Both the position numbers and the translations under genes were made by a program. Of a DNA stretch of 32,439 bases, positions 1-32,439 are shown one piece after another; positions within the stretch are counted from its first letter, which is position 1, and every line of letters begins with the position of its first letter. The stretch spans positions 1 through 32,439 of the forward strand of contig CANJXF010000047.1 of NCBI GenBank assembly GCA_947478865.1, written 5' to 3'. This stretch comes from Verrucomicrobiales bacterium (GTDB lineage Bacteria > Verrucomicrobiota > Verrucomicrobiia > Limisphaerales > CANJXF01). Below the pieces are notes generated by a model. The model had not been told where the DNA came from, did not search any database, and was given only the letters and a program-made list of their open reading frames with translations.

Positions 1-96
1 CGATTCCAAAAGCGCACGCGCCCTGGCTTCATTGCCATACGCCTGTGCCAATTGCTGCAAAACCGGCTCTCCCGCCTGAATCTTAGAAATTTTCAT
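1..96 (-). CDS. Partial ORF at left edge, N-terminus only
   Basis: An open frame reads from an ATG at 96 leftward off the window for 32 codons, starting MKISKIQAGEPVLQQLAQAY. The amino-acid make-up (Ala, Gln, Arg, Leu) looks like real helical protein. No family is recognisable from this length. I see no clear ribosome binding site. The frame also continues upstream without a stop to another ATG at 138, so the start is uncertain. It could be a chance ORF. Confidence 0.35.
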   Translation of the reverse strand, partial: MKISKIQAGEPVLQQLAQAYGNEARARALLES

Positions 97-134
97 GCCG
101 ACGAGCCTAAACCATCCCCTTGGACATTGGCCGT

Positions 135-172
135 CCATGCGTTTGTAAAATATACAAGCCCAGCGAATGGCG
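135..172. other. Short match to the IS1595-type end at the right edge
   Basis: The stretch ATGCGTTTG, then five bases, then TATACAAGCCCA is matched, in reverse complement, just after the stop of the transposase fragment near 32290-32318. In both places AGCGAATGG lies next to it. This may be a decayed insertion-sequence end, but the match is short and nothing else of an element is visible here. Confidence 0.3.
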
Positions 173-195
173 GCTGAAACACTAGAGAGCTGACC

Positions 196-355
196 AAAAC
201 CGGCGTCCCGCGAAGGGACGAAGGAAGCGAAGGGCGATGAAAAGCTGAAATTTTAACAGGGAGGCTCAGGATGCACGGGATAACCGATTCCCATCCTGTC
301 GATCCTGTGTATCCCTGTTCAATAATTTCCCCTGGAACCCGCGAGACGCAGGGGC
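196..355. repeat. Dispersed ~155-bp repeat, copy 1 (full length)
   Basis: A full-length copy with all parts: an outer left arm (GCGTCCCGCGAAGGG), an inner left arm containing AACAGGGA and CACGGGAT, an inner right arm of ATCCTGT repeats ending in ATCCCTGTTC, and an outer right arm (ACCCGCGAGACGC). Left and right arms are imperfect inverted repeats of each other, so the element can fold into one long hairpin. It fills most of the gene-free stretch between the left-edge ORF and the GYD gene. Its internal sequence is closest to copy 8 at the other end of the window. Confidence 0.85.
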
Positions 356-481
356 TACCCGATCCCCCGCGCGTCACGGCAAAAAACGGTTTGTATCCGC
401 CAAGAACCGGCGAGCCGAGTCGCCATTCCCCGCTAAAGTCACCTGCAAATCAATCAATCAAAAAAAAGGGAACTAATCATC

Positions 482-790
482 ATGCCACGTTATATCGCAC
501 TATTGAAATTCACCGATCAAGGAGCCCGCAACCTCAAGGACTCCACCAAACGCGCCCACGAGTTTGACCGTGCGGCCGAATCAGCCGGCGTCAAAGTGGA
601 CGGACAATATTGGTGCATCGGCGCCTACGACGGCGTCCTGCTGCTCAGCGCGGATACCGAGAAGAAGGTTTTCACGCTGCTCGCCGACCTGGCCACCAAG
701 GGCAATGTCCGCACCGAAACCTTGCCACTTTTCAGCGACCTCGAGTTCGACAGCATCGTGGGAAAAGCGAAGGCGTCTCGGAAACGCTGA
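482..790 (+). CDS. GYD-domain protein
   Basis: This 102-residue protein begins MPRYIALLKFTDQG and carries the pattern typical of the GYD family (PF08734): a first strand of the Y-x-x-L-x-K-F-T type, a helix with RAHEFDRAAE, then the family signature around residues 45-55 (IGAYDGVLL). GYD proteins are small dimeric alpha/beta-barrel-like proteins, often of about 95-105 residues, of unknown function. The start is supported by AAGGGA about ten bases upstream. It stands alone on the plus strand, pointing toward the end of the polysaccharide operon. After the TGA the same frame continues for 20 coding-like codons to a TAA at 853, so the stop may be a recent mutation. Confidence 0.85.
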   Translation: MPRYIALLKFTDQGARNLKDSTKRAHEFDRAAESAGVKVDGQYWCIGAYDGVLLLSADTEKKVFTLLADLATKGNVRTETLPLFSDLEFDSIVGKAKASRKR

Positions 791-985
791 AAACAGGGCG
801 AGTTCATCCCCAAGGCGCGGACCAGCGCAAGGCTGGCCGCCGCCAAAAAATAAAGGCAAAACCATCACGCCCTGCGGCGGTGGGCCTGCCCGCCTAGCGG
901 ATCAACGCACCCGCGATCCAGCCGCTGGAACATTCCGGGACTGCTCACTCTTTCCATCCTCTTTTCCAAGCGGCGAGACGAAAGG
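791..985. other. Intergenic stretch after GYD gene
   Basis: The first 63 bases keep the GYD frame open past the TGA to a TAA at 851-853. The remainder is GC-rich and shows no gene, no convincing terminator hairpin and no recognisable RNA. Confidence 0.4.
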
Positions 986-1133
986 CCGACCAAAAAGTGT
1001 CTCGCGACGGGCGCGAAGGGCGATAGAAAGGCGGACAAACTGAAATCTTAACAGCGATGTTCAGGATGCACGGGATGCCGATTCTCAATCCTGTTTATCC
1101 TGTCTATCCCTGTTCAATAATGCCCCCGGGACA
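986..1133. repeat. Dispersed ~155-bp repeat, copy 2
   Basis: Contains the outer left arm GTGTCTCGCGACGGGCGCG, the AACAG(C)GATGTTCAGGAT inner arm, and the matching ATCCTGTTTATCCTG right arm ending in CCCTGTTCAATAATG. The outer right arm is truncated after CCCCCGGGAC. It sits between the convergent GYD gene and the end of the polysaccharide operon. Confidence 0.8.
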
Positions 1134-1197
1134 AAAGCTCGTCGCTGGCACGGGCGCTATTTCCGATCGCCGACCACTGCCCTCCGTCTTCCGTTTT

Positions 1198-2460
1198 TCA
1201 GCTTGTCAGCGTTTCAGCTTTTCCCCCAGTGATCAGTTCCACCAGGCGCGGCAGCAGGGCACGCTTGGAAAACCGGGCGGCGGTGGCCTCGAACAATTCG
1301 GGACGCCGTCCGGTCGGCTCCCTGCCTTGAAAACGCTGGACCTGCTCCCGCACCGCGCCGGCATCGCCGGGCCGCGCCCATCCATGACACGACCCGTCCA
1401 TCGTCTCCAAAATTTCCGAGACATGGCTGGGCCGCGGGCCGATGAAGAGCACCGGCGAATGGATCAGCAGGATGTTGTAAATCTTGCACGGATGGATCGT
1501 CCCGAGGAACGGTTCGCCCATCACCACCAGATGCAAGTCCGCCGCGGAGAGCGACCCGGCCAATTGCTCCAGCGGTTGATAGGGCAGGCAAAGGATGTTC
1601 TTGAGCTGATGCGCCGCCGCAAACCGTTGCACCTTGGCAAATTCGCTCCCGCCGCCGACGAAGCAGAAGAGGATGGAGGAAGGAGAATCGAGTGCGGAAC
1701 CGTTCGGCGAGCTGCCGTCGCCCTGCAGAGACCGCGCTGCTTCCAGGACGGTGTCGAGGGGATGGCACGGGCTGTGGTTGCCGGAATACATGACCACGAA
1801 CCTGTCCTGCAAACCGTGCGCCCGGCGGAACCGGTCGCGCCCGGCCGGATCAAAGCGCACCTCGTCGTCGTGCGACCACGGCGGCAGCACCTGGATTCTG
1901 GAGGGATCGATACCCTTGGCCGCGATGCGTTCCTGCATGAAGCGGTCGAGCACAATGACCTGCCGGGCCCGGCGCAGGCTGAACCGGGAGACGGCGTCCA
2001 ACATCCGGGCCGCCAGCGAACCGGGCCTGAGCCAGCCGGCCGCGATCGCCTCGTCCGGGTTCAGGTCCATGATCCAATAATCGAACGAACCGCCCCAGCG
2101 CCGGGCCAGCCGCGCCCCGAGCACGGAGATGAGCGGCGGCGAGGTCAGCGCGACCACGACATCGTGGCGCGGCAGCCGGAAAGCCTTGAGGGTGGCGGTG
2201 AGGAAGAAGCTGGCGAAGTCCGCCGCGCGCCGCCATTTGGCGCTCTTGCCCAGGCCGAGCGAGCCGACGCGATGGATCGTGATGTTGTTCCAGCGCTCGG
2301 TTTTGGGAAACGATTTGCCCGCCGTGTCATAGGCGCGCTGTCCGCAAAGGACGGTTACCTCATGGCCGCCTTCCGCCAGGGCCACCGCCAGATCCGTCAA
2401 GTGCTGCGCCGTCGAGACGACGTCGGGATAGAAGGTCTGGTTGAGCAGAAGGATTTTCAC
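1198..2460 (-). CDS. Glycosyltransferase family 4, WbuB-like
   Basis: A 420-residue GT-B enzyme that would transfer a sugar from a nucleotide donor onto a lipid-linked glycan at the cytoplasmic membrane. The N-terminus (KILLLNQTFYPD), then HEVTVLCG (33-40), VVVALTSPP (101-109) and WIMDLNPD (129-136), are typical of the WbuB/WcaI type of GT4. The C-terminal donor domain shows YSGNHSP (225-231), FVGGGSEF (267-274) and CKIYNILL (325-332). The start is a GTG with no good Shine-Dalgarno. Residues about 247-263 (Ser/Pro/Asn/Asp) are a low-complexity insert encoded by a 7-nt periodic array, placed just before the FVGGG strand where relatives have a short turn. The last residues and the stop also fall in array-like sequence. 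This is the last gene of the long minus-strand run. Confidence 0.88.
   Translation of the reverse strand: MKILLLNQTFYPDVVSTAQHLTDLAVALAEGGHEVTVLCGQRAYDTAGKSFPKTERWNNITIHRVGSLGLGKSAKWRRAADFASFFLTATLKAFRLPRHDVVVALTSPPLISVLGARLARRWGGSFDYWIMDLNPDEAIAAGWLRPGSLAARMLDAVSRFSLRRARQVIVLDRFMQERIAAKGIDPSRIQVLPPWSHDDEVRFDPAGRDRFRRAHGLQDRFVVMYSGNHSPCHPLDTVLEAARSLQGDGSSPNGSALDSPSSILFCFVGGGSEFAKVQRFAAAHQLKNILCLPYQPLEQLAGSLSAADLHLVVMGEPFLGTIHPCKIYNILLIHSPVLFIGPRPSHVSEILETMDGSCHGWARPGDAGAVREQVQRFQGREPTGRRPELFEATAARFSKRALLPRLVELITGGKAETLTS
1672..1722. repeat. Heptanucleotide-periodic array inside a GT4 gene
   Basis: Read on the plus strand the sequence breaks into units such as AGGATGG, AGGAAGG, AGAATCG and AGTGCGG, keeping a 7-nt spacing of GG/GA doublets. 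The array is in frame with the gene around it and encodes the Ser/Pro-rich insert. Confidence 0.6.
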
Positions 2461-2589
2461 GCGGGAAAGTTATACTGGCTGAAAAGCGGTTCTAAAAAGC
2501 TGAAATGCTGAAATAATGAAATCGAAACTCCCGGTAGTCGCGCCTGCGGCCGAGTGATTCTATCCGCCACGGTCGACCCCGGGCGAAAG

Positions 2590-2716
2590 GCTGACCGAAG
2601 AGGTGTCTCGCGACGGGCGCGAAGGGGGCGAAGGGTGATAAAATTTAACAGGGATGGTGAAGATACACGGGATACTTTTGCCTCTCCATTCTCCCTCCTC
2701 CGATCTCCCTGCCCCG
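2590..2716. repeat. Dispersed repeat copy 3 (left half) joined to a heptad array
   Basis: The left outer arm GTGTCTCGCGACGGGCGCG and AACAGGGATGGTGAAGAT inner arm are present, then the right half is replaced after GGATACTTTTG by a pyrimidine-rich 7-nt array (CTCTCCA, TTCTCCC, TCCTCCG, ATCTCCC). Copies 4 and 5 have the same junction. It fills most of the gap between the WbuB-like gene and the next ORF; from 2461 to 2590 I see only short GCTGAAA-type repeats. Confidence 0.75.
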
Positions 2717-2756
2717 GGATTGGAGACGGAAAGTGGACTGTTTATGAACCGTTTTT

Positions 2757-3098
2757 TCACGACTTCATTTTTGGCACGTCGCCCGGGATCAGGCCATAAA
2801 TGCGATCGAGGGCGGCCATAATGATGGGCTGCTGCACGCGCCGATCCATTTCGGCGATCCGCTTCTGGCCCCAAAGCCGGTCATCGAAGGCTTCGGGGTC
2901 GAACCGATCAAGACGGTGATGACTCCGGACGGCTGCGTTCAGGACGCAAAGCAGGTCGAGCGTGTGCTCGCGAAGCGACGCGGTCGATGGATGGACCAGG
3001 CGACGGAGGCGCCTCCGCCTCAAGGGGCGGCTCAGATTGAACGTCAGCCCGCGACGATTACGGGATCCAATCCTGCGCATGCTCATTGAATTCACCAT
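2757..3098 (-). CDS. Hypothetical protein, uncertain
   Basis: A 113-residue frame overlaps the 3' end of the HTH gene upstream by about 40 bases. The C-terminal half (from about residue 47) has ordinary protein composition, with HTLDLLCVLNAAVRSHHRLD and RIYGLIPGDVPKMKS. The N-terminal 40 residues are Arg-rich and look like an out-of-frame reading. ATGs at 3098, 3086 and 3080 are possible; 3086 has GGTG nine bases upstream. I recognise no family. It could be a partner of the HTH gene, or a chance frame. Confidence 0.3.
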   Translation of the reverse strand: MVNSMSMRRIGSRNRRGLTFNLSRPLRRRRLRRLVHPSTASLREHTLDLLCVLNAAVRSHHRLDRFDPEAFDDRLWGQKRIAEMDRRVQQPIIMAALDRIYGLIPGDVPKMKS

Positions 3099-3468
3099 CA
3101 GGGATGTCGCGGAGGGGAACGGAGAACGTCATCGAACCGGTGGCCTGTTCGATCTGGCGTCGGAGCGATTCGGCCAGCTGGAAGAGGCGGGTGGTGGAAA
3201 GCTCGGCGACGTTGCGTCGGGCCAGCTCCTGTTCGACGGCCTGGAGCTGGCTGGCGAGGGTTTTGGCGCGGACCTCACAGGAGGTGACGAGCTGTTCGCG
3301 GAGCGCCTCCATTTCGATGGCGCGCTGGTTTTGGATGTCGAACTGGAACTGGCGGCTCCACTGGATGAGGGTGCCGCGGGCGACCTGGAGTTCGGCGGCG
3401 ATGCGGGCAAAGGACCAGCCCTGGGTGCGGAGTTCGATGAACCGTTGTTGGACCTGGATGTCGTGCAT
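3058..3468 (-). CDS. Small helix-turn-helix protein with coiled-coil tail
   Basis: A 136-residue protein starting MHDIQVQQRFIELRTQGWSF. The start at 3468 is chosen over a longer frame because AGGAAAACT sits directly before it. Residues about 6-40 fit a Hin/transposase-type helix-turn-helix (RFIELRTQGWSFARIAAEL, then VARGTLIQWSRQF). Residues 45-100 form a long Glu/Gln/Leu-rich amphipathic helix. Such HTH-plus-helix proteins occur near mobile elements and prophages and are thought to bind DNA; the specific role is unknown. It sits alone between repeats inside the polysaccharide locus and is not a sugar enzyme, which suggests a passenger or a mobile-element remnant. Confidence 0.65.
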   Translation of the reverse strand: MHDIQVQQRFIELRTQGWSFARIAAELQVARGTLIQWSRQFQFDIQNQRAIEMEALREQLVTSCEVRAKTLASQLQAVEQELARRNVAELSTTRLFQLAESLRRQIEQATGSMTFSVPLRDIPDGEFNEHAQDWIP

Positions 3469-3745
3469 AGTTTTCCTGCTGCGCCGCAAGGACTGGCACC
3501 ATGCCAGACCGGTTGCGGACAGGTGGACTATAACCGGGGTTTTTGGAGGCACTTTGGGCGGGCTGTTTTCCGGTGGAAAGCCCGGGAAAGGAACGGCAAC
3601 CGGGGGCAGGCAGGGGAAAGGAGCGGCAGGCGGCGGAACGATTTAGGGATAAAAAAAGCCTTGACGGGTTTTGGGGATCGGGGAGCAGCGGAAGGTAGAA
3701 GGTAGCTATTTCGTGCCGACGGCACTTTGGGATGGGCGGTGCGAA
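3469..3745. other. Gene-free stretch with 13-bp palindrome
   Basis: No ORF here looks real. It is purine-rich on the plus strand. The palindrome GTGCCGACGGCAC at 3713-3725, inside a 21-base motif beginning ATTTCGTGCC, recurs at 29663-29675 with one base changed. In both places a copy of the dispersed repeat starts 20-35 bases downstream. Confidence 0.6.
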
Positions 3746-3862
3746 AAACCGACCCGAAAGGTGTCCCGCGAAGAGACGAAGGGGGCGAAGGGCTATAAAA
3801 TTTAACAGGGATTGTGAGGATACAGGGGATACTTTTCCCTCTCCATTCTCCGCTCTCTGTTT
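3746..3862. repeat. Dispersed repeat copy 4 (left half) joined to heptad array
   Basis: Has the outer arm GTGTCCCGCGAAGAGACG and inner arm AACAGGGATTGTGAGGAT, then GGATACTTTTCC and a pyrimidine heptad stretch (CTCTCCA, TTCTCCG, CTCTCTG). The right half of the full element is missing. Confidence 0.75.
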
Positions 3863-3885
3863 TTGAGCGTTTTAACAGCCTGGAA

Positions 3886-3924
3886 TTCTTCTCCTATTTC
3901 CCGGAGCGCGGTGTCGTCCCGACC
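3886..3924. repeat. Direct repeat A1, paired with 5671-5710
   Basis: About 39 bases beginning TTCTTCTCCTATTTC and containing GGAGCGCGGTGTCGTCCC are repeated at 5671-5710 with only one or two differences. Both follow a half-copy of the dispersed repeat and precede the 3' end of a glycosyltransferase gene. Confidence 0.75.
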
Positions 3925-3954
3925 TGCGAAGATTGCGAACGCAGCGGGTCGATT

Positions 3955-4800
3955 TCAAAGGGACGTGGGTTTCAAGCTCGCCCGTTTAGCCTCTTCCCGC
4001 AAGGCGCGGGTCCTGGCCACAATCATCCCCTCGTAGATCGACAGGAGCCGGCAGTAGGTGAAGCCCGCCTTCCCATCCAGGAATCCCATCCGGACGATAT
4101 ACATGTAGAAGAACCGCAAGGCGGGACGACAAGGCAGGCGGGTGGAAAACTCTTTCAACGCCCGGCGCCGGATCAGCGGATCGGAACTGAAGAGCCTGGC
4201 GAACGAGAACGAGCCGCTGGAGCGATGCTTAAGATTCTCCTCCGCCTCGGCGGCCGCATAGCGCCGGTGCTTGGCGAACCAATCGGGCAACCCCTTCGCA
4301 AACGAAAAATGCAGCAGCGAATTCTGCAACGTGCCGACCTCCGCCGGACCGAGGGTCTCGCGCTGTCCGTGTCCCACCATTTTGAACCGGAGCGATTCGC
4401 GCCGCCCCAACCGCACCTGGTAGCTGGGAAACAGGCCCGAGCGCTTCAGCCAGACTCGGCCAAACATCGTCTTCGAAGAGAGCCGGTAGGCCTTCTTTTT
4501 GGCGCGCGCAACCACCTGTAAAAGTTCCTCGCGCAATTCCGGCGTGACCCGCTCATCGGCGTCCAGGTGCAGCACCCAATCGTATTTGAAACCGGCCTGG
4601 TCGATACCGAGATTCCGTTGTTCGGCGAAGTTGACAAACCGGTTTTGCAGGGTGCGAACCCCGGCGGCCCGGGCTACCTCCAAGGTCCGGTCCGTGCTGA
4701 AGGAGTCGAGCACCAGAACGTCATCCGACCATTGCACCGACTCCAGACAGGAGGATAGGTTCTGCTCTTCATTGAAGGTTAGGATGAGGACGGAAATCAT
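3955..4800 (-). CDS. Glycosyltransferase family 2, WaaE/KdtX-like
   Basis: A 281-residue GT-A enzyme. The N-terminus MISVLILTFNEEQNLSSCLE is the classical GT2 nucleotide-binding strand. DSFSTDRT (32-39) and the metal-binding LDADERV (79-85, DxD at 80-82) follow. The spacing and the C-terminal half, with the FGRVWLKRSG and PSYQVRLGRRE region, match the family that contains the LPS core beta-1,4-glucosyltransferase WaaE (KdtX). A sugar transfer in lipid A-core or O-antigen assembly is therefore likely; the exact sugar cannot be told. The start ATG lies next to a 7-nt array. Flanked on both sides by repeats, it is probably transcribed separately or by read-through. Confidence 0.88.
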   Translation of the reverse strand: MISVLILTFNEEQNLSSCLESVQWSDDVLVLDSFSTDRTLEVARAAGVRTLQNRFVNFAEQRNLGIDQAGFKYDWVLHLDADERVTPELREELLQVVARAKKKAYRLSSKTMFGRVWLKRSGLFPSYQVRLGRRESLRFKMVGHGQRETLGPAEVGTLQNSLLHFSFAKGLPDWFAKHRRYAAAEAEENLKHRSSGSFSFARLFSSDPLIRRRALKEFSTRLPCRPALRFFYMYIVRMGFLDGKAGFTYCRLLSIYEGMIVARTRALREEAKRASLKPTSL

Positions 4801-4815
4801 GGCTTCGGGATTAAA

Positions 4816-4860
4816 GATAGAGGATAGAGGATAGAGGATAGAGGATTAAGGATTAAGGAT
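4816..4860. repeat. Heptanucleotide tandem array, GATAGAG/GATTAAG
   Basis: Four perfect GATAGAG units are followed by two GATTAAG units and a partial one, giving a clean 7-nt period. The array lies upstream of the WaaE-like gene start. A weaker continuation of C/T-rich heptads (TTCAGCT, TGCTGAA, CTTCATC) runs to about 4930 and into the end of the acetyltransferase gene. Confidence 0.85.
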
Positions 4861-4921
4861 CTGACCATCCTGTTAATATTTCAGCTTGCTGAACTTCATC
4901 TTTTCTCCGCTTCCCAGCTTC

Positions 4922-5473
4922 TTAGCTTTTCAAAATTCGCTGCTTGACCACTTGCGCGGGGTTGCCGGCGACGACGCTCCAAGGGGCGACGTCCTTCATC
5001 GCCACGGCGCGCGCGCCGACCACGGCCCCCTGGCCGATGGTCACTCCCGGTCCGACAAAGGCATCGGCGCAAATCCAGGCCTGATCCCCGACCACGATGG
5101 GGGGCTTGAGCAGCGGCAGGTCGGCCCGGGTGTAGTCATGGGTGCCGGCGCAGAGCTGGGCCCGGTGCGAGATAGTGACCCGCGCCCCAATCGTCACCGG
5201 CCCGAGGTTGTAGATCAACGCCTCCTCGCCGATCGCGCTCCAGTCGCCGACCGAGAGGTTCCAGGGATAATAGATTCGGGTGGAGGAATAGACATGGACG
5301 TGGGCCCCTATAGCGGCACCAAAGCAGCGCAGGACAAGGCGGCGAAAGCCGAAGCAAGGCCGAGGGCTCAGGCGGAAGAACCATTGCCCGACGCCCCAGA
5401 GCACGCGCCGGAAGAGTTCGCCGGAACTATATTTTGCCGCCTTGCGGTTGGCGGCGATGTCGAGAGAGGTCAT
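4922..5473 (-). CDS. wcaF: WcaF-like sugar O-acetyltransferase
   Basis: A 183-residue left-handed beta-helix acyltransferase of the colanic-acid WcaF type, which would move an acetyl group from acetyl-CoA onto a sugar of the glycan. Hexapeptide-repeat coils run from about residue 50 to 175 (IGAHVH, VGDWSAIGE, IGARVTISHRA, VGDQAWICADA, IGQGAVVGARA). The likely catalytic His112 is in AGTHDYT. The N-terminal segment with WFFRLSPRPCFGFRR and the final VVAGNPAQVVKQR are family hallmarks. Length is normal. The ATG at 5473 is directly preceded by a heptad array, so no Shine-Dalgarno is visible. Confidence 0.88.
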   Translation of the reverse strand: MTSLDIAANRKAAKYSSGELFRRVLWGVGQWFFRLSPRPCFGFRRLVLRCFGAAIGAHVHVYSSTRIYYPWNLSVGDWSAIGEEALIYNLGPVTIGARVTISHRAQLCAGTHDYTRADLPLLKPPIVVGDQAWICADAFVGPGVTIGQGAVVGARAVAMKDVAPWSVVAGNPAQVVKQRILKS

Positions 5474-5479
5474 TGGAAA

Positions 5480-5546
5480 TTGAGGATTAAGGATTAAGGA
5501 TTGAGGAGAAAGAAGAATGGATAAGGGATAAGGGATAAAGGAGTCG
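5480..5546. repeat. Purine-rich heptad array (GGATTAA, GGATAAG)
   Basis: Contains GGATTAA repeats, then GGATAAG repeats in a 7-nt phase. The end (GGATAAAGGAGTCGG onward) is repeated almost exactly at 6996-7045, including the following CAGAAATCAGAACATTC, so array and flank were copied together. Confidence 0.8.
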
Positions 5547-5570
5547 GCAATCAGAAATCAGAACATTCAG

Positions 5571-5676
5571 GAAACGGGCGTCCCGCGAAGGGGGCGAAGG
5601 GAGGTAAATTTAACAGGGATGTTCAGGATGCACGGGATGCTTTTCCCTCTCCATTCTCCATTCTCCGATATTCTTC
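5571..5676. repeat. Dispersed repeat copy 5 (left half) joined to heptad array
   Basis: GCGTCCCGCGAAGGGGGCG, AACAGGGATGTTCAGGAT and CACGGGATGCTTTTCC are followed by CTCTCCA, TTCTCCA, TTCTCCG heptads. Same half-copy structure as copies 3 and 4. Confidence 0.8.
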
Positions 5677-5710
5677 TCCTATTTCACGGAGCGCGGTGTC
5701 GTCCCCGACC
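5671..5710. repeat. Direct repeat A2, paired with 3886-3924
   Basis: Second copy of the roughly 39-base sequence containing CCTATTTCACGGAGCGCGG. From here to the start of the next gene's stop at 5786 nothing else is recognisable apart from a CTCCGTTTTTCAGC motif that also occurs near 1190 and 30708. Confidence 0.75.
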
Positions 5711-5785
5711 CGCAGCGCTGTTCTATTTCAACGGCCTCTTCTTTCTCCTGCCCCTAATCTTTTGGACACCGCCGCTCTCCGTTTT

Positions 5786-6970
5786 TCAGCTTTTTTCCAA
5801 AACCGTTTCCGGCTTGGGCCCGTGCCCCAGCATCCATGCGTAGACGGCCAGGACCTGGGCTGCGATCCCCGGCCAGCCGTACTTGGCCGCGACCAGTTGC
5901 CGGCCGCGTTCACCCATGGCGCGCCGCTCCCCGTCCGGACGCTGGGTCGCGTCCCGCAGCGCCTCGGCCAGCGGCTTGGAGCCGATCTCCGTCCACCAGC
6001 CGCATTGATGCGACACAAGATCCTCCCAGGGGGTGCCGCGGGTGGTGATCACGGGCAGCCCGGCCGCCAACGCCTCGGCGACCACGATGCCGAAATTTTC
6101 CGAGTGACTCGGCAGCACAAAGAGATCGGCGCCACGGTATAAGGCCCATTTGTCCTGGTCAGAAACCGCTTCCCCGAAGGCGACGGTTTGGTCCAGGCCG
6201 AGGGATTGCGCCGCGCGCTCCAGCTCCTGGCGATGTCCATTCTCGCTCGGGCCGACCACCTGCAACCGCCAGCCTGCGGGCCGAACCTGCGCCCAGGCCT
6301 GCAATAGATCGAACAACCCTTTCTTGGGATGGATGCGCGAGAGGAACAGGGCGGTCTTGCTATTCAAGGAGGAAGGATTGCGGATTGAGAATCCCGGAAA
6401 GGACGGCAAGGCGACGCCGTTGGGGATCAGGGCGATGGGAGCCTTCAGGCCTAACTGGCGGAACTCGGCTGCCTCCTGGGCGGAGGTGGCGTGCAGGACC
6501 TGGGCGCTCTGGAGATCGCGCTGCTGATAGAGCCACCAGGCCAGCCGCTTCTTCCATCCGCGAAACTGAAACGACCAGGCGGTCAGCATCCCGCGCGGGC
6601 TGACCAGCCGCGGGCAGGAGAGACGCCGCGAGGCCGCGGCCACGGCATGGTTGGAGGGGAGCCACAAGCCGTTGTCGTGCAGCACCGTTTCACCCACCCG
6701 CGCCAGCCGTTCGGTGGCGCGCGAAAATTCATTGCGCGATACCGGCCCGATCCGATCCCGCGCGTGACGCGGCAGCAGATGCGTTTTCACGCGGGAGACA
6801 TCGGGAACCAGCGGCGCGGCCTGGCCCGTTGCCGCCTCGCAGGTGATGATTTCGACTTGGGCGCCGAGCCCGGCCAAAGCCAGGGCGAGGGCGGGGACGC
6901 TGCGGGACGGACCGCCATCTTCCGGCGCGATGCCGGCCAAGGTCAGGAGGATTTTCAAAGGGAGGGACAA
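5786..6970 (-). CDS. Glycosyltransferase family 4
   Basis: A 394-residue GT-B transferase. The acceptor domain begins with KILLTLAGIAPEDGGPSRSV, where GGPSRS is the glycine-rich loop typical of GT4. The donor domain has FLSRIHPKKGLFDLL (209-223), VVGPSENG and the E-x7-E motif at 291-299 (ENFGIVVAE). It would add one sugar to the lipid-linked glycan. Residues about 194-205 (Phe-Ser-Ile-Arg-Asn-Pro-Ser-Ser) are an array-encoded insert in the interdomain linker. The start is doubtful: the frame opens at a TTG (6970) directly after a GGATTAAGG array, with no ATG nearby and no Shine-Dalgarno. A second TTG at 6958 is an alternative. Confidence 0.87.
   Translation of the reverse strand: MSLPLKILLTLAGIAPEDGGPSRSVPALALALAGLGAQVEIITCEAATGQAAPLVPDVSRVKTHLLPRHARDRIGPVSRNEFSRATERLARVGETVLHDNGLWLPSNHAVAAASRRLSCPRLVSPRGMLTAWSFQFRGWKKRLAWWLYQQRDLQSAQVLHATSAQEAAEFRQLGLKAPIALIPNGVALPSFPGFSIRNPSSLNSKTALFLSRIHPKKGLFDLLQAWAQVRPAGWRLQVVGPSENGHRQELERAAQSLGLDQTVAFGEAVSDQDKWALYRGADLFVLPSHSENFGIVVAEALAAGLPVITTRGTPWEDLVSHQCGWWTEIGSKPLAEALRDATQRPDGERRAMGERGRQLVAAKYGWPGIAAQVLAVYAWMLGHGPKPETVLEKS
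6356..6391. repeat. Short heptad array inside GT4 gene
   Basis: On the plus strand AGGAAGG, ATTGCGG, ATTGAGA and ATCCCGG keep a 7-nt period in frame with the gene, encoding the insert between the acceptor and donor domains. Confidence 0.55.
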
Positions 6971-7041
6971 GGATTAAGGATTAAGGAGAATGGAGAATGG
7001 ATAAGGGATAAAGGAGTCGGCGATCAGAAATCAGAACATTC
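6964..7041. repeat. Purine-rich heptad array before the GT4 start
   Basis: GGATTAA, GGATTAA, then GAATGGA/GAATGGA and GGATAAG units, followed by the same flank as at 5535-5572. It occupies the translation start region of the downstream glycosyltransferase. Confidence 0.75.
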
Positions 7042-7197
7042 GGGAAACGGGTGTCCCGCGACGGGGGCGACGGGCGATGAAAACCTGAAATTTTAACAGG
7101 GATGTTCAGGATGCACGGGATGCTGATTCTCAATCCTGTTTATCCTGTGTATCCCTGTTCAATAATGCCCCACCGGAACCCGCGAGATGCGAGACGC
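7042..7197. repeat. Dispersed ~155-bp repeat, copy 6 (full length)
   Basis: GTGTCCCGCGACGGGGGCG, the AACAGGGATGTTCAGGAT arm, ATCCTGTTTATCCTGTG arm, CCCTGTTCAATAATG and ACCCGCGAGATGCGAGACGC are all present. A short heptad array (TTTTCAT, TCTTCAT, TCTGCCA, TTTTTCA) follows to 7238, up to the asparagine synthase stop. Confidence 0.85.
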
Positions 7198-7238
7198 TTT
7201 TTCTGATCGCCGATTTTCATTCTTCATTCTGCCATTTT

Positions 7239-9062
7239 TCATCCCTTCACCGCGGGGTCAATCTCCACTCGATGTAACTCGCACCATCGCTGGAGGACAA
7301 ACAGGCTCCACTTCTGGTACCAATTCGAACTGCGAACGGGCCAATTGATTTTCGTGTCGAGGGACTGCTCCCAGTCCGTTCGCAGCCAACGCTCAAAGGG
7401 GAATACGAAACCGCGCTTGGGCTGATTGATCACCCAGGGCGGTAATTCAGGCAAAGCCTCCGCCAGCAGGCGTTTGCCGGGTTGCAATCGCAGCCCTGCA
7501 GGGATGGTTGCAACTGTGTCCAACAAAACGCGATCCACCAGGGGCACGCGAAGCTCCAGCCCCCAAGCCATGCTCATCGTGTCACTGTCCCGAAGAAGCT
7601 GGTTGCGCATGTAACGAGTGATTTCCAACCGTGATACCGCGTCCGCCTGACCTTCCTGCGGAATCACTGGATCCAGGTCAACCGCCTCGGCTCGGTCATC
7701 GGCTCCAGGCAGAAAATGGCGGACCAATTTTGCTGCTTCATTCCTGGTAAAAACACTTCGAAATGCTTCGTAGGCCGCATTCAAAGAGGAAGGGCGTTCC
7801 AGAAATGCGCCCAGGCGCCTCCACCGTGCGTGCTCTGTCCTATGTTCAAGAAAGCCGCCGGCCAATTGCTTTAGCGGGCGAAATGAATCCAGCCGGCTTG
7901 ACCATCGGAACAGGCGGGGAACCTGGGTGAAGGAGGGATACCCCCCAAACAATTCATCACCACCCAAGCCCGACAGGACAACTTTTGCCCCCTCACCCCC
8001 GGCCAGCTTTGAAACCGAGAGCGTGTTAAGGCCATCGATACTCGGCTGATCAACGCACTGGAGAAAACAATCAAACAGCCCGCGCCCCACGGCGGCATCC
8101 ATGCGCAATTCCGTATGGTGAGCCCCGAAGAGCTGTGCGCTCCTTCGCGCCGCCTGGCTTTCATCCAAAGCCGGGTCATCGAACGAGATGGAATAGGTTC
8201 GAATTTTTTCTTGTCTGCTCAAGGCTGCCGCAGCGAGGATTGCAGTGGAATCGATGCCGCCGCTCAAAAAGATTCCAACCGGCACATCACTGACGAAGTG
8301 GCGGTTGACGCTTTCGAGGACGGACTGGCGAACCGTCGCGGCCGCTGCGGCGGAATCCATCTTCTCAGATGCGAAGCGGAACTGGTAATAGGGAGTGATC
8401 TGGCATTGGCCGCCTTTCCAGGACAAATATTCTCCAGCCTTGAGCAACCGGACCCCCTCGATCAAGGTGGCCGGCTCGGGGACGGAGCCGGTCAGGAAAT
8501 AGCCCGCCAGCCCCACGGGATCCAGGCGGCGTGGAACCAGGTCGGCGGCTAAAACGGCCCGCAATTCGGAGGCGAACAGGAGTTTGCCGCCAAGGCTGGC
8601 ATAATAAAGCGGCTTAATGCCAAGAGGATCGCGGGCCAGGAAACAACTTTCTTCCCGACGATCCCAGATGACGAAGGCAAACATCCCCGCCAGTTTTTTT
8701 ACGCAGGCCGGCCCATCGCGTTCGTAGAGGCGCAGGATGACTTCCGTGTCGGAGTGGGAATGAAAGGCGACCCCATCGCTCTCCAGGGAGCGGCGCAATT
8801 CCGCGAAGTTATAGATTTCACCATTGAAGGTAATGGTGAAACGGCCGTCCGGCGTCTGCATCGGTTGGTGGCCGGCGGCGGTCAGATCCAGGATGGACAG
8901 GCGGGTATGGGCAAAGCCGACGAACCCTCCTTCCCGGCGCCCTCCCATCCAAAGCCCTTCATCATCCGGTCCGCGATGGCGCAGAGCGGCCTGCATGCGC
9001 TGCAACCGCTTTTCAAAGCGCTGATCCGGCTGACTGCTAATGATACCTGCAATGCCGCACAT
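7239..9062 (-). CDS. asnB: Asparagine synthase (glutamine-hydrolysing)
   Basis: A 607-residue AsnB-type enzyme. The N-terminal Ntn glutaminase domain starts MCGIAGI with the catalytic Cys2 and has RHRGPDDEG (28-36) and FNGEIYNF (79-86). The synthetase domain carries the PP-loop SGGIDST (267-273) and LSGLGGDELFGGYP further on. All expected residues are present and the length is normal. It would make Asn, or a related amide, from Asp, glutamine and ATP. Homologues are common in exopolysaccharide and O-antigen clusters, where some are proposed to amidate uronic acids or amino-sugar substituents. The start is fixed by the need for Cys2. It ends the coupled core of the operon; the gap to the upstream gene is 87 bases. 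Confidence 0.95.
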   Translation of the reverse strand: MCGIAGIISSQPDQRFEKRLQRMQAALRHRGPDDEGLWMGGRREGGFVGFAHTRLSILDLTAAGHQPMQTPDGRFTITFNGEIYNFAELRRSLESDGVAFHSHSDTEVILRLYERDGPACVKKLAGMFAFVIWDRREESCFLARDPLGIKPLYYASLGGKLLFASELRAVLAADLVPRRLDPVGLAGYFLTGSVPEPATLIEGVRLLKAGEYLSWKGGQCQITPYYQFRFASEKMDSAAAAATVRQSVLESVNRHFVSDVPVGIFLSGGIDSTAILAAAALSRQEKIRTYSISFDDPALDESQAARRSAQLFGAHHTELRMDAAVGRGLFDCFLQCVDQPSIDGLNTLSVSKLAGGEGAKVVLSGLGGDELFGGYPSFTQVPRLFRWSSRLDSFRPLKQLAGGFLEHRTEHARWRRLGAFLERPSSLNAAYEAFRSVFTRNEAAKLVRHFLPGADDRAEAVDLDPVIPQEGQADAVSRLEITRYMRNQLLRDSDTMSMAWGLELRVPLVDRVLLDTVATIPAGLRLQPGKRLLAEALPELPPWVINQPKRGFVFPFERWLRTDWEQSLDTKINWPVRSSNWYQKWSLFVLQRWCELHRVEIDPAVKG

Positions 9063-9149
9063 AAAATGGGAAACTCTAACTACCAGTCGATTAGAATTGG
9101 GGAGGTCAGGCGTCTTGGGACGGCTCCTGTGAAAAATCGGAAGCCCTAT

Positions 9150-10601
9150 TCATCGGCCCAGCCGCCCTTCCCGTGCGGCGGTCACGGCTGAGATAATGCC
9201 GCGCGTGGCCACTTCCACCGAATAGCTCTCCAGTTTCCGCTGCAACGCGGCCGTCGTAGCCTCTCGCCCCAGCCGGGGGGCGAAGCGAACGATTGCCTCG
9301 GCCAGCGCTGCCACATCCCCGCACGGATAGGTTTCGCCGGTCACCCCTGGCTCGATCAGGTCCGGCGCGCACCCGACCGCGTCGGAAACAATCGCCGGCA
9401 AACCGCAGGCCATCCCTTCATTGACCGAGAGACCCCAGGTTTCACTTACCGACGGCAGCACCAGCAAATCCGCCGCCGCATAGCAGGCGGGCAGCTCGGT
9501 CTGGTTTTTGAAGCCGGCAAAGGAGGCGGCCGGAGAAGAGGAAGAAGGAGTCTCCTCCAAGGATGAAGGAGAACGGATAAAGGAGGAAGGCGAGGGTCGA
9601 GAGGCAGAACCCGGAGGGCAGAGGTCGGAGGACTGAGCCGTTGGAAACTGCGAACCAGCGCCCTCTGCATCGAAGACGACGTGGCAGGCCGAACGCATTT
9701 CAGCTCCGAGCTCGCCGCTGCCGACAAACAACAAATGAATTTTGGGCAGCGTGGAGCCAGGCGCTTTCTGCTGGAGCAGAAGCCGGGCGGCTGCGATCAA
9801 ATCCATGGGCCGTTTCTTGGCGATAAACTTCCCGCAAAACAAAACGCACAGCGCATCCTCAGGTATGTTCCACTGCTTTCGGCTTACTGCTTTCTGCCTT
9901 CTCCCTTCTGCTGCCTTCGCCGCAAACCAGTCGTTGTCCACAAAATGGGGCGAGAGGAACATCCGTTGCGGCTCGGCGCCGTAATGGAGCAGGTATTGCC
10001 GGGCCCGCTGGCCGACGACAAGGTAGCCGTTGAACTGCCGCACCATCCATCGGTAGAGAAACTTTTTCGCCAGCTGCTTGAGCCGGGAGCGCGGGGTGAG
10101 CAGCTGGGAATCGCCCCGCACGAACACCGGAACCCCGTGCCGCTGGCAGGCGCGGATGGCCTGCCAATGCGATTGCAGGAACCAGCCGATCACCAGGAAC
10201 GCGTCGAAAGAGGACGAAGGATCAAGGGTTATGGATTGAGCTGGGAGTGTGGATGAAGGATCAAGGATAAAGGATTGAGGATTAGGATTAGGATTAGGAT
10301 TAAGAGGAGGAGGATGGATTAAGGATTGGGGATTGCGGATGAATTGGGCGATTTCGGGCGTATCGCAGCCGCGGAAATGGTCGGTGCCGGGCCGCTTCGA
10401 GCGGTTCGCCAGAAAATGAGAGGGATAGCCGGAGAGCAGATCGATGTCCCAATCAAAGGCCACCCCGAACCCGGCGGCGGCCTGGCCCTGGCCGGTCTGG
10501 CGCATGGCATAGAACACGGTCAGATCCAATTCCTGCGCCAGCCGCCGGAAGAGCGGGGTGTAATACTGGATCGGATGACTCACTAGAATGCCAAGGCGCA
10601 T
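9150..10601 (-). CDS. Glycosyltransferase family 4 with three low-complexity inserts
   Basis: A GT-B transferase of 483 residues from the ATG at 10601 (MRLGILVSHPIQYYTPLFRR, the usual N-terminus of this GT4 subgroup); an ATG at 10619 is an alternative. The donor domain has VLFCGKFIAKKRP, LLFVGSGEL and ETWGLSVNE (E-x7-E, about 387-395), followed by GLPAIVSDAVG. Three inserts interrupt it at about residues 89-132 (Asn-Pro repeats, Ser/Pro/Asp), 230-244 (Glu/Arg/Lys) and 312-360 (Ser/Pro). All are encoded by 7-nt or 6-nt periodic arrays. Together they add about 108 residues; without them the protein would be about 375 residues, the normal GT4 size. All conserved GT4 motifs survive, so it may still be active. 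Confidence 0.85.
   Translation of the reverse strand: MRLGILVSHPIQYYTPLFRRLAQELDLTVFYAMRQTGQGQAAAGFGVAFDWDIDLLSGYPSHFLANRSKRPGTDHFRGCDTPEIAQFIRNPQSLIHPPPLNPNPNPNPQSFILDPSSTLPAQSITLDPSSSFDAFLVIGWFLQSHWQAIRACQRHGVPVFVRGDSQLLTPRSRLKQLAKKFLYRWMVRQFNGYLVVGQRARQYLLHYGAEPQRMFLSPHFVDNDWFAAKAAEGRRQKAVSRKQWNIPEDALCVLFCGKFIAKKRPMDLIAAARLLLQQKAPGSTLPKIHLLFVGSGELGAEMRSACHVVFDAEGAGSQFPTAQSSDLCPPGSASRPSPSSFIRSPSSLEETPSSSSPAASFAGFKNQTELPACYAAADLLVLPSVSETWGLSVNEGMACGLPAIVSDAVGCAPDLIEPGVTGETYPCGDVAALAEAIVRFAPRLGREATTAALQRKLESYSVEVATRGIISAVTAAREGRLGR
9522..9668. repeat. Degenerate heptad array inside GT4 gene (third insert)
   Basis: On the plus strand, units such as AGGATGA, AGGAGAA, CGGATAA, AGGAGGA, AGGCGAG, GGTCGAG, AGGCAGA, GGGCAGA, GGTCGGA and GGACTGA follow each other in register, with the outer parts decayed. 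It encodes about 49 residues rich in Ser and Pro. Confidence 0.7.
9862..9925. repeat. Pyrimidine-rich heptad array inside GT4 gene (second insert)
   Basis: Units CCACTGC, TTTCGGC, TTACTGC, TTTCTGC, CTTCTCC and CTTCTGC keep a 7-nt phase. On the coding strand this gives a short Arg/Lys/Glu-rich segment ahead of the first strand of the donor domain. Confidence 0.7.
10206..10337. repeat. Heptad/hexad array inside GT4 gene (first insert)
   Basis: Starts with degenerate heptads (AGGATCA, ATCAAGG, ATAAAGG, ATTGAGG), passes through perfect hexamers of ATTAGG (four units near 10281-10305), and returns to GGATTAAG-type heptads. The hexamers encode the Asn-Pro repeats of the protein. Confidence 0.8.
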
Positions 10602-10690
10602 TTTCTCAGAGAAGGACATTCGGAAACTGCGAGCCACTAAAAGGCTGAAAAGGATACCCGGGAAGATAGGCAACCGAGGATACCGCGATA

Positions 10691-12253
10691 TTAGCGCAGC
10701 CTGCCATTTTTCCCGAGATACTGGCGAATAAGCAGAGCTCCCGTGACCACTGCGACCAGCAGTTGCAAAATTGATGTGATCAGGACACCGGCCACCATTT
10801 CGAATGATATAGCGAGTAGCAGGAAAAGGCTGAGTGCAATTAGCCCTTCTATCGATAAAACGATTTTCTTAATTGACCATACCTCTGCCCAGCCGACGAG
10901 AAAACCGAGGGCCAGACCGATCAGTAGAGGGCCCCAGAATAAGCCTAAATTGCCAATCGCCTCCGGCAGCAGGCCCCAGGCGATATAGGTGATCTCGGTC
11001 GACTCTACATCGGGCTGCCGTTCGAAATGAACGTTGAGCAGGACTTGGCCTTCGTGCGAGCGCGGTTTGTTCGGCCAGAAAATGCGAGGAATGAGCAGCG
11101 GTGGAATCGTGGCATAACCCGCCCCGTGCAATGAAGGAATCTGCAAGCTCGTCATGGCTTCGGCCACGAAGAGCAGGTTTTGCAGGTTGTTGATCCGGGA
11201 AAACAATGTTTGCGTGCTACTGTCCTGATCCGCATCGGCGTTGGCTGTAAAGCTGGCGATGCTAGCGGCAGCCCATTCAGAGAAAAATGCCGGCATTTCG
11301 GAAAGGGATGACGGCCCTCCAAAACTTTGACCGACCCAATAGCGCTCGCGCATCACAAATTTACTTTGGTTCAGGAAGCCGGTGATTGCCGTCATAACAA
11401 TCAGGAAAGTCCATGGCATTTTTCGGCTGCCCAAAAGGATGCCGATAGCCACGGCGCCACACAGTCCGATTGCATCGGATAAGAGAATTCCTGAAAACTT
11501 AATCACGCAGAGCCCCCCGATACTGATCCAATAAAGCAAGCGAGAAGGACCGCGCGATTGCGTAAACCCGCCGAGCAGCGCGCCGCCATACATCGCGGCA
11601 TCGGAGAAGGTTCGAATGATCGGCAGCAGACCTGTGGCGATTACAGTGGAAAATGACCGAAGCAGGCCGGTAAAGATCACAAGATTGCCAAGGATGGCCA
11701 GCCCAAGAAAAGCAAATGCAATTGTCCCAAGGACCTTTTGTCGGTTGCGCTCACCGGGAGGGAGAGCAAAGCGGAATCGGGCCGGCCGGCTTCCCATCCC
11801 GCGGGCAAGGGACCATCCGATGGCCAGTGCGATACCATGCATTGCGAACAGGCCGGCACACGGCAACAGGAGCTCTGAAGGAAATTCCGTGATCACCTCG
11901 TTTCGGGTCAGCAGGGGGATCGCGTAAACGATCCCGCCTTGTACCGCGAGCAAGGGCAAGAAAGGCAAGCCTTTGCGGCTCGACTTCAACCAAATAAACA
12001 ACATGACGCCGGTCGTTGCGGTAATGGCCAAAAAGGAGAGCGCGTATCCGGGCTGAACAACAGCCAGAAAAAGAGCCCCGCCGAGCGAGAAAGCCATCCA
12101 AAACAGCAGAGCCCTGAAAAAGGGCAGCTGAATCGATTTGGCCAGCGAGCCGAAGTCCAGGCTGCTGAGCTCCAGCGTTGCCGGCGGCCTTCCAGGAGAG
12201 GGCGGAACGCCGGAACTGGCTGGGGCAGCGGACGGAATCTTTTCGATCGACAT
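10691..12253 (-). CDS. Polytopic membrane protein, Wzy-like O-antigen polymerase
   Basis: A 520-residue protein with about a dozen hydrophobic segments spread over its length and a proline-rich cytoplasmic N-terminal tail (first ~45 residues). The long loop in the C-terminal half contains LLIPRIFWPNKPRSHEG. An R-x-x-W-P-x-K-P motif of this kind is common in putative oligosaccharide-repeat-unit polymerases of exopolysaccharide clusters. The likely role is to join lipid-linked repeat units at the periplasmic face of the inner membrane. Primary sequence conservation in this family is poor, so the call rests on topology, that motif and the neighbours. Start ATG at 12253. An ABC exporter in the same locus makes a Wzy role unusual. 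Confidence 0.72.
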   Translation of the reverse strand: MSIEKIPSAAPASSGVPPSPGRPPATLELSSLDFGSLAKSIQLPFFRALLFWMAFSLGGALFLAVVQPGYALSFLAITATTGVMLFIWLKSSRKGLPFLPLLAVQGGIVYAIPLLTRNEVITEFPSELLLPCAGLFAMHGIALAIGWSLARGMGSRPARFRFALPPGERNRQKVLGTIAFAFLGLAILGNLVIFTGLLRSFSTVIATGLLPIIRTFSDAAMYGGALLGGFTQSRGPSRLLYWISIGGLCVIKFSGILLSDAIGLCGAVAIGILLGSRKMPWTFLIVMTAITGFLNQSKFVMRERYWVGQSFGGPSSLSEMPAFFSEWAAASIASFTANADADQDSSTQTLFSRINNLQNLLFVAEAMTSLQIPSLHGAGYATIPPLLIPRIFWPNKPRSHEGQVLLNVHFERQPDVESTEITYIAWGLLPEAIGNLGLFWGPLLIGLALGFLVGWAEVWSIKKIVLSIEGLIALSLFLLLAISFEMVAGVLITSILQLLVAVVTGALLIRQYLGKNGRLR

Positions 12254-12369
12254 TCTGTATTGGGAAATTATTTCACCGGCAGCGCGCCGCCATCCGCCTG
12301 GGCAGACGCTGGTGATTTTTTGAATTTCGGATGAAGACAGGAACCACCTCTATCCAGATTTTGCATGAT

Positions 12370-13722
12370 TCACGATCTCGTGGAAGAAATGGGAATTGAT
12401 CGGCGCTGGATCCCTTTGTGAAGCCCGGCCATCGCCTGATTCAATCCATGGGCGAGCGCCCCGGCTGACGCCCTCGCCGAATATTCCTCGAGGACCCGCC
12501 ACTGCACATCGCCTTCCGAATAGGGATTAAAATAAATAAACCTCTCCAGCATCTGCTCAAGCTGGGTGATTTCCGGCAAGCATTTCCCGGTTAGCGTCAT
12601 GACTTCACCGGCGTTTGCTTTGAGCAGAATGGGAACGGCGGTGCTTTCTTCATGCAGCAAAGCGAAGACCGGACGGCGCGACATAACGGACTGGAAAATT
12701 TTCGACGGCGAATAATGGGGTTCCGTTGAGCCGAGCACCAAGACGCCGGAGGAGGCGTGCAAATGCGTGAGCACATCGAGGTAGGGCAAGCGCTGAGGAT
12801 ATTCGCTGGCGCAGTCGGCAACCCCATAGCGGTCAATGTAGGGTTGGACATTGAAGCCTTTTGGATCGCCCGGGGCTTTGCCAGTGCCGACAAAAGAGAG
12901 ATGAAATTCTTCGGCCAATCGTGGCCTCCTGCGCCGCAACTGTCCGAGCGCGGCCAGAAAGCGCTCCAGCACCACAAAGGCGTGCGGCAGCATTGCACCG
13001 GCATAGATAAAATTAAATTTTCCACGGTGAGCTGCAAAAAGCCGGGCCGGGCGGGGATGCGAACGAACATATTCGTGATCCCCTTCACTGCCCCCATATG
13101 GCATCGCGCCCAATGCCGCCCGCTGGCTGACTCCGGGATTCCGGTCGAGCATTCCCTGATAATAGGCTCGATTGATGCCGGTAATGAGCGAAGCTTGCCG
13201 GACCGCCCACGGTTCAAGTATTTCGGCCAATCGCGCCGAAGCCCAGGCTTTGGTGAAGGGGCGCCTGGAACCGGGAAACTCATGCACCCATGGATCGATG
13301 TAATCAATTCCGTAGGGCAAACCGGTCTTGCGATGAAGGATGCGCCCAAGCACCGCAGAAAAATTTGAAGGGATGGTGATGTGGAGAAAATCGATGTTCC
13401 GCTCCCGCTTGAGTTTAAGGAGAGCCTGATAGTGCCAGGCTAACCCGCGCACTCCCACATCGCCGACCAGGCGAACCGGTCGCGTTGGGAAGGCGCGAGT
13501 GCGGATAACCTCAATATCTTTGGGGAACATCGCGAGCAGCTCGGGCTCTGTCTGCTCCTCATAATATTCGGAGTCCGTGGTAACAATGATTGGCTCCCAG
13601 CCAAACTCGCGCAGATGCAGGCTCCACAGGCGCGCGCGATGAACCGCCGCGAGGTTGCTCGGAACAAAGTGGGCAGCAAGAATTGCAACTTTTCTCATGC
13701 AGCGGGCGGGCGCAAATGTCAC
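12370..13722 (-). CDS. Glycosyltransferase (GT4-like, GT-B fold)
   Basis: A protein of about 450 residues. The N-terminal domain has KVAILAAHFVPSNLAAVHRA and GWEPIIVTTD, as in GT4 enzymes that begin with a P-x-x-x-A-x-x-x-R-x loop. A later FNFIYAGAML marks the start of the donor domain, and PHYSPSKIFQSVMSRRPVFA is the donor-binding helix. The frame opens with a GTG at 13722 that overlaps the upstream stop by four bases (GTGA), with AGGCGG upstream, suggesting translational coupling. The ATG at 13698 fits the conserved N-terminus (MRKVAIL) and is the alternative. The sugar is unknown. No low-complexity insert is present. Confidence 0.8.
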   Translation of the reverse strand: MTFAPARCMRKVAILAAHFVPSNLAAVHRARLWSLHLREFGWEPIIVTTDSEYYEEQTEPELLAMFPKDIEVIRTRAFPTRPVRLVGDVGVRGLAWHYQALLKLKRERNIDFLHITIPSNFSAVLGRILHRKTGLPYGIDYIDPWVHEFPGSRRPFTKAWASARLAEILEPWAVRQASLITGINRAYYQGMLDRNPGVSQRAALGAMPYGGSEGDHEYVRSHPRPARLFAAHRGKFNFIYAGAMLPHAFVVLERFLAALGQLRRRRPRLAEEFHLSFVGTGKAPGDPKGFNVQPYIDRYGVADCASEYPQRLPYLDVLTHLHASSGVLVLGSTEPHYSPSKIFQSVMSRRPVFALLHEESTAVPILLKANAGEVMTLTGKCLPEITQLEQMLERFIYFNPYSEGDVQWRVLEEYSARASAGALAHGLNQAMAGLHKGIQRRSIPISSTRS

Positions 13723-14564
13723 GGGACCAGCCGCCTGATACCGGTGAGGAACATCTCGACCCGCGCGCGACGAGAGAGAGGGTAAACGTCCGTCGCCATG
13801 ATCCAGCGGCCGCTCACTAGCCGGAGCAGCCCCAGGATGCGGTTGAACAGGCGAACTTTATAATACAACAGGCTGCTCTTTTTCGCGTATTGAGGCAAGA
13901 AGTGCAAAGGCGCTTGCAGATTGTCAGCGTGATGTTCCCCGGCTCGTGAGATGCCGCCCAGTGCCGCATGCTCCTTGTTGGGCCCACCGCCGTGCTCCCC
14001 ATAATGCTTTAAAGGAATATAAGCCCGGCCTCCCATCTTCATGACCGACCATTGCACGTGCGCATCAAAGGTTGAGTATTGAGCCAGCGGCCGCTGTTTG
14101 ATTTCCTGATCGAAGAAGGCGAGCAACATTCGCGCAACGGCCGGGTTGATGATATAAGCAACGAGCGGAGCGCAATGGCCCCGCAGCCAGCGCTCTCGGC
14201 CCACCACGGCAAATAATCTCGGGCTGCCCTGGTAGAGATAGCCCCATGCACCGGCATCTTCCACAGGCCAGAAAACCGGGAAAGACCCCAGGCCTTGGCA
14301 CGGCACAAAATCGGATTCACAGACCAGCGTATAGCCCTCGCTAGACGCAGCCCTCTCCCAAGCCTGGCGGTGGTTGAGGAAAGTTCTGGAATTGCGCGGA
14401 AGCTTCAGTTCTATTTCATTATAGACCGCGCGCTGAACGGTGGGATTAAGCCCTTCCTGATGGAGGGCCTTTACCAGTGGCTCCGGATTCTCTTGGTAAG
14501 CAAGAACGATCGTCTGGAGCACGCTCGACTTCAGCGGCGGTGGGTTTGGCTTAGCAGTAACCAT
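13719..14564 (-). CDS. Glycosyltransferase family 25-like (LPS biosynthesis)
   Basis: A 281-residue protein with the layout of GT25 LPS glycosyltransferases. An N-terminal strand (VLQTIVLAYQENPEPL) is followed by the segment NHRQAWERAASSEGYTLVCE, where an S/N-H-x-x-x-W helix leads to the acidic CESDFVP motif (about 83-89) in place of the usual E-D-D. Later GWGYLYQ-like and AYIINPAVARMLL segments resemble the family's Y-x-I-S-x-x-G-A-x-x-L region. It probably adds a hexose to LPS. It ends in a four-base overlap with the next gene and starts ten bases after the previous one, so it is co-translated with its neighbours. Confidence 0.72.
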   Translation of the reverse strand: MVTAKPNPPPLKSSVLQTIVLAYQENPEPLVKALHQEGLNPTVQRAVYNEIELKLPRNSRTFLNHRQAWERAASSEGYTLVCESDFVPCQGLGSFPVFWPVEDAGAWGYLYQGSPRLFAVVGRERWLRGHCAPLVAYIINPAVARMLLAFFDQEIKQRPLAQYSTFDAHVQWSVMKMGGRAYIPLKHYGEHGGGPNKEHAALGGISRAGEHHADNLQAPLHFLPQYAKKSSLLYYKVRLFNRILGLLRLVSGRWIMATDVYPLSRRARVEMFLTGIRRLVP

Positions 14565-14573
14565 TGGTATAAC

Positions 14574-15608
14574 TTACCTATTCCTATGCATTTCCCGATA
14601 GAGGTTTTCGTAACGGGAAACGACCACCGGTCGCGAAAATAACCGCTCGGCCCGGTCCCGGCATCCATTCCGATCAATCTCATTCAGCCGGGCTACAGCC
14701 GATACACCTTCGTCAACGCTCATTGTCAAAAAACCGTGCTTTCCGTGTTCTACAATCTCGGGGAGGGCGCCGCGAGGAGAGGAAATCACCGGGGTCCCAC
14801 AGGCCAGCGCTTCGGCAAAGACAATTCCAAAGGGTTCATCCCACTCGATTGGTACCACCATGGCGGCGGCCATGCCTAAAAGCCGGTTCTTCTGCGCATC
14901 ATCTACTGGACCTACGTAGTCGATTCCATCCCGGCCCACGTACGGCGCAATTTCCGCTTTCCAATAATCTGCGCCCTCACCCTCGTTCACCCGGTTGCCG
15001 GCGATGATGAGGCGGCGCCCGGCGCCCCGCGCGATCGCGATGGCGGTGTGCGCCCCTTTGAGGCGTTCGACACGGCTCAAAAAAACCAGCGGGGCATCCG
15101 GAGCAACTGATGGGTTGAACTGGAAAAAATCCGTGTCCACAAAATTAGGAATGGCCTCCCACCGGCCTCCCCAGCGGCGGCCCTGAGCGGCAATCAACTC
15201 GCTGCAACCGGTGAACGCCAGGCCGTTGCCGCCGAGCAAAGCCGCGAGGCGATTCCTTGAGCCGCCCGTGTGCCGCTGATAAGACATCACTTTGGGCAGC
15301 CGCCCGAGCAGCAAGGGCAGGAGGTAGCCCAAGCGGGAAAAGCTATGAACCACGTCTGGCTTGAAGGAGCGGACCGCGTCCCACAAAGCCCGCGTGTTGC
15401 GCAAGCTGTCGGTGGCGCGGTTGGACATCGCTCCGGGCCAGTGCTGCAGGTAATCGGCCTTGCAGGTGGAGTCGGGGTGGGCGACCAAGCCGACTTGATG
15501 CTGGCGGAGCCTCAACTCTGTAATTAACCCATCGACGATCCGCTCAATGCCGCCATAGAACCTGGGCGGCACCGGAATCTCGGGATCAACAGAGACCAGG
15601 ATTCGCAT
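14574..15608 (-). CDS. Glycosyltransferase family 4
   Basis: A 344-residue GT-B enzyme. The N-terminus MRILVSVDPEIPVPPRFYGG, continuing IERIV, is the substrate-loop region of a GT4 subgroup with the P-x-x-Y-G-G-I-E motif. The donor domain shows VFLSRVERLKGAHTAIAI, LIIAGN and the catalytic E-x7-E in EPFGIVFAE, followed by CGTPVISSPRGALPEIVEHG. Length is normal and no insert is present. The ATG lies two bases after the FkbM stop. A 23-base stretch at its 5' end (15568-15590) is repeated exactly at 16440-16462 in a broken fragment upstream. Confidence 0.9.
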   Translation of the reverse strand: MRILVSVDPEIPVPPRFYGGIERIVDGLITELRLRQHQVGLVAHPDSTCKADYLQHWPGAMSNRATDSLRNTRALWDAVRSFKPDVVHSFSRLGYLLPLLLGRLPKVMSYQRHTGGSRNRLAALLGGNGLAFTGCSELIAAQGRRWGGRWEAIPNFVDTDFFQFNPSVAPDAPLVFLSRVERLKGAHTAIAIARGAGRRLIIAGNRVNEGEGADYWKAEIAPYVGRDGIDYVGPVDDAQKNRLLGMAAAMVVPIEWDEPFGIVFAEALACGTPVISSPRGALPEIVEHGKHGFLTMSVDEGVSAVARLNEIDRNGCRDRAERLFSRPVVVSRYENLYREMHRNR

Positions 15609-15610
15609 TT

Positions 15611-16303
15611 TCAGATCCAGCGCTTGTTGGCGCGAAGGGGGCTGTTTTCCGGGAGAAAAATCATGTCAGCCTGCCACAGCGCCTGATCGAGTGGACGCCG
15701 CGTCAACCCACAAATATCATAGGCAAGCCAATGTCGGGAAGCGAGCCATGCCATCACCTCGCCAAGCAAAGGAACTCCACGATGGATATCGAGCAGGTTG
15801 ACCTCCGTAAGAATCACCTCGACTTGCGCCAGTGAATTTTCCGCTCCCCGCAGGACTTCCAGCTCGTACCCTTGCACGTCGAGTTTCAGCAATTCCGGGG
15901 CTCTTCCCCGGAATTCATTCTGCACCATATCATCCACGGTTCGCATCGGAAAATGGCCGATGGGGAAGCTTTGAGTCGAATGCTCTTGAAGCACAGAAGA
16001 AGCTGTTTTCGCCAAGTTGAGAGGGACATTTTCGCGAACCGACGCGCCGAGAAGAAATGGCCATGCGCCCACTTTCGGGTCCAAGGCTTTGATCCGCTGA
16101 AGCCCCTCGGGCTGAACTTCAAAACAGGCGATCTCCGATTGGTTCCAAATACTCCGACAGGTGCGGGCGAAGTCGCCTTGATACGCACCCACATCAAAAA
16201 TCAGTTTGGGTTCAAAGCCAGACCGAGCGAGACGCGCCAGGCCGAACTCGATCTCAGGGACGCCAAGCCGCCTCTTCAGCCAGTTTTTAATTTGTATTTT
16301 CAT
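15611..16303 (-). CDS. FkbM-family SAM methyltransferase
   Basis: A 230-residue class I methyltransferase of the FkbM type (PF05050). The SAM-binding motif I is FDVGAYQGDFA (36-46), with CFEVQPEG (motif II, Glu) about 30 residues later. The family-specific LLKLDVQGYELEVLRGAE is near 138-155, followed by ILTEVNLLD. FkbM members O-methylate hydroxyls; in surface-polysaccharide clusters they are proposed to methylate sugars. The basic N-terminal KNWLKRRLG could lie on the membrane. It sits between the broken GT4 fragment and an intact GT4. Confidence 0.9.
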   Translation of the reverse strand: MKIQIKNWLKRRLGVPEIEFGLARLARSGFEPKLIFDVGAYQGDFARTCRSIWNQSEIACFEVQPEGLQRIKALDPKVGAWPFLLGASVRENVPLNLAKTASSVLQEHSTQSFPIGHFPMRTVDDMVQNEFRGRAPELLKLDVQGYELEVLRGAENSLAQVEVILTEVNLLDIHRGVPLLGEVMAWLASRHWLAYDICGLTRRPLDQALWQADMIFLPENSPLRANKRWI

Positions 16304-16327
16304 CAGAATAACAGCTGACTCGAATTC

Positions 16328-16480
16328 TTAACCAACTTGAAAGCAACCCGCGCTTTGCCCGGAATGTCTTGGAAAAATTCCAGCGCAACCGGGCCCGCCA
16401 TCCGCAGGTGCCGCCTGGGCGATTAAACACCACCCGGTTGGCACCGGAATCTCGGGATCAACCGCTATGAAAAGTTGCAT
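16328..16480 (-). pseudogene. Truncated GT4 fragment (5' end only)
   Basis: An ATG directly after the TAA of the upstream gene opens a 50-codon frame beginning MQLFIAVDPEIPVP. This copies the N-terminus of the intact GT4 at 14574-15608 (MRILVSVDPEIPVP), including 23 identical bases. Similarity breaks just after GTGCC, where about 20 foreign bases appear, then GCCCAGG of the intact gene resumes briefly, and after that similarity is lost. It looks like the leftover 5' end of a duplicated or replaced glycosyltransferase gene. It fills the gap between GT4 and FkbM. Confidence 0.65.
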
Positions 16481-17725
16481 TTAGGGACCCTTTGCCGCCG
16501 CTGCAATTAATTCCAAGAGAGCCCCACGTTCCAGCGGATGCTCCCAATGCCAGCGCCGTTTCGCGGCAGCCCATGCCTCGTGCCGCGCTTTTAGCAAAGC
16601 CTCTTTGTCGCTAGCCCATAGGTGCAGGCACCTTGCCAATCCATCGATATCGCCTGGCCGATATAACTGCGCGCCTTTCTTGAGATCAAGAGCCAGGGCG
16701 CTTTGGCCGGGGGTGTTGGTAAAAATGACGGCCAACCCGGCCAGAATGTAAGTGAATGCCTTGTTTGTCAGGCAAATGCGGCGGTTGAAATTTCTGGTCT
16801 CTTCCACTGCAAGGCCCACCTCAAAATCCTCCGCCAGCCGGACCATCTCATCCGGTGGCGCTGGTTCATGAACAATAATTTTTGTTTGGACCAGCGCACC
16901 GGTCGCCAATGCCCGCAATGCATCAACGTATCCATTAGTCGGCAGCCCGCGCAGGTGTAGTTCTGCTGGAATTCCGGCCATCTTCAATGCGCGAACCACT
17001 TCTTCAAGACCCCGCCCCTCTCCAATCGTTTGACTAAACCAATAAAGCCGGAGGCCTGGGTTAGGGTTGGGTCGGAATTCAGGCGGTGCTTCCGGGAGCG
17101 GAAACGTATTATTTACAGGCAGCGGACGGACGCCATACCTGTCCTGGTATGCGCTGGCGATTGCCTCGCTACCAGCGGTGAGAAAAGCTGCCTTGGACAA
17201 GATCCGTTGCTCAAGGTTGCTGATCAAAGCGTGCGAGAGATGCGCTTCCGGAGATTCATCCTGTTCCGCGCTGTGAAAGTCCTCCAAATCGAGCGCGTAA
17301 GGAACACCTAATTTCCTACCTGCTTCCGCCGCGACGACCATACCCCCGGACGTCCCTCCGTAGAAAAAATCAGCGGGCTGTTTTACCGCCAATTTGAGCA
17401 GCTCCCGATGCGCCCGACTGGATGCACACGCAGCGGTTTTAAGACCGGCTCGTTCCGGACCCATGAGTGAGGCTAAACGCCGGGCGATGCGAAACCGGAG
17501 AGCTATAATGCGACTAGAAAAGATAGCCTGTGGCTTTTCGTAATTAAAAGTTTGCCACTCCCAGGTCCGCTTGCTGCGGAGATGCTGATCCGCCTCCCGA
17601 GCCCAGCGGAGGTAATTCGCGCTGACCACGCGAACCTCATGACCCGCAAGAGCAAAGGCATCTGCGGCCTTCAACATCCTCGGACAGGTGGCCAGATGCC
17701 CGGCGGTTATGACGCAGACTCGCAT
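16481..17725 (-). CDS. Glycosyltransferase family 4-like
   Basis: About 414 residues from the ATG at 17725, which overlaps the upstream stop (TGATG). A longer frame to 17752 lies inside the upstream gene. The N-terminus [20 protein letters not shown], then GHEVRVVSANY, shows the GT4 substrate loop with the C-P-R-x-x-K variant. FFYGGTSGGMVVAAEAGRKL and PYALDLEDFHSAE are acceptor-domain features. LRLYWFSQTIGEGRGLEEVV opens the donor domain, where the usual catalytic Glu motif is degenerate (AVEETRNFNRRICLTNKAF). Such enzymes are common in exopolysaccharide loci. The sugar is unknown. Confidence 0.82.
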   Translation of the reverse strand: MRVCVITAGHLATCPRMLKAADAFALAGHEVRVVSANYLRWAREADQHLRSKRTWEWQTFNYEKPQAIFSSRIIALRFRIARRLASLMGPERAGLKTAACASSRAHRELLKLAVKQPADFFYGGTSGGMVVAAEAGRKLGVPYALDLEDFHSAEQDESPEAHLSHALISNLEQRILSKAAFLTAGSEAIASAYQDRYGVRPLPVNNTFPLPEAPPEFRPNPNPGLRLYWFSQTIGEGRGLEEVVRALKMAGIPAELHLRGLPTNGYVDALRALATGALVQTKIIVHEPAPPDEMVRLAEDFEVGLAVEETRNFNRRICLTNKAFTYILAGLAVIFTNTPGQSALALDLKKGAQLYRPGDIDGLARCLHLWASDKEALLKARHEAWAAAKRRWHWEHPLERGALLELIAAAAKGP

Positions 17726-18879
17726 CACTCTTCGATTGGAAGGCCACAGCACACGACGCGGAACATGGCCAGATATTCTGCCTTCAGTTGATTGAGATCG
17801 TACCGCTGCCGAACGTATTCGATCCGTGGCTCCCCTCGCTCCACGACGGCGCGATTACCAATGGTTTTTTCCAGCTGGAGAGTCAATTCTCCTGGCTGCG
17901 ATAGGTCCGCAAAGATTCCGTGCTCACCAAGCACAAAGCGCGAGACATCGTAATCATGAGTAATAACGGGCAATCCACAGGCCAAGGCTTCCAGGAAAAC
18001 CAGACCGAAGCCCTCCCGCAGGGACGCGAGCACAAATACATCCGCAATAGAATAATAGAGCGGCAGGTCTTCGCGAGGCACGGTCCGGATGGCAAATCGG
18101 CCTTGACCGAGGGTTTGTTCAGCCAGGGTTCGCACCGGGGCACTGGCTGCATCGGGCTGGCCGAGCAGCAGAACAAAGACAGCCTGCGGCAGCGCGGCAC
18201 ATTCTCGAATTACATAATCCATCCGCTTAATTTGGGTATCAATGCTGCCGACAGAAAGCACCACCGGCATTCCCACCGGCACACCCAATTCGCGGAGGAG
18301 ATCATTCCCGGCGTCGCTCACCCGATGCATCGTTGCCGTGTCCACGAAGTGGGGAATCAGAAACTGATTTTGCGGCAAAAAACCACAGGCCCGAGCCTGC
18401 TCTTGATACGCGGGAGTGACATGGTGCAAATAATCGCTGCCCGTGGCTGGAATTCGGCCGAGCTGGCCGCCGGTGAAATGGATCAACTTGAATCGGCCAC
18501 CCGACCAAGCCCGCCAGCGGCTCAGAAACTTGTAGAGCGGAGCCTCCAAAACGTAAAAGGCATCGAATCGTTTAAACAACAAAAGGGGCAACAGCCCGAA
18601 CGCAAATGAGACATATTCGATGTAATATCTCCACTGGACACCGAAGAATCGGCACAGCAAACGATTGAGAAATCCGTCCCGATGCAGGTTGAATATGACT
18701 TTCTCGTTCCCTCGCGGGAGCCCATTCCCTTTGAGCAGCGTCAGCCTGAAATCCGGCTCTTTGCGCAGCAGTTCAAATAAATCTCGGGCATAAACCTCAT
18801 ACCCACGTTTCACCTTGTCCATACCCGAACAGACGATGGCAACGTGGCAACCAGAAGAGCTTTTCGCGTCTCTTGACAC
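17725..18879 (-). CDS. Glycosyltransferase family 4
   Basis: A 384-residue GT-B transferase. [20 protein letters not shown] contains the R-G-Y-E loop seen in a GT4 subgroup. [11 protein letters not shown] and [10 protein letters not shown] are acceptor-side segments. The donor domain has [19 protein letters not shown] and the catalytic E-x7-E (EGFGLVFLE), followed by [10 protein letters not shown]. The start is a GTG at 18879, one base after the TGA of the gene upstream; no ATG fits the conserved N-terminus. It overlaps the next gene, giving coupled translation. Confidence 0.88.
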
Positions 18880-18880
18880 G

Positions 18881-19834
18881 TCAGTTCACCTTCCGTTTCA
18901 CCAAGCCGAACGGCTCATAATTTCGCGGTCTCCGTTGCTCCCGCAAAAACTGTCGGTAAAAATGGAATCCAGAGAATCGCTCCAACTCGGCCATGTCTGC
19001 GCCCTCGCAGTGAAGGTCCACCTGTTTGTGCAATTTTCGATAAAGCTCTAGCCGAATCCTGGATTTAATAAACCTCAGCCCGGGGAACCGAATTGTTTTA
19101 TGTGACCAGTGGTAGGCTATGTAACCCAGGCTTCGGCCCATTGCTTCGGCCCGACTCAAAAAGGCAGCACGAGTGAGACGTCCTGGATGGAAATGATGCT
19201 CAACCAAAACGTCCTGTAGAAGCTTCACTCGATAACCAGCTTTAACCAGTTGCGAAGAAAACAAGGTGTCTTCTCCCAAGCCAGTCGCGCCGGGTCCAAG
19301 CTCTGGATCAAATGCAGGGACTTTTGAAAGCACATGACTGGCAAAAGACATGTTGGCACCGATCATGTCAAAGTTGCTGGGAGAGAGAGAATCGGTTTCA
19401 GCCATCCAAAGCCGATGCGTCGATTTCATCCACGGTCGTTCTAAGTGGGCGGCCATCCGAACGCCTCCCGCTACAGCGTCCGCTTCGCCTGCCAGAATTG
19501 GTGCCGACATCTCAGCAAGCCAGTGCCTGGGAAAGCGGATGTCATCGTCGGCAAATAAGAAGACGCTGCCTCGCGCCGCAGCCAATCCCGCGTTGTAAGC
19601 ATTGCCTTTTCCCGTTTGCGGCTCATGGACGGGGCGGACCGAAATACCTTCGCAATCGTAGGAGGCGATGATTTCGGCGGTCTGGTCGATGGATCCATTA
19701 TTGACGAGCACCAGTTCGACGTCCTGACAGCCGGGTAAAGCAACGCCACGGAAAGATTCCAGCGATTCTTTCAAATCGCCAGCGCGGTTACGGGTGCAAA
19801 TGATGACCGAAATTAAAGTTCGCGGGCTAGACAC
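18881..19834 (-). CDS. Glycosyltransferase family 2
   Basis: A GT-A transferase of about 317 residues from a GTG at 19834 (GTGTCTAG, overlapping the upstream TAG); the open frame extends to a TTG at 19861. The N-terminal [20 protein letters not shown] is a standard GT2 start, [12 protein letters not shown] is the second nucleotide-binding strand, and [11 protein letters not shown] holds the metal-binding Asp cluster. [19 protein letters not shown] corresponds to the E-D catalytic-base region. It is likely to extend the glycan chain. Confidence 0.88.
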
Positions 19835-20777
19835 GTGAACGAGTTCCACTCGGATTCTCAAATTCCTTCAGTGCTACGCTGGCTCGGGCCCTGCCGAGCA
19901 TGCGCGCTCTAAAAAATCGCCGCTCTCGACGGGACAACAAAATCATGCGAATTGCATTTGCGATGCTTCGACGCCAGCTGGGCTTCGGAACCGTAAGCTC
20001 AAGACCGTGAAGCCGGTGCAAAATCCACCATGAGAACTCCAGGGATTCAGCGAGGCGAACAAGATAATCTTCCTCCAATCGGAACGGTGGGATGAGGTGC
20101 GACATCTGCAATGCCTGAAAACGACCGACCCCGAAACCCATTTCCAAAGCAGTCATGACCATTGAAATATCCCCGCCCGAGGAAAGGTTGCTGCCTTTCC
20201 TGTCCAACGCAAAGCCTAACCGATTTCCGATTGTCCGGTCTGCATAATTTCGGGCGACCGGCGCGCGCACAGCCATACCAGCTCCATAAGGAATTGCCTC
20301 TTGGTCCCCGCCCCAGACGTTGCTCCATGCATCTCGTTTCAGTGGTCGAATTACTAAGCTCGGCCACATGGGACGCGTCCACTCAGGAGGCGGAGTTTCA
20401 AATTTCCCTTCAGTCGCTCCGCCAATAACCGCCAATTGGGGCCATTTCTCAAATAACGACAGCACGGCTCCCAAGTAGTCTCGCTGTAAAACGTTATCGT
20501 CATCTACAAAAACGAGCAGTTCACCTTGGGCTTCCTTGATCCCCCGCAGGCGAGCCGGAGTGAGTCCTAGTTCTTCCTCACGAATATGGCGCGCGTTACT
20601 GTGCCAGGATAAATCCCAAACGGTAGCCAGCGGCTCTTTGGAAGCATTATCAATGAGCAGCAGCTCCCATTGATCTTTTGGAAGTGTTTGAACCTTGAGT
20701 GCATCCAGCACCGTTGCCAAGTAATCCCGGCGGGGATTGTGGGTGCAGATGATGACAGAAACTTGTAACGGAGTCAT
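19827..20777 (-). CDS. Glycosyltransferase family 2
   Basis: A protein of about 316 residues starting MTPLQVSVIICTHNPRRDYL. The ATG at 20777 makes an ATGA overlap with the upstream stop, so it is preferred over an upstream extension to 20867 that would lie in the neighbour. LLLIDNASKEPLAT and LLVFVDDDNVLQRDYL are GT2 motifs with the D-D-D metal site. GGDISMVMTALEMG replaces the usual E-D acceptor motif. It closely follows the layout of the GT2 gene next to it, and the two may be an old duplication. Confidence 0.88.
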   Translation of the reverse strand: MTPLQVSVIICTHNPRRDYLATVLDALKVQTLPKDQWELLLIDNASKEPLATVWDLSWHSNARHIREEELGLTPARLRGIKEAQGELLVFVDDDNVLQRDYLGAVLSLFEKWPQLAVIGGATEGKFETPPPEWTRPMWPSLVIRPLKRDAWSNVWGGDQEAIPYGAGMAVRAPVARNYADRTIGNRLGFALDRKGSNLSSGGDISMVMTALEMGFGVGRFQALQMSHLIPPFRLEEDYLVRLAESLEFSWWILHRLHGLELTVPKPSWRRSIANAIRMILLSRRERRFFRARMLGRARASVALKEFENPSGTRSRV

Positions 20778-21811
20778 GTGGGCAGAGGTTTGTTCGGTGA
20801 ACGGCGAAGTGTATGAGCAACGAGCGAACGAGCAGCCTTCACGATAACACCCAAGCCAGCATGACACCTCAAAGCTTCGCGAAACTGAATATAAGCCGCC
20901 TGCTTCCGCCCTTCACTGAGTAATTGACGCATTGTTCCCAAGGCGTAGTGGGCATACGTTTCCAATGCAGCCGATCTCACCCTGTGGGCAATCGGTTCAG
21001 GGAAACGCGCGCAATTAATCGAAATACAACGCCGAAGGTCCTGAACATTCTCCCCCGTAAGGATTTTGTTGGAGGTGCTGGAATTCTTGTGGAGTCTATA
21101 GACGGCAAGAGGTTCGGGTTCGTACCAGATTGGATAACTTGCGGCGATTCTTAGCCACATTTCCCAATCTTCAGTCCAACTTAGTCTGGCATCAAAACCT
21201 CCCAAATGCTCGTAAACTGATCGCCTGACCACCATAGATGGAGTTTGAATCCGTTGCTGTAACGCAAGTCGCTCCGCGAAATTTTCAAGGATGCCGGGCT
21301 CCTGTTTTTCTAAATCTGAAAATGAGATCCAATGACCATTCTGATCGGTGAAGATAGTCCGGCAAAAGGCAGCTCCAATTGAATGATCTGCCGTGAACGC
21401 TGAACCCAATTTCGTGTAGAATCCAGGCCGTACGTAGTCATCACCATGCAGCAAATGCACCAGATGACCCCGGGAGCGTTGGAGACAGGTGTCGAAATTT
21501 CGGGTGTGACCCACGTTCTTAGGCTGCCGATAAAACCCCACCCGACCTGAGCCAACTTCACGGACGACTGCTTCCGGGTCGTCATTTGTGGAACAATCGT
21601 CCACCACTTCGATTTGCATGTTTGCAGGGCCTGGATCTTGACTCAAAACGCTCTTTAAAGTCTCACGAAGGTAGAGCGCGCAGTTGTATGTGGGAATCAT
21701 CACCGACCAGCGAGCGGGGGCCGACTGGTCCGAAACACGGTTTATAATGACGTGGTTCTCACCAAGGCCGGATGGGCCGATCAACAAATCTTTCCGGTTG
21801 TGAATAAACAT
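20774..21811 (-). CDS. Glycosyltransferase family 2
   Basis: A transferase of about 345 residues. The GT2 core begins near residue 35 (ARWSVMIPTYNCALYLRETL), with QIEVVDDCSTNDDPE and VHLLHGDDYVRPGFY (metal-site D-D). LSWTEDWEMWLRIAASYP contains the E-D-W-E-M-W motif of many O-antigen GT2 enzymes. The first 34 residues are an extra N-terminal segment. ATG at 21811 is chosen; a TTG at 21817 is equally in frame. It is the last gene before base composition shifts to AT-richer DNA upstream. Confidence 0.88.
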   Translation of the reverse strand: MFIHNRKDLLIGPSGLGENHVIINRVSDQSAPARWSVMIPTYNCALYLRETLKSVLSQDPGPANMQIEVVDDCSTNDDPEAVVREVGSGRVGFYRQPKNVGHTRNFDTCLQRSRGHLVHLLHGDDYVRPGFYTKLGSAFTADHSIGAAFCRTIFTDQNGHWISFSDLEKQEPGILENFAERLALQQRIQTPSMVVRRSVYEHLGGFDARLSWTEDWEMWLRIAASYPIWYEPEPLAVYRLHKNSSTSNKILTGENVQDLRRCISINCARFPEPIAHRVRSAALETYAHYALGTMRQLLSEGRKQAAYIQFREALRCHAGLGVIVKAARSLVAHTLRRSPNKPLPT

Positions 21812-21829
21812 GCTCAATACCGGGGAAAT

Positions 21830-23083
21830 TTACCCAAGTAAGTCGATTAATATGTCGGCAGCCGATGATGCGGCGGTCCCCGGGTTATAAAGAAGTTGTG
21901 ATCGCACGGACTGGCGCTCGGCAGAAAACGCCATAGGAAACTCTAAGCTCCGTTTAATCGCATCCCCGAGATCACCGGGGCCAGAAACAACCAGCCCGGC
22001 ACTACGTCCTGCATTCGCACGAATGTCGTTGAGCACGTCTTCAGCCGATCGAATATAGCGGCCTTGAGAATCGGAACCTATTGTATTTTGAAAAAAATCT
22101 GGACAATCAATGAAAATGACGGGTTTGTCCAACAACATGAATTCTAACGCCACTCCACTCACATCTGTGACCAAGACGTCACTGGCGACAAGGAAAGTGT
22201 CAATTGGTTGATTTCCTGCGTGGAAAAATAGTTTGTTATTCTCAAACCTTTTTAGTCTGTGGGGCCAATTTATACCGCTCGGATAATTCTCAGAATTATA
22301 GTGCATAGGATGCAACTTTACGATTACGCACGCTCCACACTTCATCAACTCCTCGACTACCCTATCACCATACATGTCCAAAGACGTCCCCGGGTCGTAG
22401 GCTGGCGCGTATAATACAACGGGAATGTCTTCGGGCAGGCCAAGCAGTGAAAGTGTCGCCTCTTTTTTATAGCATCCATTAACCAAATCGTCTGACTTTG
22501 GATAACCCACGTTGAACGACTTGATTTTTTCCGTGATGGTTGGATAGGCGGTGCAGAATGATTCATATAGACTACGTTGCAGGGGGCCTAAGATAAAGAG
22601 CGTGTTAAAATTTTTGATGAGTTCAGGGGCAAATGTGTTGCCCTTGCTTGGTTGGCCGTGGAACATGCAAACTCTGATGTTAGCCCGGTTTATTGGGCAG
22701 GCCCATTGCGTGGGCGTTATGAAAGCGTGAATGGTTTGGAGCCAGTTTAATAAATCCCAAGTTACAATTTTACTCTTGGCAATTCCCGTCGCCTCAGAAA
22801 CAACATCGACATCCATTCGTAATCGCTCGTCGATGGCGAGGAAACAGCATCCTTGCTTACGAGATTTCATCTGGCGGATTACGGGCGAAATGTAAGCCTC
22901 CTGCCCGCGGTAGCTGAGATGAAAAACTACGATTTTTTCTCCAGCAAATTTATTCCAAAGGCAAAACGCTTTTAGTTGGATTATTTTCAGTGTCCGTTTG
23001 ATTTCTAACAACCGCCGCGTTTTCCGGAGCAGCTTGCGTGTGCTTGGCCTAATGAAAGCAAAAATTTGCTTTGTCTCATTCAT
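21830..23083 (-). CDS. CDP-glycerol glycerophosphotransferase family protein (TagF-like)
   Basis: A 417-residue GT-B-like protein of the TagF/TagB family (PF04464), which transfers glycerol-phosphate, or another CDP-linked polyol, to a glycan. The basic N-terminal segment could bind the membrane. MFHGQPSKGNTFAP contains the family's catalytic H-G. VVLYAPAYDPGTS matches the W/Y-A-P-T segment. VIVKLHPMH supplies the conserved K-x-H-P. DVLVTDVSGVALEFMLLDKP is the donor-binding T-D-x-S-S region, with Gly in place of the second Ser. Length is close to a single catalytic domain. The gene is visibly AT-richer than the glycosyltransferases downstream and lies two bases after the methyltransferase. 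Confidence 0.86.
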   Translation of the reverse strand: MNETKQIFAFIRPSTRKLLRKTRRLLEIKRTLKIIQLKAFCLWNKFAGEKIVVFHLSYRGQEAYISPVIRQMKSRKQGCCFLAIDERLRMDVDVVSEATGIAKSKIVTWDLLNWLQTIHAFITPTQWACPINRANIRVCMFHGQPSKGNTFAPELIKNFNTLFILGPLQRSLYESFCTAYPTITEKIKSFNVGYPKSDDLVNGCYKKEATLSLLGLPEDIPVVLYAPAYDPGTSLDMYGDRVVEELMKCGACVIVKLHPMHYNSENYPSGINWPHRLKRFENNKLFFHAGNQPIDTFLVASDVLVTDVSGVALEFMLLDKPVIFIDCPDFFQNTIGSDSQGRYIRSAEDVLNDIRANAGRSAGLVVSGPGDLGDAIKRSLEFPMAFSAERQSVRSQLLYNPGTAASSAADILIDLLG

Positions 23084-23084
23084 C

Positions 23085-23900
23085 TCAACTTTTCAGAAGT
23101 CGGAATAGTAGAAAATCGTGGGAACGGTCTGAAGCCATAGGTTTTAGGGGGCGAACAATGTTAAGAACAGTTGTGATCACCTGAACTAAAAGGCAGGCTG
23201 ATCGAGGGTTGCGCTTCATCATCCATACCATTCCCTTCATAAATAGTGGCCATCGTGAAATCCGAGAAAGACGAAAGCGTTGATGCGATTGCTCTTTGTA
23301 AGTCAACTCGAAGCCAGCTTCTGAAAACGCACATTCTAGTTCGGGCAAAGATCTGTAGATGCACTTATACCCATCTATGTCGCAAAAAAACCTTTCTGAT
23401 GTACTTGTGGTGACACGATCAATGACGATCCCGTTTGTCGCTACCATTTTTCTGATATTTGAAATTACGGAATAAAGCGCACCTTCCTCGATGTATTGAT
23501 CAACGCCGCTTAAATATATAAGATCGAATTGCGTCATCGACACAAAATCCTGAGCTGGACCAACATGAAACTGAATATTTTTGATGTTGCTTTGCTCCGC
23601 CGCAGTCTCTGCAAGTCGAATCATTTCCTCGCTAAAGTCGATCGCTATTACTTCCTTCACGTAAGGAGCAATCAAGATTGACCAGCGGCCCGCACCACAA
23701 CCTAACTCCAGAACTCGCATCGACTTATCGAGGGATGCGATGCGGCGGAAGTGCTGCCATTCTGCATTTTTTCGATATAATAATGAGAACTGATCGGCGC
23801 CGAAAACCGATAAAATACCCGCAGATTCCGGCATAGTCTTGGCTTGGTTGTTCCACCAGTCCCTGACTCCGCTGGATGAGAAGTTGCTTGGAGTTTTCAT
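23085..23900 (-). CDS. Class I SAM-dependent methyltransferase
   Basis: A 271-residue methyltransferase (Methyltransf_11/25 type). Motif I is VLELGCGAGRW (63-73), motif II is VIAIDFSEEM with the ribose-binding Asp, and FDLIYLSGVDQYIEEG carries motif IV. The C-terminal part (FLLFRLLKS at the end, with hydrophobic stretches around SACLLVQVITTVLNIV) could contact the membrane. The substrate cannot be told. Its place between a LicC-like nucleotidyltransferase and a TagF-like transferase makes methylation of the transferred alcohol or of a sugar plausible. AT-rich like its two neighbours. Confidence 0.88.
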   Translation of the reverse strand: MKTPSNFSSSGVRDWWNNQAKTMPESAGILSVFGADQFSLLYRKNAEWQHFRRIASLDKSMRVLELGCGAGRWSILIAPYVKEVIAIDFSEEMIRLAETAAEQSNIKNIQFHVGPAQDFVSMTQFDLIYLSGVDQYIEEGALYSVISNIRKMVATNGIVIDRVTTSTSERFFCDIDGYKCIYRSLPELECAFSEAGFELTYKEQSHQRFRLSRISRWPLFMKGMVWMMKRNPRSACLLVQVITTVLNIVRPLKPMASDRSHDFLLFRLLKS

Positions 23901-23929
23901 TCGTCACTGACAAGTTGCGTTTCAAACGT

Positions 23930-24670
23930 TCACAATTCAGATTTTATTGCAGTGAAAAGTTCTGTAGCGCACGACAGGTCCTCATTGCTATCGATTTCGA
24001 ACCATTTGCGACCTGCAACATCAACGATGTGCACAACGCCTGAATCCATATGATCACCCAAAATCAAATCATAATACTGATTCTGCCTTCCCGCTTGAAT
24101 TCCTTCCTGTAACCAACCCCGGAGTTGCAATACGCCCAATTCAGATAAATGAATTACACCTATCGACTTACTCTGATTCGGCTTCAGTAACTTTAGGTCT
24201 CGAATAATTTGCAACGAAATTGCTGTAGAATTACCGCAGTGTTCTACGAAGGCACCATCTAAACTACGTGTTGTAGAATCCACAAACCACGCAATTTGAT
24301 GGGGAGCGTGTAATCCGAAAATTGAGCGCTCAAGAAAAACGTCACCTTCGATCACCCACGTTGCAGATTCTAGACCTTCTAAGCCAAGTGCTAGGCTGTA
24401 CATGCTATTTGTTGTTTTGTAGATTGGATTAAAAATATATTGAATGGTCATGTTTGCAAAACGATCAGTTATCGATTCCCGAATCAATTCGGCATGATGA
24501 CCCACAACTATTCTGGCTTCTTTGCAGCCATTTGCGGATAATGACTCCAAAGCGTTTTCCAAGATTCTCTTCCCGGCAACTGGAGCGAAGCATTTAGGGT
24601 GTGTTAGCGTGAAAGGTAACAGGCGTTTTCCTTCACCTGCTACTAGAATTACTGCATTCTTTGTAGTCAT
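23930..24670 (-). CDS. LicC-like nucleotidyltransferase (NTP_transferase family)
   Basis: A 246-residue protein from the ATG at 24670 (MTTKNAVILVAGEGKRLLPF); the frame also extends to a TTG at 24715. The N-terminal G-x-G-x-R-L loop (VAGEGKRLLPFT) with HPKCFAPVAGKRILE is the nucleotidyltransferase signature. NPIYKTTNSMYSLALGLE and VIEGDVFLE closely follow the pattern of CTP:phosphocholine cytidylyltransferases (LicC) and relatives such as aminoethylphosphonate cytidylyltransferases. It probably makes a CDP-linked alcohol for the TagF-like enzyme two genes on. A sugar-1-phosphate as substrate cannot be excluded. GAGA-type purines lie upstream. Confidence 0.82.
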   Translation of the reverse strand: MTTKNAVILVAGEGKRLLPFTLTHPKCFAPVAGKRILENALESLSANGCKEARIVVGHHAELIRESITDRFANMTIQYIFNPIYKTTNSMYSLALGLEGLESATWVIEGDVFLERSIFGLHAPHQIAWFVDSTTRSLDGAFVEHCGNSTAISLQIIRDLKLLKPNQSKSIGVIHLSELGVLQLRGWLQEGIQAGRQNQYYDLILGDHMDSGVVHIVDVAGRKWFEIDSNEDLSCATELFTAIKSEL

Positions 24671-24719
24671 ATGATTTCTCTGACAAGCGGCTTGGGTGTT
24701 TTCTATTTTCAGCAAACTT

Positions 24720-26033
24720 TCAGGTATTCCGAACGATCCATTTGTCTGGTAATTGTTTCCACTCCTTTAATTGCAAGAGGCAATCCGCGCTGGAACCTTG
24801 GTATCCACCAGTGACTTGAATCGCGTGCTGTTTGTAGCACCAAACCAGAAGATCTCCGTGAGAATCGATGAGGTTGATGGAAAGCCAATACATTCCGGAT
24901 TTCAGAGGCACTGATTCGAGAGTTATAGACCAAAGAGACTCACCGGAAGATAAGTCGATTTCTTGGTTTTTGGCCTCGAAGCGACATTCAGCTGCGAACC
25001 CATTTGATATATTGTAAAAATAAATTCGGACCTGAAAATTAGCCAGTGCGCATGCGGATTTTATATGGATTTTTATTTCAAGTGGTTCCCAAATAGATAA
25101 CCGTGTGGACGGCAAGTTGGCGGAAAATGAAGTGATCGGCGGTTGTACAGACAAAAATGATTCTATCGCCTGTTCGCTTTCGTCGTTTAACTGATCGTAT
25201 CTCAAAATTCCTTCAGCAACTGCTCCAAAATAAGCGGCGCGACCACCGGACATTGTAAGGACATGATCACAAACCCGCGAAATTTGTTCCATACTGTGTG
25301 ACACAAAAATAACAGCGGCTTTCTTGCGTAGGGAAACTACTCGTCTATAACATTTATTTCGAAAAGCTGCGTCCCCTACCGCCAGCACTTCGTCCAGCAA
25401 CAGCACATCCGGCTCCATCGCCGTGGCCACAGCAAACCCCAACCTCACCTGCATCCCGGAACTATAGCTTTGTACGGGCGAATCAATGAAGTCGCCAATG
25501 TCGGCAAAATCGATGATGTCCTGGAGCTTCTCATCAATTTCACGTTTGGTTAGACCCAGCACCGAACCATTGACGTAGATATTCTCGCGCCCGGTCAGGA
25601 TCGGGTTGAATCCAGCCCCCAGCGCAATCAAGGCCCCGACCCGCCCACGCATGGTGATCGAGCCGGCGTCCGGTTTGATCAATCCATTGAGCATCTTGAG
25701 CAGAGTCGTCTTGCCGGCTCCGTTGCGGCCAATCAGCCCCAGGCATTCGCCGCGCCGGAGTTCAAAGGAGACGTCGTTGACCGCCCAGAACTCGCCAGGT
25801 CGGAGGTCGGCTGCGGAGGACGGGTGGCCTTCTGCCCGCTGATCTCTGCCTTCTGATCTCTGTTCTCTTGCTCCTGACTTCTGATTACCGAATGGGTTTA
25901 AATCGGAAAGGATGTCCTGCACTCCATAGAAGAGTGATTTCTTGAGGCTGCGGCAGAACTTTTTGCTGACACCTTCCACCTTAACGAGAACTTCGTCGTT
26001 TCCAGAGGTCGGAGGTCGGAGGTCGGAGGACAT
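24720..26033 (-). CDS. wzt: ABC transporter ATPase, Wzt type with C-terminal substrate-binding domain
   Basis: A 437-residue ATPase that would power export of a finished lipid-linked polysaccharide with the Wzm permease. Walker A is GRNGAGKTT (102-110), the signature YSSGMQ is at 190-195, Walker B LLLDE at 211-215, and the H-loop His in VSHS near 246. Residues from about 300 on form a beta-rich Wzt_C-like domain that, in E. coli O8/O9a, recognises the polymer's end group. Residues 51-78 (Arg/Glu/Gln/Ser) and the first 12 (MSSDLRPPTSGN) are encoded by 7-nt arrays. Base composition changes from GC-rich to AT-rich within the gene near 25370, so the 3' part appears to have been exchanged. Confidence 0.9.
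   Translation of the reverse strand: MSSDLRPPTSGNDEVLVKVEGVSKKFCRSLKKSLFYGVQDILSDLNPFGNQKSGAREQRSEGRDQRAEGHPSSAADLRPGEFWAVNDVSFELRRGECLGLIGRNGAGKTTLLKMLNGLIKPDAGSITMRGRVGALIALGAGFNPILTGRENIYVNGSVLGLTKREIDEKLQDIIDFADIGDFIDSPVQSYSSGMQVRLGFAVATAMEPDVLLLDEVLAVGDAAFRNKCYRRVVSLRKKAAVIFVSHSMEQISRVCDHVLTMSGGRAAYFGAVAEGILRYDQLNDESEQAIESFLSVQPPITSFSANLPSTRLSIWEPLEIKIHIKSACALANFQVRIYFYNISNGFAAECRFEAKNQEIDLSSGESLWSITLESVPLKSGMYWLSINLIDSHGDLLVWCYKQHAIQVTGGYQGSSADCLLQLKEWKQLPDKWIVRNT
25800..25883. repeat. Heptad array inside wzt
   Basis: Units such as GGAGGTC, GAGGACG, TTCTGCC, CGCTGAT, CTCTGCC, TTCTGAT, CTCTGTT, CTCTTGC and TCCTGAC run in a 7-nt register. It inserts about 28 residues between the N-terminal strand of the ATPase and FWAVNDVSFELRRGE. 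Confidence 0.7.
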
Positions 26034-26110
26034 TTTAAAAGGAGGACAGATGTCGGAGATCAGTGGGCTGATGTCAGAGGTCGGGGACCGGAGATCAGGA
26101 ATGGGACTGG
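26002..26110. repeat. Heptad array spanning the wzt start and the end of the four-helix-bundle gene
   Basis: GGAGGTC occurs three times in perfect tandem at 26009-26029, just inside the wzt start codon. Degenerate units (AGGACAG, ATGTCGG, AGATCAG, TGGGCTG, ATGTCAG, AGGTCGG, GGACCGG) continue to about 26110. Thus the wzt start codon, the intergenic gap and the last 15-17 codons of the upstream gene are all array-derived. Confidence 0.75.
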
Positions 26111-26461
26111 GTTCCTCAACATGCTGCCGAGCATTCTTCCTATTTCGCGGTTTAAACTCATGAGTTCAGCGTGTTGTTTGGCCGTTATGTAGCCACAGGA
26201 AAGAGAAAAATCCAATGAGGATTCGGTTTCGCCATTTTCGCCGTCGCAATCGGTTAGCTTGCTGATGAAGTGGGCTTCGTAACGTCTCTTGGCCCACGCT
26301 TCGCGCAAGTTCAAGGTTACGGAGCGGGAGGATCGCCGAATTTGGCTGATCAGGGCGAACTTTTCTTCGGCAGGAAAACCCTTGCTGAGTTCAAAGATAC
26401 GCATCGCCTGCTCATAGCTGCATTTGTAAACGTCGAGCTCCTTCGCCGAGTTGATTTGCAT
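26060..26461 (-). CDS. Four-helix-bundle protein (TIGR02436 / S23 type)
   Basis: A 133-residue protein from the ATG at 26461, preceded by GGAG. The frame extends further upstream only through a heptad array. LDVYKCSYEQAMRIFELSKG, then QIRRSSRSVTLNLREAWAKR and RRYEAHFISKLTDCDGENGE are textbook features of the four-helix-bundle family first seen as an ORF in 23S rRNA intervening sequences; it is also related in fold to the Avd protein of diversity-generating retroelements. Function is unknown. The natural end is near MLRNP; the last 15 or so residues come from an array. It lies between wzm and wzt, which are normally adjacent. Confidence 0.85.
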   Translation of the reverse strand: MQINSAKELDVYKCSYEQAMRIFELSKGFPAEEKFALISQIRRSSRSVTLNLREAWAKRRYEAHFISKLTDCDGENGETESSLDFSLSCGYITAKQHAELMSLNREIGRMLGSMLRNPVPFLISGPRPLTSAH

Positions 26462-26504
26462 TCTGGATCCGTTCTCCGATTCGCGTTTCGCTTCCCACGC
26501 CTTC

Positions 26505-26578
26505 CGCCTTCCGCCTTCCGCCTTCCGCCTTCCGCCTTCTGTCCTCTGTCCTCTGTCCTCTGTCCTCTGCCTTCCGAA
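26505..26578. repeat. Perfect heptanucleotide tandem array
   Basis: CCTTCCG four times, CCTTCTG once, TCCTCTG four times and CCTTCCG again make ten consecutive 7-nt units. This is the cleanest array in the window. It fills the gap between the Wzm stop and the four-helix-bundle start region. Confidence 0.9.
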
Positions 26579-26580
26579 TA

Positions 26581-27483
26581 TTAGTTTCCAATGCGGGCGA
26601 TGATGTGAGGGAGGGCGAGGCGGTAGATCACCCAGCCCAGAAACAGGAGTGCCGATGCGACTCCGCTGACGATGAGGAAACCGGGCAAGTGATTCGTCGC
26701 GCCGAGCGTCAGCCAATCGCGCGTGGTCGTGACCAAAGGGGTGAGCGGATTCCATTGGGCGACCCAACCCGCCAAGCCACCCTCTGGTTGCGGGTAAAGG
26801 ACGGGAGTTAAAAACATCAGGAACATCGCGCCAATCGGAATAAGTTGCTGGACATCGTTGTAAAGGAGCCCGAGCGGCGTCAGGAGCACGCCAAACATAA
26901 AGCCAATCATGATCAGGGAAAGGATTCCGAAGGGGAAAAGCCAGGCCGTGGCCGGAGGGGTAATTTTGAACCAGGCAAACACCCCAACCAGGAGCACCAG
27001 GCGGATCAGGAAATTGAAAATTACCTGCCCGAGCCCGGCCAGAAGAATGGCTTCACGCGGGAAATTAATCCGGGTGAGCATGGATTTGGCGGACGTGACG
27101 GTTTTGATCGGGCTGTTCAACGCATCCACAAAGACCTGCCAGATGATGGTGCCAATCATGGCATACGCGGCGTAGGGAATGGAGGTATCTTTGATGGCGA
27201 CAACTCCCTGGGCGTTGAGGAAAATAAACGGGAGGCTGGCGACGAGCGGAGGAATAAACGCCCAGACATAGCCCAGGATACTCTGGCGATATTGGGCCGA
27301 GGTATCGCGCACGAACAGCCGCCAGGCCAGCTCGCGCGAGGCCAACAGGTCGCGAAACATCTCGCGGAGGAGCTGTCCGGGGTGGCGCAGGGGCGATTCC
27401 GGGGAGTAAACTCTTACCGGCAGTTCCATCGCGGGCACCCGGGCAATCGAGGGATCGACCGGTGAGTCAGTTTGAGAAATCAC
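26581..27483 (-). CDS. wzm: ABC transporter permease, Wzm type
   Basis: A 300-residue ABC-2 type integral membrane protein that forms the polysaccharide export channel with Wzt. After a hydrophilic N-terminus, LASRELAWRLFVRDTSAQYR is the amphipathic interface helix, followed by QSILGYVWAFIPPLVASLPF and about five more hydrophobic segments. YAAYAMIGTIIWQVFVDALN and QWNPLTPLVTTTRDW are typical of O-antigen/teichoic-acid exporters. The frame opens at a GTG (27483); the ATG at 27429 (MELPVRVYSPES) is an equally good start and better matches relatives. The gene is GC-rich, unlike the 3' half of wzt. Confidence 0.9.
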   Translation of the reverse strand: MISQTDSPVDPSIARVPAMELPVRVYSPESPLRHPGQLLREMFRDLLASRELAWRLFVRDTSAQYRQSILGYVWAFIPPLVASLPFIFLNAQGVVAIKDTSIPYAAYAMIGTIIWQVFVDALNSPIKTVTSAKSMLTRINFPREAILLAGLGQVIFNFLIRLVLLVGVFAWFKITPPATAWLFPFGILSLIMIGFMFGVLLTPLGLLYNDVQQLIPIGAMFLMFLTPVLYPQPEGGLAGWVAQWNPLTPLVTTTRDWLTLGATNHLPGFLIVSGVASALLFLGWVIYRLALPHIIARIGN

Positions 27484-27531
27484 AATTCTTTGGGAATGAA
27501 AGTAAAAGCCCGCCTCCTCGTCCAGAGGCTC

Positions 27532-28647
27532 TCAGCTTGGCGGAGATCCTGTCGCCAATGCAGATTCCTTCGTGGAAGCATTAGCCAGGATTTTGGAACA
27601 GGCCAAAAGAACTTCCGGCACTCCAATCCGGTTGAGACATTCGTTTTTTCGTTCAGAACAGGTGGCCAGGCTGCATCCTTCGCATTCAATTTGCGATCGA
27701 AGAATGGAGCAGTCCACGCCGTAGGGCGACCACATACCCGGCCATTCACGAGCAGAAAACAAGGCGACGCAGGGCCGGCCAGACGAAGCGGCCAGGTGCA
27801 TGGTTCCGGTGTCGTTCCCGAGATAAAAGGCGCACCGCTGCAAGGCCGCCGCAGCCGGGCGAAGGCCAAGAGCCCCCGCCGCATTGAATCCTCTTCCCCA
27901 GCCTGCAACGAATTCCAACCCGATCGCTTTATCCTCCGGGCCGCCGAAGACGACCGGCCAGACATCAAATTCCTGGATCAGCCTCGCCACCACCTCTTGA
28001 AACCGGGCAGGCGGCCAGCGTTTCGCCGGCATTTTGGACCCAGGCCCAATCGCGACCCATTTCCTGCCGCCGTCGTCGCCCAGTCGGGCAAGCCATTCTC
28101 CGACGGCCTGCTCCTCATCGCCGGCAAGGCAAAGATCCAGGGAGCCGCGGGCGGGTTTTGGCACCGATATCCCATCGGCGGCCAGGCGGGCGAGCAACAG
28201 GTCCGACTCGGCCGGGGTCGCGCCCAACGGTTGCCCGTCGATTTTTCGCGGAAGGTCAGGGAATCCGTTGAATCCGATGAACCGTTTAATTCCGGCGGCG
28301 CTGAAGAAAGCTTTATCCCGCCTGATTTGAGGAGGCGTGCGGGCACTGGGAGCGAGGTAAAGGACGGCGTCAAAGGCCTGTCGGCGGAGCTTCCAGAGCA
28401 AGCGAGCCATTCTCGAATAGCGGGCAACCCGGCTGGCCTGGTCGTCCACTTCGTAAAACTCGAATTGATCGGCGAGAGGCGTCCCTTGCAATAAATCCGG
28501 GGCCAGAATGTAGGATTGGCGAGCATGCCGGTCACAAAGCAAGGTAATGGCGGCCTTCGGGAAATGACGGCGGATCACCCACATGGCGGGCAAGGCAACA
28601 ATGGTGTCGCCGAGTTGACCAATGCGATAGATAAGGATTCGCTGCAC
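27532..28647 (-). CDS. Glycosyltransferase family 9 (ADP-heptose:LPS heptosyltransferase-like)
   Basis: A 371-residue GT-B enzyme of the WaaC/WaaF/WaaQ family. The N-terminal ILIYRIGQLGDTIVALPAMW is the classical acceptor-side motif (R-x-x-x-x-G-D-x-x-x-x-x-P). KWVAIGPGSKMPAKRWPPAR and VVFGGPEDKA open the donor domain, and YLGNDTGTMHLAASSGRPCV is the G-N-D-T/S-G motif with its donor-binding His. It would add a heptose to LPS core or to the glycan. First gene of the minus-strand run, with a GTG start at 28647. Its 5' leader carries a 9-bp inverted repeat. Confidence 0.9.
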   Translation of the reverse strand: MQRILIYRIGQLGDTIVALPAMWVIRRHFPKAAITLLCDRHARQSYILAPDLLQGTPLADQFEFYEVDDQASRVARYSRMARLLWKLRRQAFDAVLYLAPSARTPPQIRRDKAFFSAAGIKRFIGFNGFPDLPRKIDGQPLGATPAESDLLLARLAADGISVPKPARGSLDLCLAGDEEQAVGEWLARLGDDGGRKWVAIGPGSKMPAKRWPPARFQEVVARLIQEFDVWPVVFGGPEDKAIGLEFVAGWGRGFNAAGALGLRPAAAALQRCAFYLGNDTGTMHLAASSGRPCVALFSAREWPGMWSPYGVDCSILRSQIECEGCSLATCSERKNECLNRIGVPEVLLACSKILANASTKESALATGSPPS

Positions 28648-28665
28648 AAGACGAGGGGCAAATTC

Positions 28666-28701
28666 AAACGCTAAGCTGGGAATGCGAGAGGTTTAGCGTT
28701 T
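28666..28701. promoter_or_regulatory. Inverted repeat in the operon leader
   Basis: AAACGCTAA (28666-28674) and TTAGCGTTT (28693-28701) are perfect inverted repeats separated by 18 bases, ending 19 bases upstream of the first gene's GTG. It could be a leader hairpin or an operator. I see no convincing -35/-10 pair nearby. Confidence 0.35.
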
Positions 28702-28723
28702 CAAAACTTCAGCATTTTTTCCG

Positions 28724-28873
28724 CTCCACACGTTCTGTTTTCCCGTGGACCGGTCGGGTTCGGGGCCTGACACGCTTGGTTCGGCTCCCGACATCCCGTG
28801 TCCGGCTTGCAACGCGCCCGGTTTTCCCGCCAACGGGCAGCGCGGCGGCTCCGACGGGCTGGGTCGTCGCGTG
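28724..28873 (-). repeat. 21-nt tandem repeat region (seven degenerate units)
   Basis: Read on the minus strand in one frame, seven consecutive 7-residue units end in Val, the last five of the form [G/S/P]-[K/R]-T-x-x-V. They lie at the C-terminus of a 145-codon frame (28709-29146) whose N-terminal part does not look like a known protein. The period of 21 nt is three times the heptad seen elsewhere. Whether this is translated is unclear. Confidence 0.55.
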
Positions 28874-29171
28874 GAACGACCGGATTCGAGGCCCTGATTC
28901 CCGCGCTGCAACCCCATCCCGGTCCGTTTTATTGAGTTTTTTCGGATTCCTTTCTCTGCTGGCACGCGCTGTGCGATCCCCCTTTCGCAGTATTGCAAAA
29001 ACTTCGAAAGGCAAACGATGTAAACAGGTTGGTCCGTTGACTCGGCCTCCTTTGGAGGAGGGATCGGTTTTTGAAAATTTCGGCCGCTGCCTGCGCGACG
29101 GCCGGACCTCTCCTGCTCCTGGTGGAGCGGGGAGCGTTCTAAACACGCATGAACATTAGTAATAAATCCGT
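28874..29171. other. Intergenic region between divergent genes
   Basis: Lies between the minus-strand operon and the plus-strand small gene and should hold the promoter of the latter. Frames across it give Arg- and Ser-rich peptides typical of chance translation. I find no RNA gene or clear promoter. Confidence 0.4.
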
Positions 29172-29546
29172 ATGAAAAGAGAGTTAAACAAAGCCAACCA
29201 GGTCGCCTCAGCCTGGGAAACCTTGGCTCCAACGAAAACGTTCGGAGGAATGACCTTGGAGCAATTCAAGGCCAAAACGAAGCCGTCGTTTGACCTGCGC
29301 GGGCAGATCGGCGTGCTGGAGAACCAGTCGATCGACCTCGCGACGCGTTGCGCGGTTGCCGATGCGACCAGCAACGAAGCGGCACTGTTGGCGGTCAATG
29401 CGGTCAAAGGCGACCCGGAGCACGGTGAAAACAGCGCGCTGTATGCGGCGATGGGTTACGTGCGGAAAAGTGATCGGCAGAGTGGCCTGGCGCGCAAAAC
29501 GCCCGATAACACCACTCCACCGACGGAACCAGCCAAAGCGGCCTAA
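29172..29546 (+). CDS. Small conserved hypothetical protein
   Basis: A 124-residue soluble protein starting MKRELNKANQVASAWETLAP. It is helical and has the segments TFGGMTLEQFKAKTKPS, RGQIGVLENQSIDLATR and VNAVKGDPEHGENSALYAAM, then GYVRKSDRQSGLARK. I recognise this pattern as a small protein seen in Verrucomicrobia genomes; its function is not known. The end is a Pro/Thr/Ala-rich tail. A strong intrinsic terminator follows 18 bases after the stop, so it is a single-gene transcript, probably well expressed. Confidence 0.8.
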   Translation: MKRELNKANQVASAWETLAPTKTFGGMTLEQFKAKTKPSFDLRGQIGVLENQSIDLATRCAVADATSNEAALLAVNAVKGDPEHGENSALYAAMGYVRKSDRQSGLARKTPDNTTPPTEPAKAA

Positions 29547-29564
29547 CGCCGAGCAGCCAGTCAA

Positions 29565-29594
29565 GCCGGGCCGTTCGCAGCGGCCCGGCCTTTT
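29565..29594 (+). terminator. Rho-independent terminator
   Basis: GCCGGGCCG and CGGCCCGGC form a perfect 9-bp stem around a 7-base loop (TTCGCAG), followed by CTTTT. It closes the transcript of the small conserved gene. Confidence 0.85.
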
Positions 29595-29657
29595 AATCTT
29601 CATGCAAAGAACCATTTTGAGAGGGTGGTCGATGGCGCCCGACCCGGGGCTACAGCG

Positions 29658-29735
29658 ATTTCGTGCCGGCGGCACTTTTAAGCGGGTTCTAAAAGATCGA
29701 CCAAAAAGGTGTCTCGCGACGGGCGCGATGGGGAC
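29658..29735. repeat. GTGCCGGCGGCAC palindrome plus outer-arm fragment of the dispersed repeat
   Basis: The palindrome at 29663-29675 matches the one at 3713-3725 within a 21-base motif. About 30 bases later comes an outer left arm only (GTGTCTCGCGACGGGCGCG). The fragment abuts the 3' end of the HepT gene. Confidence 0.7.
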
Positions 29736-29738
29736 GGT

Positions 29739-30194
29739 TCAAGGAGACAGAATCCGATCGGCATAGGCGGAGGCGCGCTGGCAGATGGCGTCGAAAACCG
29801 GCTTTTGCTCGCGGCAATAGGCGAAGATTTCCGCCGCCCTGGCCCCGGCATAATCATGGGCAATCATATTGCGCACGTCTTTCATTTCCCGCAATTCATC
29901 GGATTGATTTACGAAGCCGCGTTTCTCGGCGCGGTGGACGACATCCAGCAAGGTGCCGTCGGGTTTCAACTCCATCCGGTCCAGACTTCGAAGCACCTTG
30001 TTGACCAGCAAATCGACCGAGCGGGCAAACCGTCCGGTGAAAGCCTCGGCGCTTTCCAATTGTTGCTCCGTCGCGCCGCTCAAGGTGTCGGGCAACCCGG
30101 CCACCTGCTGGAAAGAAAAATCCAGGTGCCGCCGGGCGCTGGCCAATTCCGCCAGGCTCTGCTCGAGCAAGGACCGGACATGATCCGATTTCAT
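29739..30194 (-). CDS. hepT: HepT-like HEPN ribonuclease (toxin)
   Basis: A 151-residue all-helical HEPN protein. It carries the R-x4-H-x-Y motif of HepT toxins as RNMIAHDY (Arg108, His113, Tyr115), where Arg and His form the RNase site and the Tyr is the residue AMPylated by the partner in characterised pairs. The middle (SAEAFTGRFARSVDLLVNKV) is the usual second helix. Its ATG overlaps the stop of the nucleotidyltransferase gene upstream (ATGA), as expected for a type VII toxin-antitoxin pair. Confidence 0.85.
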   Translation of the reverse strand: MKSDHVRSLLEQSLAELASARRHLDFSFQQVAGLPDTLSGATEQQLESAEAFTGRFARSVDLLVNKVLRSLDRMELKPDGTLLDVVHRAEKRGFVNQSDELREMKDVRNMIAHDYAGARAAEIFAYCREQKPVFDAICQRASAYADRILSP

Positions 30195-30478
30195 AATTTG
30201 ACGCCGGTTGCCTGAGCCAAGGCCGCCAGCGGTTCGCCGACTTGATCCCGCCGCCGCACCACCAAATCCAATTGCTGCCAGCCGATGCGATCCAGAATCC
30301 GGGTGCGCAGCCGCAAGACATCGCGAAAACCAAGGGTGTCCGACACCACCAGCAGATCAATATCCCCGCCTCTGGCGGAATCGTCGGCTCGGGAACCGTA
30401 AAGATAAATCTCGGCCGCCGGATCGAGGCGCCGGATTTCTTCGCAAACCGCGCTGGCTTCGTTGGCGGGCAGTCTCAT
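30191..30478 (-). CDS. mntA: MntA-like minimal nucleotidyltransferase (antitoxin)
   Basis: A 95-residue minimal nucleotidyltransferase from the ATG at 30478 (MRLPANEASAVCEEIRRLDP). The catalytic motif is YGSRADDSARGGDIDLLV: G-S (28-29), nine residues, then D-I-D (39-41), with a later Asp in QLDLVV as the third acid. In HepT/MntA pairs it neutralises the toxin by adding AMP to the HEPN Tyr. The spacing in G-S-x9-D-x-D is one shorter than the commonly quoted x10, but is frequent in this subgroup. Translationally coupled to the toxin. Confidence 0.85.
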   Translation of the reverse strand: MRLPANEASAVCEEIRRLDPAAEIYLYGSRADDSARGGDIDLLVVSDTLGFRDVLRLRTRILDRIGWQQLDLVVRRRDQVGEPLAALAQATGVKL

Positions 30479-30540
30479 GGATGGCAATATCCCCAAAAAC
30501 CGGGTTGCGGTCAATTCAGCCCACGGCTGTTTCAGAAAAG

Positions 30541-30690
30541 GTCGACCGAAAAGGTGTCTCGCGACGGGGGCGACGGGAGCGAAGGGTGATAAGATTTAAC
30601 CGGGAGGCACGGGATGCTGGTTCTCAATCCTGTCAATCCTGCGTATCCCTGTTCAATAATTTCCCCCGGAACCCGCGAGATGCGGGATGC
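30541..30690. repeat. Dispersed ~155-bp repeat, copy 7
   Basis: GTGTCTCGCGACGGGGGCG, a shortened left inner arm (AACCGGGAGGCACGGGAT, lacking one unit), ATCCTGTCAATCCTGCG, CCCTGTTCAATAAT and ACCCGCGAGATGCGGGATGC are present. From 30691 to about 30940 I see no gene, only the CTCCGTTTTTCAGC motif shared with 1190 and 5777. Confidence 0.8.
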
Positions 30691-30945
30691 TCTTTCTGAT
30701 CGCTGCTCTCCGTTTTTCAGCGTTTTTCTCCGGTTTTTCGTCCGGGCAAGCTGCCGCCTTTGGTTGTTGGCCGAGGAAAATCGGCAAAACCATTGGGCGA
30801 CCCACCATTCCCTGTTGTGACCGACGCGATAAGCGAACCGATGAAAGCAGTTTCCAAGCCTCACCATGAAGCCAGAGTGCCCGGGAGTTTAGGAGTTTCC
30901 ATTAGGCAAACCAAGTCAAATGCATGCGAGAAAAAAGCAGGCGGA

Positions 30946-30967
30946 GCCGGATGCCGGAGCATCCGGC
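30946..30967 (-). terminator. Possible terminator of the protease gene
   Basis: GCCGGATGC and GCATCCGGC make a perfect 9-bp stem with a 4-base loop. On the minus strand a run of six T follows after about 10 bases, further than is ideal for an intrinsic terminator. Confidence 0.4.
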
Positions 30968-31007
30968 AAGGCTGAACCGCGGAGCGCGGGCCGACGTCGA
31001 ACGGGGC

Positions 31008-31948
31008 CTAGTTGCCGACCATGGTGGCGACGCCGCCCAGTTTGCCGCCCAGAAAGGTGAGGACCTCATTGATGGGATTGGCGATGGCGGAGGTGCTGCT
31101 GCCGGCATAGAGCAGGCCGACGGCCCGCGGCTTGAGGGTGACATTTTCGACCAGGAGCGAACCGGAATCGCCGGAGTTGAGGAACCTGCTTCCTTTATTG
31201 GCAACCACGATTTGATTGACGAAAACCTTGGTGAAAGCGGCGCCGCCGGCACATTCATTTTCATAGGCCACCTGAATGGTGGCGTTCAGGCCGGAGATGC
31301 TGCTGGAGGTCAGGCCGGTGGTGCGACCGCTTTTCTTGACCGGCTGGCGCAAAGCGGCACTGACGGTATTGGCCGAGAGCGTGCCGATGCCCAAAATCGA
31401 ACCGCTGGCGCTGATCATCCCGGAATAGGCTTGCGCCACCCCGACATCGACATTGGACCCGGGCAACGAGCCGAGTTTGACCAGTGTGCCCACCGATTGA
31501 GCGCTGGCGGCGCTGCATTGGACGTCGATTAATCCCGGCTGGATGACCGCGCTGCCGGTGGCGGCGACCAGGCCGTTGCCGCCGGAGACAATGTCCGACT
31601 CGAGCACATGATAGTTGCTCAGGATGTAATTGATGCCATTGACCTGGATGAGCGACCCGAGTGTGCCGCCGCAGCAATAGCCATTGGCCAGATCGCTGCT
31701 CCAGCCGCCCGAGGTGCCCAATTGAATCGGCGCGGTCTGTTTGGCGGTGTTCCCGGCAAAAGCACGGAATTTCTCGGTGATTTCCACTTGGAGACCCAAG
31801 CCGCGCACCTGCGGCGGCAATGGGAGACGTCCGGGCCGAAGTCGCGCCCGTCGCTGGAGGGCGGCAGACCGAGGGCGAGAACGATCAGGAACCATCCTTT
31901 GAGTCGATGGAATAGTTTTTCCAAGGGGTTCGAATCGGCTGCGGGCAT
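31008..31948 (-). pseudogene. Secreted trypsin-like serine protease, frameshifted near the N-terminus
   Basis: The catalytic part (31008 to about 31820) has the chymotrypsin-fold triad: His in LSNYHVLE, Asp in SNVDVGVA and Ser in LNSGDSGSLLV. GLLYAGSSTSAIANPINEVL near the end is typical of this S1-like group. This frame has no proper N-terminus. In another frame an ATG at 31948 gives a signal peptide (basic KLFHRLKGW then FLIVLALGL) leading to DFGPDV. The two frames would join if the C-run read as GGG on the plus strand at 31822-31824 had one more base. So the gene is either recently broken, phase-variable, or affected by a sequencing error. A secreted protease role is likely if intact. Confidence 0.75.
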
Positions 31949-31998
31949 CGCACCACTGTGGCAGAAGCCGGGCCGGCCGTAAAATAAAGAATTGCCGC

Positions 31999-32160
31999 CA
32001 AAACCGGTGTCCCGCGAAGGGCGCGAAGGGGGCGACGGGTGATGAAAAGCTGAAATTTTAACAGGGAGGCTCAGGAGGCACGGGATAACCGATTCCCATC
32101 CTGTCGATCCTGTGTATCCCTGTTCGATAATGCCCCACGGAATCTGCGGGACGCGGGGGA
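31999..32160. repeat. Dispersed ~155-bp repeat, copy 8 (full length)
   Basis: Full-length copy with GTGTCCCGCGAAGGGCGCG, AACAGGGAGGCTCAGGAGG, ATCCTGTCGATCCTGTG and ATCTGCGGGACGCGGGGG. Its central part, including CACGGGATAACCGATTCCC, is almost identical to copy 1, at the other end of the window. Confidence 0.85.
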
Positions 32161-32169
32161 TATCGGTAC

Positions 32170-32199
32170 AAAAAAAAGCCGGATAACAAGTCCGGCTTT
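32170..32199 (-). terminator. Rho-independent terminator reading leftward
   Basis: AAAGCCGGA and TCCGGCTTT form a 9-bp stem with a 7-base loop. On the minus strand it is followed by a run of eight T. It would end transcription coming from the transposase at the right edge. The 105 bases between it and that gene hold no other feature. Confidence 0.75.
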
Positions 32200-32304
32200 C
32201 TCACACACGAAACAAAATGTTCCTGAGAACGAGATTACTTTAGCCCAATTCTCTTTTCCCGATAGTCACCAGTACTGGGGACAGCGAATGGTGGGCTTGT
32301 ATAC

Positions 32305-32439
32305 TTAGCAAACGCATAAAGTTTGGGACAGGTGGCGATAGATGAGACGCTTGCCTTGGATGCATCCGACGAATTTCGCCAGGCGAATTCCATCGGAGTC
32401 ATGGCGCGTGTTCCAGCGGAACGCGAATTCGTTGGCGTA
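32305..32439 (-). CDS. IS1595-family transposase, C-terminal part (runs off window)
   Basis: The last 44 residues of an open frame cut by the window edge. They read YANEFAFRWNTRHDSDGIRL, then AKFVGCIQGKRLIYRHL and a short tail to a TAA at 32305. The Y-x-x-E-F-x-F-R-x-N segment followed by a G-R/K-x-L-x-Y-R end is characteristic of ISXO2-like DDE transposases (IS1595 family). The catalytic domain lies outside, so activity cannot be judged. A terminator lies about 105 bases downstream. Confidence 0.75.
   Translation of the reverse strand, partial: YANEFAFRWNTRHDSDGIRLAKFVGCIQGKRLIYRHLSQTLCVC

Follow-up and report, generated by a model that had tools for sequence, protein, structure and literature searches.

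Gene content of the locus

The window, that is, the whole stretch of 32,439 nucleotides that was analysed, contains a cassette of three genes on the minus strand, which encode a LicC/PntC-type cytidylyltransferase (NTase), a class I SAM methyltransferase (MT), and a TagF-like phosphotransferase (Table 1). The sequence-only reading had placed three adjacent genes between positions 21830 and 24670, and the open reading frames were confirmed there, with a spacing of 1 bp between the TagF-like and MT genes and 29 bp between the MT and NTase genes. The NTase gene also has an alternative in-frame TTG start at 24715. On the minus strand, the cassette is preceded by a probable wzm gene, a 23S-rRNA-intervening-sequence-type gene and wzt, and it is followed by glycosyltransferase genes. 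No Pfam match was obtained for the probable wzm. Nor did Pfam identify a kinase domain in the cassette, the MT gene containing methyltransferase domains only, and no gene supplying a phospho-alcohol was found in the window, which counts against the interpretation that we favor below.

The 23S-rRNA-intervening-sequence-type gene, located at 26060-26461 between the probable wzm and wzt, is flanked by low-complexity gaggacagaaggcgga repeats that recur in the 5' part of wzt (26490-26575, 25820-25880). A 520-aa membrane-type protein encoded at 10691-12253 has the appearance of an O-antigen polymerase and no Pfam match, and it is located in the same locus as the ABC exporter.

Table 1. Features of the cassette, the adjacent exporter genes and the low-GC island
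Feature	Position	Strand	Length	Description
TagF-like (PF04464) phosphotransferase	21830-23083	-	417 aa	PF04464 match; N-terminal part of its own
Class I SAM methyltransferase (MT)	23085-23900	-	271 aa	Member of an NTase-linked, phosphoethanolamine-N-methyltransferase-like family
LicC/PntC-type (COG1213-like) cytidylyltransferase (NTase)	23930-24670	-	246 aa	Counted from ATG at 24670
wzt	24720-26033	-		ABC exporter gene upstream of NTase
wzt, 5' part	25366-26033	-		Nucleotide-binding domain; ABC_tran 90.6 bits; normal composition of the locus
wzt, 3' half	24720-25365	-		End of nucleotide-binding domain and probable carbohydrate-binding domain; low GC
Probable wzm	26581-27483	-		Putative membrane part of the ABC exporter, from sequence character and place upstream of wzt
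Low-GC island	22048-25365	.		GC 0.439 versus 0.56-0.59; two-breakpoint likelihood

A low-GC island that divides wzt

The cassette had been claimed to differ from its flanks in base composition, and this was borne out both by the GC3 values, which were 0.38 for the NTase, 0.47 for the MT and 0.50 for the TagF-like gene as compared to 0.57-0.72 for most neighbors, and by a two-breakpoint likelihood analysis, which gave a 2dLL of 205 for the island versus at most 64 when blocks of 300 bp were shuffled 30 times. The right edge of the island is located inside wzt, just past the conserved DEVLAVGD motif, and the GC3 value drops from 0.67 in the 5' part of the gene to 0.41 in the 3' part. Since the edge falls within wzt, the 3' half of this gene belongs to the island. 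The left edge is soft: the final ~220 bp of the TagF-like gene fall outside, and the next glycosyltransferase genes have intermediate GC3 values of 0.51-0.56. The simplest reading is that recombination within the conserved ATPase part of wzt imported the binding half of Wzt along with the three genes.

The C-terminal part of Wzt aligned in register with the Wzt_C domain at 17.5 bits, which is below the cut-off of 30.4, and the window protein was not among the matches in a search of the host genome for Wzt_C. A single-sequence model of this part had low confidence (pLDDT 52, pTM 0.58). The carbohydrate-binding domain (CBD) of A. aeolicus Wzt was among the best Foldseek matches of this model, and it ranked first in a second comparison with a Z-score of 9.5, while generic beta-sandwiches scored up to 9.0. 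Of the earlier suggestion of an AT-rich end-recognition domain in Wzt, the low GC of the 3' half stands, and the C-terminal part resembles a Wzt carbohydrate-binding domain, albeit below the Wzt_C cut-off. Two more Wzt_C-bearing open reading frames are located on other contigs of the host genome, G000:C46 (L022) and G000:C2 (L002).

The cytidylyltransferase and its pocket residues

The NTase matched the NTP_transferase Pfam model at 41.2 bits (cut-off 21.2), and its best PDB match as a single sequence was LicC (1.1e-10). A profile built from the window protein and 15 relatives matched LicC (1jyk) at 9e-32 over positions 2-241 and PntC (6pd1) at 3.5e-30 over positions 1-239, followed by CTP:inositol-1-phosphate cytidylyltransferases at ~1e-16. 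Most sugar-type nucleotidyltransferases matched this profile far more weakly and mainly in the N-terminal part. The residues R16, K26, D110, E225 and D227, which are implicated in catalysis and metal binding, were retained in the alignments. The LicC-like identity proposed earlier thereby holds at the level of the phospho-alcohol/phosphonate cytidylyltransferase class, and because LicC and PntC are the top matches over the full length, the NTase does not belong with the sugar-1-phosphate enzymes, an assignment that would have spoken against the sequence-only reading.

Known substrates of the LicC/PntC class include not only phosphocholine and aminoethylphosphonate (PMC6697681) but also, within the same COG1213 class, phosphoglutamine, inositol phosphate and phosphoglycerate (PMC12275187). 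With so many substrates in the class, homology alone does not fix the one used by the NTase. The amine is surrounded by acidic residues, which are D105 and D192 in LicC, where the Asp pair leaves room for phosphocholine, and E104 and E196 in PntC of T. denticola (PMC6697681). The corresponding residues in the window protein are E108 and D201, which differs from the D/D pair of LicC proper. The pair is E/E in 85 of the 97 aligned proteins of the class, and the E/D combination was only observed in the window NTase and three proteins from DPANN archaea. As it mixes the E/E pair of PntC with the D/D pair of LicC, the substrate cannot be read from the pocket. A possible association of the E108/D201 pair with methylated substrates was dropped, since the MT-linked relatives have E/E. 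In the phylogeny, the window NTase grouped with the three DPANN sequences (99/97) on a long branch, its placement beyond that being uncertain.

The methyltransferase belongs to an NTase-linked family

To describe the genomic context of the NTase, we surveyed the 80 NTase loci in GTDB species genomes that were nearest to the window protein. The MT matches class I methyltransferase Pfam models. In 10 of the 80 loci, a homolog of the MT (E<1e-7) is encoded no more than three genes away from the NTase, and none of the loci has one elsewhere. An eleventh case (L154), from the order of the host, contains a set of NTase, MT and CDP-alcohol transferase. The homolog directly adjoins the NTase in seven cases (L064, L088, L109, L111, L131, L132, L154), usually followed by a CDP-alcohol transferase, and is located nearby in another four (L056, L067, L074, L101). 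The adjoining homologs span Nitrospirota, Gammaproteobacteria and Planctomycetota as well as one genome of the host order.

In 10 of 10 genomes tested, the NTase-linked MT ranked first genome-wide among the matches to the window MT, with genes equated by a manual comparison of coordinates; these genomes were selected because they already showed a linked MT, so that the count says nothing about the frequency of linkage and adds only that no other methyltransferase in them is closer to the window MT. A hidden Markov model of nine NTase-linked MTs, built without the window protein, retrieved the latter at 1.3e-26, while the best unlinked open reading frame of 1103 scored 3e-7.

In a search of the PDB with a joint profile of the window and linked MTs, the plant structures 5wp5 and 5wp4 were the top matches (4e-32 and 1e-29), which belong to the class of phosphomethylethanolamine and phosphoethanolamine N-methyltransferases (PMTs), and the next match, at 8.5e-17, was also a PMT. 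In the reciprocal search of 1104 open reading frames with a plant PMT domain, NTase-linked MTs occupied ranks 1-8, with the window MT twelfth at 7e-6, below two unlinked MTs. The window MT alone was weakly PMT-like in a search of the PDB (7e-7), and it was also weakly similar to WbdD. Judged from the similarities to PMTs, the family as a whole carries a strong hint of a PMT-like function, and its member in the window a moderate one.

The set of NTase, PMT-like MT and CDP-alcohol phosphatidyltransferase was observed in several phyla, in the seven loci with directly adjoining genes listed above. It may represent an undescribed prokaryotic route to lipid head groups of the CDP-choline/ethanolamine type.

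The TagF-like protein and its relatives

The TagF-like protein matched PF04464 at 61.5 bits, above the gathering cut-off of 22.1. Its sole PDB match was TagF (1.4e-4), restricted to residues 163-326, and it scored 25.9 bits against the NCBIfam equivalog for TarF, for which the cut-off is 550. The residues H142-G143, H258, D307, S309 and E314 are invariant in the relatives of the protein, while its predicted structure was poor (pLDDT 46).

In L091, L123, L125 and L158, a TagF-like gene was located no more than two genes away from an NTase of the class, and the same holds weakly for L118, where the similarity to TagF resides in a YidC-type protein of which Pfam only detects the YidC part. In 50 NTase-bearing genomes, the window protein had two matches at E<=1e-10, both of which were neighbors of an NTase (L158, and L159, which is the same place as L091). 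The L158 locus, from a deltaproteobacterial MAG, has the order NTase, APH-family kinase, PF04464, PF04464 (4816-9432). It follows the logic of the Lic system, except that the transferase is of the TagF type rather than LicD. The same genome also has a separate set of NTase, PLP enzyme and CDP-alcohol transferase (L060).

Co-occurrence of the genes in other genomes

The exact triple of NTase, MT and TagF-like gene was not found in 320 genomes of the host order, in 387 genomes sampled across the phylum or in the 80 best GTDB loci, and the NTase relatives L018-L021 in the host order had no TagF neighbor. In this material, the co-occurrence looked for by the sequence-only reading was therefore seen for pairs only, namely NTase with MT in 11 genomes and NTase with TagF in five loci, of which one is weak. 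These recurrent pairs provide independent support for the pathway idea. Viral contigs gave nothing when scanned with each of the three proteins singly or with a TagF alignment, and phages contained one partial NTase match. No good match to the TagF-like protein was found on plasmids.

The most common context among the 80 loci was an NTase accompanied by a PLP enzyme of class I/II and by a CDP-alcohol phosphatidyltransferase. Of six PLP proteins tested from this group, five had the CobD threonine-phosphate decarboxylase as their best match and the sixth (L056) had HisC, all below the curated cut-offs. The PLP protein in a rhizobial PEP-mutase cluster differs in being aspartate-aminotransferase-like. 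Sets with a CobD-like enzyme (L057, L059-L061, L063, L067, L068, L079-L081, L112 and others) range from methanogens to Bacteroidota, and PEP mutase is absent in most of the genomes tested. An Azospirillum plasmid cluster (L048) combines a PEP-utilising enzyme, a class I GATase-type protein and an NTase. It resembles the methyl-phosphoramidate genes of Campylobacter.

In the literature that we searched, which covered few subscription journals, we found no description of a LicC and TagF combination, nor of a link in bacteria between a phosphoethanolamine methyltransferase and CDP-choline.

Possible sources of the substrate

The host genome, which is 97% complete, contains no PEP mutase. The sole match, at 106 bits (cut-off 319.6), has the RCGH motif of methylisocitrate lyases and adjoins a citrate-synthase-like gene, and was rejected as PrpB-like. 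No PF01633 choline kinase was detected in the host genome at E<=0.001, in a search that covered this kinase family only. Together, these results argue against phosphonates and choline salvage as sources of the substrate. The host genome has two CobD/HisC-like genes. The CobD-like PLP neighbors in other genomes, along with the lack of PEP mutase and PF01633 choline kinase in the host, favor a phospho-amino-alcohol.

A putative pathway for decoration of a surface glycan

We consider it an even bet, with a probability of about one half, that the island is a glycan-decoration module by which an N-methylated phospho-amino-alcohol is converted to a CDP-alcohol and put on a glycan by the TagF-like enzyme. 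The module would have been acquired horizontally and inserted in a locus for an ABC-exporter-dependent surface polysaccharide. The MT would make the methylated group de novo by N-methylating a small phospho-amino-alcohol, most likely phosphoethanolamine, to its mono-, di- or trimethyl form, with phosphocholine at the limit. The NTase would couple this product to CTP, and the TagF-like GT-B enzyme, acting in the cytoplasm, would move the phospho-alcohol moiety of the CDP-alcohol onto a hydroxyl group of the lipid-linked glycan, after which the chimeric Wzt, with the binding half brought by the module, may help to export the decorated chain. The combination of activation, methylation and transfer suggested earlier is consistent with the class of the NTase, the NTase-linked family of the MT and the recurrence of PF04464 proteins beside NTases, while the exact triple did not recur in the material searched. 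What is new here is the gene combination and the link to a PMT-like methyltransferase. The gene content, the class of the NTase, the mosaic of base compositions and the recurrent pairs are observed, and the chemistry, with the substrate, the order in which methylation and activation take place, the acceptor and the reading by Wzt, is inferred.

In characterised systems, the binding module of Wzt recognises a terminal group (PMC3482155, PMC11231755), and the chain terminators of such systems have a coiled-coil ruler (PMC11231755), a feature that was not noticed here. A matched cap would fit because the binding half of Wzt and the cassette were probably acquired together, and the phospho-alcohol could plausibly be a terminal cap that is read by Wzt, or else a substituent within the chain. 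A more specific version, in which the O-polysaccharide receives a phosphocholine-type cap through de novo PMT-like synthesis of the head group, LicC-class activation and TagF-like capping, and the co-acquired Wzt domain admits capped chains only, is rather doubtful. Were this version true, the NTase-MT pair that is joined in other phyla by a CDP-alcohol phosphatidyltransferase would represent an undescribed prokaryotic CDP-choline lipid route.

A somewhat unlikely alternative is that the NTase and the TagF-like enzyme add a group without an amine, such as phosphoglycerate, glycerol phosphate, inositol phosphate or the like, and that the MT acts separately, for example in WbdD-type O-methylation of a sugar or phosphate. 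Consistent with this, the COG1213 enzyme CpgD uses phosphoglycerate (PMC12275187), the CBD of A. aeolicus Wzt binds 3-O-methylmannose (8dky), and relatives of the TagF-like protein in another branch of the host phylum are located near a TagD-like gene (L016; TagD named by eye). The weak similarity of the MT to WbdD is also in favor of this alternative, whereas the membership of the MT in the NTase-linked family and the lack of a kinase domain in the cassette speak against it.

The three genes could also be unrelated decoration genes that are neighbors by chance in a variable glycan locus, rather than parts of one pathway. Glycan loci are mosaics, the exact triple is unique in the material searched, and the island has no sharp boundary at its TagF end. 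However, the common composition and near-zero spacing of the genes, and the independent recurrence of both pairs, NTase with MT and NTase with TagF, across several phyla, make this unlikely.

Activation of a phosphonate (2-aminoethylphosphonate or its N-methyl derivative) within a phosphonoglycan pathway of the Pnt type that uses a TagF-like transferase would agree with the PntC-type residue E108, with the PntC-like proteins beside the aepX PEP mutase that are the best plasmid relatives of the NTase, and with the two fused NTases, one TagF-linked and one MT-linked, in genomes that have a PEP mutase (G471, G462), but it is quite improbable given the lack of a PEP mutase in the host genome and its presence above the cut-off in only 4 of the 25 genomes with close NTase relatives, the other 21 having none above it.

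If the glycan-decoration pathway is true, bacteria could carry methylated head groups of their own making without a supply of choline, attached by a teichoic-acid-type transferase, and the locus would offer a new type of cap for studying the basis on which Wzt picks out finished chains. The sets of NTase, MT and CDP-alcohol transferase and of NTase, CobD-like enzyme and CDP-alcohol transferase, both of which recur, also point to an unassigned head-group pathway in many phyla.

Comparison with known systems

The cassette resembles the Lic-1 system (LicA-LicB-LicC-LicD), which places phosphocholine on LPS or teichoic acid, in its LicC-class CDP activation and in the putative step that attaches a phospho-alcohol to a glycan of the cell surface. 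Lic-1 decoration requires imported choline and LicD (PMC10434233), whereas the cassette has, in place of LicD, an MT and a transferase of the PF04464 family, and the host genome has no PF01633 choline kinase corresponding to LicA. In the Pnt phosphonyl-tailoring pathway, PntC is of the same class as the NTase and shares the acidic residue E108; the pathway differs in its PEP mutase, which is missing from the host genome.

The TagF/TarF CDP-glycerol glycerophosphotransferases have PF04464, the histidines of the HG and KLHP motifs and the TDxSG motif in common with the TagF-like protein. However, the alignment only covers residues 163-326, the score is below the TarF equivalog cut-off, and the window contains no TagD. 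The WbdD-type terminators of E. coli O8/O9a and Klebsiella O3/O7 place a methyl- and phosphate-containing group beside a Wzt that has a C-terminal binding domain (PMC3482155, PMC11231755), as is proposed for the cassette and the probable binding domain of its Wzt, but they have kinase and methyltransferase on one chain, unlike the MT, and the proposed donor in the cassette is a CDP-alcohol.

The last comparison is with the plant and protozoan route, in which phosphoethanolamine N-methylation precedes CDP-choline synthesis. While the cassette is prokaryotic, with a single MT domain, a window MT of weak similarity and a glycan substituent as the proposed end product, the order of the chemistry would be the same, and the profile of the MT family is closest to the PMTs.
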